This document shows positions 1 to 64,000 of a stretch of DNA of 64,000 bases, in pieces. This DNA is from Taibaiella chishuiensis. Lineage in GTDB: Bacteria; Bacteroidota; Bacteroidia; Chitinophagales; Chitinophagaceae. A program made the translations under genes and the position numbers. The notes beneath the pieces were generated by a model. It saw nothing but the letters and a program-made list of their open reading frames with translations. It searched no databases and was not told the origin of the DNA. Position 1 is the stretch's first letter, and every line of letters begins with the position of its first letter. The stretch covers positions 434,001-498,000 of the forward strand of contig NZ_PYGD01000001.1 of assembly GCF_003014535.1 (NCBI RefSeq), written 5' to 3'.

Positions 1-270
1 GTGGTAAGCGAACTGGAAGACGCCCTGGCACAGGACAGCTACGAAAGCCTGCTGCAGGTAAAGGATAAAGGAGAGCGGGTAAATATCTATATCAACCAGG
101 ACGGCGACCGCATCCACGACCTGCTGATCATGATCGACAGCGACCGGGAACTTGTGGTAGTACAGGCCCGCACCAAAATTACTTTCGATCAGCTGACGCG
201 TATGCTCAACGACTACCAGTCGGATAAAAAGGGCTCCGGCCTTGCCCGTGTCATCAGTTTTAAAGGATAA
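1..270 (+). CDS. DUF4252-like protein, C-terminal part
   Basis: The window opens inside this gene, so the 89 visible codons are only its C-terminal end and the GTG at base 1 need not be the start. The visible part alternates charged helices with a strand pair (IYINQDGDRIHDLLIMIDSD, then ELVVVQARTKIT) and ends shortly after a short basic helix. This resembles the C-terminus of Bacteroidetes DUF4252 proteins, which are small exported proteins often encoded beside extracytoplasmic sigma factors. Signal peptide and upstream context lie outside the window. Assignment is by resemblance only; function is unknown. Confidence 0.55.
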   Translation: MVSELEDALAQDSYESLLQVKDKGERVNIYINQDGDRIHDLLIMIDSDRELVVVQARTKITFDQLTRMLNDYQSDKKGSGLARVISFKG

Positions 271-311
271 ATACAGCCCCCTACAAACCCATACGTCTAC
301 CCTAAAAAGTC

Positions 312-349
312 AACAGCCGGTCATCGTAACAGATGACCGGCTGTTTTAA
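312..349. terminator. Bidirectional intrinsic terminator
   Basis: A perfect 13-bp stem (AACAGCCGGTCAT at 312-324, ATGACCGGCTGTT at 333-345) encloses an 8-base loop. It is followed by TTTTAAA on the plus strand and by an A-rich stretch on the other side. It sits between the rightward DUF4252 gene and the leftward T9SS gene and could serve both. Confidence 0.8.
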
Positions 350-414
350 ATTTGGTATTGCTGAGCCCGGTGCTGCCTGCATTATACCGGGTACAATGCA
401 GGCTTCAAGACCGG

Positions 415-3132
415 TTATTGTTTCACGAACTTGAACATCTGCCGATCGCCATTTTCCTGGCTGATGTTCAGGATATATACACCCGGTATAAAATCTTTAA
501 CATCGATAGCATAGGGACTGCTGCCCATCAGGCGCTTATAATCCGCAAACAGTTTCCTGCCCGACACATCGAACAGGGTAATATCCGCAATCGTTTCCTG
601 CGGAGCCATAAAGCGGACAAAGAGCTTGTCGTTGGTAGGATTCGGGTAAATAAAGAAGCTGCCTGATTCGATCATCGTTTCCTTCATCGGGGGCGGCATA
701 GGCGCTGATGAAGCAAGTGCCCTGTCCCTGTAGCTCTGCGACTGGCATTTGGCCAGGATACCGGCCGGGCTTTCCTGCGCCGACTGCAATGTGGCATCAC
801 AAGGAATATACTTGCTGATGTTCAGCGTCGAAAACCCGGAAGCAGGCGAAAAGAAAGAAGCATCAGTTATGATCAGCTTGCCTGCATACAGGTGCGCGTT
901 ATTACCCAGGAACACATTGTTTTTGATAATAATGGTATCACGGGCAAAAAGGTTGCCGTTTACGGTAGCCTGCTCCAGCACAATATTCCGGGGTGCATTG
1001 ATCACTGTAGGAAAAGCCGGATCGGAAGCAAAGCTATGCACATAATAGTTGTAGAACGGGCTATTGGAACTCAGGTAGCGGTCCAGGTTGTAACGAAGAT
1101 TTGAAAAGCCGGGCGCAGGTTGTGCGTCCTCTTTGGCCTTCGACATGTCGTACGACAGCACGATGGAAATAACATCGTCATCGACCTGGTATTTTTTACG
1201 CAGTTTAAACACCACCTTCAAAATAATATCCGGCGTCTTATTGCGACAGCATATGTCATTAGAAGTCTGGTTGGGATCTGTAGTGGTATGGTGATACATG
1301 TTAAACGCCACATTACGCATACACTGGATCGGCGCATAAGGCGTCCGGATCCTGTATTTGCCCTGTTTAGGCCCGTTATCGCTACTACCATTGCCCATAT
1401 AATCAAAGAAGCCGGCCGACAGGTAATCCGTTTCCCAACCGGCATCTTCCATACGTTGCGGTATAGAGGACGCAAGCGCTTCCGGTTTCCCGAACTCTAC
1501 GGGCATCTGGTCGACATCACGCCACAGGAGTACATTAGATGGCGGACGACGGAATATCACGTCACCTGAATCGCTGCCAAACTCAAGGATATACGTGGCT
1601 TCTACGCCGATCACTTCCAGGTTAGACGCAGGGTTGACCACGTATTTAAGATCGCTGCTCATCCGGTATTGCCGGATATTGGGTATAAAGGGAATAGTAG
1701 CCGGGTTAATGGTGCTCATATCGTATGGATTCCAGCTAGGCGCCTGCGGCTTATATTCCACGTATTCGAGCGCCGGGATATCGAGTATATTGACCACACC
1801 CAATATATTGTTGTAGTCGGGAATACCTGCACCCGGCGGCCCTGTCCTGGTTGCCGGTGTAATAAAGCTATACGAGGTAATCGGGTTCGTCTTTTTGATC
1901 GTACCATTCAGGTTCAGGTCTACGGAATAGATAGTGGGCGTAGGTTTGGGCGTGCCGGTTGTGGCCGGCTTATTCATACTGCTGAAAAAGTCGAACAACC
2001 CGATCACGGCGCCCACATAAGGTATCGCTGAAGCCACGGTCTTGAGACCGGCCAGCTGGTTGGCGCCATAGTTTAAGCCCTGCAGAAAATCGACCCCATC
2101 CTTGAATTGCTTTAAAGCAGCAACGTTAGGGGCAACTGTTATGCCCAGGCTATCGAACGTTACCCCGTTGGGATATTTGTCTGCCAGCTTACCATTGATT
2201 TTATTAACCAGGTAGCCATCTACCTGGTCCATACCTTTCTCGAAATTCTTCCGGTATCCATCATAGGTCTTATAACTTTCAAAAGCCTTCTGTACCCCTT
2301 TAATCACGGCCTGTTCGTTGGCGCCCAGCAGGTCGTTCATGCCTACCGCATTGGTAGTGGTTCCCGGCTGTTTATTAATCACCGCATTTTCGTAAAGCTG
2401 TCCATTGATCTTTGCTTCGATCAGGGCATCTTCGTTGGCGAAAAGCCGGATCGTCAACCTGCTGTTCTCACTCCTGCTGCAGGTACAGGGATCGTATGCC
2501 GCGGGAAAGTCGGCGAAGAACCAATAGTAATTGCGGTTGTCGAGATAGTTCGGCACCCGCATACTGTTTTGTGTTTCCAGGAATACAACCGGTTTGCCTA
2601 CCGGACTAACATGCTGTAACAAGGCAGTCCGGCGCGGACTATTGATAAACGAGAGTTCAAGATAAGCGCCGGTAAGACCGAGATCAGCCGCCTTGGTCGT
2701 AAGCATAAAGAATACGCGGATCTTACCGGTATAGCGGTTATACAGCGCAAAGAAAGGGTTCTCTACTGTTTTGTCTTTGGGCGAGGGCAGACCAAATTCT
2801 TTGATGAGCAATTCCCAGCCGTCTGCCGGTTTATGATCCTTCAGTGCGGCCGGCATGTCCTGCAGGTCTGTAAGATTGAGGTTATTGAAAACACTGCCGC
2901 TGCCTTGTGCATACATGGGCAGCGTGATCTGCCGCGCCGGCGCCGAACCGGTTGCCGGGTTATACTCATCCATCAGGTACACGGTAGCCAGCTCCTGCGT
3001 CCAGTCGAAGGTATTGACACTACCCGGAGCGCCGGGAGCCGTCGTGACCGTATTGACCTGGTTCCAGCAATACTGGCCGTGTGCCAGGCCGGTACAGAGC
3101 ATACCAAGTAATAAAAGTATTTTATTTTTCAT
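415..3132 (-). CDS. Large secreted protein with T9SS type A sorting domain
   Basis: A 905-residue exported protein. It starts with a clear signal peptide (MKNKILLLLGMLCTGLAHGQ) and ends with a roughly 75-residue type IX secretion C-terminal domain of the form FFIYPNPTNDKLFVRF...DVSGRKLF...GVYILNI...FKFVKQ. The central 750 residues match no family I recognise. The part just before the sorting domain has repeated short strands (NNVFLGNNAHLYAGKLIITDA) of the kind seen in beta-helix segments. It is the last gene of a leftward three-gene operon, 22 bases after the lipoprotein gene. By the T9SS rule the sorting domain is cleaved at the surface and the body is released or anchored. Its activity is unknown. 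Confidence 0.85.
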   Translation of the reverse strand: MKNKILLLLGMLCTGLAHGQYCWNQVNTVTTAPGAPGSVNTFDWTQELATVYLMDEYNPATGSAPARQITLPMYAQGSGSVFNNLNLTDLQDMPAALKDHKPADGWELLIKEFGLPSPKDKTVENPFFALYNRYTGKIRVFFMLTTKAADLGLTGAYLELSFINSPRRTALLQHVSPVGKPVVFLETQNSMRVPNYLDNRNYYWFFADFPAAYDPCTCSRSENSRLTIRLFANEDALIEAKINGQLYENAVINKQPGTTTNAVGMNDLLGANEQAVIKGVQKAFESYKTYDGYRKNFEKGMDQVDGYLVNKINGKLADKYPNGVTFDSLGITVAPNVAALKQFKDGVDFLQGLNYGANQLAGLKTVASAIPYVGAVIGLFDFFSSMNKPATTGTPKPTPTIYSVDLNLNGTIKKTNPITSYSFITPATRTGPPGAGIPDYNNILGVVNILDIPALEYVEYKPQAPSWNPYDMSTINPATIPFIPNIRQYRMSSDLKYVVNPASNLEVIGVEATYILEFGSDSGDVIFRRPPSNVLLWRDVDQMPVEFGKPEALASSIPQRMEDAGWETDYLSAGFFDYMGNGSSDNGPKQGKYRIRTPYAPIQCMRNVAFNMYHHTTTDPNQTSNDICCRNKTPDIILKVVFKLRKKYQVDDDVISIVLSYDMSKAKEDAQPAPGFSNLRYNLDRYLSSNSPFYNYYVHSFASDPAFPTVINAPRNIVLEQATVNGNLFARDTIIIKNNVFLGNNAHLYAGKLIITDASFFSPASGFSTLNISKYIPCDATLQSAQESPAGILAKCQSQSYRDRALASSAPMPPPMKETMIESGSFFIYPNPTNDKLFVRFMAPQETIADITLFDVSGRKLFADYKRLMGSSPYAIDVKDFIPGVYILNISQENGDRQMFKFVKQ

Positions 3133-3154
3133 TGTTTTTTATCGTTTAGTGAGT

Positions 3155-4078
3155 TTAATAAGGCCTGATCTTCTTACCGATAAATGTTTTGGTAACATAA
3201 AAAATACCGGGTTTGCCGATGCCTGTTAAAAAATGCTGGTAGCCGTTATCATCATAACTGTACGTAATCTGGATCGTGCCTCCAGAGAGGCTTCCTTTGC
3301 CATACATACCAAAATAATTACGGGTAACGCCGGTGTCGATATCTTTAAAGTGCCCGATAAAAAAGTTTTTCCCGCCCCAGGCTATACCGTTGTACTTGTT
3401 CCAGTCTTCGTCGGTATTACCCTTGGGCAACTCCTGGATACAACCGGTACGGCCATATTTGCCGAGTATGGTTCCGCTGTAATTACGGGATGTATCATTT
3501 ACCTGGATCGTAAACAGCGCCCCCGGGTCATCGGTGTTATACCCTTCATACACCCCGCTTACCGGGATATCTTCCAGGGCGCCCACCGCATACAGGGTGT
3601 GGCTTATGGTATCCGACCATTTATCGCCGGCCAGGCAGGCAACAAAAGACTTATAATAAACGATCAGTGTTACCTGGGTGTTCCGCCCTTCGGGAAAGCC
3701 GCGCCGGCGTATCATCTTATCCGTAAGTACTTCCGATCCGATAAACCATTTAAGGCTGTCATAATGCTCGGTGGTCGCCTCAAACACAACGTTATTGGCA
3801 ACATATACCGTGTCCGTTTCGGGATAGTCGTACTGCCTGATGTAATTACCGTTTGCATCCGTTTCCGTATAAACAAGCTCCTCCCTGATCGTAAAACCGG
3901 CACGGATCGCGCGTTTTCCGCTACAGGGGTCGTAATTAGGACAGGCGGGGTCGGTGGGATCGTTGCATTCTTTTTTACACCCGGCATCCATCAGGAGTAA
4001 GGCCGACAGTAAAGGAAGCAGGAAAACCCGGGCGGCAGGTAGCCACCCTGTTCCGGTGTATTTTTTAAGGTTTGGCAT
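3155..4078 (-). CDS. Putative lipoprotein of unknown function
   Basis: A 307-residue protein with a basic N-terminus, a hydrophobic stretch and a lipobox-like end (LLMDAGC, Cys at about residue 34), so it is probably lipidated and envelope-bound. The mature part begins with a Cys- and Asp-rich segment (CNDPTDPACPNYDPC). It continues as strand-rich sequence with repeated Tyr/Thr/Gly and finishes with GKKIRPY. No enzymatic motif is seen. The start overlaps the upstream gene's end by 14 bases, which points to translational coupling. The three-gene order (fibre-like protein, lipoprotein, T9SS substrate) suggests a surface assembly, but that is inference. Confidence 0.7.
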   Translation of the reverse strand: MPNLKKYTGTGWLPAARVFLLPLLSALLLMDAGCKKECNDPTDPACPNYDPCSGKRAIRAGFTIREELVYTETDANGNYIRQYDYPETDTVYVANNVVFEATTEHYDSLKWFIGSEVLTDKMIRRRGFPEGRNTQVTLIVYYKSFVACLAGDKWSDTISHTLYAVGALEDIPVSGVYEGYNTDDPGALFTIQVNDTSRNYSGTILGKYGRTGCIQELPKGNTDEDWNKYNGIAWGGKNFFIGHFKDIDTGVTRNYFGMYGKGSLSGGTIQITYSYDDNGYQHFLTGIGKPGIFYVTKTFIGKKIRPY

Positions 4079-4751
4079 GGGCGGCTTTTAAAGCATCAAT
4101 TTCCTTTTGTTGCCGGATCACATACAAGGTCAACTCTTCTACTTTCTGCATCAGTATCCGGTTCATTTCACCTACTTCAAGACCTTTATCTTTTATTTCC
4201 TGGCCGCTGGGTACACCCGGCAAATGTTTGTTCTCGTTCACATAATCTTCCACATCGGCGAGCGTAGGCAAGGCATAACTATCCTCGAATACATAGTCTG
4301 CCCAGTTATCAACCTGTACCACGCATCTTTTGGCAACCATATCGCCGTCTACACTAAGTTTATAATTGGCAAAAGCACCGGTAGCAGCTGTAGTACCGAT
4401 ACGCAGGCTGTTTCGTATACCTACCTGGTCCCGGTTACTTACCCAGAATACCAGAGCAGGATTGTAAGAGACCGTAGAGCCATTGGGTCCCAAAAAGGTT
4501 TGGTAAGTGCCGTTCCAGATCTCCATAATGTTGTTGTTGGCGCCGTCGTAACCATTCATGATCTTTAGCGCACTGGAAGCCTGGTTAGGCGTAGGGGCCG
4601 TCTGGTATTGAATGTTCCGGAGGGTGAGTTTGGTGTTCTCATAAGTGGTAGTGCCAATGGCTGCTTTCGTTGTCGTCGTTCCCGTCCAGGTTTGAGCAAT
4701 GAGCGGGCTGGCGGCAAAAAGAATCAGTGCGAGTAAAGCTGTCTTTTTCAT
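4065..4751 (-). CDS. Exported tail-fibre-like protein with C-terminal coiled coil
   Basis: A 228-residue protein with signal peptide MKKTALLALILFAASPLIAQ. The body is Asn/Thr/Gly-rich (residues 20-130). The C-terminus has the pattern DVEDYVNENKHLPGVPSG...GLEVGEMNRILMQKVEELTLY followed by a helix ending in EIDALKAAHAKP. This C-terminal pattern is common in Bacteroidetes exported proteins that resemble tail-fibre or S74-type chaperone regions, where it probably forms a trimeric coiled coil. It is the first gene of the leftward operon. Four copies of a 9-base repeat sit directly before its start codon. The molecular role is unknown. Confidence 0.75.
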   Translation of the reverse strand: MKKTALLALILFAASPLIAQTWTGTTTTKAAIGTTTYENTKLTLRNIQYQTAPTPNQASSALKIMNGYDGANNNIMEIWNGTYQTFLGPNGSTVSYNPALVFWVSNRDQVGIRNSLRIGTTAATGAFANYKLSVDGDMVAKRCVVQVDNWADYVFEDSYALPTLADVEDYVNENKHLPGVPSGQEIKDKGLEVGEMNRILMQKVEELTLYVIRQQKEIDALKAAHAKP

Positions 4752-4786
4752 TTGAAGTGTTTGATGTGTTTGAAGTGATTGAAGTG
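4751..4786. repeat. Four 9-bp tandem repeats abutting a start codon
   Basis: On the plus strand the units are TTTGAAGTG, TTTGATGTG, TTTGAAGTG and ATTGAAGTG. On the minus (coding) strand they form CACTTCAAT-type units that run straight into the ATG of the fibre-like gene, occupying the place of its ribosome-binding site. Confidence 0.8.
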
Positions 4787-5350
4787 AGTAATATGCGCCA
4801 AAATAATAATTTATAGCAATTAATACTATTTGCTACAGATTTTTTATTAATGCCTGTTTAATTTTAAACAGCATTAGCTACTGTAATAAAAATATTTATA
4901 ACAGCAGCGTTTATATAAATTATTAAGAAGATAACCTTTAACTGGGAAATTAAAACAGCGCAGGTAAGGCCAATCGGTTACATCACAGACAGGGAAAAGT
5001 CCGGCAGCAGCTACTACCGGGGACATAGAATGTCCATAAGCACTTAAGCAGCATACCCCCCTGCAGTAGTTTTACCTGCAGGGCCAGATACCGCCAAAGG
5101 AGAGGAACGGGAACCGTCAGGCACCCGGCTGCAAGCAGGATTAAAACATGCGGGATTGCATTACTCCGATACTTACTCGTCGCAAAAAGCGGGGAACCGG
5201 TAGTGGATGGAAGCAGCTTACTACCAGGAAGCGGCAAAGATTTACACAGGCCTGCATTAGCCGCAGGCCCGGCTTTACGGCCAAGGCGGCCGCCTGCAGT
5301 ATAAGTACGGCAAAGATGACCGGGCTGATGAATAGCAAACCTATCGCCTG
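4752..5350. other. Gene-free stretch with two hairpins
   Basis: This 599-base gap holds no convincing gene; open frames here lack family resemblance and start signals. From 4790 to 4960 it is strongly AT-rich. At 4848-4876 an inverted repeat (TAATGCCTGTTTAA / TTAAACAGCATTA, one bulged base) may be an operator or hairpin upstream of the leftward operon. At 5059-5083 CCCTGCAG and CTGCAGGG form a second hairpin, possibly a terminator region for the DUF5686 gene that ends at 5351. Confidence 0.5.
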
Positions 5351-7759
5351 TTATAGATCCATCGAAAGTCCCAATACGAACTTGCCGTTCTTTTTCAGGT
5401 CGATATCGCCGTCCCAATGATAGAAGAAGCCGGCCTGCAGGTTCAGGTGGGCAATATTTACATAGTTGATCTTTACCAGGTCGTTGAGCAGGATACCCGT
5501 CTCGTGGTAACCCCGGGTGGGCACCGAAAACTCCGGCCCCAGGTGCACTTCCCGGTTGGCCAGGCTGCCGATCATAAAATTATGCGCAATGCTCAGGTAG
5601 GGCTTCGAAACATTTTCAAGGTTATATAACCGCCAGTTAAAATCATGCTTCCAGTTTACACTGAAAAAACGGTCGGTGTACACCTCGTAAGGATACATCG
5701 TGATAAAGCTGCCGAAACTGTAGATCGGCAGGTCTTTATTGCGAAAGCCCCTGCCGGCAAATAGCTTTGATAAGGGTAAGGGCTGCTCCTGCAGGGTAGC
5801 GCCGGCCATCAACAGGAAGCTTTCATTACCGATACCGGCCCAGTGCCGCGTCCATCTAACCGCCGCCAGTGCCTGCAGGTAATTATTACTATAGCGATTA
5901 TCCTGGTATATGTTACCGGCGGTAAGCTTCAGGTATACTACCGGGTAACGTGTGCCGGAGTTTACATAATGCCGGAATACGGGCACCCGGCGCTCCGCGT
6001 AGGCATAACGCAGGTTGAGCGAGGCCTCGCGCGCCCGGAACGCGCTCAGGTATTCGTTGTTATTGTAGAACTGGTAATCGTACTGCGGGTCTATCTTCTG
6101 GTAATGCCCCTCTAAAGTGGCCGTCCAGTAGCCCATACGGGCCGTGCCCGAGAGGTAATAGTCTTCTACTTTATCGGCGCGGCTCATGGCCCATTGCTGC
6201 AGGTAGTTGCGGTCAATATCTTTGTTGATGCGGATCCTGCCCGGATCCAGCAGGTCGTTGCTGTAGCCAAAGCGGATCATCTTGTCTTTATAGGCATCGA
6301 GGTAGAGCTCCGCAAAGCCGCCGTATTTCCACTGCTTGTCACCGGCGCCATAACCGGCCCAGCCACCCAGCGACATCCAGGATACCAGGCGTTCGTTGGT
6401 CTGGAGCCCCAGCCCCAAACGCGAGCGTTCAAAACCATTAAAAGCGTAAAGACGTTGCAGATCCAGGTCTACCGGCCCCAGGGGCACTTTCGCTTCCGAA
6501 AGCTTATCCATCAGGTTGGTCAGCTTCTCGATACCGGCCTTTTTAAATATGCTATCCACGAAGCGATAGGTTTCCTGCTCCTTATGCGACAGCGTATCGG
6601 GCCTTATCGATTGCCAACGCAGCTCGGTAGCTTCGTCGGCGCCGGGCAGCAGCTTTACCGTCTTGGCTTTATCGAAGCGGAAACGCGCCGGCCGTGTCCA
6701 TTGCAGCGAGTCGATACGCGAGGTGCCTTTCAGGATCAGGCCTATGGGTCCTTTTTTATTTTTACTGAACTTGCCCCAGTCGATCTCGTAATTGAGCTGT
6801 TCGGGAAACCAGCGGCCTTCTTTGTATTGGTATTGTTGTTCTATCCTCAGCTTCCTGTCCAGCGTCTCATCTTTGGCTACGCCCGTAAAGTAAGCAATCG
6901 CATAAGCCCTCGAATGGATATACACCTGTCCTTTTAAAGCATCCTGCTCTTTTCCCTTCCTCGGACGGAAAGCCAGGATATAAAGCGTATCGGCTCCTTT
7001 GAGTACTTCGTCTACCAGGTCGAATTCGTAATCGCGGCTCCAACCGTTGCTTACCGGGTTGGGATAATCCCTGCCATTCAGTTTAAAAAAATCGCTGTAG
7101 GCGTCGAAAGGCAGGATATCGGTAACCAGGCTTACAAAAGGCGCTTTTTTCCAACCCGATACCCGCGTAGCCAATACCTCGTCCTGTATCTGGTTGGGCC
7201 GTTCATAACTGCGCCTGCTGTAGGTTTCCGACACCAGGATATGTTTATCCGCGAGGTAGCCGGCCAGCGCTGCGCTGGCTGTATCTTTCAATACAGAATC
7301 GGGGGCGTAGACATCGGCAACCATTTTATGATACAGGTTACATTGGTACCAATCGTACCGGTCCGGCTTGTGCAGCGCCCTGTTGGCCACGGCACGGCGT
7401 ATAATAGCCCTGATCTTGTCATAAGGCGGCGCAATCACTACCTCCTGCAGGTTATGCTCCCGTTCTTCCAACCGGATTAAGAGGTTGCGGTTGTTGCCGG
7501 GACTTAGCGACACTGTTTTTGTTTTGAAACCCAGGTAGGATATCGTCAGGAAGCTGACGCTTTCCGGTATTTCTCCTTTAAAGTTGCCTTCCAGGTCAGA
7601 CAGCACGGCATCGCCTACTTCACCGAATTTAACGGTCGCAAAGGTCAGCGCTTCGCCATTGGCTGCGCTAACAATCCTGCCGCTGAGTTGTCGCTGCGCG
7701 GCTACGGTAAAGGGCATTAAAAGGAGGATCGCAAAAATGCGGTACAGGACATGCTTCAT
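5351..7759 (-). CDS. DUF5686 / carboxypeptidase-regulatory-like outer-membrane protein
   Basis: An 802-residue protein with signal peptide ending VAAQ. A carboxypeptidase-regulatory-like (CarboxypepD_reg) beta-sandwich follows at about residues 24-105 (LSGRIVSAANGEALTFATV...LSDLEGNF...SYLGFKTKTVSL). The rest is a long DUF5686-type region that becomes beta-barrel-like, with alternating aromatic strands and many YxxxxLNLRY-type segments. The family has the N-terminal architecture of TonB-dependent receptors without a plug, and its function is unknown. It stands alone, 167 bases after the threonine aldolase gene in the same direction. No terminator is obvious. Confidence 0.85.
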   Translation of the reverse strand: MKHVLYRIFAILLLMPFTVAAQRQLSGRIVSAANGEALTFATVKFGEVGDAVLSDLEGNFKGEIPESVSFLTISYLGFKTKTVSLSPGNNRNLLIRLEEREHNLQEVVIAPPYDKIRAIIRRAVANRALHKPDRYDWYQCNLYHKMVADVYAPDSVLKDTASAALAGYLADKHILVSETYSRRSYERPNQIQDEVLATRVSGWKKAPFVSLVTDILPFDAYSDFFKLNGRDYPNPVSNGWSRDYEFDLVDEVLKGADTLYILAFRPRKGKEQDALKGQVYIHSRAYAIAYFTGVAKDETLDRKLRIEQQYQYKEGRWFPEQLNYEIDWGKFSKNKKGPIGLILKGTSRIDSLQWTRPARFRFDKAKTVKLLPGADEATELRWQSIRPDTLSHKEQETYRFVDSIFKKAGIEKLTNLMDKLSEAKVPLGPVDLDLQRLYAFNGFERSRLGLGLQTNERLVSWMSLGGWAGYGAGDKQWKYGGFAELYLDAYKDKMIRFGYSNDLLDPGRIRINKDIDRNYLQQWAMSRADKVEDYYLSGTARMGYWTATLEGHYQKIDPQYDYQFYNNNEYLSAFRAREASLNLRYAYAERRVPVFRHYVNSGTRYPVVYLKLTAGNIYQDNRYSNNYLQALAAVRWTRHWAGIGNESFLLMAGATLQEQPLPLSKLFAGRGFRNKDLPIYSFGSFITMYPYEVYTDRFFSVNWKHDFNWRLYNLENVSKPYLSIAHNFMIGSLANREVHLGPEFSVPTRGYHETGILLNDLVKINYVNIAHLNLQAGFFYHWDGDIDLKKNGKFVLGLSMDL

Positions 7760-7926
7760 AAGATAGGGCTTATCGCCGGCAAGCCGGTCAATGGTCTATA
7801 TTATTAAATGCACATCGGGGGGCGGAGGTTGCCCGGCCCTTTTTAATTTTTTATGGAAGAAGGCAGGGGAGAAAAATGGGGAATTTGTCCCGGGAGACAA
7901 CTCCCGGAACAAAAAACAGATAACCC

Positions 7927-8979
7927 TTACCCTTGCATGAAGCCGGTTTTCAGCCGGTCTTCGAATTGCGCAAGTTGCTGATCCGTAAAATCGAGATGGG
8001 TAACGAAACGTACGAGATCGTTGCCAAAAGCAACGCAATAAATACCCTGTTCGCGCATACGGGCCACGAAAGCCGCAGCAGGCAAGCCGCCGGCCGGTCG
8101 TACCATCACGATATTCGTAGCCACCGGCAGTACTTCCGCTACAGGGGCATATTGTTTTACGATGCGCTCTATTTCCCTTGCACGGCGATGGTCTTCTTTT
8201 AATAAAGGGATATTGTGGTCAAGCGCATAGATACCGGCTGCAGCCAAAATCCCCGCCTGGCGCCATCCGCCGCCCATCAGTTTTCTCTGGCGCCTTGCTT
8301 TACCGATCAGTTCCTTTTTACCGATAAGCAGCGAACCCACCGGGCAGCCCAGGCCCTTCGACAGGCAGATAGAAATGCTATCGAAAGCCCTGCCATATTG
8401 CTCCGGTGTTTCGCCGGTTTCGACCAGGGCATTGAAAAGCCTGGCCCCATCCAGGTGAAAAGCCATCTGGTGGCTGCGGCACAGCGCCCCGATCTCTTCA
8501 ATCACAGCCATGTCGTAGTAACCGCCACCACCGCGGTTTACCGTATTCTCCAACGCTACCAGCCTGCTTGGCGGCTGGTGGATATCGTCCGGGTTATTGA
8601 TGGCATCCCGGACATCGCCGGCGCTGATGCGCCCGTTGATACCCTGCAGCGGCCTTACCGAGCACAGTGCATTTACAGCGATACCACCGCCTTCGTACCG
8701 GTAAATATGGGCAAGATGATCACAGATCACTTCATCGCCCGGCCGGGTATGTGCTTTAATGGCCAGTTGGTTGGTCATCGTGCCCGTAGGACAAAACAGG
8801 GCAGCCTCCATGCCAAACATCCCGGCAGCCTTATCTTCCAGCTGTTTCACCGTAGGGTCTTCTTCATATACATCGTCGCCCAGCACTGCTGCTGCCATCG
8901 CATCTTTCATACCCGCCGAGGGCAGGGTTAACGTATCACTGCGCAGGTCGAGCCGGGACTGTTGCACTTCATTCATCAT
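7927..8979 (-). CDS. ltaE: Low-specificity L-threonine aldolase (PLP-dependent)
   Basis: A 350-residue cytosolic enzyme expected to cleave L-threonine or L-allo-threonine to glycine and acetaldehyde. Family hallmarks are visible: DLRSDT at residues 11-16, the glycine-rich PTGTMTNQLA near 64-73, HLDGAR at 175-180, and the Schiff-base lysine in SLSKGLGCPVGS (Lys208). The length is normal for the beta-eliminating-lyase fold I family. The first two codons are both ATG, so the start may be one codon shorter. No pathway partners lie nearby. Confidence 0.92.
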   Translation of the reverse strand: MMNEVQQSRLDLRSDTLTLPSAGMKDAMAAAVLGDDVYEEDPTVKQLEDKAAGMFGMEAALFCPTGTMTNQLAIKAHTRPGDEVICDHLAHIYRYEGGGIAVNALCSVRPLQGINGRISAGDVRDAINNPDDIHQPPSRLVALENTVNRGGGGYYDMAVIEEIGALCRSHQMAFHLDGARLFNALVETGETPEQYGRAFDSISICLSKGLGCPVGSLLIGKKELIGKARRQRKLMGGGWRQAGILAAAGIYALDHNIPLLKEDHRRAREIERIVKQYAPVAEVLPVATNIVMVRPAGGLPAAAFVARMREQGIYCVAFGNDLVRFVTHLDFTDQQLAQFEDRLKTGFMQG

Positions 8980-9742
8980 ATAATACAGTTACTATTTTAA
9001 AAAAAATAAATATTTGATCATTACGCATGCAAAATAAGCAAAAAAGCAAAATACCAGGACAACGGCTCTATCCGGCATAGCAAAAAGCGGTGCATAAAAA
9101 CCCCTGTTTGGGCAAAATGATGTACATGCTCCAGCCTTCCGGCCAGCGGCTCCTGAAGCTAAGCGATTAAACAGTAGCGGCTTAAAGATAAACATCTGTT
9201 AGGGCACAATTCCTGCAACTGCCTGTATAGATCCATTGACAAAGCAAGCCGGGCGATTTAATACTGCCTGGCAGAATAACGCCCCTGATGATACGCCTTA
9301 CGCAGCAGCAGCCAACGGATGCAATGGTTTGCAATACGAAAGGTTCCGAGCCGGTAAAAACCGGCACAGGAAAGGGACGACAGGCTCCCGGGATAACCCG
9401 GGAGCTTATTTATGTCAGGTAACTTGGCAAGTACAGGCTTGTGTTTATTGGAAAAATAACCGGATTGATCAGCGCATCCGGAACGGGTCTCGGCAACGCG
9501 ATCCGGAACGCAGTACAGGAAGAGAACGATCAACCATATAGACGCCATATAGCTGCCGCATTTTAATTGTATTCGAAAACAGGCTATCCGTTCACATGGC
9601 ACGATCTGCAGGCAGCCTTACAAACAGGGCGTTACAACAACTTCAGTTTTGCGAATAGCCATAGTAAAAGATAAGCGATGCCCTGTCCGCCCCCGGGGCA
9701 GCCATAAGTAAAAGCGTACCGTACAGGCGTTAAGCCAGCATT
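8980..9742. other. Gene-free stretch with one strong hairpin
   Basis: A 763-base gap. The only clear element is a perfect 9-bp hairpin at 9384-9405 (GCTCCCGGG / CCCGGGAGC, 4-base loop) followed by TTATTTAT on the plus strand, which looks like an intrinsic terminator with no gene to serve. Short open frames around it (for example 9236-9541 plus, 9258-9602 minus) have no family resemblance, so the stretch may be decayed coding DNA. Confidence 0.45.
9384..9412 (+). terminator. Orphan terminator-like hairpin
   Basis: GCTCCCGGG-ATAA-CCCGGGAGC followed by TTATTTAT. It has terminator geometry on the plus strand although no plus-strand gene precedes it, so an unrecognised small transcript is possible. 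Confidence 0.5.
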
Positions 9743-10078
9743 TTACCTGTTGTTCATTTTACGGCATTCGTCTGCGCAGGCCTTGCAGGCGCGGGCACAT
9801 AACTGGCAATGCTCGTGGTTATGCTTGGCACACTCTGCACCACAGGCTTCGCAAATATCGCCGCAGATCAGGCACATGCGTGTGGCCTGGCTGCTGCCCA
9901 TGCTCATTAACTGGGCGGCGGCATAACAAAGTACCGCACATTCCATATCCAGCCTGATACAGGCCGCCATCATGGCCACATCGTCTTCATAAGTACAGGC
10001 CGTAGCACATTGGTTACAGATAGCTGCGCATTTAAGACAGGCTTCTATACAGTCTTTATATTGATTGTATCCGTTCAT
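9743..10078 (-). CDS. Four-helix-bundle copper-binding protein (DUF326, Csp-like)
   Basis: A 111-residue soluble protein with about 19 cysteines in CxxxC and CxxC spacings that recur along four predicted helices (DCIEACLKCAAIC, MCLICGDIC, HCQLCARACKAC). This is the pattern of copper-storage Csp/DUF326 proteins, which line the core of a four-helix bundle with thiolates that bind Cu(I). No signal peptide is visible, so a cytosolic copper store is expected. It is transcribed alone, leftward. No copper exporter or regulator is found nearby. Confidence 0.85.
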   Translation of the reverse strand: MNGYNQYKDCIEACLKCAAICNQCATACTYEDDVAMMAACIRLDMECAVLCYAAAQLMSMGSSQATRMCLICGDICEACGAECAKHNHEHCQLCARACKACADECRKMNNR

Positions 10079-10395
10079 AAGATTTTGCTTTTATAAAATG
10101 AAACACCAGTGCCGGCTTATGGTTCAGCCGCAAACCGGTATTGCCTTCCGGATAAACTGCAAAGCGGCTACCGGATCGCAAGCCAGGAGGCCGAACGAAC
10201 AGACATCCTTCCGGTTAGCGGCAGCGCCTCTTTAAAATACAAAACAAGGATTGGATAAAATTTACCCTCAATGGGTAAAACAGTAATGGTTAAATGTAAA
10301 TGCAGGACCAGGACAAAAAAGAGCCGGCCCTTCCGGACCGGCCCCTTATACGGATCGCGTACCCTGCGATCCTGTATTGGTTTGTACGCTAACTA
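10079..10395. other. Intergenic stretch between copper-binding gene and secreted array
   Basis: These 317 bases hold the upstream region of the Csp-like gene and, at its right end, the terminator of the secreted array. No additional gene is supported. A short symmetric motif TTTACCC tcaat GGGTAAA occurs at 10261-10279 and could be an operator. Confidence 0.4.
10314..10343 (-). terminator. Terminator of array genes 1 and 2
   Basis: An imperfect hairpin (GCCGGCCC at 10323-10330, GGACCGGC at 10335-10342, one mismatch) is flanked on the plus strand by six A residues, which gives a U-run for leftward transcripts. Confidence 0.6.
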
Positions 10396-10833
10396 TCAGG
10401 GATTGATCTGTACCAGCACATTACCGCCGCCAATAGCCGTCCAACTGGCATTGATCGTATAACCGCCGGCACTAGCCGAGTAGGTGGTACTGGTCGCACA
10501 GCTACCGGGTGCACCTATAGAGCCCGACAGGCCGCTATATACGGGCACAATATTTATTACATCAAAAGCAGAGCCTGTTATCACCGGGTAAGCGGGTATA
10601 TTCCAGGGTATACTCCATTCCAGCCCCCCAGAAGTTACGTTGTTGAAGGCTACGGAAGAGCCTCCGTCTACCGGCAAACGCCAGCTTATATAAGAGCAGG
10701 GAGCGGGCATATTGATATCGTGCGCCCAAAAGGTTATATAAACCGTGTAGGAGGTATTGTTATTGATAAATATGGCGGCTTTGGCGCCGAATGCCGCACC
10801 GACCAGCAGGAGGCTTGCGATTAGTTTTTTCAT
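10396..10833 (-). CDS. Small secreted array protein 1 (subfamily A)
   Basis: A 145-residue exported protein with signal peptide MKKLIASLLLVGAAFGAKA. The mature part starts with strand-rich IFINNNTSYTVYITFWAHD, then has PCSYISWRLPV, a conserved SVAFNNVTS, a variable loop, FDVINIVPV, SCATSTTY and a final GGGNVLVQINP. It carries only two cysteines (Cys46 and Cys112), probably one disulfide after export. It is the closest relative of the next gene, 42 bases upstream and almost surely co-transcribed. I do not recognise the family. The predicted shape is a small beta-sandwich, and function is unknown. Confidence 0.8.
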   Translation of the reverse strand: MKKLIASLLLVGAAFGAKAAIFINNNTSYTVYITFWAHDINMPAPCSYISWRLPVDGGSSVAFNNVTSGGLEWSIPWNIPAYPVITGSAFDVINIVPVYSGLSGSIGAPGSCATSTTYSASAGGYTINASWTAIGGGNVLVQINP

Positions 10834-10875
10834 AAGAGCATGGATGGAGGAAAAAATGGTGTTTGAAAAATCGGA

Positions 10876-11316
10876 TTAGGGGTTGATATCCACCAGTATG
10901 TTACCACCGCCTAAATCGGTCCAGGTAGCATTGATGGTATAACCGCCGCCACTGGTAATATAGGAGGTGCTGGTGGCACAACCACCGGGCTTACCGATAG
11001 TAGCCCAGTACAAACCGCTTACGGTAGGCACAATGTCGATCGCGTCGAAACCGGAACCGGCCAGACCCGGCGTACCGGGCAGGTTCCAGGGAATACCCCA
11101 GGCAAGGCCCGGAGACGTTACATTATTGAAAGCTACCGAAGAACCGCTATTGACAGGCATACGGTTACTGATATACGAACAGGCGCCGGGCAATGCCGCA
11201 TCGTGCGACCAGAAGGTTACATACACAGTGTACGTTGTGCTGTTGTTGACGAATATGGCGGCTTTGGCACTTAAAGCCGCACCGGCCAACAGGAGGCTTG
11301 CGAAGAGTTTTTTCAT
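10876..11316 (-). CDS. Small secreted array protein 2 (subfamily A)
   Basis: A 146-residue paralogue of protein 1: signal peptide MKKLFASLLLAGAALSAKA, then IFVNNSTTYTVYVTFWSHD, ACSYISNRMPV, SVAFNNVTS, FDAIDIVPT, GCATSTSY and GGGNILVDINP. It also has just two cysteines and keeps Tyr at the two places where subfamily B has its extra cysteines. It is the leading gene of the two-gene unit that ends at the 10.3-kb terminator. The whole chain aligns with few gaps to protein 1, so they arose by duplication. Function unknown. Confidence 0.8.
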   Translation of the reverse strand: MKKLFASLLLAGAALSAKAAIFVNNSTTYTVYVTFWSHDAALPGACSYISNRMPVNSGSSVAFNNVTSPGLAWGIPWNLPGTPGLAGSGFDAIDIVPTVSGLYWATIGKPGGCATSTSYITSGGGYTINATWTDLGGGNILVDINP

Positions 11317-11586
11317 AAAAAGTGTTTGGTTAAAACGGGTGTAAAAAATGGTGAATTAAAGAAAACGAAATCGGTAAAACATCTGCTGTTTTATTCCGGG
11401 CAACATCTTGTAAGCATTGTCCCGCAAAGGTTATAGCCTGTAATAAAAAACAGCAGGTTGGCCAGCAAAGCTCATACGGGCCTGCAGCAGGTCTATGCCG
11501 CTACAGCGAAGCCAAGGGTACAGGTGTATACGTCTAGAAAACAAACAACGAAGCGAATGGTCCGTTGCGGAATGCGGGGTTTTACA

Positions 11587-11690
11587 AAGTAAATATCCGC
11601 ATTTATTACAGGCGCCCGGCCCGGTTTTTCAGGAAACGGTAGTTTTTCTTTACCAGCCTTCTTGTTTCCTGCTTTTGTGGAGACATTGGC
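11587..11690. repeat. Array intergenic repeat, copy 1
   Basis: About 100 bases alignable, almost without gaps, to 12449-12545. Shared blocks include GTAAATATCCGCATTTA, CCGG..TTTTCAGGAA, TTTTTCTT..C..GCCTT and CGTGCTTTT-like segments. It lies upstream of array gene 2. Confidence 0.65.
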
Positions 11691-11781
11691 TTTTACTGAA
11701 ACGCAGGTATGGATACTTAAGCCCTGCAATGCTTGCCCCCAAAGAATTATAACGCGTACTACAGGCATCGCGGCATATACA

Positions 11782-11809
11782 AGTAAGCCACCCTGCAGGG
11801 TGGCTTACT
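11782..11809 (-). terminator. Terminator of array gene 3
   Basis: A perfect 12-bp stem (AGTAAGCCACCC / GGGTGGCTTACT, loop TGCA), one of three related hairpins that follow the subfamily B genes at nearly the same distance from their stop codons. This copy lacks a strong U-run. Confidence 0.65.
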
Positions 11810-11846
11810 GATAATGAAGGAAAACCAAATTAACGCAAATTTGAAA

Positions 11847-12302
11847 TTAGTTCAGTTCCAGCAGGATGTTACCGCCACCGAGGTTGGTCCATGATGCATT
11901 GGTAAGAGAGCAGCCGGGATAAGAACCGCTAAACGTAGTGGAAGGTGCACAGGTACCAGTACTACCGATATCGAAGTTGATAGCGCCGAAAAGATCGCCA
12001 TAATAGATCGTTACCGCATCAAAAGCAGAGGCGGTCGTAACCAGGCTGGCGCTGCCGTTTATATACGAGAACCAGCCCGGGCCACCAGGCGTATTTAAAC
12101 TGGTTACATTGTTAAATGCCATAGAAGTGTTTGCCGCAACGGGAAACCTCGAAGAATAATAAGAGCAGATGCCCGGGCTGTTGATATCATGCGCCTTCAA
12201 TACCAGTACGGCCTCGCAGGTGGTATTGTTGTTGATAAAGATAGCGGCGTTGGCGCTAAAGGTTGCTACTGCAAGCACAAGAAATGCAAGTACACTTTTC
12301 AT
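11847..12302 (-). CDS. Small secreted array protein 3 (subfamily B)
   Basis: A 151-residue paralogue with signal peptide MKSVLAFLVLAVATFSANA. The pattern is IFINNNTTCEAVLVLKAHD, ICSYYSSRFPV, SMAFNNVTS, a Gly/Pro/Trp loop, FDAVTIYYGD, GTCAPSTTFSGSYPGC and GGGNILLELN. It has four cysteines: two are shared with subfamily A, and the extra pair replaces the Tyr pair of proteins 1 and 2. It is the most diverged subfamily B member. It has its own upstream region and its own terminator, so it is probably a single-gene transcript. Function unknown. Confidence 0.8.
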   Translation of the reverse strand: MKSVLAFLVLAVATFSANAAIFINNNTTCEAVLVLKAHDINSPGICSYYSSRFPVAANTSMAFNNVTSLNTPGGPGWFSYINGSASLVTTASAFDAVTIYYGDLFGAINFDIGSTGTCAPSTTFSGSYPGCSLTNASWTNLGGGNILLELN

Positions 12303-12448
12303 CTGGATGCGTGTTTTAAGAGTTAATGTTTGGGTTAAAAAAAGAAGTTGAATGATATATAAAGAACAGCAACGAAACAGGCTACAACAGGTATGCTGCG
12401 GAACAGGAACAACGGGGCTATTGCCCCTTGCAGCATGCGCACCTTATA

Positions 12449-12545
12449 AGGTAAATATCCGCATTTAGCCCCGATGCTTTGCCGGGATTTTCAGGAAGCA
12501 CCGGTTTTTCTTCACAAGCCTTATCGTATCGTGCTTTTACTCATA
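12449..12545. repeat. Array intergenic repeat, copy 2
   Basis: Homologous to 11587-11690; it lies about 150-245 bases upstream of array gene 3. Confidence 0.65.
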
Positions 12546-12635
12546 CAAGGCGTTCCGGCATAGCGTTATGCATGGATAAACGTTCTCTGTATCGCTTACC
12601 GGTAAAGGATTCTGGCGTGTATTGGCTTTGGTATA

Positions 12636-12664
12636 AAAGTAAGCCACCCGGAGGGGTGGCCTAC
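12636..12664 (-). terminator. Terminator of array gene 4
   Basis: Hairpin with arms GTAAGCCACCC and GGGTGGCCTAC (one G-T type mismatch), with an AAAA run on the plus strand giving U residues to the leftward transcript. Sequence closely matches the hairpin at 13353-13375. Confidence 0.7.
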
Positions 12665-12704
12665 CTGGTAATGAAGGAAAAACCAAATTAACGCAAATTT
12701 GAAA

Positions 12705-13163
12705 TTAGTTCAGATCCAGCAGTATATTACCGCCGCCAAGTGGTGTCCAGGTTGCATTGGTAAAAGAGCAGCCCGGGAAAGAACCGGTGAAAGAACCAAC
12801 GGGAGTGCAGGTACCTGCGCCGCCGATATTGAAGGTAATAGCGCCGCCGAGGTTACCATAATATACCGTTACTGCATCCCAGCCGGAACCGGCAGTTACC
12901 AGGGTAGCAGTACCGCCGCCTACAGTCGGGTACCAGCCCGGGCCACCAGGGGAGTTTACATTGGTTACATTGTTGAATGCCATAGAAGTGTTGCCGGCAA
13001 CAGGAAACCTTGTGGAATAATAAGCACAGCTGCCAGGGTTGTTGGCATCATGCGCTTTCAGTACCAGTACTGCTTCGCAGTTGGTATTGTTGTTGATAAA
13101 CAGGGCAGCGTTAGCGCTGAAACCTGCTACGGTAAGCGCCAGGAAGGTAAGTACACTTTTCAT
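12705..13163 (-). CDS. Small secreted array protein 4 (subfamily B)
   Basis: A 152-residue paralogue with signal peptide MKSVLTFLALTVAGFSANA. It shows FINNNTNCEAVLVLKAHD, SCAYYSTRFPV, SMAFNNVTN, a Gly-rich loop with GPGWYPTVGGG, WDAVTVYYGN, GTCTPVGSFTGSFPGC and GGGNILLDLN, with four cysteines. The frame is open further upstream to 13310. I chose the internal ATG because it starts the same signal peptide as protein 5 and follows the same upstream sequence (AACTCCGATTGAG). It is nearly identical to protein 5 outside the central loop, so the duplication is recent. Function unknown. Confidence 0.8.
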   Translation of the reverse strand: MKSVLTFLALTVAGFSANAALFINNNTNCEAVLVLKAHDANNPGSCAYYSTRFPVAGNTSMAFNNVTNVNSPGGPGWYPTVGGGTATLVTAGSGWDAVTVYYGNLGGAITFNIGGAGTCTPVGSFTGSFPGCSFTNATWTPLGGGNILLDLN

Positions 13164-13352
13164 CTCAATCGGAGTTTTAGAAGTTAATGTTGGGGTTAAA
13201 AAGAAATTGAATGGCACATAGAGCACAGCAACGAAGCAGGACAGCATCGGCAGACTGCCGGAAAACAACAGAGTTATGCCCCTTGCTCCCTGCAGGCTCT
13301 TGTAACGCAACGAACCGGTGGCTTATTCCGGTGTATTACCGGTTACATAAAA

Positions 13353-13375
13353 TAAGCCACCCGGAGGGGTGGCCT
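13353..13375 (-). terminator. Terminator of array gene 5
   Basis: TAAGCCACCC-GGAG-GGGTGGCCTA hairpin preceded on the plus strand by ATAAAA. It is a near copy of the gene 4 terminator and is followed by the same 3' untranslated segment (AACCAAATTAACGCAAA). Confidence 0.7.
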
Positions 13376-13418
13376 ACCTGATGATGAGGGATAAACCAAA
13401 TTAACGCAAAATTTGAAA

Positions 13419-13871
13419 TTAGTTCAGGTCCAGCAGTACATTACCGCCACCAAGCGGTGTCCAGGTTGCATTGGTAAAAGAGCAGCCGGGATAAGAACCG
13501 CTGAAAGAACCAACGGGTGTGCAGGTGCCCGCACCACCGATGTTGAAGGTAAGGCCGCCCCCATAATACACGGTCACTGCGTCCCAACCGGAACCTGCAG
13601 CGATCATGGTAGCACCGCCGCTACCGCCTACAGTCTGGTACCAACCAGGACCCGCAGGATAGTTTACATTGGTTACATTATTATACGCCACAGACGTGTT
13701 TGCTGCCACAGTAAACCGTGTGGAATAATAAGAGCAACTGCCAGGGATATTCGCATCATGCGCCCTTAATACCAGTACCGCCTGGCAATTGGTATTGTTA
13801 TTGATAAACAGGGCGGCGTTAGCGCTGAAACCAGCTACAGTAAGGGCAAGGAATGTAAGTACACTTTTCAT
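13419..13871 (-). CDS. Small secreted array protein 5 (subfamily B)
   Basis: A 150-residue paralogue whose first 28 residues are identical to protein 4 (signal peptide MKSVLTFLALTVAGFSANA). Its four cysteines are at residues 29, 46, 117 and 130. Conserved blocks are SCSYYSTRFTV, SVAYNNVTN, WDAVTVYYGGG, GTCTPVGSFSGSYPGC and GGGNVLLDLN. The central loop is two residues shorter overall than in protein 4, with several changes (GPGWYQTVGGSGG). It is the gene farthest upstream in the array, next to the two-component system. Function unknown; beta-sandwich fold inferred. Confidence 0.8.
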   Translation of the reverse strand: MKSVLTFLALTVAGFSANAALFINNNTNCQAVLVLRAHDANIPGSCSYYSTRFTVAANTSVAYNNVTNVNYPAGPGWYQTVGGSGGATMIAAGSGWDAVTVYYGGGLTFNIGGAGTCTPVGSFSGSYPGCSFTNATWTPLGGGNVLLDLN

Positions 13872-14381
13872 CTCAATCGGAGTTTTTAGAGGTTAACGTT
13901 TGGGTTAAAAAATTATGAAGTTGGTTCGTTAGGTGGTTTAGTTTTGACCAAAGCATTCCCGCCTGTATCTATCGGGTTATTGTTACCGGTTGGCCGCCAC
14001 AAGTACCGGAATACGTACTACAGGCCGGGCAACAACGATACAATGAACCGCTTTATGGGGGGAAACACCGTGTTGTACAAAAATATCTATCCGTCCTTAC
14101 AAAAACAACCTGTAATATGCGCCGGACGGGCATTTCAGCCACTTTAACAGGTAAAAACCAGTAAGCCTCTTCGCCTCATTTCACCAAAGCCTTGTTTTTG
14201 TTCATAAAAGCGGCTAAACAATTTATGAAAGCAACTAAAGAAGCCTTACTCCCGCTTATTTGTTAAAAAACGGGAGTGGCGGGCATATGCCCGCCACTCC
14301 GCCCGCAAACCAGGTGCAGGTAGCCGTAGCCGTGTAGAAAAAAGATTTCAGGATAACGCTATAAAGCGCCGTACAAACGGA
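13872..14381. other. 510-base gap between array and two-component system
   Basis: It contains the leader of array gene 5 (13872-13920, sharing CTCAATCGGAGTTTT with gene 4) and the terminator of the LytTR gene. Between them no gene, repeat or RNA is recognised. Confidence 0.5.
14265..14300 (-). terminator. Terminator of the LytTR/sensor operon
   Basis: A perfect 28-base palindrome (GGAGTGGCGGGCAT / ATGCCCGCCACTCC, 14273-14300), next to AAAAAA on the plus strand, gives a strong leftward intrinsic terminator. Confidence 0.85.
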
Positions 14382-15131
14382 TCAGGGAATAAAACGGTTA
14401 CCCAGTTGTTCGATAAACGTGCGGTAACCAATAGATACAGGTAAGATCTCATCGTTCAGAAACTCCAGCTCCTGGCTGCTTTTCCGGTAAGCTTTAATCT
14501 GGTCCCGGTTTACGATATAGGATTTGTGTATCCGGATAAAATGCCGGTATTGCATCAGGGTCTCTTCAAAATACTTCAGGTTCTTCGACCGGATAAAACG
14601 TCTTTTATCTTTCAGGAAAAAGATCGTGTAACTGCCGCTGCTTTCGAGGTATACAATATCCGAAAGCGGTACAAACTCGGTCTTATCCTTGTCCGACAAA
14701 GCAATTCTCGGGACGCTGGTGGGCGAAGACTGCTGCAGCATACCCGCAAGCTGCTTCGCGCCTGCAGTTCTTCGCTTCCGGATACGGGCTATGGTATCGC
14801 GGAGCATAATCCGGTTTACCGGCTTCAGCAGGTAGTGTACCGCTGCATAGTTAAAGGCCTTTATGGCGTACGAATCGTACGCGCTTACAAACACGACATC
14901 ACAATCATAGGTACCCAGCTGGTCCAGCAGGTCGAAACCCGTATTACCATTGCCCAGGTTAATATCCAGGAAGAGTACATCGACCGGTTGCACGGCCAGC
15001 TGCTCCAATGCTTCATTAATATCTCCCGTCATACCTACAACGGTAACGCCATGACAAAACTCCAGTAACAGGGTTTTGAGTGTGGCCTGTGTTTGCTGCT
15101 CATCGTCTACAATAAAAACATTCAGGTGCAT
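14382..15131 (-). CDS. LytTR-family response regulator
   Basis: A 249-residue regulator. Residues 1-120 form a receiver domain with acidic cluster DDE at 9-11, phosphoacceptor Asp56 in DVLFLDINLG, and the Ser and Lys of VSAY and LLKPV. Residues 145-249 form a LytTR DNA-binding domain (IVYLESSGSYTIFFL...RSKNLKYFEETL...FIRIHKSYIVNRDQI). It is translated two bases after the upstream sensor kinase ends, so the pair form one operon and a phosphorelay. Targets are not visible directly, but the secreted array lies immediately downstream. Confidence 0.93.
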   Translation of the reverse strand: MHLNVFIVDDEQQTQATLKTLLLEFCHGVTVVGMTGDINEALEQLAVQPVDVLFLDINLGNGNTGFDLLDQLGTYDCDVVFVSAYDSYAIKAFNYAAVHYLLKPVNRIMLRDTIARIRKRRTAGAKQLAGMLQQSSPTSVPRIALSDKDKTEFVPLSDIVYLESSGSYTIFFLKDKRRFIRSKNLKYFEETLMQYRHFIRIHKSYIVNRDQIKAYRKSSQELEFLNDEILPVSIGYRTFIEQLGNRFIP

Positions 15132-15133
15132 AG

Positions 15134-18037
15134 TTATATCAGATTATCTTTTGCCAGTATTATAGTAGCAGTTACGCCCTTATTCTCTTCGTTATTGGTC
15201 AGCCTGAAAACGCCTGTTCCTTTTGCTTTGTTCAATAGCTGTATCCGCTCTTTGATGATTGCGAGCGCATGATCCGGTTTGATATCCCAACCGGGGGGCA
15301 GGCCCCTGCCATTATCTTTTACCGTTATGATCAGGGTATCTTCTTTGCTTTCAAAAAAGATATCGATCCGGCCGCCGGCCTTGTTCCTGATCAGGCCGTG
15401 TTCTACAGCATTTTCCACCAACGGCTGTAGCAGCAGGGAGGGGATAAGGCAGGTTTCGGTATCGAGGTCGGGACTCGTCCGGATACTAAAGGTAAAACAA
15501 TGCTGGAAACGGACCTGCTGTACCTGCAGATATTGTTCAATAAAGGCAATCTCTGCACCCAGCGCCGTATAACGGTGCCGTATACTTTGCAGCATACTGC
15601 GCATCAAGCCCGAGAAATGGTCGAGGTAGTCCAGGCCCTTCAGTTTATCGCCGTCCATCAGGTACCCCTGGAATGGTGTGAGGATATTAAAGATGAAATG
15701 TGGCTTTAACTGTCCCAGCAGGCTTTGCGCTTCCAGTTCATGCAGGTAGATCTTTTGTTCCAGTTTAGCCTGTTGCCGTTTGGCCCTCTTGCTCTGGATG
15801 TAATAAAGTATCGCGGCAAAGGTAAAGCTGACCAGGATAACCATCAGGGGCATAAACCAGGCCTGCTGGTACCAGAGCGGCGTAATCACAAGCAGGTAGG
15901 AAAGTATACGCGGACGTACCGCATAACCGCTCTTGAGCTCGTACAGGATCTGGTAAGTGCCTGGCCCCTCGGGGCGCAGGGTTACCATACCGTCCGGCCC
16001 CAGGTCTACATCGCTGTATAGCTCCGCACCGTCTTTCAGCACACGGCAGGAGAGGTTACGGCGGCTTTGCCGGTAATCCAGCACATCCAGTTTAAAAATC
16101 GCCGACAGGCCTTTTTCGTAACTGCAGTTGTAGGCGGTATCGGCCGGGGCATAACCATTCAGCGAACAGAGTACATGGGCTTTAACGGGAGTCCTGGGGA
16201 CCTGCGGCAGCAGGTTTTGCCGGGGAATGTAAAACAAGCCCTGGTTGCCTGCCAGTATCAGGTATTCCTTGTCGGGGTAAAAATCATTGAGGCGAAAAGG
16301 TTTGGGAAACTCCCGGCTCGAAAACCGGGCTACGGGCCAGAGGCTAAGGTTATCTACGATCGTGAGCTCATCGCCGTAATGAAGATAGACATAACGGGTA
16401 TCGTGCTTTATGACCCTGCATGGGCCGGCACTCACCAGCTTGAGCAGGCGGCTGTCGCCGGCCCTGTTCAGCGGTAGGGCATACACGCCGATATTGGTAG
16501 CCCATAACAGTTGTCCGCCCACCGTATCGATCGCGTTGACCTGTACATCCTGCAGGTAGGGCAGTAGCGTGGCATTACGGTAACAGCCCCGAACGGTGCC
16601 TACATAAAACTGGGTATCGGACAGCGGCAATACACAGGTTCGCTTGGGCAGGGGCATCCTGGCCTGGTTGCAGCGGTTAATCCTGCCCAGGGTATCTACC
16701 GCTACAAATGTGTTGCTGCTGATGTAATAAAAGATATTGTTGCAGGGCCTGCCGCTTTTGTAACCCACATCCATACTCGACTCCCGCAATACCACGGGCA
16801 GCAGCGCGCCGGGCAGCTCATCTTTTCGCGCATCCAGCCGGAAGGCCTCTGTACGGGTAAACATAAGCCAATGCCTGGCCGTTCTTTCCACATGACTGAT
16901 CTCCCGGATGTCCATATGCGCAGGCAATACATACCGGCGTGGCGCCTTTGCCTGCGGCAGGAAAAAATCGGCGGTAGCATCACCATACCCGAACACGGTT
17001 ATATCGCCCGGGAAGCGGCCTATATAACTGATCTTATCGCTATACAGCCCGCTATGTTCCTTATCGTAACCAAGCGTAGCACTTTCCGAGGCAGGAAACA
17101 GGAACAGGCCATTGTCGCGGGTACCCACCCATATATTGCCCAGGTAGTCCTGCTCCATACAGGTTACCGACTGCGCAGGCAGCAGGCGCTCCGGCGTATG
17201 GCTGGCAGGAGCGTCCGAAAAATAATTGCGGATACGGCATAAGCCGATTTCGTTTACACCACCCAGGTACAGGTCCTTATCCCTGCGGGCAAATCCCATA
17301 ATACTGGCCCGGATCCCATAGTCAGGACCGTTAAACCAAAGTATGGCTTCTTTACCGGGAACGGTTTTGAAGATCCTGCCGCCCAGGGTAATAAAACTAT
17401 CCTTTACGCCCAGCCCGTAATAGTTGCGGCGTATAATCTCTTCCAACTCGGGCAGGAGCTTTTGCTTCCAATACTGCGGCAGGCGGTAGTGCTCCAGTAT
17501 TTCTGCAGCGCTTTCGGTGAGGCTCCTCGATTCCACCCGGCTTTTACAGGTTGCGAGATTTACCCGTACTACCTTCCTTTTGCTTTGCCCGTATAAGGTA
17601 AGCAGGCTATCCTTACGTATGCCTACCAGTAATAATTTACTTTCATCCCGCAGGCGGGAAAGGCCATAAAGGCTGTCGGTCCGGATCACCTTCTGGGTAT
17701 TGAGGTCTACACCCACCGTATGCCCCGAATAGGCAAAGAGCCACAAGCGGTCGGGGCCTGCCATACAGGAGGATACAAAATCCTCGACACGGCCGGTCTT
17801 GACCACGCGGAACTCGCGCCCGTTGTACCGTACCAGGCCGCGGTCGGTAGCCAGCCACAGGTAGCCATTGGCATCGGCGTGGATTTTATAAATTTGCTCG
17901 GCAGGCAGGTCGCTGTTACCGGAATGGTAGTGGGAATAGACCGGTACTGTAGGCAATGATAATTGCGCAACAGCCGGCATAACCAGGCATAACCGGCAAA
18001 GCAATAACAAGAAAAAACGCCAATCCCGAAACAACAT
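15134..18037 (-). CDS. Propeller-type sensor histidine kinase (LytS-like catalytic part)
   Basis: A 967-residue membrane sensor. After a signal peptide (ending MPAVAQ) come repeated two-component-regulator-propeller blades (for example IYKIHADANGYLWLATDRGLVRYNG, CMEQDYLGNIWVGTRDNGLFLF), then a Y_Y_Y-like beta-sandwich and one transmembrane helix near residues 720-750. The catalytic part has QLKPHFIFNIL with His780 as phosphoacceptor, and an HATPase region with LLLQPLVENAVEHG and DNGRGL. This is the HPK7/LytS type usually paired with LytTR regulators, as here. The periplasmic propeller presumably senses an extracellular ligand; which one is unknown. Confidence 0.92.
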   Translation of the reverse strand: MLFRDWRFFLLLLCRLCLVMPAVAQLSLPTVPVYSHYHSGNSDLPAEQIYKIHADANGYLWLATDRGLVRYNGREFRVVKTGRVEDFVSSCMAGPDRLWLFAYSGHTVGVDLNTQKVIRTDSLYGLSRLRDESKLLLVGIRKDSLLTLYGQSKRKVVRVNLATCKSRVESRSLTESAAEILEHYRLPQYWKQKLLPELEEIIRRNYYGLGVKDSFITLGGRIFKTVPGKEAILWFNGPDYGIRASIMGFARRDKDLYLGGVNEIGLCRIRNYFSDAPASHTPERLLPAQSVTCMEQDYLGNIWVGTRDNGLFLFPASESATLGYDKEHSGLYSDKISYIGRFPGDITVFGYGDATADFFLPQAKAPRRYVLPAHMDIREISHVERTARHWLMFTRTEAFRLDARKDELPGALLPVVLRESSMDVGYKSGRPCNNIFYYISSNTFVAVDTLGRINRCNQARMPLPKRTCVLPLSDTQFYVGTVRGCYRNATLLPYLQDVQVNAIDTVGGQLLWATNIGVYALPLNRAGDSRLLKLVSAGPCRVIKHDTRYVYLHYGDELTIVDNLSLWPVARFSSREFPKPFRLNDFYPDKEYLILAGNQGLFYIPRQNLLPQVPRTPVKAHVLCSLNGYAPADTAYNCSYEKGLSAIFKLDVLDYRQSRRNLSCRVLKDGAELYSDVDLGPDGMVTLRPEGPGTYQILYELKSGYAVRPRILSYLLVITPLWYQQAWFMPLMVILVSFTFAAILYYIQSKRAKRQQAKLEQKIYLHELEAQSLLGQLKPHFIFNILTPFQGYLMDGDKLKGLDYLDHFSGLMRSMLQSIRHRYTALGAEIAFIEQYLQVQQVRFQHCFTFSIRTSPDLDTETCLIPSLLLQPLVENAVEHGLIRNKAGGRIDIFFESKEDTLIITVKDNGRGLPPGWDIKPDHALAIIKERIQLLNKAKGTGVFRLTNNEENKGVTATIILAKDNLI

Positions 18038-18197
18038 AATCCCCGCTTAAAATCCGGGAAATTAAATATAAAAAATGAGAGGTGCGTCAGGCTCTTGTAA
18101 AAGCATTCCGGGGCCGCGGCAAAGAACCGCAAAAAACCTGCATGGATAAATGACCGGCAATGCGCCGGTAAAATATCCAATTAGCATGAAATATGCG

Positions 18198-18587
18198 CTA
18201 AAGCCGAATTTTCCGGCCCCGCCCCCAAGCCACGAAAACCGACATAAGCGCAACTATGATGTTCACACCCGTTCCTGCAGCCTCGCCCCGCAAGAGATGA
18301 AAAACAATGGCCGCAACCATTAATACGCAGGCGCCCCAGGCAGCATAAACGGTAAGTACCGGCCGGATACGCAATGCGGCAGGCAATACCAGGCCTATTG
18401 CAGCAAGCAGGTCCAGGCAGCCGGTAAACAGTACCAGGCCGCGATGCGCCGCAGTCCAGGGCCACATCAGGGCCAGTCCGGCAGCGGGTTTCAGCAGCTT
18501 CATCGCTGCCGCCCAGGTAAATAATAGCGCCAGCAGCACCTGTACGGTCCACAAAACGCCGTTTAATACTACCGGTCTCTTCTCCAT
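18198..18587 (-). CDS. DoxX-like membrane protein
   Basis: A roughly 129-residue integral membrane protein with four hydrophobic helices (VQVLLALLFTWAAAMKLL, GLVLFTGCLDLLAAIGLVLP, VLTVYAAWGACVLMVAAIVFHLL, NIIVALMSVFVAWG). The pattern matches the DoxX family, whose members are redox- or stress-linked. The frame is open to 18644, but that start would sit inside an operator-like palindrome. ATG 18587 or 18596, just after GGAG, is preferred. It is divergent from an HxlR regulator, a frequent arrangement for quinone- or aldehyde-responsive genes. Confidence 0.75.
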   Translation of the reverse strand: MEKRPVVLNGVLWTVQVLLALLFTWAAAMKLLKPAAGLALMWPWTAAHRGLVLFTGCLDLLAAIGLVLPAALRIRPVLTVYAAWGACVLMVAAIVFHLLRGEAAGTGVNIIVALMSVFVAWGRGRKIRL

Positions 18588-18635
18588 ATAGCTCATATCT
18601 CCGTTTTTTAATACAGGACAAAAGTAGCTACCTTT

Positions 18636-18677
18636 ACTATCCATCAGATAGTACTAACCTTATGGATAGCACTATCC
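18636..18677. promoter_or_regulatory. Two palindromic HxlR operator candidates
   Basis: Two inverted repeats share one half-site: ACTATC-catca-GATAGT (18636-18652) and GGATAG-ca-CTATCC (18664-18677). CTATCCAT at 18637-18644 and ATGGATAG at 18662-18669 also pair across the two. They lie midway between the divergent doxX-like and hxlR genes, as expected for an HxlR-type dimer that controls both promoters. Confidence 0.65.
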
Positions 18678-18706
18678 CGCATGAAAGTATCGTAAACCCT
18701 TAGTAT

Positions 18707-19045
18707 ATGTTAGCAAAAGGCGGTTGCCCTAAAACAATGTTGTCGATAAGCGATGCGCTCGAAGCGCTGGAAGGCCGGTGGCGGCTGCTGATCCTATTCG
18801 CCTTATCGGGTGGACCGAAACGTTTCCGGCAAATTGCCAGGGAGGTGCCAGGTATTACCGATAAAATGTTATCCAAAGAACTGAAGAGCCTGGAAGCACA
18901 TAAGTTGATCCGCAGGGATGTTTATGATACCTTCCCGCCTACGGTGGAGTATACCATTACACCGCATGGCCTTTCGCTGGAAAAGGTGCTGGACGAGTTG
19001 CACTACTGGGGACTGGCCCACCGGAAAAAAGTGATCGGGAAATAA
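18707..19045 (+). CDS. HxlR-family transcriptional regulator
   Basis: A 112-residue winged-helix regulator: Cys7 followed by Pro (GGCPKT), as in redox- or electrophile-sensing family members, ALEALEGRWRLLILFALSGG, the HTH FRQIAREVPGITDKMLSKELKSLEAHKLI, and the wing RRDVYDTFPPTVEYTITPHG. The length is typical. It is transcribed away from the doxX-like gene across the palindromes at 18636-18677, so autoregulation plus repression of the neighbour is likely. The inducer is unknown; oxidative or electrophilic stress is an inference from the family and the conserved Cys. Confidence 0.9.
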   Translation: MLAKGGCPKTMLSISDALEALEGRWRLLILFALSGGPKRFRQIAREVPGITDKMLSKELKSLEAHKLIRRDVYDTFPPTVEYTITPHGLSLEKVLDELHYWGLAHRKKVIGK

Positions 19046-19077
19046 AGACCGATTATGCCGTCATCCGTATGCAATAC

Positions 19078-19105
19078 AACCCGGCCGGAGCCGGGTTACT
19101 TGTTC
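19078..19105 (+). terminator. Hairpin after hxlR
   Basis: AACCCGGC-CGGA-GCCGGGTT stem followed by ACTTGTT, lying 33 bases after the hxlR stop. The U-run is weak, so termination is only likely. Confidence 0.5.
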
Positions 19106-19143
19106 GAATGGTATCAGTAAGTATATAACAAAACGTCCGTCAA

Positions 19144-19340
19144 TTAGCCGGAAATAACCGTTGTGGTATTGGGAACGCAGACGGTTGGCACCTTGCTCAA
19201 CGGACATTTAATGTCGACCGTAATACAACTATTGGAGCAGGGCGTATAGGTCGGAGGTGTTCCTCCCGTTACTTCATTCAGGTTACTGATTGTCTTTTTG
19301 CGAGGTTGAGCTTCTTCAGCTCCAGGCTTTTCTTTTTCAT
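19144..19340 (-). pseudogene. Frameshifted class I lanthipeptide-type precursor
   Basis: From ATG 19340 the leftward frame reads MKKKSLELKKLNLAKRQSVT and stops. Restoring one base near 19298-19304 gives a continuous 65-residue peptide with leader ...KLNLxKKTISNLNEVTGG, the typical Bacteroidetes class I lanthipeptide-type leader. The core begins TPPTYTPCSNSCITVDIKC and ends with VPNTTTVISG. The core has four Cys and many Ser/Thr, as expected for dehydration and thioether rings, and a GG cleavage site. The corrected gene is exactly 66 codons. No start codon exists in the second frame. No lanthionine synthetase or exporter is nearby. It is either a decayed gene or a sequence error; a -1 slip at the A-run (GCAAAAAG) is less likely. 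Confidence 0.7.
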
Positions 19341-19624
19341 AAGATTACTTTTTCAGGTTTTAAAGAATAGAAGCGGGCCCGCGGCATTCCTGCCTTAAAG
19401 CCTTTTTCCTTTTATTGATAAACCGAAAATAGAAAAGGGAAACCCTGCACCCAATAACGAATGCGTAAGTGTAGCCAGGAAGCCGGTAAGTGTTTATATA
19501 ACGTTGTATTCTTTTATACTGCTGTCAATTTTAGGTAAATGCATCACCGGATTATTGCCGCCTGTAGTATATTCGCGGCTGGTCCTGACACAGCCCGACA
19601 ACAACAACAAAAACAAACCGGAAT
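19341..19624. other. Intergenic stretch
   Basis: A 284-base divergent gap between the lanthipeptide-type pseudogene and the orphan gene at 19625. It must hold both promoters; no clear TAnnTTTG element or repeat is seen. Confidence 0.4.
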
Positions 19625-20065
19625 ATGAATGCAAAAGAACTGGCCGCCAAACTGAACGGGATGGCCGTAAACGGAAAAATGGAAGCACTGGCCGACACGG
19701 CAGCCGATAGCGGCCTGGTTATTGCCTATTGTACACCCAACGAACTGCTCGAGCTGCAGGGCGCAGGCGAGGCCGATAGCGATGTATATGAATCTACAGA
19801 TCTCTGCGTTTTTGTTTTCGACGGGGAGTATTGCCTTTTTGACCGGCAGTCGCTGGGGGATAAAGACGATGCAGACGATTACGAATATGCGGCCCATGAA
19901 GCTGCAGAAAAAGGCAGGATCGTACAGGCGATCGCACAACCCGCCGATGTGCCCGGGGCAGCCTGGCTGGTACGCCCGGCCTTTGCCCACGAAAGCTTCG
20001 ACCTGTTACAGGGCGGCAAGGTCTATTGCCGCGGCGCGGTATTTAATGCCGGTGAGGTAGCCTGA
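19625..20065 (+). CDS. Hypothetical acidic protein
   Basis: A 146-residue soluble, acidic protein without signal peptide or membrane segments. It starts with a helix (MNAKELAAKLNGM), then has alternating strands and helices with four Cys, a very acidic middle (LGDKDDADDYEYAAHEAAEKG) and the hydrophobic GAAWLVRPAFAHESFDLLQGG. I do not recognise the family. It stands alone, rightward, and ends at a hairpin terminator 35 bases downstream. Coding confidence rests on the start position, length, terminator and coherent protein composition. Confidence 0.65.
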   Translation: MNAKELAAKLNGMAVNGKMEALADTAADSGLVIAYCTPNELLELQGAGEADSDVYESTDLCVFVFDGEYCLFDRQSLGDKDDADDYEYAAHEAAEKGRIVQAIAQPADVPGAAWLVRPAFAHESFDLLQGGKVYCRGAVFNAGEVA

Positions 20066-20099
20066 CCGGGCGGTATCCGGTAGGGTATATACACCAAAA

Positions 20100-20133
20100 A
20101 GCCTCATTCCGGGTAGAGATGAGGCTGCTTTTT
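20100..20133. terminator. Bidirectional terminator
   Basis: AGCCTCAT (20100-20107) and ATGAGGCT (20119-20126) pair. The plus strand continues GCTTTTTGG, and the minus strand reads into TTTTTGG as well. It ends the orphan gene at 19625-20065. Confidence 0.7.
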
Positions 20134-20226
20134 GGTTGGGGAATTGGTTCTAAATTGGGTACAAAGGTAATTTCTTTTGTGATAAATATCATTAAGATTG
20201 CCTCAAAACATTTACAGGCTAATATC

Positions 20227-20273
20227 AGAGCGCGTTTTCTCACAAAGGAAAACGCGCTCTTTACTTTATTTTA
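20227..20273 (+). terminator. Second strong terminator
   Basis: A perfect 13-bp stem (AGAGCGCGTTTTC / GAAAACGCGCTCT, 8-base loop) followed by TTTACTTTATTTT. No plus-strand gene lies between it and the terminator at 20100, so it either backs that one up or ends a small transcript. Confidence 0.75.
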
Positions 20274-20291
20274 TGCAAACTGTTATCGGAC

Positions 20292-20384
20292 TTACCAACG
20301 GGTACTGCCCAGTTTATTTTTCATTACGCCCGCGCCTACAAAAACGAGGAGCGATACTGCGCTGATTATAGTCATAACGATCAT
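20292..20384 (-). CDS. Possible 30-residue membrane peptide of the haem operon
   Basis: A short frame begins at ATG 20384, 11 bases after the hmuS stop, and encodes a 30-residue peptide. A single hydrophobic helix (MIVMTIISAVSLLVFVGAGV) is followed by a basic tail (MKNKLGSTRW). Position, orientation and composition fit a one-pass membrane miniprotein translated as the last cistron of hmuTUVS. No ribosome-binding site is obvious and no family is known to me, so this is a candidate only. Confidence 0.4.
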   Translation of the reverse strand: MIVMTIISAVSLLVFVGAGVMKNKLGSTRW

Positions 20385-20395
20385 GATAAATGGAT

Positions 20396-21424
20396 TTAAA
20401 ACTGTGTGAGATCCTGGATTAACTGGGCCCATTCAGGCAGCTCGGGAATACCGGGCTTACGTTTACCAAAGAATTGTACGATCATTTCTCCTTTTGTATC
20501 GTATACCTCTACCGCAGTAATAGTGCCGTCTTCAGAAGGTTTTTTAACGATAAAGGATTTAGCGATCGATGTCTCGCGCAGGTGCAGGTTGAAATCAGGA
20601 TCCATTACATTGTACCAGGGACCGGCTTCCATAACTTTTTTTACTTCGCCGGTATGGATCTGGATGCAACCCCGGTTACCTACAAATACCATGATGGGTA
20701 CCTGGCGCTCAGAAGCGGCCTGTAACATTTTACGGGTAATATCGTTATCCACTTCTTTTACAAAACCTTCGGGAGCGAGGCGCATAGCCTGGGAGCGGGT
20801 TACGCCATGTTTACCCAGCAGGCCATAGAACTGGTGCGTATCGGTAATGCTCTTCCAGCCTTCCTGGAAAGCAGCGGCATCGATTTCGCTATCGGGCTTC
20901 TCGGCCGGTGCAGGCGGATAAGCTACGGTCTGCAGTTCCACGGTTTGTTCTGCAGCTTTATATTTAGCGGTCAGGGCATGGAAAGCCTCTTCATTGCTGC
21001 CAACAGTGCAATAGATCTTGTGTACCGCTTCGCCGCTGCGATCGAAGAACTGGAAGCTGAGCCTGTCGGCTTCGGCTACAGAATAGCCATGCGCCCAATG
21101 CATCATAAACAGGCGCAGATCGATATCGGGGTTCAGTACGGTACCTACGGGGCCATGAAACTCGATGTTGTCATAAACACCTTTGCGCTCATGTACCGCA
21201 TCGTCGTTACGGGTAAGCGCCATTACTTTATCGAGGGTAATGATCTCTTTCAGAAATTCTTTCCAATCGCCTTCCAGGCGGGTTGCGCTGGTTCCGGTAC
21301 CCAAAGCAACAAGCTGCGCTTCGCTTGTTTCGAGTTGCTTTGCCGCATCACGTATGCGTAATTTTGGATTTTCAGCTTTCAGCTGCTCCCACTGTTCCTT
21401 TAATGAAATCGCTATTACGGACAT
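20396..21424 (-). CDS. hmuS: Haem-degrading / haem-trafficking factor HmuS (HemS/ChuS family)
   Basis: A 342-residue cytosolic protein made of two homologous halves, as in HemS/ChuS/ShuS. N-terminal blocks are LKAENPKLRIRDAAKQL and RNDDAVHERKGVYDNIEFHG. The C-terminal half has TDTHQFYGLLGKHGVTRSQA, whose His near residue 206 is the likely haem ligand, and FVGNRGCIQIHTG. The family receives haem from the ABC importer and degrades or stores it to release iron. It is the fourth gene of the leftward hmuTUVS operon, 42 bases after hmuV. Confidence 0.92.
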   Translation of the reverse strand: MSVIAISLKEQWEQLKAENPKLRIRDAAKQLETSEAQLVALGTGTSATRLEGDWKEFLKEIITLDKVMALTRNDDAVHERKGVYDNIEFHGPVGTVLNPDIDLRLFMMHWAHGYSVAEADRLSFQFFDRSGEAVHKIYCTVGSNEEAFHALTAKYKAAEQTVELQTVAYPPAPAEKPDSEIDAAAFQEGWKSITDTHQFYGLLGKHGVTRSQAMRLAPEGFVKEVDNDITRKMLQAASERQVPIMVFVGNRGCIQIHTGEVKKVMEAGPWYNVMDPDFNLHLRETSIAKSFIVKKPSEDGTITAVEVYDTKGEMIVQFFGKRKPGIPELPEWAQLIQDLTQF

Positions 21425-21466
21425 AAAGTATAAATTGTATAGTTGTTATTAAAAATAATCGCTTGT

Positions 21467-22288
21467 TTATTGGAGCCCGGAGGCCGTCATGCCATGGTAC
21501 CGCTTCCAGACCGGGCATATGGTTATAAAGGAATGCGGATAGCCTTTTGCCTGGTGCAGCGCGGCTTCCACGCCAAAGGTTTCATAAATATGCGCTTCGC
21601 TCAATGCTTCCTCTTTGGTTCCGAAGGTTACTTTGTTGCCTTTTTTCAACATCAGGATATCGTCGCTGTATTGCATGGCCAGGTTAAGGTCGTGTAACAC
21701 CGCTACGATCGTAAAACCCGAGGCCGTCAGCTCTTTGACCAGCGCCAGCACCTGGTGCTGGTATTGTATATCCAGCGCGCTTACCGGTTCGTCGAGCAGG
21801 ATCAGCCGCTCGGTAGCCGTAGCATCCCATACCTGTGCCAACACGCGGGCCAGCTGTACCCTTTGCTGTTCGCCACCCGACAGGGTCAGGTAATTTCTTT
21901 TAAGGAACTGTTCTACACCCACATACTCCGCCACCTCTTTAATTACTGTTTTACACCGGCTGGTCATTTTATGCCTGAAGTGCGGGTAGCGCCCCATGGC
22001 TATAATGTCCTCCGAAGAAAAAGGCATCTGCATATTGTACTGTTGCCGCAGGATGGCCCTCACTTTCGCCAGCTCTTTCAGGTCCCATTCGCCCAGCTTT
22101 TTGCCGTTCCAGCTTATGGTGCCTGCGGGCGCTTTTACTTCGCCGCTTATTATTTTGAGCAGGGTAGACTTACCGGCACCATTGGCTCCCATGAAGGCGG
22201 TAAAAGCACCGCTTCTCACCTGCACACTAACATCGTTCAACAGGGTACGGCCCTGCGCCTGGTAACTGATATGATCTACTTCCAGCAT
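21467..22288 (-). CDS. hmuV: Haem ABC transporter ATP-binding protein HmuV
   Basis: A 273-residue ABC ATPase: Walker A GANGAGKST (34-42), Q-loop around residue 83, signature LSGGEQQRVQLARVLAQ (136-152), Walker B RLILLDEP (161-168) and H-loop in VAVLHDLN. The family energises haem or siderophore import through a FecCD-type permease. It starts 13 bases after hmuU ends. The assignment to haem rather than B12 or siderophore rests on the adjacent hmuS. Confidence 0.93.
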   Translation of the reverse strand: MLEVDHISYQAQGRTLLNDVSVQVRSGAFTAFMGANGAGKSTLLKIISGEVKAPAGTISWNGKKLGEWDLKELAKVRAILRQQYNMQMPFSSEDIIAMGRYPHFRHKMTSRCKTVIKEVAEYVGVEQFLKRNYLTLSGGEQQRVQLARVLAQVWDATATERLILLDEPVSALDIQYQHQVLALVKELTASGFTIVAVLHDLNLAMQYSDDILMLKKGNKVTFGTKEEALSEAHIYETFGVEAALHQAKGYPHSFITICPVWKRYHGMTASGLQ

Positions 22289-22301
22289 GACACACGCTTT
22301 T

Positions 22302-23345
22302 CTAAATAATAGTTGTTCTTTTCTTTTCCCTGATCAGCAGGTACAGGAAGAACGGCCCGCCCACCATCGCGGTAATAATACCGATCGGGATCTCTACCGG
22401 CTGTGCAATGGTCCTGCTTACCAGGTCGGCCATAACCAGCAGGCTTGCCCCGCTCAGCGCCGATGCTACCAGCAGGCTGCGATGTTCCGGCCCGATGATC
22501 ATGCGGATAATATGCGGGATAACCAGGCCTACAAAGCCGATAATACCGGCTACCGCCACCGATGCGCCCACACCCATAGCACATAAAGCCATTACTACGG
22601 TTTTGAGCCTTTCGGTACGGATGCCAAGATTGGCGGCATCACTCTCGCCCAGGCTAAAGGCATTCAGCGACTTGGCCAGCAGGGGTAGACCTATAATACA
22701 ACCCAGGCAAAACGGCAAGATACCCGCTACATTGCTCCAGTTGGCTCCCCCAAGGCTACCCATCATCCAGAAGGTAACGCTGCGCAGTTGCTGATCGCTG
22801 GCCAGCAGGGTAATGAAACTCGTTAAAGCCCCGGCCAGCGCGTTAACCGCAACACCGGCCAGCAACATAATACCCACATTGGTTTTACCCTGCTGCTGCG
22901 AGATCCGGTACACGATGATAATAGCCAGTAATGCCCCGGCAAACGTCGCTACATTCAAACCATACTGCCCGAACACCGATTCGTAGTTGCCGAATAGCTT
23001 TCCACCCAGAACGATCATCAGCACGGTAGTGGTAGAGGCGCTGCTGCTGATACCAATAAGACCGGGATCGGCAAGCGGGTTGCGAAACAGGCCCTGCATG
23101 GCGGCGCCGCTTACCGATAGGGTAGCGCCGATAAGCACAGCCATAAGCACCCGCGGCAGCCGTATAATCCAGAACACATTTTCCTGCTGCTCGTTAAAAG
23201 CAGCGCCGGCGTCGATACCCAGGCGTGCACAAAGCATGCCGGCAATCTGGCCCGGACTCATGTGTAAGGCCCCTGTGCCTACGGCCCATGTACAGGCCAC
23301 GACCAACAGGACAATCAATAAAACAAAGAACCCCTTTTCTTTCAA
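22302..23345 (-). CDS. hmuU: Haem ABC transporter permease HmuU (FecCD family)
   Basis: A 347-residue inner-membrane protein with about ten helices. FecCD landmarks include LRLPRVLMAVLIGATLSVSGAAMQGLFRNPLADPGLIGIS, LAGVAVNALAGALTSF, GESDAANLGI, and VAVAGIIGFVGLVIPHIIRMIIGPEHR near the C-terminus. Two copies form the import channel bound by HmuV. It lies between hmuT (47 bases upstream) and hmuV. Confidence 0.93.
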   Translation of the reverse strand: MKEKGFFVLLIVLLVVACTWAVGTGALHMSPGQIAGMLCARLGIDAGAAFNEQQENVFWIIRLPRVLMAVLIGATLSVSGAAMQGLFRNPLADPGLIGISSSASTTTVLMIVLGGKLFGNYESVFGQYGLNVATFAGALLAIIIVYRISQQQGKTNVGIMLLAGVAVNALAGALTSFITLLASDQQLRSVTFWMMGSLGGANWSNVAGILPFCLGCIIGLPLLAKSLNAFSLGESDAANLGIRTERLKTVVMALCAMGVGASVAVAGIIGFVGLVIPHIIRMIIGPEHRSLLVASALSGASLLVMADLVSRTIAQPVEIPIGIITAMVGGPFFLYLLIREKKRTTII

Positions 23346-23392
23346 TCTGCTTATTTTCTTGGTACTCTTAAAATATAATCAACCGTCGGCAC

Positions 23393-24283
23393 TTATTGTG
23401 CCTTATGGATTTTCTCACCCAGTTCTTTAATAGCCAGTACCACCCTTGGTCCGAAACCGGCCAGCAGCTCGCCATCCATAACAATAAAGTTTTTGTTCTT
23501 ACCGGCTTTGGTCGCTGCCACACCCGGCACTTTCAGCATGCCTTCCGGACCGTCTACACTCGCAAGACCAGAGGTAAACAGCAGGATGCCGTCAGGGTTC
23601 TGCTTGATCAGGGCCTCTGCAGTTACGGGTTTAAAACCTTCGATATCGGCAGCGGCATTGGTACCACCCGCCAGGTCGATCATTTTCGACATCGGCATAT
23701 CGCGTCCGCATACCGACAAAGCGCCGGCGCCGCGTGCATAGATAAACAGGATAGAAGGCTTGGTATCGTATTTGGGTAAAGTCTGGAAAGAAGAGTCAAT
23801 TTCTGCAGCGAGTTTCTGACCCGCCTCTTTTTTACCAAAGGAGTCGGCCAGCATGCCGATATATTTTTTAGTACCCTCGATCGAATATTCCTGCTCGATC
23901 ACCCATACTTTAACGCCGGCCTGCTGCAGTTGCGTAGCCTGCTCGGGGTTGATGCCGCGCTCTTTCATGCTGATCACGTAAGTGGGCTTCAGCGCCAGGA
24001 TCGCTTCTATATTGAGGTTATGGGTATTACCTACTTTAGTAACCTTGTTTAAGGACTCAGGATAGGTGCTGGTAACGTCCACACCTACGATATTTTGTTC
24101 GAGGCCCAGGCTGGCCAGGGCTTCCGATACAGGACCGCTAAGCGACACGATACGCAGGTCGCCGCTGGCGGCGGCATCTTTAGCGCCATCGGCGGCGGTT
24201 TCTTTATTATTGTTGTTACTGCAGGCAAAGAAGGTAACGGACAGGCAAAGGGCTAAAAAGCTATAAGTAAGTTTGCGCAACAT
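23393..24283 (-). CDS. hmuT: Haem-binding lipoprotein HmuT
   Basis: A 296-residue periplasmic substrate-binding protein of the PeriBP/TroA-like type. The preferred start (24283) gives signal MLRKLTYSFLALCLSVTFFAC with a lipidation Cys followed by an Asn-rich linker (SNNNNKET). The core has RIVSLSGPVSEALASLGLEQNIVGVDV, EAILALKPTYVISMKERG, VWVIEQEYSIEG and GGTNAAADIEGFKPVTAEALIKQNPDGILLF. The frame extends 15 codons further upstream to 24328, but that start would lie upstream of the predicted promoter box. It is the first gene of hmuTUVS. Confidence 0.92.
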   Translation of the reverse strand: MLRKLTYSFLALCLSVTFFACSNNNNKETAADGAKDAAASGDLRIVSLSGPVSEALASLGLEQNIVGVDVTSTYPESLNKVTKVGNTHNLNIEAILALKPTYVISMKERGINPEQATQLQQAGVKVWVIEQEYSIEGTKKYIGMLADSFGKKEAGQKLAAEIDSSFQTLPKYDTKPSILFIYARGAGALSVCGRDMPMSKMIDLAGGTNAAADIEGFKPVTAEALIKQNPDGILLFTSGLASVDGPEGMLKVPGVAATKAGKNKNFIVMDGELLAGFGPRVVLAIKELGEKIHKAQ

Positions 24284-24313
24284 GGATAGATTATTTTGTG
24301 TAATATATTCCGG

Positions 24314-24321
24314 CAAAATTA
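24314..24321 (-). promoter_or_regulatory. Predicted hmuT promoter -7 box
   Basis: On the minus strand TAATTTTG matches the Bacteroidetes primary sigma -7 consensus TAnnTTTG. It lies 30 bases upstream of ATG 24283 and supports the shorter hmuT start. Confidence 0.6.
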
Positions 24322-24342
24322 CTGTCATCGTTTTGTAAAGAA

Positions 24343-24382
24343 TTTCAAAATCGGGAAATAATGTTTCAAAATCAGGAAATAA
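24343..24382. repeat. Paired 19-bp direct repeats upstream of hmuT
   Basis: TTTCAAAATCGGGAAATAA (24343-24361) and TTTCAAAATCAGGAAATAA (24364-24382) differ by one base and are offset by 21 bases, two helical turns. They sit just upstream of the hmuT -7 box, where an activator or repressor would bind. Confidence 0.75.
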
Positions 24383-24386
24383 AAAC

Positions 24387-24414
24387 AGGGCTGCCTCCCA
24401 TTGGAACCAGCCCT
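24387..24414 (-). terminator. Terminator of the RiPP precursor gene
   Basis: AGGGCTG and CAGCCCT arms with a 14-base loop, next to AAAAA on the plus strand; it ends the leftward transcript from 24660. Confidence 0.65.
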
Positions 24415-24435
24415 ATCGAAATGACTACCTTTTGC

Positions 24436-24660
24436 TTAACAATTTAATCCCATATAGGTCATACAAGACCAGGTATCTACCGGCTTTGTGTTTGGCCTTA
24501 TGGACGAGCAGATCTTTGAGCAGAATATGCTACCACAATCGCAGTTGGTCTCTGCAATTGTCGCGCCGCCAAACACCTCCTCAGTTTCCTGGTTGGTAAG
24601 CATTATGATCACATTTTTTTGAAACTCCAGTCTGGAGAGCCTTTCTTTGATCTTTTTCAT
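24436..24660 (-). CDS. Lanthipeptide/RiPP-type precursor peptide
   Basis: A 74-residue peptide. The leader is charged and helical (MKKIKERLSRLEFQKNVII, then TNQETEEVFGG) and ends in a double-Gly cleavage motif. The 42-residue core begins ATIAETNCDCGSIFCSKIC and ends SCMTYMGLNC. It carries six Cys and many Ser/Thr. Leader and core match the general design of Bacteroidetes class I lanthipeptide-type precursors (the LxFxKxxI..E..GG pattern). It is monocistronic with its own terminator. No modification enzyme or C39-type exporter is in the window, so maturation would have to occur in trans or the peptide is an orphan. Confidence 0.75.
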   Translation of the reverse strand: MKKIKERLSRLEFQKNVIIMLTNQETEEVFGGATIAETNCDCGSIFCSKICSSIRPNTKPVDTWSCMTYMGLNC

Positions 24661-24857
24661 TTCCTGTAATTTTAAAAACTAATATTTCCTGTCTAACGCC
24701 ATGGAAAAATTGTTCAGCGGGTTTATAGTCAAAACGTGGAATTAATTAATAAATTATTTTATTTAAAATAAATATTAATAAATAAAAGTTTAGCAGTAAT
24801 AAGCATCAACCCTGTTGATAAAATTTTGCAGGCAATCAGACCCCAAAGAAAAACAGA
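24661..24857. other. AT-rich upstream region of the RiPP precursor
   Basis: About 200 bases, very AT-rich at 24735-24800. It must hold the RiPP gene promoter; no exact TAnnTTTG match is seen on the minus strand. Confidence 0.4.
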
Positions 24858-24886
24858 AAGCCCGGTCGACAGGGTCGACCGGGCTT
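24858..24886 (-). terminator. Terminator of the uppS-bamA-ompH operon
   Basis: AAGCCCGGTCGAC (24858-24870) and GTCGACCGGGCTT (24874-24886) form a perfect 13-bp stem with a 3-base loop. The leftward transcript continues into TCTGTTTTTCTTT. Confidence 0.85.
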
Positions 24887-24907
24887 CTCAAAAACTTTAT
24901 CTTTTAT

Positions 24908-25405
24908 TTACTTGATACCTAATTTGGCTTTTACCGCAGACAGGATATTTTCCGTGTCTTTAGCATAGAGCAGGCTACCACCGTCATAGATATAGTCATA
25001 ACCGCCTTCAACGCCTACGTCTTTGATCGCTTTCTGGGCTTTGTCCAGGATAGGCTTGAACAGTTCCTGCCTTTTCTTCGCTACTTTTTCTTCAGCGCCC
25101 TGCTGGAATTCCTGGATCCTGTTCTGCAGGTCCTGCAGTTCTTTGGTTTTCACTTCTTTCACGGCATCGGTCCAGGTTTTCTCTTTCTCTTCGTATTCTT
25201 TGAATTTAGCCTGGGCATCGGTTGCCATAGTACGGAACTGATCTTCCAGGGACTTCTGATATTGCTGCAAAGCAGTATCCGCTTTACGGGCTTCAGGCAT
25301 TTTTTCGAGCAATTCCTGAGAGTTGATATATCCTAATTTCTTTTGTGCCTGTGCGCTAAAACCTATTGTAATTCCAAGGGCAAGCAAAAAAACGATTTTC
25401 TTCAT
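24908..25405 (-). CDS. OmpH/Skp-family periplasmic chaperone (second copy)
   Basis: A 165-residue exported protein with signal peptide ending FSAQAQ. Residues 22-45 form the first strand (KKLGYINSQELLEKMP). A long charged coiled-coil hairpin follows (LEDQFRTMATDAQAKFKEYEEKEKT... to about 125). It closes with a conserved strand segment, YDYIYDGGSLLYAKDTENI. Skp/OmpH chaperones hold unfolded outer-membrane proteins for the Bam complex, which fits the position downstream of bamA. It is the last gene of the operon. Confidence 0.9.
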   Translation of the reverse strand: MKKIVFLLALGITIGFSAQAQKKLGYINSQELLEKMPEARKADTALQQYQKSLEDQFRTMATDAQAKFKEYEEKEKTWTDAVKEVKTKELQDLQNRIQEFQQGAEEKVAKKRQELFKPILDKAQKAIKDVGVEGGYDYIYDGGSLLYAKDTENILSAVKAKLGIK

Positions 25406-25501
25406 TTAATTTCAATTTTGATGCATACTCCTGCCTGAAGAGACAGATTACGCTTTGTTCTTTTTTATGTGTTTTAAAAAAATTGTGGCGAAGTTAAGGA
25501 A

Positions 25502-26017
25502 TTATTTCACTCCCGGGATCAATTTTACAATATCATCACTTTTGTCCAGTTTAGGATCGGCATAAAAGATGGTGATACCACCCGCCTTATCGTAAACCAT
25601 ATCGTAACCACGGTTCTGTGCATACTTCTGAACGGCATTATAAACCTTGTCCTGGATTGGTTTTACGAGGCTTTGCCTTTTCTTAAACACTTCGCCTTCG
25701 TAGCCGAAATATTTCTTTTGCAGGGCTTTGGCATCTTTTTCTTTCGTCACGATCTCGTCTTCCCGCTTTTTCCGGGCATCTTCAGACAGCATCGGGCGCT
25801 CGGCCTGGTAGCTTTTGTACATCTGGTCTATGCCCTGCATTTTACCGTCTACTTCACGCTGCCAGCCTTCAGAGATGGCGTCCAGCTGCTTTTGAGCGGA
25901 AGTATACTCCGGCAGTTTTTCAAGGATATATTTCGAATCGATTACGCAATAACGTTGTGCATGTACCGCAAGACCGGTTAGCAATACCATGGCCAGGGCC
26001 AATCCTATTTTTTTCAT
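25502..26017 (-). CDS. OmpH/Skp-family periplasmic chaperone (first copy)
   Basis: A 171-residue paralogue of the downstream gene: signal peptide ending VHAQ, then RYCVIDSKYILEKLPEYTSAQKQL, a long charged coiled-coil hairpin, and the closing strand YDMVYDKAGGITIFYADPKLDKSDDIV. It lies 104 bases after bamA and 96 bases before the second copy in the same direction. Tandem ompH genes after bamA are typical of Bacteroidota. The two copies are clearly diverged, which suggests separate client preferences. Confidence 0.9.
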   Translation of the reverse strand: MKKIGLALAMVLLTGLAVHAQRYCVIDSKYILEKLPEYTSAQKQLDAISEGWQREVDGKMQGIDQMYKSYQAERPMLSEDARKKREDEIVTKEKDAKALQKKYFGYEGEVFKKRQSLVKPIQDKVYNAVQKYAQNRGYDMVYDKAGGITIFYADPKLDKSDDIVKLIPGVK

Positions 26018-26121
26018 TTTAGCTCAGATTTTTAGATTAGATAACCGAAATTAAAGTAAGTTTAAATTGATAGCTCAAAGATGATCATAATCTTACAACT
26101 TCCTTAAGAATCGGCGACCTG

Positions 26122-28752
26122 CTAATCCGGTTCGAAACCTAACATAAAGGTAAACTTGGTCTTATTACCAAAGCCGGTCTCGGTACGGTCGAAACCATAA
26201 CCATAGTCAAGACCCAACAGACCAAACATCGGCAGGTAGATACGCACACCCAGACCGGCAGAACGGTTCAGCTGGAACGGGTTATAATCTTTAAAGTTGC
26301 TCCAGCCGTTAGCACCCTCTACGAAGGCCAGACCAAAGATGGTCGCACTCGGGTTGAGCGAGAACGGATAACGCACCTCGGCCGTGTACTTGTTAAAGAT
26401 AACCGCGTTCTGTGCATATACCTCGTAACCGCGCTGGGCAATGATATCGCGGCCCACATAGTAGTTGAAGCCCGAAAGACCGTCGCCACCTACGTTAAAA
26501 CGTTCAAAGGGCGAGTAACCGATCTCTTTGTTGTAGTATCCCATAAAGCCGTACTTGGCGGCCATTTTGAATACGAGGTTACCCACAATCTTCTGGTACC
26601 ACTCCGCCGTAAAACGGTACTTATGGTATTCGATCCATTTATACTTCTGCTCGGCAGTAGCCGTCTGGTAGTTCTTGTCGCTGAACAAAGAATAAGGCGG
26701 TGTAAACTGGAACGTGAAGTTGATATTGGAACCGCTCCTCGGGTAGATCGGCTGATCTACGGAGTTACGGGCAAGCGTAAGCCTGAAGAACAGGTTATTG
26801 GCATTACCGTTCCGGAAATCGCTTACGAAGTAATCGTAATCTTTAAGGAAGTAGTTCTGGTAGTTAAGACCGTAAGAGAACACGAAGTTATCATCCGGCC
26901 ATTTCAGCCTTTTACTCAGGGTAACGCCACCGCCAAAGTTACGCAGGTAGTGATCGCTCGGGCTGCCGTTGTAGATACCGGATTCGGAATACGACTGGCG
27001 GCCGTATACACCGCTTACCGTAAGGGCCGTTGGTTTTTTACCTCCCAGCCAGGGTTCGGTAAACGAGAAGTTGGCCGAGTTAAACCAAAGACCATTGGAC
27101 TGGTAACGCAGGGAGAGTTTTTGTCCATCGCCCATAGGCAGCGGATCCCACTCTTTAAGTTTAAAAATATTACGCAGCGAGAAGTTGTTGAACACGATAC
27201 CGATCGTACCGGTAAAACCTACACCACCACCGAAACCTGCAGAAAGTTCCAGCTGGTCGCTCGATTTTTCAACCACGTTATAATCGATGTCTACCGTCTG
27301 GTCAGAAGGGTTGGGCTTAGGCACCGGGTTTACTTTTTCCGGATCGATAAAGCCCAGGTTCGAGATCTGGCGGATAGAACGGATAATGTCGGTACGGCTG
27401 AACTTGTTGCCCGGCAGGGTAAAGAGTTCCCTGCGGATAACGTGATCGTTGGTACGGTCATTACCGAAGATGCTGATATTTTTGATGGTAGCCTGCGGCC
27501 CTTCGCGTACGGCGATCTCGTAATTGATCGTATCGCCTACAATCGACTTTTCGGTAGGATCTACCTGGAAGAACAGGTAGCCGTCGTCCATATAGATACT
27601 GCCGATGTCTTCGCCGCCATCCATGCTCGGCGCCGCGCCCAGGCGGTTGTCCAGCAGTTCCTGGTTAAATACGTCGCCCTTTTTGATACCGAGCACACGG
27701 CTCAGTACAGAATCGGAGTATTTGGTATTGCCCCGCCATACGATATCGCCGAAGTAGTATTTGTGTCCTTCGTTTACTTTGATATCGATATTAAGGTGGC
27801 CATTCCTGGTTACGTATGTGGTATCTTTTTCGATCCTGGCATCGCGGTAACCCTGGGAGTTATAATAGGCAAGAATGCTGTTTTTATCTTCTTCGTATTT
27901 TTTGCGGTTAAATTTAGAACCGGCAAAAATGTTCCAGCGGAAGTAAGGATCAAGCGCATCGAGCGTTTTGCTGAGCGACAGGTATCCCTGGTTACGCATA
28001 TAAGCTTTAAAGGACCGGTCTTTATGTTCGAATACGGAAGAATTATCGGCCGGGTGCAGGGAGATGCGGGCCATCTCTTTCGATCCTTTCATACTTTTCT
28101 TCAGGCGGCCATCGCTTACGTGTTCGTTACCGGCATAGCTGATCTGGTTGATGTGTACCTTGCCGCCTTTGTCCACTTTGATCAGTAACGCTACCGAGTG
28201 CGTTGCACCGGTATCCCGCTGTTCTACGATGTCGACATGGGTATTCATAAAACCCTTTTCGCCAAAGTATTTTTTGATCCGCTCTTCAATATCCTTTTTC
28301 ATCGCCTCGGTTACCATACGGTTCGAAACGATAGATAATTTTTCCTTGATTTCTGTTTCCTGGCTTTTGCTTACGCCTTTCATGGAAAAGCGGCTAAGCC
28401 TGGGACGTTCTACGATAGCGATATTGAGAAAAACCTTGTTGTCTACAACTTTGGTTACCGTAATGCTTACATCGGAAAACAGCTGCTGCTGCCACAGGTT
28501 GCGTATCGCTTTGGATATCGCCGGATCGTCCTGCAGCTTTATGGTTTCACCTACGGTAAGCCCGGAAACTGTTTTAATGAGGTCGGCATCCAGGTATTCG
28601 TCGCCGCTTATTGTAACCCCTCCAATAACATAGGGAGCGGACTTCGAAAAGCTGCTGCCCGTACCGGCCAGGCTCTGTGCATGCACGGCAGTTCCCCCGA
28701 CTTGGAGCATTAAAAGTGTGCTAAGGAAATAGCGAAATTTTAAATTAGGCAT
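26122..28752 (-). CDS. bamA: Outer-membrane assembly factor BamA
   Basis: An 876-residue Omp85 protein. Signal peptide ends AVHAQS. Periplasmic POTRA domains span about residues 40-480 (first ISGDEYLDADLIKTVSGLTVGE; later IKNISIFGNDRTNDHVIRRELFTLPGNKFSRTDI). The C-terminal 16-strand barrel follows (GGGVGFTGTIGIVFNNFSLRN, GLGVRIYLPMFGLLGLDYGYGFD). BamA folds and inserts beta-barrel proteins. It is followed by two ompH chaperone genes and preceded 53 bases upstream by uppS. A Pro-rich linker (NPVPKPNPSD) lies between the POTRA region and the barrel. Confidence 0.95.
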   Translation of the reverse strand: MPNLKFRYFLSTLLMLQVGGTAVHAQSLAGTGSSFSKSAPYVIGGVTISGDEYLDADLIKTVSGLTVGETIKLQDDPAISKAIRNLWQQQLFSDVSITVTKVVDNKVFLNIAIVERPRLSRFSMKGVSKSQETEIKEKLSIVSNRMVTEAMKKDIEERIKKYFGEKGFMNTHVDIVEQRDTGATHSVALLIKVDKGGKVHINQISYAGNEHVSDGRLKKSMKGSKEMARISLHPADNSSVFEHKDRSFKAYMRNQGYLSLSKTLDALDPYFRWNIFAGSKFNRKKYEEDKNSILAYYNSQGYRDARIEKDTTYVTRNGHLNIDIKVNEGHKYYFGDIVWRGNTKYSDSVLSRVLGIKKGDVFNQELLDNRLGAAPSMDGGEDIGSIYMDDGYLFFQVDPTEKSIVGDTINYEIAVREGPQATIKNISIFGNDRTNDHVIRRELFTLPGNKFSRTDIIRSIRQISNLGFIDPEKVNPVPKPNPSDQTVDIDYNVVEKSSDQLELSAGFGGGVGFTGTIGIVFNNFSLRNIFKLKEWDPLPMGDGQKLSLRYQSNGLWFNSANFSFTEPWLGGKKPTALTVSGVYGRQSYSESGIYNGSPSDHYLRNFGGGVTLSKRLKWPDDNFVFSYGLNYQNYFLKDYDYFVSDFRNGNANNLFFRLTLARNSVDQPIYPRSGSNINFTFQFTPPYSLFSDKNYQTATAEQKYKWIEYHKYRFTAEWYQKIVGNLVFKMAAKYGFMGYYNKEIGYSPFERFNVGGDGLSGFNYYVGRDIIAQRGYEVYAQNAVIFNKYTAEVRYPFSLNPSATIFGLAFVEGANGWSNFKDYNPFQLNRSAGLGVRIYLPMFGLLGLDYGYGFDRTETGFGNKTKFTFMLGFEPD

Positions 28753-28805
28753 TGAAGTTATTGCACTATTTTATCTAAAACCCGGGCGCGCCGGCCTTTT
28801 AGGTG

Positions 28806-29552
28806 TTATTGGGGTTTTACTTGTTCACTTGTTTGGCCGAACCTTCTTTCCCGTTGCTGGTAATTAAGAATGGCATCGAATAAATGGTTTTTCCTGAAAT
28901 CAGGCCAGTGTATATCGGTAAAGTATAATTCGGTATAGGCCATCTGGTACAGCAGGAAATTGCTGATCCGGTGTTCGCCACCGGTACGGATCATCAGCTC
29001 CGGATCGGGGTAGGGCGCCGTACACAGGAATTGCTCAAATTGTTTGGCATCCATGCCGGCAACATCCAGCTTACCCGCGGCAGCCTCAGCGGCTATTTTT
29101 TTAACGGCATCAAGAATTTCCCAGCGCGCGCTGTAGCTCAATGCCAGAACAAGATTCAGCCCCGTGCCCGAAGCAGTCATTTCCATACCTTCCTTCAGTT
29201 CCTTCTGGCAGATCTCGGGCAGCGAAGCAAAGTCGCCGATAACATGCAGGCGTACATTATTCTTCTTAAGGTCGTCTACCTCCCTGCGTATCGTACTCAC
29301 CAGCAGTTCCATCAGCGCATCGACCTCGTACTTGGGCCGGTTCCAGTTCTCGGTGGAAAAAGCGTACAGGGTCAGGTATTCCACACCTATTTCACCGCAG
29401 CCTTCTACAACTTCGCGCACACTGATTACCCCTTGCTGATGGCCGTGAATACGGTCTTCGCCTTTTTCTTTAGCCCAGCGGCCGTTGCCATCCATAATAA
29501 TAGCAACATGCCTCGGCAAATGTGCAATGTCGATCAAAGATTTGCTGTCCAT
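28806..29552 (-). CDS. uppS: Isoprenyl transferase (undecaprenyl diphosphate synthase)
   Basis: A cis-prenyltransferase of about 248 residues that makes the undecaprenyl carrier for cell-wall and glycan synthesis. Motifs: HVAIIMDGNGRWAK with the catalytic Asp, GVISVREVVEGCGEIGVEYLTLYAFSTENW, and the C-terminal DPELMIRTGGEHRISNFLLYQ with YTELYFTDIHWPDF. The frame starts seven codons earlier (29573), but a TAACTTTG promoter box at 29581-29588 would leave almost no leader there. ATG 29552 gives the usual spacing to the IIMDG motif. It is first in the operon with bamA and the ompH genes. Confidence 0.92.
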   Translation of the reverse strand: MDSKSLIDIAHLPRHVAIIMDGNGRWAKEKGEDRIHGHQQGVISVREVVEGCGEIGVEYLTLYAFSTENWNRPKYEVDALMELLVSTIRREVDDLKKNNVRLHVIGDFASLPEICQKELKEGMEMTASGTGLNLVLALSYSARWEILDAVKKIAAEAAAGKLDVAGMDAKQFEQFLCTAPYPDPELMIRTGGEHRISNFLLYQMAYTELYFTDIHWPDFRKNHLFDAILNYQQRERRFGQTSEQVKPQ

Positions 29553-29580
29553 TTTAGGTTTTCCTGATTCCAAAAGTGTG

Positions 29581-29588
29581 CAAAGTTA
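29581..29588 (-). promoter_or_regulatory. Predicted uppS operon -7 box
   Basis: TAACTTTG on the minus strand, an exact TAnnTTTG match just upstream of uppS. It decides between the two possible ATG codons. Confidence 0.55.
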
Positions 29589-29796
29589 CAAAAATAGCTT
29601 CATCAAGTTACTACGAAAGCTTACGTATTTATTTTTTAGCTATCCCGGGGAAACCTAAACCGCCGGGTAGATGGGGATAAACGCGTTATTGCGGCAAAAA
29701 TTGCACGAAGCCGGAAGATTTTTAACTTTCTGCAAGACATCCCGGAGCCTGTTTACCCTTATCGAATATTTAATTGTGCCTTTAAACGATAAAATA

Positions 29797-29804
29797 TAAT
29801 TTTG
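29797..29804 (+). promoter_or_regulatory. Predicted promoter of the HerA-like gene
   Basis: TAATTTTG, with TTG 20 bases upstream (29774-29776), matches the Bacteroidetes TTG-N19/20-TAnnTTTG arrangement. It precedes ATG 29844 by 39 bases. Confidence 0.65.
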
Positions 29805-29843
29805 AAAACAATACCTGTAAAATATAAAAATCTATTTCACGCT

Positions 29844-31376
29844 ATGGCCGACACAGCGCAGTTTACAAGCCAGATTCAAAACGGATACACATTTAAGGGA
29901 GAAAGCCTGAAACTTGGCGTCGCCATGCTCGACGGGCAGGTGGTACCGGGTTGCGACATCCGCATACCCCTGCGGACCATGAACCGCCACGGACTGATTG
30001 CCGGCGCCACAGGTACCGGCAAGACCAAAACCCTGCAGGTAATTGCCGAAGCATTGAGCGATGCCAGCATACCCGTGCTCCTGCTGGATATAAAAGGCGA
30101 CCTGAGCGGTATCGCCGCTCCGGGCGCCGAAAACGACAAGATCCGGGAGCGCTACCAACTGTTGCAGGAAACCTACAGCCCGGCGGCCTACCCGGTCGAA
30201 CTGCTTTCGCTGAGTAAGGAAAAAGGTGTGCGCCTGCGGGCCACCGTAGCCGAATTCGGCCCCGTGCTGCTCGCCAAAGTACTGGAACTCAACGATACGC
30301 AGGAAGGATTTGTAGCCATGCTGTTTAAATACTGCGACGACAAAGGCCTGCCCATCCTGGACCTTAAAGACCTGAGCAAAATACTGCAATATGCCGGCAA
30401 CGAAGGCAAGGCAGAGATCGAAAAGGAATACGGCAAGATATCGACAACCTCTACCGGTACCATCCTGCGTAAGGTGATCGAATTGCAGCAACAGGGCGCC
30501 GATCATTTTTTCGGAGAAACCTCCTTCGACGTCAACGACCTGATGCATATCAGCAGCGACGGCCGGGGCATGATCAATATCCTGCGGGTAACCGATATGC
30601 AGGACCGGCCCAAACTGTTTTCGACCTTTATGCTGCAAATGCTGGCCGAAATGTACGCCACCCTGCCCGAAGAGGGCGACCTGGACAAACCCAAACTGGT
30701 ATTGTTTATCGACGAAGCCCACCTCATCTTTAAAGAGGCCAGCAAAGTACTGCTGCAGCAGATCGAAACCATGGTAAAACTGATCAGGAGTAAAGGTGTA
30801 GGCGTATTTTTCTGTACGCAGAACCCCCAGGACGTACCGGCCCCGGTGCTGAGCCAGCTGGGCCTGAAAGTGCAGCACGCGCTCCGTGCCTTTACGGCCG
30901 GCGACCGCAAGGATATTAAACAAACGGCGGAGAACTACCCCGAAAGCGATTTCTACAAAACGGAAGACCTGCTGACCCAGCTGGGTATAGGCGAAGCCCT
31001 GGTAACGCTGCTGAACGAGAAGGGCGTACCTACGCCGCTGGCGCATACCTACCTGGTATCGCCACGTTCGCGTATGGACATCCTGAGCGAGGTAGAGCTG
31101 GACGCGCTGGTGGCCAACTCCCGGCTTACCGCCAAATACAACCAGGACATCGACCGCGAAAGCGCCTACGAGATCCTGGCCAGCCGGTTGGAGCAAACGG
31201 CAGCACCGGCAGCCGGTTCGCAACCCGCAGGCGGCCCGGCCCGCACAGCCGCCCCTAAGCCGGCCAAAGCGGAGCAATCGTGGGTGGAACAAGCCCTCAA
31301 CAGCTCGGCAGGCAAACAGGTACAACGGTCTATCGTGCGTACCCTGTTCGGCGTTATTCAAAAGATGTTTAAATAA
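29844..31376 (+). CDS. HerA-like / DUF853 ATPase
   Basis: A 510-residue P-loop ATPase of the HerA/FtsK superfamily (DUF853, formerly called YjgR-like). Walker A is GATGTGKT (54-61). VLLLDIKGDLSGIA follows, then DIVNDLMH-like sensor segments, Walker B LVLFIDEAHLIFKEA, and the conserved GVGVFFCTQNPQDVPAPVLSQLGLKVQHALRAFT. A Pro/Ala-rich linker precedes a short C-terminal helix (QRSIVRTLFGVIQKMFK). A longer frame begins at 29802, but that codon lies in the promoter box, so ATG 29844 is used. The family's substrate is uncertain; DNA translocation is presumed. No nuclease partner (NurA) is adjacent. Confidence 0.88.
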   Translation: MADTAQFTSQIQNGYTFKGESLKLGVAMLDGQVVPGCDIRIPLRTMNRHGLIAGATGTGKTKTLQVIAEALSDASIPVLLLDIKGDLSGIAAPGAENDKIRERYQLLQETYSPAAYPVELLSLSKEKGVRLRATVAEFGPVLLAKVLELNDTQEGFVAMLFKYCDDKGLPILDLKDLSKILQYAGNEGKAEIEKEYGKISTTSTGTILRKVIELQQQGADHFFGETSFDVNDLMHISSDGRGMINILRVTDMQDRPKLFSTFMLQMLAEMYATLPEEGDLDKPKLVLFIDEAHLIFKEASKVLLQQIETMVKLIRSKGVGVFFCTQNPQDVPAPVLSQLGLKVQHALRAFTAGDRKDIKQTAENYPESDFYKTEDLLTQLGIGEALVTLLNEKGVPTPLAHTYLVSPRSRMDILSEVELDALVANSRLTAKYNQDIDRESAYEILASRLEQTAAPAAGSQPAGGPARTAAPKPAKAEQSWVEQALNSSAGKQVQRSIVRTLFGVIQKMFK

Positions 31377-31379
31377 TCG

Positions 31380-31387
31380 TATCTTTG
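31380..31387 (+). promoter_or_regulatory. Predicted promoter of the DEAD-box helicase
   Basis: TATCTTTG, an exact TAnnTTTG match directly after the stop of the preceding gene. It implies a roughly 150-base leader for the helicase mRNA, a length often linked to cold or autoregulatory control of RNA helicases. Confidence 0.5.
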
Positions 31388-31540
31388 CCGTCCGGGAAGG
31401 CAATATTACAGTTCCCGGCCCCGCGCTTGATTACTGAAACTTTCCTTTTATAACCCTTGTTATTTGACAGAAGCACCGGTAACGATGAATCGGTAACGGA
31501 TCGAGTGCGCTGATAGTATGTACCGTTATTCATTTCGTAA

Positions 31541-32983
31541 ATGACCCCAAAACAATTTAATCAGCTTGGCCTGATTGACCCGATACTCAAAGCCCTCGAA
31601 GCCGAGGGATATACCCACCCCACACCCATCCAGGAGCAGGCCATACCCATAGTACTGCAGGAAAAAGACCTGCTGGGCTGCGCCCAGACGGGCACGGGTA
31701 AAACGGCAGCCTTCGCGATACCGATGCTGCAACTGCTGAGCGCCAAACCGGCGACCCGTGGCCCGAAAAAGATACAGGCCCTTATTCTTACGCCTACCCG
31801 CGAACTGGCCATCCAGATCGGCGAGAGTTTTACGGCTTACGGCCGCAACCTGAGCGTGAGCAACCTGGTAATATTCGGCGGTGTGCCGCAAGGCCCGCAG
31901 GTAAAGGCGCTGCGCAGCGGCGTCGACATCCTGGTAGCCACACCCGGCCGCCTGCTCGACCTGATCGGCCAGGGCTTTATCTCCCTGCAGGACATCAATA
32001 TTTTTGTACTGGACGAGGCTGACCGGATGCTCGATATGGGCTTTATACACGATGTAAAAAAAGTGGTGCAAAGACTTCCGGCCCAACGCCAGAGCCTGTT
32101 TTTCTCCGCCACTATGCCACCCGAGATCCAGAAGCTGGCCAACACCATCCTGGTAAAACCGGAAAAAGTAGAAGTTACCCCCGTTTCTTCTACCGCAGAA
32201 ACCATTACCCAATCCCTTTATTTTGTAGACCAGAAGGAGAAAAAGAAACTGCTGGTCCACATTCTCCAGGATAAGAAAATAGACCGCGTACTGGTATTTA
32301 CCCGGACCAAACACGGCGCCGACCGCCTGGTAAAGGACTTGCATAAAGCCGGCATCAGCGCAGAGGCCATACACGGCAATAAGTCGCAGAATGCCCGCCA
32401 GCGTGCCCTGAGCAATTTCAAGAACGGCGCTACCCGGGTACTGCTTGCTACCGATATTGCTGCACGCGGTATCGATATCGACGACCTGGCCTATGTTATT
32501 AACTACGAACTGGGCGATGTGCCCGAAACCTATGTGCACCGTATCGGCCGTACCGGCCGCGCGGGCAATAGCGGTACAGCCATCGCTTTCTGCGATGTCG
32601 AGGAGCTCGATAACCTGAAAGGTATCCAGAAGCTGATCGGCTTTAAAATACCGGTAGTGGAGGCACACCCCTTCCTGCCGGCCGACTCGGACGTAGTACA
32701 ATTCCGCGCACCTAAAAACAAAGAGGTAGTACCACGTGCCAATGCCATACCGGCTCCGGTACAGGGCAACAACAACAGGCGTAATCATCAAAAAAAGAAA
32801 AAACCGCAACAGCAGCAGGCAGCAATGGCGACAGCAGGCAGCGATAAGCCCCGTCAGGAGCAGAACCGGCCGGCAAAGCAGCAGGGACAAAAACCCCATA
32901 AGCCCGCCACGGAACAGGCCGAGCCCATGCAACAGCAGGCCGGCCGCAGGAAGCCCGATCCCAGGAACGACCTGGATTGGTAA
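31541..32983 (+). CDS. DEAD-box RNA helicase (RhlE-like)
   Basis: A 480-residue ATP-dependent RNA helicase. Motifs in order: Q motif ([10 protein letters not shown], 27-36), I AQTGTGKT (48-55), Ia PTRELA, Ib TPGR, II DEAD (158-161), III SAT (189-191), [12 protein letters not shown], and [12 protein letters not shown]. From about residue 395 the C-terminus becomes Gln/Lys/Pro-rich and low-complexity, likely disordered and RNA-binding. The family remodels rRNA or mRNA structures. It ends just before a strong terminator. Confidence 0.93.
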
Positions 32984-33040
32984 CCCCGCCACCGCCACAC
33001 CGGCAGCAATATTTCCCGCAGCTCGTTAAAAAACATAGAT

Positions 33041-33077
33041 CGCCGGCTCCCGATATAAACGGGAGCCGGCGTTTTTT
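33041..33077 (+). terminator. Terminator of the DEAD-box helicase gene
   Basis: CGCCGGCTCCCG (33041-33052) and CGGGAGCCGGCG (33060-33071) form a perfect 12-bp stem with a 7-base loop, followed by TTTTTTT. Confidence 0.9.
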
Positions 33078-33218
33078 TGCCCTGCCCTGCCTGTTACCTT
33101 ATTGTACCTGTTTTTATTTTTAAGTAGCAACCGCTATCTTGCGATAGCCCTTACCCTGCCCATTCCAGCAGGAACGGGTAAGGAAAGACCGCTAACTACA
33201 AAAAAATAAAGACCGGCT

Positions 33219-33764
33219 ATGCTCAAACTCGAAGTATCTGCAGCGACCGAATTAAGGACGTACCAGGCCGAAGACGCCGCCATGCTGTATCGTACCGTAG
33301 ATGCAAACCGGGCACACCTGCGGCAATGGCTGATGTGGGTGGACGCTACCCGCCGCGAGGAAGACTCGCTGGCCTTTATACGGCAGGCGCAACAGGACCG
33401 CTACGACCAGAAAGGCCTGGCCCTGGGCATATTCCGGGATACGACGCTGATCGGCGGCATCGGTATGAGCGAATGGAACCACAACCTGAAGAAAGCCAGT
33501 ATCGGTTACTGGCTGGTAAAAGATGCGGTGGGCAAAGGCGTGATGCAGGCTTGCGCCCGGGTGTTTATCGGCTTCCTCTTCGAAAGCGTGCAGCTCAACA
33601 AGATCGAGTTGCACCACCTGCCGGGCAATAAACGCAGCGCAGCGGTTGCCGGCCGGCTGGGTTTCCGTACCGAAGGCATTCTGCGCGACAGCACGCTGTT
33701 GCACGGCGGCTACCAGGACCTGGTCATTACCGGCCTGCTGCGCAGCGAATGGAGGGGAGCTTAG
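33219..33764 (+). CDS. GNAT N-acetyltransferase (RimJ/RimL-like)
   Basis: A 181-residue acetyltransferase of the ribosomal-protein-serine N-acetyltransferase type. It shows LRTYQAEDAAMLYRTVDANRAHLRQWLMWVD, LIGGIGMSEWNHNLKKASIGYWLVKDAVGKGVMQACARVFIGFLF (acetyl-CoA site) and NKRSAAVAGRLGFRTEGILRDS. The length is typical. Substrate is unknown; family members modify ribosomal proteins or small amines. It converges with porZ, and the two stop codons overlap by four bases. Confidence 0.88.
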   Translation: MLKLEVSAATELRTYQAEDAAMLYRTVDANRAHLRQWLMWVDATRREEDSLAFIRQAQQDRYDQKGLALGIFRDTTLIGGIGMSEWNHNLKKASIGYWLVKDAVGKGVMQACARVFIGFLFESVQLNKIELHHLPGNKRSAAVAGRLGFRTEGILRDSTLLHGGYQDLVITGLLRSEWRGA

Positions 33765-36061
33765 TTGTGAATAATGAATTTACCGGTCGCCTTCTGCGTG
33801 CCGTCTTTATTAACGACAAATACCAGGTATACACCGCTCTGTACTTTATGGCCGGTATAGTCCTTGCCATTCCATACGGCCTGGCCGCCCAGGGCCTGGG
33901 TACGGTATACCATCTGGCCTGCGATATCGGTAAAGCGTACATCGGCATTGTCGGCCACACCCCTTACGGCGATCATGCCGTTAAAGCCAGCCGGTACGGG
34001 ATTGGGATAGATAACAAGCGGGTCGTCGTTTTGCGCTTTGCCATCTGTTGCCGTACTGCGGAAGGCCACCACACCTTTTGAGGTAGAGAAGTAAACATCA
34101 CCCGTAACCGGGTCGATATTGATACGTTCGATATAACTGGAGGGAAGCGGGCTATTGTCTTCGTTGAAACGGTAGATGATCTTCTCGGCATCTTCGGAGA
34201 TCAGCCATACCCCGTTGGTAGTACCAATCCATTTGCGGTTGGCGCCATCCACGGCCATAGCCTTTACGGCCTGGTTCTGGAAGAGGTAACCACCGATCTG
34301 GTCGCCAAAGGTTACGACTTTAAGCGATGCTTCGGCAGTACCGGCAAAAGCCCCGTCGGGATCGTTAACGATAGCGATACCATTGGATGTGCCGATCCAG
34401 ATCACGCCGTCTTTATCTTTTACCATCGACAGGGTATTGTTATCGGGCAGGTTGCCACTGCCGCCGCCCATTCTTAACCAGCGGTAGCGGTCGTCGGACG
34501 AATTGTCGAGTGTACCGTTATCATCATACACCACGGCTCCGCGACTGTATAAGGTAATAAACCATTTCCGGCCATTGTCATCCACCAGTACATCGGCTGC
34601 GGAGTGTTCCTGGTTTTCTACGATACTTCTCCCGTTGTACCAGTTACCTTCAGGCGTTCTTACACTCAGTTCGTTAGGCGTACCGGAATTGCTGACCCAA
34701 AGGTTGCCGTTGGCATCCTGGGCCAGGCCGGAAACTGGGAAAAGCTTGCCCTCGCTGTTGACAGAAGGCAATACGCCTTTGTTATAAACATTCGTTGCAC
34801 CACCCGGATCGATAATGGCAACCCCGCCGGAATAAGAGCCCATGTATACTTTGCCGGTACTCTGGTCGCGCAGCACCCGGATAAAGTCCTGTACCCACTC
34901 ATCGTCGGAGACATAGGGATAATTGGTCCATTTGTCGTCGTGGAAATGAGAGTACATCGCGCGGCTTTTGGTAGAGCCCCAGCCCTCCGTTTTACCGCCA
35001 TGCGCCATCCACAGGTCACTGTCGTACGCCGATATATCGAATGAAGACGCCGTTACCGGTCCGTCCGGGAAATAAGGATCGGCATGCGTTACATCTACTT
35101 TTTTACGCAATCCGCGTTGATTGGGAAAACTGTAATTGCTGTTGTCGGTAAACCACACTTCCCCGTTGCCCAGTTCTATGATCTGGGTGGGCGATACGGT
35201 GCCGAAAGAGTCCGTTACCATGCCATCGGAATTTATCCGTTTGCCATATCCTTTAAAAGAATCGGTATTGGCAGCACTTACCCACAGTCCGCCTGGGCCC
35301 GCATCGAGTGCGGTAACGGGATAGGTGGTTTTGCGGAAAAGGCTGAGCGCCCCGTTGGAAAACCGGTACAGGCTATCGGCATTGGCCGTATATAAAGTGC
35401 CGCCGGCATAACATACATAACGAAAAACACGGTCGTCCAGTTTTTTCCAGGTAGCATAGTTCAGGATAAAGCTGTTGTTGACCGAAGTACCGTAAAGCCC
35501 CATGCCGGTTACGGCATATACCGAATCGTTGGCAATGGCCGAAGCATACACGGGCATCGTCAGGCCATTATCGGTAAAGGTTACGGTTTCTTTTATTTCC
35601 CTTTTGGTAAGATTGAGGATAAACAGGCCGATCGTAGAGCTCAGGTAGGCTTTACCTCCGCCCGCGGTAATGTGGTGCACCGTTTTATCGCCACCCACAT
35701 TGGTCCGTTTCACTTCGGGAATATTGTAGAAGGCAAGGTCTTTGAAGAGATCGATATTACTATTGGTATAGACCAGGATGGCCGTTTGGGTCAGCCCGTC
35801 GTAGGCTACGCCCGAAAGCCCCACATCGCTCATACCATTGGCCTTACTGTAAGGCGTCAGGGTACCCTCGTTGCGGTTATAGGTAAAAAAGCCGGAGGAA
35901 GTGGCACAGAAAAAAGTGGTTCCGTCCGAGGCAACACCTTCACCCTGGTTATAGGGCAAAAAAGATTTCCATTGCTCAACAGCGGGACCTCCGTGTTGGG
36001 CAATGGAATCAGTTGTATAAAAAATCGCCGAAAGCGATAAAAAAAGCGCTGCTGTCTTCAT
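33761..36061 (-). CDS. porZ: PorZ-like T9SS surface protein
   Basis: A 766-residue exported protein with signal MKTAALFLSLSAIFYTTDSIAQ. Two beta-propellers follow: the first starts WKSFLPYNQGEGVASDGTTFFCATSSGFFTYN and contains SKANGMSDVGLSGVAYD; the second contains LAQDANGNLWVSNSG and WIGTSNGIAIVNDPDGAF. A type IX sorting domain ends the protein (LVIYPNPVPAGFNG...FIIHN). Order, length and N-terminal pattern match PorZ, the T9SS attachment-complex component that delivers anionic LPS to the PorU sortase. A TACTTTTG box at 36085-36092 favours ATG 36061 over 36076. Moderate confidence versus a generic propeller substrate. Confidence 0.7.
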   Translation of the reverse strand: MKTAALFLSLSAIFYTTDSIAQHGGPAVEQWKSFLPYNQGEGVASDGTTFFCATSSGFFTYNRNEGTLTPYSKANGMSDVGLSGVAYDGLTQTAILVYTNSNIDLFKDLAFYNIPEVKRTNVGGDKTVHHITAGGGKAYLSSTIGLFILNLTKREIKETVTFTDNGLTMPVYASAIANDSVYAVTGMGLYGTSVNNSFILNYATWKKLDDRVFRYVCYAGGTLYTANADSLYRFSNGALSLFRKTTYPVTALDAGPGGLWVSAANTDSFKGYGKRINSDGMVTDSFGTVSPTQIIELGNGEVWFTDNSNYSFPNQRGLRKKVDVTHADPYFPDGPVTASSFDISAYDSDLWMAHGGKTEGWGSTKSRAMYSHFHDDKWTNYPYVSDDEWVQDFIRVLRDQSTGKVYMGSYSGGVAIIDPGGATNVYNKGVLPSVNSEGKLFPVSGLAQDANGNLWVSNSGTPNELSVRTPEGNWYNGRSIVENQEHSAADVLVDDNGRKWFITLYSRGAVVYDDNGTLDNSSDDRYRWLRMGGGSGNLPDNNTLSMVKDKDGVIWIGTSNGIAIVNDPDGAFAGTAEASLKVVTFGDQIGGYLFQNQAVKAMAVDGANRKWIGTTNGVWLISEDAEKIIYRFNEDNSPLPSSYIERINIDPVTGDVYFSTSKGVVAFRSTATDGKAQNDDPLVIYPNPVPAGFNGMIAVRGVADNADVRFTDIAGQMVYRTQALGGQAVWNGKDYTGHKVQSGVYLVFVVNKDGTQKATGKFIIHN

Positions 36062-36084
36062 GTTAAGCTTATTCATACCTTCTT

Positions 36085-36092
36085 CAAAAGTA
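36085..36092 (-). promoter_or_regulatory. Predicted porZ promoter -7 box
   Basis: TACTTTTG on the minus strand, 23 bases upstream of ATG 36061. Confidence 0.5.
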
Positions 36093-36127
36093 CTAATAAA
36101 ACGTAATTCAGGGACAGATTAGTATGG

Positions 36128-37936
36128 CTATTTTAAATGCTTGATATTGATAACTTCCTGCTTGGTAAGGAAACGCCATTTGCCGCGCAGGACGTGTTTT
36201 TTGGTCAATCCCGCATACATAACACGGTCCAGTTTAACCACTTCGTAGCCCAGCGATTCGAAGATACGGCGCACGATACGGTTTTTGCCGCTGTGGATCT
36301 CCATACCGACCTCGTTCTTGGTCTCGAGGTATTCCAGCTCGTCCACTTTAGCTTGCCCGTCTTCCAGGATCACACCTTCCAGGATCTTGTCAAAGTCTGC
36401 TTTAGACAGGTTTTTGTCGAGGGTGGCTTTGTACACCTTGCGCACTTCATATTTAGGATGAGCCAGTTTCTGTGCCAGTTCGCCATCATTGGTCAGCAGC
36501 AGCAGACCGGTTGTATTGCGATCGAGCCTGCCCACCGGGAATACGCGCTCTTCGATATGGTTCTCGAGCATCTCCATTACCGTACGCCTTCCTTTCGGAT
36601 CGTCGGTGGTCGTGATAAAGCCTTTGGGCTTATTCATCAGGATATAGACCAGGTTTTTCTGAACCACTAACTGTTTGCCGTTCAGTGCAATAATATCTTC
36701 GAGGGTTACTTTAAAGCCGGGTTCGGTTATCAGTTCGCCATTTACCGTTACTTTACCTTCTTTAATCAGGGTTACGGCATCTCTGCGGCTGCATACATCG
36801 CAATGTGCAATGTATTTGTTCAGCGGCATGGGTTTGCTGGCATCCAGATTTTCGGGAGCCGTCTGGTTGGCCTCGTCGTGGTTGCCTTCCGACCAGGTTG
36901 CATAAGCTTTCTCCTGTTCTTTTTCGTTGTCGAAATGCTTTTTGAACCTGGATTTAGGTTCGCGCGGTTCGTCTTTATCCCGCTTCTTCGGTTTGATATC
37001 GCTCTTGCCAAATACGCGTTCCACCGGCTCATCCGACCATTTGTCCAGCTCCCTGGAGAACGTGATCTCGTCGCCCTGGCTTTCCTGCTCGCGTTTCTGC
37101 TGCATTTTGCGCTGGTGCTGGATCAGCTCTTCGTCATCCAGTTTGCCAAAGGTATTTTTATAACGGTCGACAGGTTTGTCCTCTTTCTTTTTAAAATCGC
37201 GGTCGCCTCTGTCCTCGAAAGATTTTTTGAAGGGTTTATCCCCTTTATCAAAAGATTTTTTAAAAGGGCGGTCTTCTTTATCTCCGAACGACTTTTTAAA
37301 GGGACGGTCTTCGTGGTTACCAAATGACTTGCGGAAAGGACGGTCTTCCTTGCCTTCAAACGATTTCCGGAAAGGACGCTCTTCTTTGTTGTCAAATGAT
37401 TTTTTGAAAGGACGGTCTTCTCTGTTGTCAAACGACTTCTTGAAAGGGCGGTCTTCTTTATTATCAAAAGATTTGCGGAAAGGGCGGTCTTCTTTGTTGT
37501 CAAACGACTTTTTAAAAGGACGCTCTTCTTTATTATCGAAAGATTTACGGAAAGGGCGGTCTTCTTTGTTGTCAAATGACTTTTTAAAAGGACGCTCTTC
37601 TTTATTATCGAAAGATTTACGGAAAGGGCGGTCTTCCTTGCCTTCAAATGATTTTTTAAAAGGGCGGTCGCCTTTGTCGTCGAATTTCTTTTTGAAGGGA
37701 CGATCCTCATCGTGGCGGAACGGCTTTTTAAACGGCCGGTCTTCCGGCTTGCCGGACGCCTTACGGAAAGGGCGGTCTTCGTCGTTACCAAACTGCTTCC
37801 GGAAAGGCTTATCATCCTTATCGCCGGTTTTCTGCCTGAAAGGCCGGTCTTCTTTCCTGTCTGAAGATTTCCTGTAAGGCGCATCATCATTGTTGCCGAA
37901 AGCCTTTTTACCGGAATGGAATGGTTTCTTGTGCAT
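36128..37936 (-). CDS. RluB/RsuA-family pseudouridine synthase with repeat extension
   Basis: A 602-residue protein. The C-terminal 240 residues are a normal rRNA pseudouridine synthase: S4 domain (PLNKYIAHCDVCSRRDAVTLIKEGKVTVNG), then VYILMNKPKGFITT and the catalytic GRLDRNTTGLLLL with Asp472, ending MEIHSGKNRIVRRIFESLGYEV. Residues about 20-245 hold some 18 tandem units of about 12 residues with consensus [KE][ED]RPF[KR]KSFDNK, highly charged and surely disordered. A charged linker joins the parts. ATG 37936 is preferred over the longer frame to 38053, which reads poorly and would nearly reach rlmN. The extension probably binds RNA or ribosomes; this is inference. Confidence 0.88.
   Translation of the reverse strand: MHKKPFHSGKKAFGNNDDAPYRKSSDRKEDRPFRQKTGDKDDKPFRKQFGNDEDRPFRKASGKPEDRPFKKPFRHDEDRPFKKKFDDKGDRPFKKSFEGKEDRPFRKSFDNKEERPFKKSFDNKEDRPFRKSFDNKEERPFKKSFDNKEDRPFRKSFDNKEDRPFKKSFDNREDRPFKKSFDNKEERPFRKSFEGKEDRPFRKSFGNHEDRPFKKSFGDKEDRPFKKSFDKGDKPFKKSFEDRGDRDFKKKEDKPVDRYKNTFGKLDDEELIQHQRKMQQKREQESQGDEITFSRELDKWSDEPVERVFGKSDIKPKKRDKDEPREPKSRFKKHFDNEKEQEKAYATWSEGNHDEANQTAPENLDASKPMPLNKYIAHCDVCSRRDAVTLIKEGKVTVNGELITEPGFKVTLEDIIALNGKQLVVQKNLVYILMNKPKGFITTTDDPKGRRTVMEMLENHIEERVFPVGRLDRNTTGLLLLTNDGELAQKLAHPKYEVRKVYKATLDKNLSKADFDKILEGVILEDGQAKVDELEYLETKNEVGMEIHSGKNRIVRRIFESLGYEVVKLDRVMYAGLTKKHVLRGKWRFLTKQEVINIKHLK
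37200..37850. repeat. 36-bp coding tandem repeat
   Basis: The DNA behind the repeat extension: about 18 units near 36 bases long. The central units (about 37370-37640) are almost identical at DNA level in alternating pairs. One contains AAAGATTTACGGAAAGGGCG and the other ACTTTTTAAAAGGACGCTC. This points to recent unit exchange or slippage. Confidence 0.85.
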
Positions 37937-38016
37937 CAGTATATTAATAAAATAGGTTGTGGAATAAATTGAAAAAAAGGCCGGCAATAGCTGCGGCCTG
38001 CAGGATCGCTCCTGTA

Positions 38017-39057
38017 TTATGCTGTGCGGGTAACATTGGCCAGCTGGCCGCATGCCGCATCGATATCTTTACCGCGGCTCCGGCGCAATCTCGCATTCAC
38101 ACGATTGGCAGCGAGGTATTCCATAAACTGGTCCACCACGTTTTCTTCCGGCTTTTCGAAGTCGGCATCATCGATAGCATTATATTCGATGATATTGACC
38201 AGGTCGGCCGGTACCTGGCGGTATATTTTCACCAGTTCTTCGGCGTCCTTGCGGCTGTCATTAAAATTCTTGAAGAGGATGTATTCGAAGGTGATCTCGT
38301 TGCCGGTTTTCTGGTAGAAGTAAAGCAGCGATTCGATCAGCGTCTTGAGGTTATTGCTTTCGTTGATGGGCATAATCTCGTTACGCTTCTGGTCGTTGGC
38401 CGCATGCAGCGACAGTGCCAGTTTGAACCGTACTTCATCGTCGCCCAGCTGTTTGATCATTTTAGCCACCCCTGCGGTAGACAGGGTAATACGGCGCGGG
38501 CTCATGCCCAGTCCCTCGGGCGAGGTAATGCGCTCGATGGCTTTGAGTACGTTTTTATAATTGAGCAGGGGTTCGCCCATACCCATAAAAACGATATTGC
38601 TGAGATGCCGGCCGAAGTGGGTTTCGGCCTGCTGGTTGATCAGGGTTACTTCATCTACGATTTCGTCGAACTCCAGGTTACGTGCACGGGGCAGGTAACC
38701 GGTAGCGCAGAATTTGCAGCTGAGGCTACAACCCACCTGCGAGGATACACAAGCGGTCATGCGCTTTTCGGTAGGGATCAGCACCCCTTCGATAAAGCGG
38801 TTATCATGCAGTTTCAGCCGGCTTTTAATGGTACCGTCGTTACTGAACTGGCTGTGGTCGATCGTGACTTTGGGAATCTGGTAAACTTCGAGCAGTTGCT
38901 CGCGAAGTTTTTTGGAGAGGTTGCTCATCTCATCGATCGAGCTGGCGTGCTTCTTCCAGATCCAGTCGTGGATCTGTGCGGCACGGAATTTGGGTTCGCC
39001 CAATTCTTTCATCAACTGTTCTATCTCCGCTAGAGGGGCATGTCTCAGATTTTTCAT
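38017..39057 (-). CDS. rlmN: Dual-specificity RNA methyltransferase RlmN (radical SAM)
   Basis: A 346-residue enzyme that makes C2-methyladenosine in 23S rRNA and tRNAs. The radical-SAM 4Fe-4S motif is GCSLSCKFCATG (Cys110, 114, 117). Other landmarks are FIEGVLIP, MGMGEPLLNYKNVLKAI, RRITLSTAGVAKMI and LALSLHAANDQKRNEIMPIN. The N-terminal helical domain starts PKFRAAQIHDWIWKK. The length is typical. A TACCTTTG box at 39075-39082 lies just upstream. Confidence 0.95.
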   Translation of the reverse strand: MKNLRHAPLAEIEQLMKELGEPKFRAAQIHDWIWKKHASSIDEMSNLSKKLREQLLEVYQIPKVTIDHSQFSNDGTIKSRLKLHDNRFIEGVLIPTEKRMTACVSSQVGCSLSCKFCATGYLPRARNLEFDEIVDEVTLINQQAETHFGRHLSNIVFMGMGEPLLNYKNVLKAIERITSPEGLGMSPRRITLSTAGVAKMIKQLGDDEVRFKLALSLHAANDQKRNEIMPINESNNLKTLIESLLYFYQKTGNEITFEYILFKNFNDSRKDAEELVKIYRQVPADLVNIIEYNAIDDADFEKPEENVVDQFMEYLAANRVNARLRRSRGKDIDAACGQLANVTRTA

Positions 39058-39074
39058 CTGTGAATAAATTTTTG

Positions 39075-39082
39075 CAAAGGTA
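39075..39082 (-). promoter_or_regulatory. Predicted rlmN promoter -7 box
   Basis: TACCTTTG on the minus strand, 17 bases upstream of the rlmN ATG. Confidence 0.55.
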
Positions 39083-39189
39083 ATGTTTTTACCCGCTTAG
39101 TGGCATAGGTTTTTTCAATCATGCGTTTCAGCGGCAAATTGCACAGCCCATACCTCATTCCAAAGCGAAGGTTCCGCCCCGCTATCCCC

Positions 39190-40209
39190 TTATTGCCTGT
39201 GCTTTACCACAAACCGGCTCCGGATGCTCTTTTGCCTGCCCTGCAGGTATATTTCTGCAATATACAGGCCGTCGGGCAAATGTTGTACCCCTATCGACCT
39301 GGCCTTACCGCTACGGATCACCACACGGCCCAGCGTATTCCAGACCAATACCCGGGTAACCGGGTAACCGGTATTATTGACCAGGGTTACCTCGTGGGAA
39401 GCCGGGTTGGGCACGATCCGGATGTTTTGCCCGCCTGGCGGCTCGTCGATACCGGTTGTAGTACAGATTCCTTTGGCGGTCGCGATCTTTTGCAACGAAT
39501 CTATCGGTTCGATACCATCGTTGTTCCGGGTGCGTACGCTTATGTTCAGGTAGGGGCTGTTATATGGGTCTGTAGGTTTTGATACCTTCAGGAAAGCAAA
39601 AAGCGAAGAAGTATTGTTGGTTGCGCAGCGGCTGTCGGCGCCAACCATTTTAGCGCCCTGCATGGCGGCCATCAGTTTACAGGCAAGCGACCCCGGCGTG
39701 TTGTTGAAGCGGGCTTCCATAGAATCCAGCACTTTCTTCCCCAGCAGGATATTGCCCTGTATGCTGTAATTTTTCCCGGTAATGTGGTTGGCATAACTCA
39801 TATTGCCGCTCCCGGTATGCGCTGCGGTCTGCGGTACCTTATCGACCAGTGCGGCAATACCGTACTGCCGGGAGCCGAAGAGTTGCGCGCTTTCGCTGTT
39901 GCCCAGCCAGGTAATGATCTGTTGCGGCGTATCGCCGGCCAGCATCCGGGCACGGGCATTGGCCTGGTTGGTCTCCAGGTAAAAGGCCTGGGTATTGATC
40001 GCTCCTTTACCCGGAATCAGGTCGCCCAGGAATGAGGGGTCATTGATAGCGGACATAAACAGGTCGACACAGGAGGCGCCGGCGCTGCCTACTTCGCCGC
40101 TGGCGCTGTCTACAGCTACGATAGAGAAAGTGTCCTGGGCATGGGAGCGGGCAGGAAGCAGGAAAGCAGGACTGGTCAACAGCAATATGCTCATGATCTT
40201 CGTTTTCAC
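39190..40209 (-). CDS. Secreted DUF1028 protein with T9SS sorting domain
   Basis: A roughly 339-residue exported protein. The signal peptide ends PARSHAQ. A DUF1028 domain (Ntn-hydrolase-like fold) spans about residues 25-235: DTFSIVAVDSASGEVGSAGASCVD, GKGAINTQAFYLETNQANARARM, GKNYSIQGNILLGKKVLDSM, GADSRCATNNTSS. The C-terminal 75 residues are a type IX sorting domain (IVPNPASHEVTLVNN...IYLQGRQKSIRSRFVVKHRQ). The start is either GTG 40209 or ATG 40194; the frame is open to 40251. Enzymatic activity of DUF1028 is not established. Confidence 0.85.
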   Translation of the reverse strand: MKTKIMSILLLTSPAFLLPARSHAQDTFSIVAVDSASGEVGSAGASCVDLFMSAINDPSFLGDLIPGKGAINTQAFYLETNQANARARMLAGDTPQQIITWLGNSESAQLFGSRQYGIAALVDKVPQTAAHTGSGNMSYANHITGKNYSIQGNILLGKKVLDSMEARFNNTPGSLACKLMAAMQGAKMVGADSRCATNNTSSLFAFLKVSKPTDPYNSPYLNISVRTRNNDGIEPIDSLQKIATAKGICTTTGIDEPPGGQNIRIVPNPASHEVTLVNNTGYPVTRVLVWNTLGRVVIRSGKARSIGVQHLPDGLYIAEIYLQGRQKSIRSRFVVKHRQ

Positions 40210-40314
40210 AGGCAAAAAATTTAAAAAATTATACTTTAAAAATATATACAAAATACCCGTTTCTTTATTTGCAGCATACCATTCCGCGTTAATTTGTGCA
40301 AATGAGGCACAAAA

Positions 40315-40340
40315 AAGCCAGCCCCGTTGGAGGCTGGCTT
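40315..40340 (-). terminator. Terminator of rny
   Basis: AAGCCAGCC and GGCTGGCTT arms with an 8-base loop, flanked by AAAAAA on the plus strand. Confidence 0.8.
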
Positions 40341-40362
40341 TGCAGGAGATATACCGGTTGGA

Positions 40363-41961
40363 TTAGCGGGCTACATTCACCGCACGTTTTTCGCGGATAA
40401 CGGTTACCTTGATCTGTCCGGGGTATTGCATTTCTTTCTGGATCTTGTCGGCGATCTCGAAGCTTAAGCGGTCGCTGTCGGAGTCGCTTACTTTATCGGC
40501 TTCAACAATTACACGCAGTTCCCTGCCTGCCTGGATCGCGTAAGCTTTTTCCACACCGTCGTAGGCAACGGCCAGGTTTTCCAGGTCTTTGATACGCTGC
40601 AGGTAGCTTTGCATAATCTCGCGACGGGCACCGGGACGGGCGCCGCTGATCGCATCGCAGGCCTGGATGATCGGGGAGATGATATAGGTCATTTCCATTT
40701 CATCGTGGTGCGCACCGATAGCGTTGATGATGGCAGGATGCTCGCCACATTTCTCGGCCAGCCTCGCGCCCAGCAGTGCGTGGCTCAGTTCGGTTTCCTC
40801 ATCTGGCACTTTACCGATATCATGCAGCAGGCCGGCACGTTTTGCCAGTTTTACCACTTTCTGTCCCAGGCCCAGTTCTGCCGCCATAATACCGCAAAGG
40901 TTCGCGGTCTCTTTGGAGTGCATCAGCAGGTTCTGACCATAAGAGGAGCGGAAACGCATTTTACCGACCATACGTACCAGGTCTTTGTGCAGGCCGTGGA
41001 TACCCAGCTCGATAATGGTGCGTTCGCCGATTTCCATCACCTGGTCTTCGATCTGTTTCTTGGTTTTTTCCACAATTTCTTCGATACGTGCCGGATGTAT
41101 ACGGCCATCCTGTACGAGGCGTTGCAGGGAGAGGCGGGCAATTTCGCGGCGCAGCGGATCGAAACAGCTCAGTACGATCGCTTCGGGAGTATCGTCGATA
41201 ATCAGGTCCACACCGGTAGCGGCTTCCAGGGCCCTGATATTACGGCCTTCACGACCAATGATCTGGCCTTTGATTTCGTCGCTTTCCAGGTTGAATACGG
41301 TGATGGCGTTCTCGATCGTTTGTTCGGCGGCTACACGCTGTATGCTCTGGATCACGATCTTTTTGGCCTCTTTGGAAGCGTTCAGTTTTGCTTCTTCCAC
41401 GATCTCCTGGATGTGGGCCATAGCGCCGGTACGGGCTTCCTCCTTCATGGCGTCGATCAGCTGGTTTTTAGCTTCTTCGGCGCTCAGGTTCGATATTTTT
41501 TCGAGTTGTTTGATGTGCTCTTCCTGGTGTTTTTCAAGCTCCTGGCGTTTCTGATCCAGTTCCTGGCGTTTTTCCAGGGTAATTTCCAGTTGTTTATCCA
41601 GGTTGGCCTTATGCTGTGTATTCTCGTTGATCTGTTTCTGTAAAATCTGGTTCTTGTCGCTCAGCGATTGTTCTTTCTGGCGCAGTTTATTTTCGGCATC
41701 CTGTACTTTCTGGTTACGCTGCGATATTTCCTTTTCGTTTTCCGACTTCATCTGGAGGAATTTCTCTTTAGCCTCCAACAGCTTTTTTTCTTTTAAGGTT
41801 TCTGCAACTATTTTGGCATCTTCGGCAATCTTGGCAGCCTGCATTTCTGCATCTTTGATCTTTTGTTCGGTGTTCTTGGCAAATATTGCTTTGCCCAGGA
41901 AGATTCCGATTACTAATGCCGCCACTGCCACCAGCGCGGAAACGATCATTGCTAAATCCAT
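40363..41961 (-). CDS. rny: Ribonuclease Y
   Basis: A 532-residue membrane-anchored endoribonuclease that initiates mRNA decay. An N-terminal transmembrane helix ([23 protein letters not shown]) is followed by a long Lys/Glu/Gln coiled coil to about residue 200, a KH domain ([35 protein letters not shown]) and an HD domain ([28 protein letters not shown]). The length is usual. Monocistronic, leftward, with a clear terminator. Confidence 0.95.
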
Positions 41962-42106
41962 AATATATACTGTATTATCATTTTTGTTTGTGAATAAATA
42001 AAAACCTCCCGCCCCCTGCCCTGAGGAGGGGGTGCGACATTAACCGGCGAAGTTAGTATTTATTCCTGTAAATCCTACGAGGGCGAAAAAGCACTTCTTT
42101 TTTATA

Positions 42107-42114
42107 TAAGTTTG
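42107..42114 (+). promoter_or_regulatory. Predicted promoter of the GT39-like gene
   Basis: TAAGTTTG, an exact TAnnTTTG match, 85 bases upstream of ATG 42200. Confidence 0.5.
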
Positions 42115-42199
42115 CAGCAATCCCGCGTTTCTAATATTTTACCCGGGGTCTTTCATCTTTTTACAAACAACGGAATTCTATACTTTTCCCCGTTTACCT

Positions 42200-43651
42200 A
42201 TGAACCGCAACAAATACCTGCCCTTCTGGCTGATCACCCTGGCCGTTATGATCGGGTTGCCCTTAGTCACACTCATCCAGGATGGTATGTTTATGGATGC
42301 GATGTTGTATACCAGTGTGGCGCATAACCAGGCGCATGGCTTCGGCACCTTTTGGTTTCCCCAGTTCAGCAAGCTCAACCTCGACCTGCCGGGCTTCAAT
42401 TCCTTCCACGAACAGCCGCCGCTTGCATTCGGCATCGAATCGTTGTTTTTCCGGGTACTGGGCAACAGTATGTATGTAGAACGCTTTTATGTGCTGGTAA
42501 CGATGTGTTTAACCGCCTGGCTTATTTACCGGCTGTGGCAGGAAGTTTATAAAAACGAGGTTACGTTGCGCCGGTTGGGCTGGCTGCCCCTCCTGCTCTG
42601 GATTACCATTCCGACCGTTTTCTGGGGCTGTTCCAATAATGTGAACGAGAATACGATGGGCATTTTCACCCTGGCTTCCGTACTGGTTTCGTTCCGGCTG
42701 CTGCAGCGCGATGCCCGCAACCTGTTTGCATGGATGCTGGTGGGCTTGCTTATTTTCCTGGCCACCTTCACCAAAGGATTTCCCGGCTTTTTCCCCATTG
42801 TTGTCCCCGTGGTGTACTGGTTCGCTACGCGCCGCATCTCCGCAGGCCGCGCTTTCGGCTATAGCACCCTCCTGCTGGCGGTACCCTTGGCCATCTACGG
42901 TATCCTGTTCCTGGTACCGGAGAGCAGGGACAGCCTCTCTATTTACCTGTTTAAAAGAGCCCTGCTGCGTATAACCTCCGATCCTACTACCAGCAACCGT
43001 TTTGCTTCGCTGGTCAACCTGTTTATGGACCTGCTGCCCCAGTTGGGCCTGTTGCTGATTATCGTGCTGGTGGCCAGGGCTAAAAAAATAAAAGCGGCCT
43101 ATACCGGCGGACAGGGCGGGCTTATCCTCTTTTTCCTGCTTACCGGGCTTTCGGCCACGGCGCCGCTTATGCTCACTATGGTACAAAAGGCGTTTTACCT
43201 GCTGCCCGGCTTCCCGTTTTTCGCAATCGGCACGGGTATGCTGCTGGCGCCCTATATATCGCGTTTTACGGAAAAGATGCAGACCGGCAGCAAGGGTTTC
43301 CGCATCTTCAGGGGCATCAGCGTGCTGCTGCTCTGCAGCGCCATAACCGTGGTAGGCCTGCAAGCGGGCAAGGTAGGCCGCGAAAAAGATGTGCTTCACG
43401 ATGTGTATGCGATCGGCAAACTGCTGCCGGAACATTCGGTTATCGGTATCAACCAGCGGGATTTTTATATCGACTGGGAATTGCAATGTTACCTGATGCG
43501 CTATTTCTTTATCAGCGTGGATTTTAAACCGGGGAAACCACTGACCTATTTTATCCTCGACAAATCGCTGAAGACCGATACGGACCTCAGCCGCTATAAA
43601 AAAATGGAACTGGGTCTTGAAAAATACGACCTGTACAAACTGGAACCTTAA
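42200..43651 (+). CDS. GT39-like membrane glycosyltransferase
   Basis: A 483-residue polytopic inner-membrane protein with about ten helices in the first 380 residues. The first external loop has DGMFMDAMLYTSVAHNQAHGFGTFWFP and FHEQPPLAFGIESLFFRVLGNS. This is the acidic/aromatic loop pattern of ArnT/PMT-type GT39 enzymes, which use polyprenyl-phosphate sugars. ATFTKGFPGFFPIVVPVVYW follows later, and the roughly 95-residue C-terminal tail is soluble. The acceptor is unknown; lipid or protein glycosylation at the periplasmic face is the family role. It converges on glnS through a shared terminator. Confidence 0.8.
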   Translation: MNRNKYLPFWLITLAVMIGLPLVTLIQDGMFMDAMLYTSVAHNQAHGFGTFWFPQFSKLNLDLPGFNSFHEQPPLAFGIESLFFRVLGNSMYVERFYVLVTMCLTAWLIYRLWQEVYKNEVTLRRLGWLPLLLWITIPTVFWGCSNNVNENTMGIFTLASVLVSFRLLQRDARNLFAWMLVGLLIFLATFTKGFPGFFPIVVPVVYWFATRRISAGRAFGYSTLLLAVPLAIYGILFLVPESRDSLSIYLFKRALLRITSDPTTSNRFASLVNLFMDLLPQLGLLLIIVLVARAKKIKAAYTGGQGGLILFFLLTGLSATAPLMLTMVQKAFYLLPGFPFFAIGTGMLLAPYISRFTEKMQTGSKGFRIFRGISVLLLCSAITVVGLQAGKVGREKDVLHDVYAIGKLLPEHSVIGINQRDFYIDWELQCYLMRYFFISVDFKPGKPLTYFILDKSLKTDTDLSRYKKMELGLEKYDLYKLEP

Positions 43652-43653
43652 CG

Positions 43654-43689
43654 AACAGGGGCCGGAAGTTAAAACTTCCGGCCCCTGTT
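43654..43689. terminator. Bidirectional terminator between GT39 and glnS
   Basis: A perfect 17-bp stem, AACAGGGGCCGGAAGTT (43654-43670) and AACTTCCGGCCCCTGTT (43673-43689), with a 2-base spacer. U-tracts are short on both sides. Confidence 0.75.
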
Positions 43690-43719
43690 GCATTATCACC
43701 AGGCAGCGGACTGCCTCAT

Positions 43720-45378
43720 TTATTTTTTAGCTTCTTTAGCCCAGCTGTCTTTCAGGCCTACCGTACGGTTAAACACCAGGTGTCCGGGTGTACTGTCTTT
43801 ATCGGCGCAGAAGTATCCTTTGCGCAGGAACTGGAAGCGGTCGCCCGGCTGCGCCTGGGTCAGCGCCGGCTCGATATATGCGTTTGCTACTACCTGCAGG
43901 GAATCGGGGTTGATATAATCTTTAAAATCGCCGTCTTCGTTGGCGGGGTTCTCCACGCGGAACAAGCGGTCGTACAGACGCACTTCCGCAGTTTGCGCAT
44001 GCGGCACGCTTACCCAGTGGATGGTACCTTTTACCTTAAGCCCGCTGGTATCGTTACCGCTTTTGCTTTCGGGCAGGTAGCTGCAGTAGATCTCGGTCAC
44101 TACACCCTGCTCATCTTTTTTAAAGTCGTCGCACCGTACAATGTAAGCGTACTTAAGACGTACCATCAGGCCGGGGGCCAGGCGGAAGAATTTCTTGGTC
44201 GCTTGTTCCTGGAAGTCCTCGCGCTCGATCCAGATCTCGCGGCTGAAAGGCACTTTACGGCTACCACCCTGTTCGTCTTCCGGATTATTTTCGGCATCGA
44301 ACTCCTCGGTCTGACCTTCGGGGTAATTGGTGATTACCAATTTCACCGGGTCCAGCACCGCCATCACCCGGTTGGCTACCTTGTTCAGGTTTTCGCGGAT
44401 GCAGAATTCGAGCAGGCTTACGTCGGTAATATTATCGCGCTTGGCAATACCGATCGTATCGGCAAAGTTGCGAATGCTCTCGGGCGTGTAGCCCCTGCGG
44501 CGCAGGCCGCTGATGGTAGGCATACGCGGATCGTCCCAGCCGGCTACATGTTTTTCATTAACCAGTTGCAGCAATTTACGCTTGCTCATTACCGTATAGG
44601 TCAGGTTGCGGCGTGCAAACTCGTACTGGTGCGAGGGGAAAATGCCCAGCTTCTGGATAAACCAGTCGTACAGGGGACGGTGGTGTATAAACTCCAGGGT
44701 ACAGATCGAGTGGGTGATCTGTTCGATGCTGTCGCTCTGCCCATGGGCAAAATCGTACATCGGGTAGATGCACCAGGCGTCGCCGGTACGGTGGTGGTGT
44801 GCATGTTTGATCCGGTAGATAATGGGGTCGCGCATCAGCAGGTTGGGATGCGCCATATCCACCTTGGCACGCAATACCTTGGCGCCATCGGGATATTTGC
44901 CGGCACGCATCTCTTCAAACAGTGCCAGGTTTTCGTCTATGCTGCGCGAACGCCAGGCACTGTCGGTGCCCGGTTTGTTGATATCGCCCTTGGTAGCCGC
45001 CATCTGCTCGGCAGTACTGTCGTCCACATAGGCATCGCCCTGCCGGATCAGTTGTACGGCATAGGCATACAGTTGTTCGAAATAGTCGGAGGTATAACGC
45101 AGCTCGTCCCAGTTAAAGCCCAGCCATTTCACATCGTTCATGATACTCTCTACATATTCGGTCTCTTCGGTTACGGGGTTGGTATCGTCGAAGCGCAGGT
45201 TGCATTTTCCCTGGTATTTGATCGCCAATCCGAAGTTGAGGCATATAGAGGCCGCGTGGCCGATATGCAGGTAGCCGTTGGGCTCCGGTGGAAAGCGGGT
45301 ATAGATACTTTTGTATTTACCCTCGGCGAGGTCTTTCTCAATGATCTCTTCTAAAAAATTAAGGGAACGTTCTTCCAT
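43720..45378 (-). CDS. glnS: Glutaminyl-tRNA synthetase
   Basis: A 552-residue class I synthetase that charges tRNA-Gln. The HIGH signature lies in TRFPPEPNGYLHIGHA (27-42). LRFDDTNP, DWCIYPMYDFAHG-type active-site blocks and TVMSKRKLLQLV (KMSKS region) follow. The C-terminal half is the beta-barrel anticodon-binding domain. ATG 45378 (MEERSLNFLEEII) is preferred over 45444, which adds 22 residues unlike the family and lies seven bases or so from the predicted transcript start. Confidence 0.95.
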   Translation of the reverse strand: MEERSLNFLEEIIEKDLAEGKYKSIYTRFPPEPNGYLHIGHAASICLNFGLAIKYQGKCNLRFDDTNPVTEETEYVESIMNDVKWLGFNWDELRYTSDYFEQLYAYAVQLIRQGDAYVDDSTAEQMAATKGDINKPGTDSAWRSRSIDENLALFEEMRAGKYPDGAKVLRAKVDMAHPNLLMRDPIIYRIKHAHHHRTGDAWCIYPMYDFAHGQSDSIEQITHSICTLEFIHHRPLYDWFIQKLGIFPSHQYEFARRNLTYTVMSKRKLLQLVNEKHVAGWDDPRMPTISGLRRRGYTPESIRNFADTIGIAKRDNITDVSLLEFCIRENLNKVANRVMAVLDPVKLVITNYPEGQTEEFDAENNPEDEQGGSRKVPFSREIWIEREDFQEQATKKFFRLAPGLMVRLKYAYIVRCDDFKKDEQGVVTEIYCSYLPESKSGNDTSGLKVKGTIHWVSVPHAQTAEVRLYDRLFRVENPANEDGDFKDYINPDSLQVVANAYIEPALTQAQPGDRFQFLRKGYFCADKDSTPGHLVFNRTVGLKDSWAKEAKK

Positions 45379-45454
45379 TTTATAATGATATAAATAGCTG
45401 TATTTACTTGCGTTATAGCCTGTATTACTTTCGTTTGAAAGCATACGGGAGGGG

Positions 45455-45462
45455 CAAAGTTA
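45455..45462 (-). promoter_or_regulatory. Predicted glnS promoter -7 box
   Basis: TAACTTTG on the minus strand. It implies a leader of about 70 bases before ATG 45378. Confidence 0.55.
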
Positions 45463-45550
45463 CGGAGAAATAGAGAGTTCTATTTATTCCCTTTATGAAT
45501 TGATAATATAATCTTTACAAAAATTTACAATCACTATTGGCTTTATTCTG

Positions 45551-45558
45551 TAGTTTTG
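45551..45558 (+). promoter_or_regulatory. Predicted arginine operon promoter -7 box
   Basis: TAGTTTTG, an exact TAnnTTTG match, about 325 bases upstream of the first structural gene. It marks the start of a long leader that contains a small ORF and a terminator. Confidence 0.55.
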
Positions 45559-45621
45559 CCCCAAAATGTTTATACAAGACTCCGGATATATTTCCGGAAA
45601 CCAATTTCATTATTAACTGAA

Positions 45622-45756
45622 ATGACAAAAAAAACTAACCTATGGTCAGCTCCGGTTACCGCTATTACGCGGTATGCTGACGGCGTTTTTTTTACTGCAC
45701 CTCCTGCGGTTTTTTGCCCGGTCCCGGTACACACTCCTTTTATAGTACGACGTTGA
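45622..45756 (+). CDS. Possible leader peptide of the arginine operon
   Basis: A 44-codon frame from ATG 45622: it begins MTKKTNLWSAPVTAITRYAD, is rich in Pro, Val and Phe, and ends FIVRR with two adjacent Arg codons (CGA CGT) before TGA. It runs right through the terminator hairpin at 45645-45693. The frame can be extended to 45556, but the inner ATG is nearer a leader-peptide design. Translation could couple arginyl-tRNA supply or ribosome position to leader RNA folding. Whether it is translated is unproven. Confidence 0.45.
   Translation: MTKKTNLWSAPVTAITRYADGVFFTAPPAVFCPVPVHTPFIVRR
45645..45693 (+). terminator. Attenuator-like terminator in the arginine leader
   Basis: GTCAGC (45645-45650) pairs with GCTGAC (45676-45681), and TACCGC (45657-45662) with GCGGTA (45669-45674), separated by an internal loop. 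Eight T residues follow at 45686-45693. It lies between the predicted promoter and the first arg gene, so it must limit read-through into the operon. Confidence 0.7.
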
Positions 45757-45839
45757 GACCGGATAGGGTTTACCTTGATTGGTAAATGATACTCCGGCAA
45801 ATTCCATTCCTACAGACTATCATTTTATTTTGACAGAAC

Positions 45840-45850
45840 GCATACCGCGT
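45840..45850 (+). promoter_or_regulatory. Segment complementary to the attenuator arm
   Basis: GCATACCGCGT is the exact reverse complement of ACGCGGTATGC (45667-45677) in the 3' part of the terminator hairpin. It lies 31 bases before the first arg gene start and also can form a local 5-bp hairpin (AACGC/GCGTT). Confidence 0.5.
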
Positions 45851-45881
45851 TCCTGTTTCACATGCTAATTGTCTTTTGAAA

Positions 45882-46556
45882 ATGAACAACCATTTTCAGA
45901 TAATGGTAGCTGATGCTACGCATTATAGCTTCGCGCAGATTATCTGCGACGAAATGGCCTCTTCTGCCAAAGTAAGAGGCACAGGCATTGCCAAGCGCTC
46001 GCCCGAATACATCGTTCAAAAAATGCTGGAAGGCAAAGCTGTTATCGCTTTCAGCCCCGATGGCATATGGGCCGGCTTCTGTTACGTAGAAAGCTGGAGC
46101 CACGGCGGCTATGTAGCCAACTCCGGTCTTATCGTGGCGCCACCCTTCCGTAAGTTCGGTATTGCCAAGGCCATCAAAACCCGTGTATTCGAACTGAGCC
46201 GCGAACTGTACCCTGAGGCCAAGATCTTTGGCCTGACCACCGGCCTCGCCGTAATGAAGATCAATTCGGACCTGGGTTACGAGCCGGTTACCTATTCGGA
46301 GCTCACCCAGGACGAAGCCTTCTGGGCCGGTTGCAAAAGCTGCGTCAACTTCGACATCCTTACCGCCAAAGAGCGGAAGAACTGCCTGTGTACCGCCATG
46401 CTGTACGATCCGGCCGAGCACCAGGACCAGCAGGCCCTGCCGGCAACAACACAGGCTATGGCCCCGGCCCCCGCTCCTGAAAAGCCGGACAGCCCGGCCA
46501 AACAGGGTTTCAGACCACTGCGTTTTCTTCGAAAACGTCCTGGCAAAACTGCGTAA
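45882..46556 (+). CDS. GNAT acyltransferase of the arginine operon (probable N-acylglutamate synthase)
   Basis: A 224-residue GNAT protein that leads the arginine operon, where the first step (acylation of glutamate) is otherwise missing; no argA or argJ is present. GNAT features: KAVIAFSPDGIWAGFCYVESW, GLIVAPPFRKFGIAKAIKTRVFELSRE (acyl-CoA site) and GLTTGLAVMKINSDLGYEPV. A Cys-containing segment (CKSCVNFDILTAKERKNCLC) and a Pro/Ala-rich basic tail follow. ATG 45882 is preferred over the in-frame TTG two codons earlier. Acetyl- versus succinyl-CoA use is open; see argF'. Confidence 0.8.
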   Translation: MNNHFQIMVADATHYSFAQIICDEMASSAKVRGTGIAKRSPEYIVQKMLEGKAVIAFSPDGIWAGFCYVESWSHGGYVANSGLIVAPPFRKFGIAKAIKTRVFELSRELYPEAKIFGLTTGLAVMKINSDLGYEPVTYSELTQDEAFWAGCKSCVNFDILTAKERKNCLCTAMLYDPAEHQDQQALPATTQAMAPAPAPEKPDSPAKQGFRPLRFLRKRPGKTA

Positions 46557-46583
46557 TCATCTTAAAAAACATCCAACCAAAAA

Positions 46584-47783
46584 ATGAAAAAAGTAGTGCT
46601 TGCGTACAGTGGCGGTCTCGATACCACCTATTGCGCTTTATACCTGAGTAAAATACAAAACCTCGAAGTACATGCCGTAACCGTAAACACCGGCGGCTTC
46701 GATGAAGCAGAAATAAAACAGATCGAAGCAAGGGCGCATACCCTGGGCATTGCTTCGTACCGGAGCATCGACGTAACCGAAGCTTATTACGACGATTGTG
46801 TGAAATACCTCATCTTCGGTAATATGCTGAAAAACGGCACCTATCCCTTAAGCGTAAGCGCCGAAAGACTGGTGCAGGCCATGACCATAGCCCGTGCGGC
46901 CCTGGAGATCGGCGCCGACGCTATCGCCCACGGCAGCACCGGGGCCGGCAACGACCAGGTACGCTTCGACGGCGTATTCCGCACCATGGCGCCCGACCTG
47001 GAAATACTTACGCCTATACGCGACCTGCAACTGAGCCGCGAAGCGGAGATCAGCTTCCTGAAGGAACACGGCGTGGATATGAATTTTGAAAAAGCGCAAT
47101 ACAGCATCAATAAAGGTCTCTGGGGTACCTCGGTGGGTGGTAAAGAAACCCTGACCTCCGGCCAGTACCTGCCCGAGGCGGCATGGCCTACGCCCATTAC
47201 CGCCACCGGTACCCGCACCATCGAACTGCGTTTCGAAAAAGGCGAACCGGTAGCCCTCGATGGTGAGCACTTTGCCCACCCGGCGCAACTGATACAAGCG
47301 CTGCAGGCGCTGGCCCAGCCCTACGGCATTGGCCGCGATATCCATGTAGGCGATACCATTATCGGTATCAAGGGCAGGGTAGGCTTCGAAGCCGCTGCCC
47401 CCCTGATCCTGATCAAAGCCCACCACCTGCTGGAAAAACATACCCTTACCAAATGGCAGATCTACTGGAAAGACCAGCTGAGCACCTGGTACGCCAACTG
47501 GCTGCATGAAGGCCAGTTGCTCGACCCGGTTATGCGCCATATCGAAGGCTTCCTCGACGATGCCCAGCAAACCGTAAGCGGTACCGTAAGCATACAGCTC
47601 GAGCCCAAACTGTTTACCCTCCTGGGTATCGAAAGCCCGCACGACCTTATGAGCAATGCCTTTGGCAGCTACGGCGAAATGAATAAAGGATGGAGCGGAG
47701 ACGATGTAAAAGGATTTACCAAAATATTCGGCAACCAGACCTCTATTTTCCACCAGGTCAATAAAGCAGTACAACATGATTAA
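46584..47783 (+). CDS. argG: Argininosuccinate synthase
   Basis: A 399-residue ATP-dependent ligase that joins citrulline and aspartate. The N-terminal PP-loop is VVLAYSGGLDTTYCALYL, and GSTGAGNDQVRFDGVFRTMAPDLEILTPIRDL is the usual substrate-binding block. SINKGLWGTSVGGKET and HDLMSNAFGSYGEMNKGWSGDD follow. It starts 27 bases after the GNAT gene, and its end overlaps argC by eight bases. Confidence 0.96.
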   Translation: MKKVVLAYSGGLDTTYCALYLSKIQNLEVHAVTVNTGGFDEAEIKQIEARAHTLGIASYRSIDVTEAYYDDCVKYLIFGNMLKNGTYPLSVSAERLVQAMTIARAALEIGADAIAHGSTGAGNDQVRFDGVFRTMAPDLEILTPIRDLQLSREAEISFLKEHGVDMNFEKAQYSINKGLWGTSVGGKETLTSGQYLPEAAWPTPITATGTRTIELRFEKGEPVALDGEHFAHPAQLIQALQALAQPYGIGRDIHVGDTIIGIKGRVGFEAAAPLILIKAHHLLEKHTLTKWQIYWKDQLSTWYANWLHEGQLLDPVMRHIEGFLDDAQQTVSGTVSIQLEPKLFTLLGIESPHDLMSNAFGSYGEMNKGWSGDDVKGFTKIFGNQTSIFHQVNKAVQHD

Positions 47784-48753
47784 AGCAGGCATAACCGGGG
47801 CGGCGGGTTATACGGGCGGCGAACTGATACGCCTGTTGCTGCGTCACCCCGAAGTAACCATCAGCTGCGTACACAGCAATAGCCAGGCCGGCAAACCCAT
47901 ATCATCCATACACCAGGACCTCTATGGCGATACCGACCTGCGTTTTGATGCCGCATTAAACGAAGATATCGATGTGCTGTTTCTTTGTGTCGGTCATGGC
48001 GATGCCCGTACCTTCCTGGAAAAACGGCCGTTAAAAGATACGGTAAAGGTGATCGACCTTTCCCAGGATTTCCGGCTTGGCGCACAAAACAGCATCGGCG
48101 ACCGGCAGTTTGTATACGGGCTGCCCGAGTGCAACCGGGATCAGATCCGGACCGCTGCGAACATTGCCAACCCCGGCTGTTTTGCTACAGCATTGCAACT
48201 GGGCCTGCTACCCCTCGTGGCTGCAGGTTTCGCGGGCGAGGTGTACACCACGGGCATTACCGGCGCTACCGGCGCAGGACAGGCCCTGGCCCCAAGTTCG
48301 CATTTTGCCTGGCGCAGCAACAATATCCAGGCCTATAAAAGCCTTACGCACCAGCACCTGAAGGAAGTGGGCGAGCACCTGGGCCACAATAACCCCGGGC
48401 AGCAGCAACCCCATATCCGTTTCATACCCTGGCGCGGCGATTTTGCAAGAGGCATTTTCGTATCGCAGCAGTTACAGACCGACCTCAGCTTATCGCAGCT
48501 CGAAGACCTGTATACCGCCTTTTATAAGGACCATCCTTTTACGCACCTGTCGCAGGAGGCCATACACCTGAAACAGGTGGTGAATACCAATAAGTGTATG
48601 ATCCAGATCGAGCAGCAGGACGGGCAAACCGTGATCCACAGCGCGATCGACAACCTGCTGAAAGGCGCATCGGGACAGGCCGTACAAAATATGAACCTGG
48701 CATTTGGACTGGACGAGCAGGCTGGCCTGGACCTGAAAGCCTCCTTCTTTTAA
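47776..48753 (+). CDS. argC: N-acyl-gamma-glutamyl-phosphate reductase
   Basis: A 325-residue NADPH-dependent dehydrogenase. The Rossmann motif is AGITGAAGYTGGELIRLLLRHP, VIDLSQDFRL follows, and catalytic Cys135 lies in ANPGCFATAL. TGITGATGAGQALAPSSHFAWRSNN and NTNKCMIQI lie near the C-terminus. It reduces acylglutamyl phosphate (the product of ArgB) to the semialdehyde used by ArgD. Its start overlaps the end of argG. Confidence 0.95.
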   Translation: MIKAGITGAAGYTGGELIRLLLRHPEVTISCVHSNSQAGKPISSIHQDLYGDTDLRFDAALNEDIDVLFLCVGHGDARTFLEKRPLKDTVKVIDLSQDFRLGAQNSIGDRQFVYGLPECNRDQIRTAANIANPGCFATALQLGLLPLVAAGFAGEVYTTGITGATGAGQALAPSSHFAWRSNNIQAYKSLTHQHLKEVGEHLGHNNPGQQQPHIRFIPWRGDFARGIFVSQQLQTDLSLSQLEDLYTAFYKDHPFTHLSQEAIHLKQVVNTNKCMIQIEQQDGQTVIHSAIDNLLKGASGQAVQNMNLAFGLDEQAGLDLKASFF

Positions 48754-48772
48754 ACCACAAGAAAAATCGAAC

Positions 48773-49918
48773 ATGAAACTATTTGATGTATATCCCCTGC
48801 AGCAGGTGAGCCTGGAAAAAGCGGCCGGCTCCTTCCTCTGGGACAGCGAAGGCCAGCGTTACCTGGACATGTACGGCGGCCATGCCGTTATCTCTATCGG
48901 GCATAGTCATCCGCATTATATCCACCGCATTACAGAACAGCTGCAGCAGATCGGCTTCTACAGCAACTCCATACAGATGCCGCTCCAGGAAGAGCTTGCA
49001 GCCCTGCTGGGCGAGGTAAGCGGCAAACAGGATTACCAGCTTTTCCTGTGCAACTCGGGGGCCGAAGCCAACGAGAATGCGCTGAAGCTGGCCTCCTTCC
49101 ATACCGGCAGGAAACAGGTCGTAGCCTTTACAGGCGCCTTTCACGGCAGGACCTCGCTGGCCGTAGCCGCCACCGACAATCCATCAATCATAGCGCCGGT
49201 TAACGAAAGCGGCAATATCGTATTCCTGCCCTTCAACGATGAGGCTGCATTGGAAGCCCATTTTAAACAACACGGCGACCAGGTGGCCGCGGTGATCATC
49301 GAAGGCATACAGGGCGTTGGCGGTATCCGTATGGCCAGTGACGCCTTTCTGCAAAGTATACGCAGGCTGTGCGACCAGTACGGTGCCGTATTTGTAGCCG
49401 ACAGCGTACAATGCGGGTATGGCCGTACGGGCAGGTTCTTTTCGCACGATCATGCCGGTGTACAGGCCGATATCTATAGCATGGCCAAAGGCATGGGCAA
49501 TGGCTTCCCTATAGGCGGTATTATTATCGCACCGCATATACAACCGAAGAAAGGCATGCTGGGCACCACTTTCGGCGGTAACCACCTCGCTTGCGCCGCG
49601 GCGCTGGCTGTGCTGGAAGTGATCCGCGATGAAAACCTGTTGCAACATGCAGCCGATATGGGCACTTACCTGATGGATGCCCTGCAGGCTACCGGCGCAT
49701 TGGAAAATGTACGCGGCCGCGGTTTAATGATCGGCTTCGATGTACCGGAGCAGCATAAAAACCTGCGCAAGGACCTGCTGGAACGCTATCGCGTATTTAC
49801 CGGCGAGGCCAAACCCAATGTTATCCGGCTGTTGCCTTCGCTGGCTTTACCCAAAGCCGAAGCCGGTCTTTTTCTAAGTGCATTACAGGAAGCGCTGGCG
49901 CTTCCCGTTGTGGTATAA
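48773..49918 (+). CDS. argD: N-acylornithine aminotransferase
   Basis: A 381-residue class III PLP aminotransferase. Landmarks: YGGHAVISIGHSHPHY, NSGAEANENALKLA, FHGRTSLAVAATDN, VFVADSVQCGYGRTGRFFSHDHAGVQADI and Lys239 in SMAKGMGNGFPIGG as the PLP lysine. It converts acylglutamate semialdehyde to acylornithine, the substrate of the next gene product. Nineteen bases separate it from argC. Confidence 0.94.
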   Translation: MKLFDVYPLQQVSLEKAAGSFLWDSEGQRYLDMYGGHAVISIGHSHPHYIHRITEQLQQIGFYSNSIQMPLQEELAALLGEVSGKQDYQLFLCNSGAEANENALKLASFHTGRKQVVAFTGAFHGRTSLAVAATDNPSIIAPVNESGNIVFLPFNDEAALEAHFKQHGDQVAAVIIEGIQGVGGIRMASDAFLQSIRRLCDQYGAVFVADSVQCGYGRTGRFFSHDHAGVQADIYSMAKGMGNGFPIGGIIIAPHIQPKKGMLGTTFGGNHLACAAALAVLEVIRDENLLQHAADMGTYLMDALQATGALENVRGRGLMIGFDVPEQHKNLRKDLLERYRVFTGEAKPNVIRLLPSLALPKAEAGLFLSALQEALALPVVV

Positions 49919-49929
49919 AAAATATAATC

Positions 49930-50883
49930 TTGAAACAGTTTATCTCCGCCCTTGATGTGCCCGGTATCCCGGCACTGGTACAAGAGGCTTTACACTATAA
50001 AAACAACCCGCTGGCCGACCGGCAGCTCGGCCAGGGCAAGAGGCTGGGTCTTATGTTCTTTAACCCCAGCCTGCGTACACGGCTCAGTACACAGATCGCA
50101 GCGCAGCAGCTGGGTATGGAAAGCATCGTGTTCAATGCCGGCCAGGATGGCTGGGCATTCGAGTTTGCCGACGGCGCCGTTATGAACGGTAGCACCGTAG
50201 AACATATCAAAGACGCAGCGCCGGTACTGAGCAGCTATTTCGACATCCTCTGTATCCGCACCTTCCCCGGCCTTGTTGACCGGGACCAGGACTATGCCGA
50301 GTTTGTGCTGCAGCAGTTTATAAAACATATCCGTATACCCGTAGTAAGCCTGGAGAGCGCTACGCTGCATCCGTTACAGTCGCTGGCCGACATTATTACC
50401 CTCGAAGAACATAAGCCCGCCGCACGCCGGCCCAAAGTCGTGCTGAGCTGGGCCCCGCATATCAAATCCATTCCGCAGTGTGTGAGCAACAGTTTTGCCC
50501 AGTGGGTTAATGCCTGGGGCCAGGCCGACTTCGTGATCACGCATCCCGAAGGTTATGAGCTGGCGGAGGATTATACGCGGGGTGCACAGATCACGCATAA
50601 CCAGCAGGAGGCCCTGCAGGATGCAGATTTTGTGTATGTAAAAAACTGGAGCAGTTACAACGACTATGGCAAGGTGCTGCACGATGGCGCCGGTTGGATG
50701 CTGGACGAACAAAAGCTTAAAGCCGCACCTGCTGCAAAAGTAATGCATTGCCTGCCGGTAAGACGTAACCTCGAACTGAGCGACGAAATCCTGGATGGCC
50801 CGCGCAGCCTGGTATCCCAGCAGGCTGCCAACCGCGTATGGAGCGCACAGGCCGTATTGAGCCGTATCCTGAAATCGTTGTAA
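49930..50883 (+). CDS. argF': N-acylornithine carbamoyltransferase (AOTCase/SOTCase family)
   Basis: A 317-residue transcarbamylase with a TTG start. Carbamoyl-phosphate site FFNPSLRTRLSTQ (43-55). The substrate loop GAVMNGSTVEHIKD has Val90 where succinylornithine enzymes have Pro and acetylornithine enzymes Glu. HPLQSLADIITLEEHK, FVITHPEGYELAEDY, VKNWSSYNDYG and MHCLPVRRN follow. The whole chain aligns best with the Bacteroides succinylornithine enzyme in position and length. It makes acylcitrulline, so deacylation must come later (argE). A standard ornithine carbamoyltransferase is unlikely. Confidence 0.92.
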   Translation: MKQFISALDVPGIPALVQEALHYKNNPLADRQLGQGKRLGLMFFNPSLRTRLSTQIAAQQLGMESIVFNAGQDGWAFEFADGAVMNGSTVEHIKDAAPVLSSYFDILCIRTFPGLVDRDQDYAEFVLQQFIKHIRIPVVSLESATLHPLQSLADIITLEEHKPAARRPKVVLSWAPHIKSIPQCVSNSFAQWVNAWGQADFVITHPEGYELAEDYTRGAQITHNQQEALQDADFVYVKNWSSYNDYGKVLHDGAGWMLDEQKLKAAPAAKVMHCLPVRRNLELSDEILDGPRSLVSQQAANRVWSAQAVLSRILKSL

Positions 50884-50898
50884 AAGATAAACCATAAC

Positions 50899-51687
50899 AT
50901 GAAAGAACAACTCAGCGTAATCAAGATCGGGGGCAATGTGATCGACGATACCGCAAGCCTGCAACGCTTCCTGGACCAGGTAAGCAGCCTGAACGGCCCC
51001 TGCATACTGGTACATGGCGGCGGCAAACTGGCCACCAGCCTGGCTGCCGACCTGCAGGTGCCACAGCAGATGGTAGAGGGCAGGCGCATTACGGACGAAG
51101 CCACCTTAAAGATCGTAACCATGGTATATGCCGGTTATATCAATAAAAACATAGTAGCCCTGCTGCAGGCCCGGGGCTGCGCTGCACTGGGCCTCTCGGG
51201 CGCCGATGGCAATTTGATACAAGCGCATAAGCGTACCGGCACACAGCAGGACTACGGCTTTGCCGGCGATATCGACGCGGTAAACGAAACTTTATGCACC
51301 GGGCTGTTGCAGCAGGGTTATACCCTGGTGGTGGCGCCTATAACCCACGACCGGGAGGGACAATTGCTTAATACCAATGCCGATACCATTGCCCAGGAAC
51401 TGGCACAGGCCCTGAGCAGGCAGTATAGCGTACGGCTCATCTATTGTTTCGAAAAAAGCGGCGTGCTGCGCGATACCGAAGACGAAAGCAGCCGTATTGC
51501 CGCCATCAATAAAACAACTTTCAGTAGTCTCAAAGCCGAAGGGGTAATCTATGCAGGCATGTTGCCCAAGCTGGACAATGCCTTTGCCGCGCTGGACAAA
51601 GGTGTGGACAGGGTCGTGATCGGTAAATGGAGCGACCTGCCGCAACTGGTTTCGGGACAAAACGGCACCACCATCAGTCATGAATGA
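50899..51687 (+). CDS. argB: N-acylglutamate kinase
   Basis: A 262-residue amino-acid kinase that phosphorylates acylglutamate. IKIGGNVIDD, ILVHGGGKLATSLAADL, ALGLSGADGNLIQAHKR, NTNADTIAQELAQAL and the final VYAGMLPKLDNAFAALDKGVDRVVIG-type block are the family hallmarks. Fifteen bases separate it from argF', and it overlaps argE by eight. Feedback control by arginine cannot be judged; the N-terminal extension of arginine-sensitive kinases is absent. Confidence 0.94.
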   Translation: MKEQLSVIKIGGNVIDDTASLQRFLDQVSSLNGPCILVHGGGKLATSLAADLQVPQQMVEGRRITDEATLKIVTMVYAGYINKNIVALLQARGCAALGLSGADGNLIQAHKRTGTQQDYGFAGDIDAVNETLCTGLLQQGYTLVVAPITHDREGQLLNTNADTIAQELAQALSRQYSVRLIYCFEKSGVLRDTEDESSRIAAINKTTFSSLKAEGVIYAGMLPKLDNAFAALDKGVDRVVIGKWSDLPQLVSGQNGTTISHE

Positions 51688-52753
51688 ACAAACGCAACTC
51701 TATGAAGAGGCGCTGGACCTGTTGCGGCAAATGATCCGCATACCTTCCTTCAGCAGGGAGGAGGCGGGTACTGCCACCTTATTGGAAAACTGGCTGCAAC
51801 AACGGGGAATACCGGCATCAAGAGCGGGCAATAATGTATATGCCCGCAACCTGCACTTCGACGACGGCAAACCCACCTTATTGCTCAACTCGCATCACGA
51901 TACCGTAAAACCCGCCAGCGGTTATACCACCGATCCGTTTGGCGCATTGATTATGGATGGCAAACTCTATGGCCTGGGCAGCAACGATGCCGGGGCCAGT
52001 GTGGTATGCCTTACAGCCGCCTTCCGGCATTTTTATGCTATGCCGGACCTGCCCTATAACCTTATCCTGGCGCTTACTGCCGAGGAGGAGATATCGGGCT
52101 ATGAAGGCATAGTCGCCCTGCTGCCCTTGCTGGGCCGTATAGACTGCGCCCTGGTAGGCGAACCGACGCAAATGCAGATGGCCGTGGCCGAAAGAGGACT
52201 GATGGTGCTGGATGTAACGGTAAAAGGGCAATCGGGGCATGCGGCACGCAACGAAGGCGTCAACGCGATATACGAAGCCTTAACGGCTGTAACATGGTTC
52301 CGCAACTATCATTTCCCCGCGGCTTCGGACCTGCTGGGCCCCGTGTCGATGCAGGTAACCAGTATCCATACCGACAACAAAGCCCATAACGTAGTACCCG
52401 ATACCTGCAGCTTTGTCGTGGATATCCGGATCAACGAGTGTTATACCCACGAGGCCATATTGGCTACGGTACAACAACATGTAAGCGGCAGCATAACGCC
52501 GCGCAGCACGCGGCTGCGCAGCAGCAACATAGCCGCCCAGCACCCGCTGGTACAGGCAGGCGCAGCCATGGGCCTGCGAAGTTATGGCTCACCCACGCTT
52601 TCCGACAAAGCGCTGATGCCTTTCCCTGCGCTTAAGATCGGTCCCGGCGACTCGGCCCGCAGCCATACCGCCGACGAGTATATCCGGCTCGATGAGCTGG
52701 CATCGGGTATCGATCAATATATAAGCCTGCTCGGCCGCGTACCGCATCTTTAA
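51680..52753 (+). CDS. argE: N-acylcitrulline/acylornithine deacylase (M20 peptidase family)
   Basis: A 357-residue zinc-dependent deacylase. LLLNSHHDTVKP holds the first metal ligands (His72/His73, Asp74), LYGLGSNDAGASVV the bridging Asp, and ALTAEEEISG the catalytic Glu pair (135-137). The dimerisation lid region has SGHAARNEGVNAIYEAL. It should remove the acyl group from acylcitrulline made by argF' before argG acts. Whether it prefers acetyl or succinyl is not visible. Confidence 0.92.
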   Translation: MNEQTQLYEEALDLLRQMIRIPSFSREEAGTATLLENWLQQRGIPASRAGNNVYARNLHFDDGKPTLLLNSHHDTVKPASGYTTDPFGALIMDGKLYGLGSNDAGASVVCLTAAFRHFYAMPDLPYNLILALTAEEEISGYEGIVALLPLLGRIDCALVGEPTQMQMAVAERGLMVLDVTVKGQSGHAARNEGVNAIYEALTAVTWFRNYHFPAASDLLGPVSMQVTSIHTDNKAHNVVPDTCSFVVDIRINECYTHEAILATVQQHVSGSITPRSTRLRSSNIAAQHPLVQAGAAMGLRSYGSPTLSDKALMPFPALKIGPGDSARSHTADEYIRLDELASGIDQYISLLGRVPHL

Positions 52754-52778
52754 ACTAAAATACCTAAGTTAATTAGAT

Positions 52779-54080
52779 ATGAAACTCTGGCAAAAAGACA
52801 ATACAGATATAGCACAACGGGTAGAAGCCTTTACCGTAGGTCGCGACCGCGACTTCGACCTGTTACTGGCCGCCTGCGACGTAAAGGGTTCGCTGGCCCA
52901 TACCGAAATGCTTTGCAAAGCAGGCCTGTTGACCCCTGCAGAAAAAGAACAGGTACACCACGAATTGCATGCCCTGCTGGAGGAGATTGCAGCCGGGCGC
53001 TTCCGTATCGAGGATTATGTGGAAGACGTGCACTCCCAGGTGGAGCTGATGCTTACACGCAAGATCGGGGATGCAGGTAAAAAGATCCATAGCGGCCGTA
53101 GCCGCAACGACCAGGTGGCCGTGGATCTGAAGCTGTTCCTGAAACAAAGCATACAGGAACTGAGCCAGGCAGTAAAAGGGCTGTTCGACAAACTGATCGC
53201 GCTTAGCGAAAAACATAAAACGAAACTGCTGCCCGGTTATACCCACCTGCAGATCGCTATGCCTTCATCATTCGGGCTGTGGTTCGGGGCGTATGCCGAA
53301 AGCCTGGTCGACGACCTGGAACTATTGGCTGCGGCCTATGCCGTTACCGACAAGAACCCGCTGGGCAGTGGCGCCGGTTATGGTTCCTCCTTCCCGCTCG
53401 ACCGTACGCTGACCACCTCGCTGCTGGGCTTCGCCGCGCTGCACCATAATGCAGTATATGCACAGATGAGCCGGGGTAAGACCGAAAAATTCGTAGCAAC
53501 GGGTATTGCCGCCGTAGCGGCCACACTGGCCCGCCTATCGATGGATGTATGCCTGTTCCTGAGCCAGAATTTCGGCTTTATCAGTTTCCCCGCGGCCCTG
53601 ACTACGGGCAGCAGCATTATGCCGCATAAAAAGAACCCCGATATATTCGAACTGGTACGAGGCAAATGCAACCGCCTGCAAAGCGCACCCAACGAACTGG
53701 CGCTACTGCTCACCAACCTGCCCTCCGGTTATCACCGGGAACTGCAGCTGACCAAAGAAATTATTTTCCCGGCCCTGGAAACCCTGCAGGATTGTATCGG
53801 TATCCTGGATTTTGCTTTACCCCAGATCGAAGTGCAGGAGCATATCCTGGCGGATAAAAAGTACCAGTATCTTTTTACGGTAGAAGCGGTAAACGACCTG
53901 GTGCATAACGGCGTACCCTTCCGGGAAGCCTACCAGGTGGTGGGTAATGCGGTAGAAGCGGGCAGTTTCAGCTACGATCATTTCGATATAACACGGCATA
54001 CCCACGAAGGCAGTATGGGCAACCTTTGCAACGAAGCCATAACCGGGGCCATGGAACGGGTGATGAAGCGGTTTGCTTAG
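52779..54080 (+). CDS. argH: Argininosuccinate lyase
   Basis: A 433-residue fumarase-superfamily enzyme that makes arginine and fumarate. Landmarks: DVHSQVELMLTRKIGDAGKKIHSGRSRNDQVAVDLKLFLK, LPGYTHLQIAMPSSFGLW, LGSGAGYGSSFPLDR and the signature GSSIMPHKKNPD with the mobile-loop Ser. It is the last gene of the operon. Its stop overlaps that of the convergent response-regulator gene by a few bases, with no visible terminator between. Confidence 0.95.
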   Translation: MKLWQKDNTDIAQRVEAFTVGRDRDFDLLLAACDVKGSLAHTEMLCKAGLLTPAEKEQVHHELHALLEEIAAGRFRIEDYVEDVHSQVELMLTRKIGDAGKKIHSGRSRNDQVAVDLKLFLKQSIQELSQAVKGLFDKLIALSEKHKTKLLPGYTHLQIAMPSSFGLWFGAYAESLVDDLELLAAAYAVTDKNPLGSGAGYGSSFPLDRTLTTSLLGFAALHHNAVYAQMSRGKTEKFVATGIAAVAATLARLSMDVCLFLSQNFGFISFPAALTTGSSIMPHKKNPDIFELVRGKCNRLQSAPNELALLLTNLPSGYHRELQLTKEIIFPALETLQDCIGILDFALPQIEVQEHILADKKYQYLFTVEAVNDLVHNGVPFREAYQVVGNAVEAGSFSYDHFDITRHTHEGSMGNLCNEAITGAMERVMKRFA

Positions 54081-54442
54081 GCCTGTAAAAGGCCGTTGAT
54101 CTTTTTCATCAGATCGCGGGTAGAGAAAGGTTTGCTTACATACAGGGCAGCGCCGAGGTCGTAACCTTCGCGGATATCGGCTTCGGCGGTCTTTGCGCTG
54201 ATAAAGACCACGATAATATCTTCGAGTGCAGGCGTAGCTTTGATATGCCGGCAAATGGAATAGCCATCCACATCCGGCATCATAATATCGAGCAGCACCA
54301 GGTCGGGCTTGTTGCTTTCCAGGAAAGCCATAGCCTCTGTCCCGTTACGGGCCACCATCACCTCGTAGCCGTTTTTCTTCATCAGGAATTCAACGGACAT
54401 CAGGATATAGGGATCATCGTCTACAACAAGCACTTTCTTCAT
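54077..54442 (-). CDS. Single-domain response regulator
   Basis: A 121-residue receiver domain alone: acidic DDD at 8-10, phosphoacceptor Asp52 in DLVLLDIMMPDVDG, SAK at about 83-85 and the conserved Lys in YVSKPFSTRDLM. There is no output domain. It follows the transporter-kinase fusion gene by 46 bases in the same direction and is its likely partner. The preferred start is ATG 54442; the frame is open to 54556 but would overlap the kinase gene's C-terminus. Confidence 0.9.
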   Translation of the reverse strand: MKKVLVVDDDPYILMSVEFLMKKNGYEVMVARNGTEAMAFLESNKPDLVLLDIMMPDVDGYSICRHIKATPALEDIIVVFISAKTAEADIREGYDLGAALYVSKPFSTRDLMKKINGLLQA

Positions 54443-54488
54443 ACAAGCAAAGATATAAGGTGTATCCTTAATAAAAAAGTGCGTGGGC

Positions 54489-57194
54489 TTAGGTCTTGAT
54501 TTGTGGCAAAGCGATGACAAAACAGGCCCCCGTACCGGCCGTATCCTCCACCCCAATGCTGCCGCCGTGCATTTCCATAATACGCTTGCAGATGGTAAGC
54601 CCCAAACCGGTACCCACGGGCTTTTTCAGCGTCTGGTTCTTAGCCTGGAAAAACTTATCGAAGATCTGTTCGCGCATCTCGTAAGGCACGCCCGGCCCGT
54701 TATCCGCAACAGCAAGCCTTATCCCGCTCCCGGTCTGCTCCAGCGCAATTACGATACGGCCGGTACTTTCGGGGGCAAACTTGATGGCGTTGGCGATAAG
54801 GTTATAGATCACCTGTCTTACCAGGTCGATATCGCATAGAACCGAGACTTCCGCATGCGGCAACTGGTGTACGATAGCCACGCCGCGTTCCTCGGCCAGG
54901 GGCAGCAGCGCCTCTGTAGCCTCGGCTATAAGCCTGCCGAAAACCACGGTAGCATAGTTCAGCTTTTGCCTGCCAGATTCGTAACGTTCCAGGTTCAATA
55001 CCTGCGAGATCAGGTGGCTCAGGCGTTCGATCTCTTTAACCACCGCTTCCAGGTAATGCTGCCGCTGTTCCTCTTCCATATCCGGGTTGTCGTATACAAT
55101 TTCCGACAGGGCCCGTATCGAAGTTAGCGGCGTGCGCAACTCGTGGGTAACGGTATACAGGAATTCATCCTTGAGCACATCCATACGCTTCAACTGCTCG
55201 TTGGCGCGGGTCAGCATATCGGTGGCACGGGTCAGTTCTATCGATTTTTTCTTGAGCTCTTTATTCAGCTCCAGCACCTGCTGCGATTCTTTTACGATGG
55301 CCAGTACCTCCTGGATCGTGATCTCCTCCTCCTTTACGATATTGGCGATCATAAATTTGGCCGAGGCCGAACCGATCACCCCGGAGAGCATACGTTCGGC
55401 AAAATGTACAATGCGCGGATCGGCGATCACCGTATCCAGGCCGATATCGTTGCGCCGCGCATAAGCCGTCAACAACAGGCCCGACCGTTCTTTACCGATA
55501 AAATTATCGAGCAACGCCCGGATATCGGCGTACTGTGTATTGCCCCGCCATACGCCCTGTCCTTCGGTAAACTGGTTGGCATCTTTATCAAAAATATCAA
55601 CAAACACGCGGGCCTGGTACATCTCGGAGGCGCTCAGCCGCGAATAGCTGGAGATAACCAGGTAACAAATGCAATTGAAGAACATACTCCAGAATACCGA
55701 ATGGGTAAACAGGTCCCAGCCATCAAGCCCGAACAGGGCCTGGGGCCGCAACCATGACAAGTGCCAGGGACCGCTATCCATAAGGCTCTTATCGATAAAA
55801 CCCGCATCTACACCCGCCGGTACGATAAGGGTGTAAAACCAGATACCAAAGCCTACGATAATACCTGTTACCGCACCCTTACGCGAAGCATTGCGCCAGT
55901 AAAGACCGCCGAATACCGCCGGCCCGAACTGGGCCACTGCCGCCATAGAGGCCAGGCCTATGGATACCAGCGAAAAGTAAGGCGCCATAAAACTATTGTA
56001 GGCATAAGCGGCAAAAAGGATCACGGCGATAATCACCCGCCTCGATAAAATGATCTTACGGGTAAGCGAGCCTTCGCTGCTGGTCTTAAACCGGCGGGAA
56101 GATAATACCAAGGGCAGGAACAGGTGATTGCTGACCATGGTAGACAAGGCGATGGTGGCTACGATGATCATACTCGTGGCCGCCGAAAAGCCCCCGATGT
56201 ACACCATAACACTCATCAGGTGCTGATTGAAGTGCAGGGGCAGCGACAGTACGTAGTTATCGGCATCGGTATTGTTACCCAAAATCACAGAGCCGCCCAT
56301 CGCGATCGGCAGTACAAATATATTAATGGCCAGCAGGTACAGCGGAAAAAGCCATACGGCTTTACGGATATGTTTTTCGTTGGTATTCTCCACCACGCTT
56401 ACCTGGAACTGGTGCGGCAGGATGACGATGGCCATCATGGATACGAACAACATCGATAGCCAGCTGCTATAGGCATTGTCGCCGCTAAGGGTAAAAAACT
56501 GGGTAAGCCCCTTATTGGCCACAGCATCGAACAAGGCGCCATAACCATCGAATACGAAGAAGGTGACAAAGATACCCACTACCAGGAAGGCAAACAGTTT
56601 GACCAGCGACTCGAAAGCCACAGCCGCTACCAGGCCCTCGTGCCGCTCCGTAGCATCGACCGACCGCGTACCAAACACGATGATAAAAAAGATAATGACA
56701 CAGGTAATATAAAACTTATCGTCGCCCGGACCGGGAATGATACCCTGCGGCAGACCGGTAATGATATGAAAGCTGGTCGATATGGCTTTCAGCTGCAGAG
56801 CGATATAAGGTATGATGCCGATAATACAACACAACGTAACAATGATACCCAGGGTAAAATTCTTACCATACCGCGAAGCGATAAAGTCGGCAATGCTATT
56901 GATGCGCTGGGTCTTGCAAATACGGATGATCTTTTGCAAGACCGGGATAAACAGGGCGCACATGATCGAAGGTCCCAGGTAAATGGTAATAAAATCCATG
57001 CCGCTGTTAACCGCCCGGCCCACGCTGCCGTAATAGGTCCAGCCGGTACAGTATACTGCCAGCGACAAGGCATACACCCAGCCATTACGCACCACGCTCT
57101 TCTTCTGCCGGCGCCGGCGCTCTACCCACCAGGCCACCCCGAAGAGCAGGGCCAGATAGGCCAGCGATACCAGTATGATCAGGAGTTTGTTCAT
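54489..57194 (-). CDS. Sodium:solute symporter-histidine kinase fusion
   Basis: A 901-residue membrane protein. Residues 1 to about 570 are a 13-helix sodium:solute symporter domain (GWVYALSLAVYCTGWTYYGSVGRAVNSG, FTIYLGPS-type and PHQFQVSVVENTNEKHIRKAVW blocks). Residues 640-680 form a coiled-coil linker, then HisKA with TVTHELRTPLTSIRAL (His684) and HATPase with NLIANAIKFAPES, DNGPGVP and GTGLGLTICKR. The architecture is that of CbrA-like sensors, in which a transporter-like domain monitors substrate. It lies seven bases after a tiny membrane-protein gene, inside the porin/transporter cluster. Confidence 0.93.
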   Translation of the reverse strand: MNKLLIILVSLAYLALLFGVAWWVERRRRQKKSVVRNGWVYALSLAVYCTGWTYYGSVGRAVNSGMDFITIYLGPSIMCALFIPVLQKIIRICKTQRINSIADFIASRYGKNFTLGIIVTLCCIIGIIPYIALQLKAISTSFHIITGLPQGIIPGPGDDKFYITCVIIFFIIVFGTRSVDATERHEGLVAAVAFESLVKLFAFLVVGIFVTFFVFDGYGALFDAVANKGLTQFFTLSGDNAYSSWLSMLFVSMMAIVILPHQFQVSVVENTNEKHIRKAVWLFPLYLLAINIFVLPIAMGGSVILGNNTDADNYVLSLPLHFNQHLMSVMVYIGGFSAATSMIIVATIALSTMVSNHLFLPLVLSSRRFKTSSEGSLTRKIILSRRVIIAVILFAAYAYNSFMAPYFSLVSIGLASMAAVAQFGPAVFGGLYWRNASRKGAVTGIIVGFGIWFYTLIVPAGVDAGFIDKSLMDSGPWHLSWLRPQALFGLDGWDLFTHSVFWSMFFNCICYLVISSYSRLSASEMYQARVFVDIFDKDANQFTEGQGVWRGNTQYADIRALLDNFIGKERSGLLLTAYARRNDIGLDTVIADPRIVHFAERMLSGVIGSASAKFMIANIVKEEEITIQEVLAIVKESQQVLELNKELKKKSIELTRATDMLTRANEQLKRMDVLKDEFLYTVTHELRTPLTSIRALSEIVYDNPDMEEEQRQHYLEAVVKEIERLSHLISQVLNLERYESGRQKLNYATVVFGRLIAEATEALLPLAEERGVAIVHQLPHAEVSVLCDIDLVRQVIYNLIANAIKFAPESTGRIVIALEQTGSGIRLAVADNGPGVPYEMREQIFDKFFQAKNQTLKKPVGTGLGLTICKRIMEMHGGSIGVEDTAGTGACFVIALPQIKT

Positions 57195-57200
57195 ACCGGC

Positions 57201-57398
57201 CTATTTACGTTTTAATGGGTTGACCGTAAAGTACAGGACCAGGATGGCCAGCACCCATACCACACCAATATAAACATACAGCAAGGGCAGCCCGCCCACC
57301 ATCACCCGTTTATTGGCGGTAGACAGCAGGGGATAGGTAAACAGCACCAGCATCAGCAATGCGATCAGCAGGAAGCGGATGGATTTGGCAGGATTCAT
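57201..57398 (-). CDS. Small two-helix membrane protein
   Basis: A 65-residue protein with two hydrophobic helices (IRFLLIALLMLVLFTYPLLS, LLYVYIGVVWVLAILVLYFTV) and a basic tail. Its position directly before the symporter-kinase gene (six bases apart) recalls the short DUF3311-type partners encoded beside sodium:solute symporters, so a subunit or assembly factor is possible. The assignment is by context and shape. Confidence 0.75.
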   Translation of the reverse strand: MNPAKSIRFLLIALLMLVLFTYPLLSTANKRVMVGGLPLLYVYIGVVWVLAILVLYFTVNPLKRK

Positions 57399-57437
57399 AT
57401 TCGGGTATTATCCGGTAAGATAAGTAATAATTGCAAA

Positions 57438-57467
57438 ACGTTGCCGGGCGCACAGGCCCGGCAACGT
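57438..57467 (-). terminator. Intercistronic terminator-like hairpin
   Basis: A perfect 12-bp stem (ACGTTGCCGGGC / GCCCGGCAACGT, 6-base loop) followed on the minus strand by TTTTGCAATTATT. It may partly separate the transporter genes from the symporter-kinase genes. Confidence 0.65.
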
Positions 57468-57492
57468 AGGTACAGCTCGCTTTATAACCGGT

Positions 57493-57726
57493 TTACTCCA
57501 ATTGTTTATCGTCATTGTATTCGCCCATCAGCGCATAAACGCCGAAGGTAAACAGGCCGCCTACAATAATAGGCGTCAGTACAAAAAGGATCACGATACC
57601 GAACACGAGGTCGTCCTGCTGACCGCTGGTAAACTTCGGGATACCGAATATAAAAATGCAGAAGTAGGCTGCGGCAAGGGCCAGCGCGATCCATACGAGG
57701 CCCAGTATTTTTTTGATTGCATCCAT
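57493..57726 (-). CDS. Small two-helix membrane protein
   Basis: A 77-residue protein with two long hydrophobic segments (LGLVWIALALAAAYFCIFIFG and LVFGIVILFVLTPIIVGGLFTFGVYALM) and an acidic C-terminus (GEYNDDKQLE). It lies 54 bases after the MHS transporter gene in the same direction and may be an accessory subunit. I do not recognise the family with certainty. Confidence 0.75.
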   Translation of the reverse strand: MDAIKKILGLVWIALALAAAYFCIFIFGIPKFTSGQQDDLVFGIVILFVLTPIIVGGLFTFGVYALMGEYNDDKQLE

Positions 57727-57780
57727 AACGGGATAATTTTTTAATGAAGAAAATAGTTGCGCGGGAAAGACAGGTACAGC

Positions 57781-59307
57781 CTATTCCAGTTTGCGCTTAC
57801 CGCTGATGTACAACAGGCCGATCACGAAACTGATGGCCGCGATAATAATGGGATACCACAGGCCTTCAAGATACCAATCGCCCTGGCCGGCATCTTTGGC
57901 CTTGGAAGCCAGGTATACCGCCACCGTAGGCAACAGGCCGCCGAATATGCCATTGCCCACGTGGTAGGGCAGCGACATCGATGTATAACGGATCTTTACC
58001 GGGAACATCTCCACCAGGAAAGCCGCAATAGGACCGTATACCATCGTTACGAAGATCACCTGGACAAATACCAGCAGGATCATCATCCACTTGTCGTTAC
58101 CGTTCAATAGGGTAGCCTTTGCAATTTTAGGTTTGGTGGCCTCCGCTGCTTTATCGGCATGTACCACCACGGTGCTATCGTAGCTGTAGCGGGTGGCATC
58201 GCTGTACTGCACTACCGTAGTGTAATGATACACCGAATCGCCGTTGGCCGCCGCGCTTACTTTCAGGTCGTGCTTCGTATCTGCCACCAGCGCCGCCTTC
58301 TGTTTCAGGTCCGAAATATTATACATCGTCCGGTAGATGGGGCGGTAGCAGATAATCGCCAGCAACATGCCTGCCAGCATAATATGTTTACGGCCTATCT
58401 TATCGCTAAGCCAGCCAAACACGATAAAGAACGGCGTGCCCATCAGCAGGGCAATCGCCAGCAGCGAGTCGGTCTGTGCACTTTCGATATTACAGGTTTT
58501 CTGGATAAAGCTGAGTGCATAAAACTGGCCCGTATACCACACGACACCCTGGCCCATAGCCGCGCCAAACAGCGCCAGCAGTACGAATTTCAGGTTATAC
58601 CGGTTGCCGAAGCTTTCTTTAAGCGGGTTAGTACTGGTCTTACCCTCGGCCTTGGCTTTGGCAAACAGCGGCGACTCCGACATTTTCCTGCGGATCAGGT
58701 ACGATACCAATACCATGAGTATCGATAACCAGAAGGGTACGCGCCAGCCCCAGAGGTCGAAGGCTTCTTTACTCAACACCGTTTTGGTAATCAGGATCAC
58801 GATCAGGGAAATAAACAGGCCGACCGTAGCGGTGGTCTGTATCCAGGAGGTCCAGTAGCCACGCTGGTGGGCAGGCGCATGTTCGGCCACATAAGTGGCA
58901 GCGCCGCCATACTCACCGCCCAGCGCCAGGCCCTGCAGCAGGCGCAACAGCAGTACCAGCAGGGGCGCCAGGAAACCGATGGTTTCGTAACCCGGTATAC
59001 AACCAATGAGGAAGGTGGCCCCGCCCATCAGCAGCAGGGTGAGCATAAAGGTGTACTTACGCCCGATCATATCGCCCAGCCGGCCAAATACCAATGCACC
59101 GAAGGGCCGCACCACGAAACCGGCAGCAAATGTGGCCAGGGTGGAGAGAAAGGCCGCTGTAGGATTGCCCTGCGGGAAGAATTTGGTGGCGATAACCACG
59201 GCAAGGCTGCCGAAAATATAAAAGTCATACCACTCGATAAGGGTACCGGCCGACGAAGCGAAGATGACCTTCCAGATACCCTTCGGCGCTTTTGTTACTG
59301 TACTCAT
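57781..59307 (-). CDS. MFS transporter, metabolite:H+ symporter (MHS) family
   Basis: A 508-residue inner-membrane transporter. N-terminal SSAGTLIEWYDFYIFGSLA and RPFGALVFGRLGDMIGRKYTFMLTLLLMG are typical of MHS proteins (proline/betaine, citrate, shikimate or ketoglutarate carriers). GGEYGGAATYVAEHAP follows, and GWLSDKIGRKHIMLAG opens the second half. A non-standard insert of about 75 residues (roughly 330-405, polar, Tyr/Ser/Lys/Asp-rich) separates two late helices, probably a periplasmic or cytosolic loop. Substrate unknown; neighbours suggest a small carboxylate or amino acid. Confidence 0.9.
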   Translation of the reverse strand: MSTVTKAPKGIWKVIFASSAGTLIEWYDFYIFGSLAVVIATKFFPQGNPTAAFLSTLATFAAGFVVRPFGALVFGRLGDMIGRKYTFMLTLLLMGGATFLIGCIPGYETIGFLAPLLVLLLRLLQGLALGGEYGGAATYVAEHAPAHQRGYWTSWIQTTATVGLFISLIVILITKTVLSKEAFDLWGWRVPFWLSILMVLVSYLIRRKMSESPLFAKAKAEGKTSTNPLKESFGNRYNLKFVLLALFGAAMGQGVVWYTGQFYALSFIQKTCNIESAQTDSLLAIALLMGTPFFIVFGWLSDKIGRKHIMLAGMLLAIICYRPIYRTMYNISDLKQKAALVADTKHDLKVSAAANGDSVYHYTTVVQYSDATRYSYDSTVVVHADKAAEATKPKIAKATLLNGNDKWMMILLVFVQVIFVTMVYGPIAAFLVEMFPVKIRYTSMSLPYHVGNGIFGGLLPTVAVYLASKAKDAGQGDWYLEGLWYPIIIAAISFVIGLLYISGKRKLE

Positions 59308-59345
59308 GGGCTATAATTTTTTTGAAGATGAAATAAATGCGCAGC

Positions 59346-60740
59346 CTACAGGGCCACCTGGAATTGAACGATCAGTTCGCCTTTACGGTCTTTCAGCAAT
59401 TTGGTACCGGCATCGTATAAAGGCCGGGAAGCATACTGCGCCGTAATCTTGGCGTTATGGGCATCGATAAACAGGTTACAGCCCACATCGAAAAAGCTGC
59501 CTCCGGCGCGCAGCGCCTCAAAGTTTTTGTAGGCATACGAAGCAATAGGCTGCAAGCGGAGCTTGGTGCTGAATTTAGGCAGGAGAAAACCGGCTTCGGC
59601 ATAATAGATACTGCCGGTGCCCATAAGCGCACGCGCATTGCCCGGGCCTTCGAGCACCTTATCTGCCGCCGGGAAATTGGGATCGGCGGTGCCCGTATTC
59701 ATCGTACCGCTGGTACGCAGGTAATTGGGTCCGAAATTGTAGTTGTAATAAACACCGTAAGCAGTAACAGCCATGCCTTTCGACTTATCGCCCACAGGCA
59801 GGTCGGCAAATACGTCTACCCCAAACAGGTTGATCGGGTGCTTTTCTACCACGCCCAGTGCATTGGAGCTGCGGGTGCCATTAGCCTGGTGGTAAAACCC
59901 AGCACCGATATTGAATACCCTTTTGCTACCGAGATAGGTACCTACGCGGTAAGGCAGGAAGTTGCTTTCCTGGTCGAGGAACTGGTAGTCTACATAACCC
60001 GCATACGATGCTTCCGACTCGCCGTTATTGTCTACGGCAATATTGGCGCTGTCTTTAGGAACGAGGTTGGTGGCAAAGGGTTTGTTGATGCTGAACTGGT
60101 AATGCAGTTTTGCGGCATTGCCTTTGATAAAGAGGCCAAACTGCCGGGCAAACTGGTCGCTCATTTCGATAGTGGGCCAGTTAAAGATCGTGGCATCGAT
60201 CATCATAAAGCTGATGGTGCTGGCTGAACTCTGCCGCGATACACCGTTGAAGTAATGCAGGCCTGCGCCCAGCGATAAGGTGAATGTATTGGTTTGGCCG
60301 GTTACCGGTTTTTTGGCCGGTACAATGGCAAACTCGTTATAGGCATCGTGGAAGAAGAGTTGTGGTTTTTTGCCCTGGCCGTAACCGCCGGTACCGGTGG
60401 AGCCGCTGCCCCCGCCATTGGTAAAGGTCTGGTTGTTGATCCCGAAGTGGGTAACGATCATATACCGGGGCGAGATCTGTGCATAAGTAAGCAGCCTCAG
60501 GCGGCGGGCGCCAAAATCCATACTGCTTTGCGAAGGCGAACCGTTGACCAGGGTGCCGGGATTATTCTGGTTATACCTGGCCCAGATCTGGCTCCATACC
60601 AGGAAACGCACATACTTGTTCCCTTCGGGGTTCAGGTTCAGTTTCAACCCGGATCCGTATTGCTCCGAATTTTGTGCAAAAGTGGGGAAAGCCAGCAGCG
60701 AGCAACAGGATAATGCTATCAGGATTTGCTTACGAAACAT
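59346..60740 (-). CDS. Outer-membrane porin-like beta-barrel protein
   Basis: A 464-residue protein with signal peptide ending FPTFAQ. The mature chain alternates short strands and turns with aromatic girdles (NKYVRFLVWSQIWARYNQNNPG, FGARRLRLLTYAQISPRYMIVTHFG, TAYGVYYNYNFGPNYLR) and ends GELIVQFQVAL. This fits an OprP/OprO-like or similar porin that lets small solutes reach the MHS transporter 38 bases downstream in the same operon. A Gly/Thr-rich loop (NGGGSGSTGTGGYGQGKK) is unusual. Specificity unknown. Confidence 0.8.
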   Translation of the reverse strand: MFRKQILIALSCCSLLAFPTFAQNSEQYGSGLKLNLNPEGNKYVRFLVWSQIWARYNQNNPGTLVNGSPSQSSMDFGARRLRLLTYAQISPRYMIVTHFGINNQTFTNGGGSGSTGTGGYGQGKKPQLFFHDAYNEFAIVPAKKPVTGQTNTFTLSLGAGLHYFNGVSRQSSASTISFMMIDATIFNWPTIEMSDQFARQFGLFIKGNAAKLHYQFSINKPFATNLVPKDSANIAVDNNGESEASYAGYVDYQFLDQESNFLPYRVGTYLGSKRVFNIGAGFYHQANGTRSSNALGVVEKHPINLFGVDVFADLPVGDKSKGMAVTAYGVYYNYNFGPNYLRTSGTMNTGTADPNFPAADKVLEGPGNARALMGTGSIYYAEAGFLLPKFSTKLRLQPIASYAYKNFEALRAGGSFFDVGCNLFIDAHNAKITAQYASRPLYDAGTKLLKDRKGELIVQFQVAL

Positions 60741-60862
60741 AGCAGGTAGCTTTTGAGGTGAAAAAATTATTTTCTTATTTCTTTCCTCAAATGTTTACAA
60801 ATAACTGCCGTTTCGGAAATACGGTATATATCTATGCTAAGGGTATAGCTTTTATGGCCTGT

Positions 60863-61285
60863 TTATTTTCTTTTGAAACGCTCCCATTTGATCACCATAA
60901 ACTTGTCGCCGAGCTCGGTAACCATACTGCCGGTACCCCGCAGCGATTCCCTGTCGGCAAAGAATTCGGCCAGTTCGGCGTGGTTCAGCACCTGGTAGGT
61001 AGGGTGGTAATCCAGGTTTTCGGGCGCCTTCACATTGTACTCCTTTACCCAGTTGATCACCGATACATGGCTTACGCCCAGGATGCGTTCGATCTCGCGG
61101 AATGTTACCCCCTCGATATACAATTGCAGGGCCTTGATCACGTAATACGGGTCGATCCGTTTACCATCTTTCATCACGGAGAAATGATAATTGCAGGCAT
61201 GGCATTTATACCGCTGCTTTCCTTTTACCACACCGCTTTTCACCACTTCCTGGTTCTTGCATTTGGGACAAAAAATATCTTTCAT
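60863..61285 (-). CDS. Zinc-ribbon/HTH protein resembling IS1 InsA
   Basis: A 140-residue protein. Residues 1-35 form a zinc ribbon (Cys6, Cys9, Cys28, Cys31 in FCPKCKNQEVVK...YKCHACNYHF). A helix-turn-helix follows at about 61-83 (TFREIERILGVSHVSVINWVKEY), and the C-terminus is basic (MVIKWERFKRK). It resembles the InsA part of IS1-type transposases, but no DDE catalytic ORF, inverted repeats or target duplication are visible. It sits next to the porin/transporter operon, so it may be a domesticated transcription factor. Confidence 0.7.
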   Translation of the reverse strand: MKDIFCPKCKNQEVVKSGVVKGKQRYKCHACNYHFSVMKDGKRIDPYYVIKALQLYIEGVTFREIERILGVSHVSVINWVKEYNVKAPENLDYHPTYQVLNHAELAEFFADRESLRGTGSMVTELGDKFMVIKWERFKRK

Positions 61286-61317
61286 GTCTTAAAAGTAAGC
61301 AATCACTCCTGATTAAT

Positions 61318-61346
61318 TATACCAAATTAGCATAAATATACCAAAT
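61318..61346. repeat. Direct repeats TATACCAAAT
   Basis: Identical 10-base units at 61318-61327 and 61337-61346 (19-base offset), 33-61 bases upstream of the zinc-ribbon/HTH start; candidate binding sites or promoter elements. Confidence 0.6.
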
Positions 61347-61719
61347 GACCAATATTGACTATTATCAACACAAATATGCCATACTGCTGAATGTCAATAC
61401 GCTACAGATTATGGCGTGCAGATACCTATTGACATTGCTCAAATCCAAATCTTGATGCTTGTCCATCAATACGATAGTGGAGTTAACCGTTACTCGCCAA
61501 CCTGTTGCCCACCTGGGTCTGAACGATAGCCGGAAGTCCCTTTCGCAAGGTCCCTTTCTGGAGACCTCGCGACGAAACAGGATATCTTTCCCACAACGGG
61601 CATCTCTGTCCGTAGCGAGGCGTTACGAACAGGCGCGACGACCAGGTGCGAACGGGCCTCGCGACGCAATAGCGTATCTACACACAACTGCTCCTGCAAA
61701 GGGAGGCCTGGGAAAACAA

Positions 61720-61741
61720 AATACCCGGCTGTAATGCCGGG
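61720..61741 (-). terminator. Terminator of the Crp-family gene
   Basis: CCCGGC (61724-61729) and GCCGGG (61736-61741) pair, next to AAAACAAAAT on the plus strand, giving a U-rich tail to the leftward transcript. Confidence 0.7.
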
Positions 61742-61785
61742 CCTTTTATCAGCACGCAAGGTGCTGCAATCAATAAGGTGTTGGA

Positions 61786-62385
61786 CTATAATTCGGGCTC
61801 TTCCTTTTTACGGGTCGCCATCTTTTTACGGTTGCGGCTCAGGGTTTCGGGTTTGATACCCAGGTAGGAGGCAATCATATGTTGCGGTACCCGCTGTACG
61901 ATCTCGGGATAGGTTTCCACGAACATCTTGTATTTATCTTCCGCAAAATGGGTCAGGTAATTAATGACCCGGAGGTGCAGCGCGTTAAGCCTTTTCTGCA
62001 TCACCTGGCGGAAGTATTTTTCCAGGGCCGGTACCCGCTGCAGCAATTGCTGGAACACTTCGCGGTCGATCAGCAATACCTCTGCATTTTCTAACGCATC
62101 GATATCGTAGAGCGCGGTATCGTCTTCCGAAAGATTAAAGCTGTCGGGGATCCAGGTACCTTCCGGTGCAAACTGCATAACATGTTCCGCGCCTTTTTCG
62201 CCTTTCAGGCAAGCGCGCAGCATACCCTTGTTCACGAAGGCGATTTCACCGAAGTGTTCCCCGTGCTGCATCAGGTATTGCCTTTTGCGCAGTTTGCGCG
62301 GGGTAATAGCAGCCTGCACCAGGGCCTTATCTGCTGCCGTCAGCTCCACTTCTTTGGCAATCTCGGCGAATAGTAGTTCCAACAT
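61786..62385 (-). CDS. Crp/Fnr-family transcriptional regulator
   Basis: A 199-residue regulator. Residues 15-125 form the cyclic-nucleotide-binding-like beta-roll (RKLRKRQYLMQHGEHFGEIAFVNKGMLRACL, HVMQFAPEGTWIPDSFNL). A dimer helix follows, and a winged HTH-like C-terminus (RVPQHMIASYLGIKPETLSRNRKKM). The Cys residues of oxygen-sensing FNR are absent, and the cAMP-binding Arg/Ser pattern is not conserved, so the effector is unknown. It lies seven bases after the DUF3050 gene, a likely operon. Confidence 0.9.
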   Translation of the reverse strand: MLELLFAEIAKEVELTAADKALVQAAITPRKLRKRQYLMQHGEHFGEIAFVNKGMLRACLKGEKGAEHVMQFAPEGTWIPDSFNLSEDDTALYDIDALENAEVLLIDREVFQQLLQRVPALEKYFRQVMQKRLNALHLRVINYLTHFAEDKYKMFVETYPEIVQRVPQHMIASYLGIKPETLSRNRKKMATRKKEEPEL

Positions 62386-62392
62386 AGCGGAA

Positions 62393-63181
62393 TCATTTTT
62401 GTTCTTTATTTTTTTCTATCGCATCGGCGATAGCATCCCACAGGCGTACCCGGCTTTGTAAGGCCGCCACTACGGCTTCGGTAGCTTCTTCCCAGCGTGC
62501 AGGATCGGTACCGCAAAGCGATTCGGTCATTTCGCAGGCCAGTATCGAGTGATGATCGCCATCTACTTCGATATGACGTTCGAGGTAATATTTAAAAATA
62601 CTTATTTTTTCCGGAGTTTGCTGGTGCAGGGCCCTTACAAAGCTGATGAACATACCGGGAATGAGGTCTTCGCGGCCAAAGGTGAACACGGCGGCCTGCA
62701 CATGGGCCTTGCCTCCGTCTACCACTTCAAAAGTATTGTGCACGAAATCGGTTACGGCCGCCGGCGCCCCACAGGCGGTCAGCGCTTCGGTTACCGTTTT
62801 GCCGGTTTCCAGGGCTGCCAGCAGGCTATTGGCCTGGCCGGTGCTGCAACCCGCCTGTTCCATCGCCTGTATATACAGTTCAAAATGGCTGCTGCGGTTG
62901 CCTTCCTCATCCACATCACTTTCTTCGCCGGTTACGATTTCATTGATCAGGTAACGGGTATTGGCGTTTCCTTTGGGTACCCAGGGCAGGGTTACGCAGG
63001 TCAGGTTACGTTGCAGCGCTTTCAGCAGCGACATAAAATCCCATACGGCAAATATATGGTGCTGCATAAAGACGTGCAGGTCGGCAATACCCGCGATCTG
63101 TTCGTACACGCGATGTTGCGTGAGTTGCTGTTTAAGCGGCGCCACTGCTGTTTTCAGGGCTTCAATTGGGCTTGATTGCAT
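62393..63181 (-). CDS. DUF3050 protein (haem-oxygenase-like fold)
   Basis: A 262-residue protein of the DUF3050 family: [36 protein letters not shown] at the N-terminus, [20 protein letters not shown], and [21 protein letters not shown] near residue 210. The conserved His/Glu residues and all-helical pattern match the haem-oxygenase-like fold, now known to include di-iron enzymes. Its reaction is unknown. A TAACTTTG box 30 bases upstream (63212-63219) is a promoter. It leads the two-gene unit with the Crp-type regulator. Confidence 0.88.
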
Positions 63182-63211
63182 AAAAGAAAGGAGGTTCGGT
63201 TAAAGGAGCCA

Positions 63212-63219
63212 CAAAGTTA
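63212..63219 (-). promoter_or_regulatory. Predicted DUF3050 promoter -7 box
   Basis: TAACTTTG on the minus strand, about 30 bases upstream of ATG 63181. Confidence 0.55.
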
Positions 63220-63335
63220 GTACAAACCGGATTCAAAATTTTGCCCCCGTTTTGATCAAACGTTACGCACGGGATAAATAACAGGCTTTTTTCAAAAAAC
63301 ATGCTCCCCGGCCCCGCAGCTACCGGTTTTCATTT

Positions 63336-63343
63336 TACCTTTG
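63336..63343 (+). promoter_or_regulatory. Predicted folD promoter -7 box adjacent to the start codon
   Basis: TACCTTTG ends one base before ATG 63345. With the usual start point four or five bases after the box, transcription would begin at or near ATG 63345/63348, a leaderless design. Confidence 0.5.
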
Positions 63344-63344
63344 C

Positions 63345-64000
63345 ATGATGCAACTATTAGATGGGAAAAAAGTATCGGAAAGTCTGCTCGCCGAGATTGC
63401 AGTTTCTGTAAAGGAGCTGAAAGAAGCAGGAAAAAAGACGCCGCACCTCGCCGCTATACTCGTGGGCAATAATCCCGCCAGCGAGGCCTATGTAGGTTCG
63501 AAAGTAAAAACCTGCGAACAGATCGGGTTTGCATCCACGCTGCTGCGCCTCGAACAAGACATTACCGAGGCCGCATTGCTGGAACATATCCGCAACTTTA
63601 ACGATAACCCGGATGTGGACGGCATACTGGTGCAGCTGCCCCTGCCTGCGCATATTTCGGAAAGCCGGGTGATCAATACGATCGACCCTGCTAAAGATGT
63701 AGACGGTTTCCATCCCATCAGCCTGGGCCGTATGGTGCTGGGCGAGCCTACCTTTATTTCGGCTACCCCCAACGGCATTATGATGCTGCTGGATTATTAT
63801 AAAATAGAGACCGCTGGCAAAAACTGCGTTGTGATCGGCCGCAGCAATATCGTGGGAACGCCTATGAGCATCCTGCTGAGCCGCAACAGCAACCCTGGCA
63901 ACTGTACCGTTACCCTCTGCCACTCCCGCACGCAAAACCTGAAAGAGATCTGCCTGGGCGCCGACATTATCGTAGCCGCCATAGGCCGTCCTAATTATGT
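63345..64000 (+). CDS. folD: Methylenetetrahydrofolate dehydrogenase/cyclohydrolase FolD, N-terminal part
   Basis: The window ends inside this gene; about 218 codons are visible. Two consecutive ATG codons can start it (63345, 63348). Visible motifs: [43 protein letters not shown] (with the catalytic Tyr and Lys), [31 protein letters not shown] and the NADP-binding [20 protein letters not shown]. FolD interconverts methylene-, methenyl- and formyl-tetrahydrofolate in one-carbon metabolism. The C-terminal part and downstream context are unseen. Confidence 0.95.

What the first reader, a model, noticed from the sequence alone, without database searches (positions are those of the whole stretch)
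10396..13871. Tandem array of five small secreted paralogues of unknown function
Five genes in a row encode 145-152-residue exported proteins with the same architecture: signal peptide, NNxT...AHD strand block, CSY, AFNNVT, C-terminal GGGNxLxxLN. They form two subfamilies. The order, private terminators and duplicated flanks show repeated local duplication. I know no described family with this pattern. Amplified secreted beta-proteins often serve as adhesins, toxins, matrix components or phage-exposed decoys.
Basis: partly seen in the sequence, partly recalled or inferred. Interest (0 to 1): 0.82.

Follow-up and report, generated by a model that had tools for sequence, protein, structure and literature searches.

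The report
Amplified exported beta-sandwich proteins in Taibaiella
A bacterium related to Taibaiella carries five neighbouring copies of a small exported protein from a larger, apparently undescribed family; its predicted shape resembles proteins that bind cell membranes, but what it does is not known.

Summary
The array is real: five minus-strand genes (W1-W5, 10396-13871) encode 145-152-residue paralogues with signal peptides. The genome holds 14 close copies at five places; T. koreensis and T. helva hold 14 each in one array; a fourth genome of the genus has none. This genome's 14 copies form one side of a well-supported branch, so amplification was lineage-specific. Seven ortholog pairs have dN/dS 0.09-0.27: copies are kept, not hypervariable. 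The best curated-family match is E 3e-4, below its cut-off. Profile comparison joins them to two further families of small exported proteins in the genome, at least 24 genes. Models of both subfamilies are confident all-beta folds; nearest solved structures are aegerolysins, the Vps13 adaptor-binding domain and NttC, all with Z under 8. Aegerolysin membership by sequence is not met; no MACPF partner over cut-off. Best reading: exported, disulfide-pinned beta-sandwich binding modules kept as a set of specificities; ligand and release beyond the periplasm are inferred.

The parts
13419..13871 (-). W1, exported paralogue, 150 aa, four-Cys subfamily; structure predicted
12705..13163 (-). W2, exported paralogue, 152 aa, four-Cys subfamily (the ORF list starts it upstream at a TTG; the ATG at 13163 fits the family)
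11847..12302 (-). W3, exported paralogue, 151 aa, four-Cys subfamily
10876..11316 (-). W4, exported paralogue, 146 aa, two-Cys subfamily; structure predicted
10396..10833 (-). W5, exported paralogue, 145 aa, two-Cys subfamily, 42 bp after W4
13345..13377 (-). terminator-like hairpin after W1
   Evidence: (13335-13400, z -2.9)
12632..12664 (-). terminator-like hairpin after W2
   Evidence: (12622-12690, z -4.2)
11776..11808 (-). terminator-like hairpin after W3
   Evidence: (11766-11830, z -4.0)
10318..10347 (-). terminator-like hairpin with T tail after W5
   Evidence: (10305-10360, z -2.1)

Best explanation
W1-W5 are members of an apparently undescribed family of single-domain exported binding proteins of the Chitinophagaceae. 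Each chain is sent through the inner membrane by a Sec signal peptide, folds into a beta-sandwich pinned by up to two disulfides, and acts outside the inner membrane, most likely at or beyond the cell surface, by binding a surface ligand (a lipid head group or a glycan) in the manner of aegerolysin- and actinoporin-type beta-sandwiches. Different paralogues bind different ligands, so each lineage keeps its own set. Shown: paralogy, confident all-beta models, lineage-specific amplification, purifying selection. Read from sequence by eye: signal peptides. Inferred: disulfide pairing (from cysteine co-loss), release beyond the periplasm (from charge-poor composition), ligand binding and its division among paralogues (from fold likeness and kept copies).
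For: AF2 models: W1 pLDDT 87.4, pTM 0.81; W4 85.2, 0.79. Aegerolysins (ostreolysin A, pleurotolysin A) are top or tied for the top for both: Z 7.2 for W1 (98-99 residues, 3.7-3.8 A), Z 7.6-7.7 for W4 (95-99 residues, 3.7-3.9 A); then NttC 6.4 and 7.0, Cry34Ab1 6.3 and 6.4, RahU 6.1 and 6.3. C46 and C117 are present in 42 of 42 members; C29 and C130 are missing together in exactly 3 of 42 (W4, W5, L037:7979-8419), and the third family has just that pair as invariant cysteines, 7 of 7. Seven in-order T. koreensis/T. helva ortholog pairs have dN/dS 0.09-0.27. Mature chains hold 1.9% Lys+Glu on average against 12.0% in 42 other window genes.
Against: No fold match reaches Foldseek E 0.001 or Z 8, a level that the tool says may be only a common arrangement; the Vps13 domain matches as well as the aegerolysins, and pilins, cytolysin domain 4, a GH64 glucanase and thaumatins follow at Z 4.5-5.8. 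hhalign against a true bacterial aegerolysin gives probability 0.4% and 0.5%. I saw no recurring neighbour gene and no T9SS tail, so release beyond the outer membrane is not shown. Synthesis cost per residue is only slightly lower than in other genes (22.5 against 23.6), so the composition argument is weak. dS near or above 1 makes the selection estimates rough.
Confidence: 0.4

Rival explanations
1. They are structural parts of the cell surface, a biofilm matrix or an adhesion layer, with paralogues as variants of a building block.
For: Charge-poor mature chains rich in Asn, Thr, Ser and Gly (41.9% against 22.1%); pilin and adhesin domains are among the fold matches at Z about 5; a relative with a lipoprotein-type leader exists (L067:1477-1947), as for a surface-anchored version.
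Against: Fold matches to pilins are weaker than to aegerolysins; no sorting or polymerisation motif was noticed; 14 well separated paralogues with old orthologs are more than a bulk coat seems to need.
Confidence: 0.25
2. They are lytic or inhibitory exoproteins aimed at competing microbes or grazing protists.
For: Nearest folds include membrane-binding and pore-forming proteins; mutants lacking NttC, another near fold, are impaired in some amoebae (PMC7325957, passages).
Against: MACPF partner gene over the cut-off in 0 of 4 genomes; no immunity-like neighbour noticed; purifying selection rather than an arms race.
Confidence: 0.12
3. They are periplasmic ligand-binding or enzyme-inhibiting proteins, thaumatin-like in build.
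For: Signal peptide without any further sorting signal; thaumatins rank high for W4 in Foldseek (E 0.03) and the thaumatin-like xylanase inhibitor is at Z 5.0 and 5.1.
Against: No thaumatin among the 10 Pfam families matched by any of 42 members at E up to 1; charge-poor composition suggests secretion.
Confidence: 0.1
4. They are phage-exposed decoys or a phase-variable antigen set.
Against: dN/dS 0.09-0.27 in seven ortholog pairs; one-to-one orthologs kept in order between two species; no viral relatives found; no PADLOC model for the five.
Confidence: 0.04

Closest known systems
Aegerolysins (Pfam PF06355: ostreolysin A, pleurotolysin A, RahU)
   Same: Small single-domain beta-sandwich of like size; top or tied top fold match for both models.
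   Different: No sequence match; the present proteins have signal peptides and conserved cysteines; no MACPF partner gene over the cut-off.
Vps13 adaptor-binding domain (PDB 7u8t)
   Same: Beta-sandwich repeat unit, Z 7.6 and 7.3, best Foldseek E 0.02 and 0.0074.
   Different: Part of a large eukaryotic protein; no sequence link seen.
Legionella NttC (PDB 6sjt)
   Same: Small exported immunoglobulin-like beta-sandwich of unknown ligand, Z 6.4 and 7.0; no homologue known outside its genus (PMC7325957, passages).
   Different: No sequence link; its one disulfide is elsewhere (C46-C55, same passages).
Actinoporins, cytolysin domain 4, Nakanori
   Same: Same general beta-sandwich arrangement, Z 4.6-6.2.
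   Different: Weaker matches; no sequence link.
Thaumatin-like proteins (Pfam PF00314)
   Same: Beta-sandwich core; Z 4.5-5.2.
   Different: No sequence match; at most two inferred disulfides against eight in thaumatin (recalled).
DUF6759 (Pfam PF20545)
   Same: Weak local match to residues 18-68 of a T. koreensis member, 21.3 bits, E 3e-4.
   Different: Below the Pfam cut-off of 27 bits; only 3 of 42 members match at E up to 1.

Membership tests
Aegerolysin (PF06355) | Sequence match to the family model | tested here: not met
   Not among the 10 Pfam families matched by any of 42 members at E up to 1; 0 of 4 genus genomes over the cut-off; hhalign of A1 and A3 with a true bacterial aegerolysin: probability 0.4% and 0.5%.
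Aegerolysin (PF06355) | Aegerolysin beta-sandwich fold | tested here: inconclusive
   Top or tied top fold match, but Z 7.2-7.7, under 8.
Aegerolysin (PF06355) | MACPF partner gene (two-component members only) | tested here: not met
   0 of 4 genus genomes over the PF01823 cut-off; best E 0.27.
Actinoporins | Fold | tested here: inconclusive
   Z 4.6-5.7 among the rows shown.
Thaumatin (PF00314) | Sequence match to the family model | tested here: not met
   Not among the 10 Pfam families matched by any of 42 members at E up to 1. The phylum search rang nowhere, controls included, and decides nothing.
Thaumatin (PF00314) | Fold | tested here: inconclusive
   Z 4.5-5.2; Foldseek E 0.03 for W4.
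DUF6759 (PF20545) | Score over the Pfam cut-off | tested here: not met
   Best 21.3 bits against 27.
Type IX secretion cargo | C-terminal sorting domain | tested here: not met
   No such family among the 10 Pfam families matched by any of 42 members; the last strand of the domain ends at or next to the last residue in both models.
Sec-exported protein | N-terminal signal peptide | tested here: met
   Read by eye: short basic start, hydrophobic stretch, A-x-A then A in W1-W5; A19 invariant in 42. No dedicated predictor was run.
Sec-exported protein | Released beyond the outer membrane | not testable with these tools
   Needs fractionation of cells.

The most novel reading that the evidence does not exclude
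An undescribed superfamily of exported, disulfide-pinned, aegerolysin-like lipid- or glycan-binding domains in the Chitinophagaceae, amplified independently in single lineages into sets of 14 close and at least 24 total paralogues, working without a MACPF partner as a diversified surface-recognition toolkit.
Probability: 0.27. Interest if true: 0.65.

Novelty: new variant of a known kind. Interest (0 to 1): 0.45.

Why it matters
Lineage-specific sets of small secreted proteins are common in bacteria (recalled) but seldom offer a structural handle. Here one superfamily links three sequence-orphan groups, gives a confident fold, a testable disulfide scheme and ortholog pairs kept under selection. 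If the aegerolysin likeness reflects function, it would add a Sec-exported branch without MACPF partners to a class of membrane-binding domains, in environmental bacteria whose dealings with fungi, protists and other bacteria are little known.

Tried and rejected
Membership in aegerolysin, thaumatin, DUF6759 or a T9SS cargo family: see Membership tests. PF00314 in 375 genomes rang nowhere, controls included, so it shows nothing. PF06355 in 375 genomes of the phylum gave one match over the cut-off and one weak one; the first served as yardstick. Sequence searches of solved structures with A1 and A3 gave best E 0.026 and 0.19, by eye chance hits. The viral structure library gave nothing at E 0.001.

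Bacteroidota-type promoter (-33 TTG, -7 TAnnTTTG, motif recalled) upstream of 42 genes: 2 of 42 with a score of 6 or more against a shuffled mean of 4.7; no signal.

Place: in T. koreensis and T. helva the histidine-kinase/LytTR pair that precedes the window array (47% identical kinase) has no array beside it. The aldolase gene on the other side has no match at E 1e-30 in the three other genomes. A gene recurring beside all arrays was looked for by eye and not seen; the T. koreensis and T. helva arrays share a downstream OMP_b-brl_3 gene (83% identical), whose best relatives in the window genome are 27-28% identical and not beside the close family.

The A3 search over the phylum rang in 15 of 395 genomes. 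Of its 18 loci outside the own genome I read 11: L074 and L075 look like members, the other nine look unrelated, mostly matched through the signal peptide. So overstates the spread. My hhalign yardstick run used a wrong reading frame of the aegerolysin locus and was replaced. The 16 'unrelated' chains included two family members by mistake (L037), which scored 99.9%; the other 14, some of them not real genes, scored 0.5% or less.

The tree warns that long branches meet (K9/H9 with K10/H10) and that K9 has an unlike composition; this does not touch the split between the species sets.
Full report
Observation. The five ORFs exist at the stated places, on the minus strand, in the order W1 (13419-13871) to W5 (10396-10833) in the direction of transcription. 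W2 finds the other four with E 1.5e-80 to 4.1e-22. Hairpins follow W1, W2, W3 and W5; W4 and W5 are 42 bp apart.

Where it lies. The window is on a 1.78-Mb contig of a 5.84-Mb genome.

Copies. W2 as a query finds 14 members in the own genome at E 3e-15 or better, at five places: five in the window, four at C1:1.56 Mb, two on C3, one on C2, two on C10; two further hits (E 0.18, 0.30) were not counted. T. koreensis and T. helva have 14 each, in one array with gaps of 19-168 and 5-144 bp. Of the 59 genomes the other 56, the fourth genome of the genus among them, have none at E 0.001. With the profile A1, 25 of 294 family genomes ring at E 0.001 (16 of 101 genera); outside the genus the best are 1.1e-22 and 1.8e-15 (both G266), then 2.6e-13; at most 13 candidates per genome were scored, so copy counts there are lower bounds. 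The scan of GTDB genomes found 2 loci, both Taibaiella, from 22 pattern matches; it rests on one short peptide pattern, so it sees close relatives only.

History. In a maximum-likelihood tree of 42 members the 14 of this genome form one side of a branch with support 100/99; the other two species intermix, with one-to-one pairs K1/H1 and K9-K14/H9-H14 in the same order and turnover between (K = T. koreensis, H = T. helva). So the family was amplified separately at least once; the root is not known. NG86 dN/dS for the seven in-order pairs is 0.09-0.27 with dS 0.76-1.43; W1/W2 0.10, W2/W3 0.22, W4/W5 0.18. dS near or above 1 is rough, but purifying selection is clear. In T. koreensis and T. helva the kinase/regulator pair that precedes the window array stands without an array.

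Wider family. Relatives in other Chitinophagaceae include tandem groups (L061, L062, L045) and one with a lipoprotein-type leader and none of the four cysteines (L067). In the own genome a second group (three genes: L039:5992-6432, L116:5746-6204, L117:5612-6064) and a third (seven genes: L037:4528-4896, L039:6624-7010, three in L114, two in L118) have the same build. hhalign of mature parts, with E-values for a single comparison: family 1 with 2, probability 97.2%, E 4.6e-11, 111 columns; family 1 with 3, 81.2%, E 1.2e-5, 114 columns; family 2 with 3, 91.5% but over 48 columns only. Thirty column-shuffled versions of families 2 and 3 reach at most 1.1% and 0.8% against family 1, reversed ones 0.1% and 0.2%. 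The cluster at C1:1.56 Mb (L039) holds one gene of family 2, one of family 3 and four of family 1 in a row on one strand. That makes at least 24 genes; the count is not exhaustive.

Structure. AlphaFold2 with 33 sequences gives W1 pLDDT 87.4, pTM 0.81 and W4 85.2, 0.79; mature parts are mostly above 90 and almost wholly beta. Foldseek finds nothing at E 0.001 in the PDB (best 0.02 and 0.0074, Vps13 adaptor-binding domain). VIA-align 2 gives for W1 the Vps13 domain 7.6, ostreolysin A and pleurotolysin A 7.2, NttC 6.4, Cry34Ab1 6.3, RahU 6.1; for W4 ostreolysin A and pleurotolysin A 7.6-7.7, Vps13 7.3, NttC 7.0, Cry34Ab1 6.4, RahU 6.3; actinoporins, cytolysin domain 4, pilins, a GH64 glucanase (5.8, W4 only) and thaumatins follow at 4.5-5.8. 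Both subfamilies lead to the same neighbourhood, but all Z are under 8, where a common arrangement is enough. A review states that aegerolysin models share an actinoporin-like beta-sandwich (PMC9505663, passages).

Cysteines. C46 and C117 are present in 42 of 42. C29 and C130 are lost, both to Tyr, in W4, W5 and L037:7979-8419 only; these three form a clade, so this is one event. Family 3 has two invariant cysteines, aligned with C29 and C130, in 7 of 7; three of its chains have one or two more.

Composition. From residue 20 on, 42 members hold 1.9% Lys+Glu (0-13.7) against 12.0% (4.9-24.8) in 42 other window genes, and 41.9% Asn+Thr+Ser+Gly against 22.1%; the comparison set is full-length and mostly not secreted, and the cost per residue differs little (22.5 against 23.6, cost table recalled). 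This fits an exported protein, not more.

Function. Over Pfam and NCBIfam the best match of any of 42 members is DUF6759, E 3e-4 and 21.3 bits against a cut-off of 27. For the five window proteins PHROGs gives nothing below E 0.05 and PADLOC nothing at E 0.1; the viral scan with A1 and tblastn of W2 against phages and plasmids found no relative. Aegerolysin membership fails by sequence, and no MACPF gene over the cut-off was found in 4 genomes. Best reading: exported beta-sandwich binding modules, a set of ligands per lineage, probability 0.4; surface or matrix building blocks 0.25; other rivals lower.

Literature. Searches for 'DUF6759', for Chitinophagaceae with 'small secreted proteins' and 'tandem', for 'lineage-specific expansion' with Chitinophaga, and for Bacteroidota with beta-sandwich, tandem, paralogs and secreted returned no paper. 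Taibaiella with 'secreted' returned 16, of which 15 were listed; by title and abstract start none concerns this. 'Taibaiella koreensis' returned 2 listings, by title and abstract start neither about this. Aegerolysin with Bacteroidetes returned 5 listings. The library lacks most subscription journals. Only passages of PMC9505663, PMC7325957 and PMC7005277 (a reference line) were read; the other papers were seen as listings.

Noticed in passing
window 36128-38053 (-): A gene that looks by eye like a pseudouridine synthase carries a long N-terminal extension of nearly twenty imperfect DNKEDRPFKKSF-type repeats.
   Followed up: no
L069:17140-19545 and L070:14066-16471: An OMP_b-brl_3 outer-membrane barrel gene follows both 14-gene arrays on the same strand after 209 and 100 bp. 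A gene 27% identical to it lies beside the third-family array in L114, on the opposite strand.
   Followed up: partly
L114:7853-9441 (-): Tandem array of three third-family small exported proteins in the same genome.
   Followed up: partly
L120:5951-6421 (-), same gene as L067:1477-1947: A relative of the family with a lipoprotein-type leader and none of the four cysteines: possibly a surface-anchored version.
   Followed up: partly
window 9743-10078 (-): A small Cys-rich protein with DUF326 is the next gene downstream of the array.
   Followed up: no
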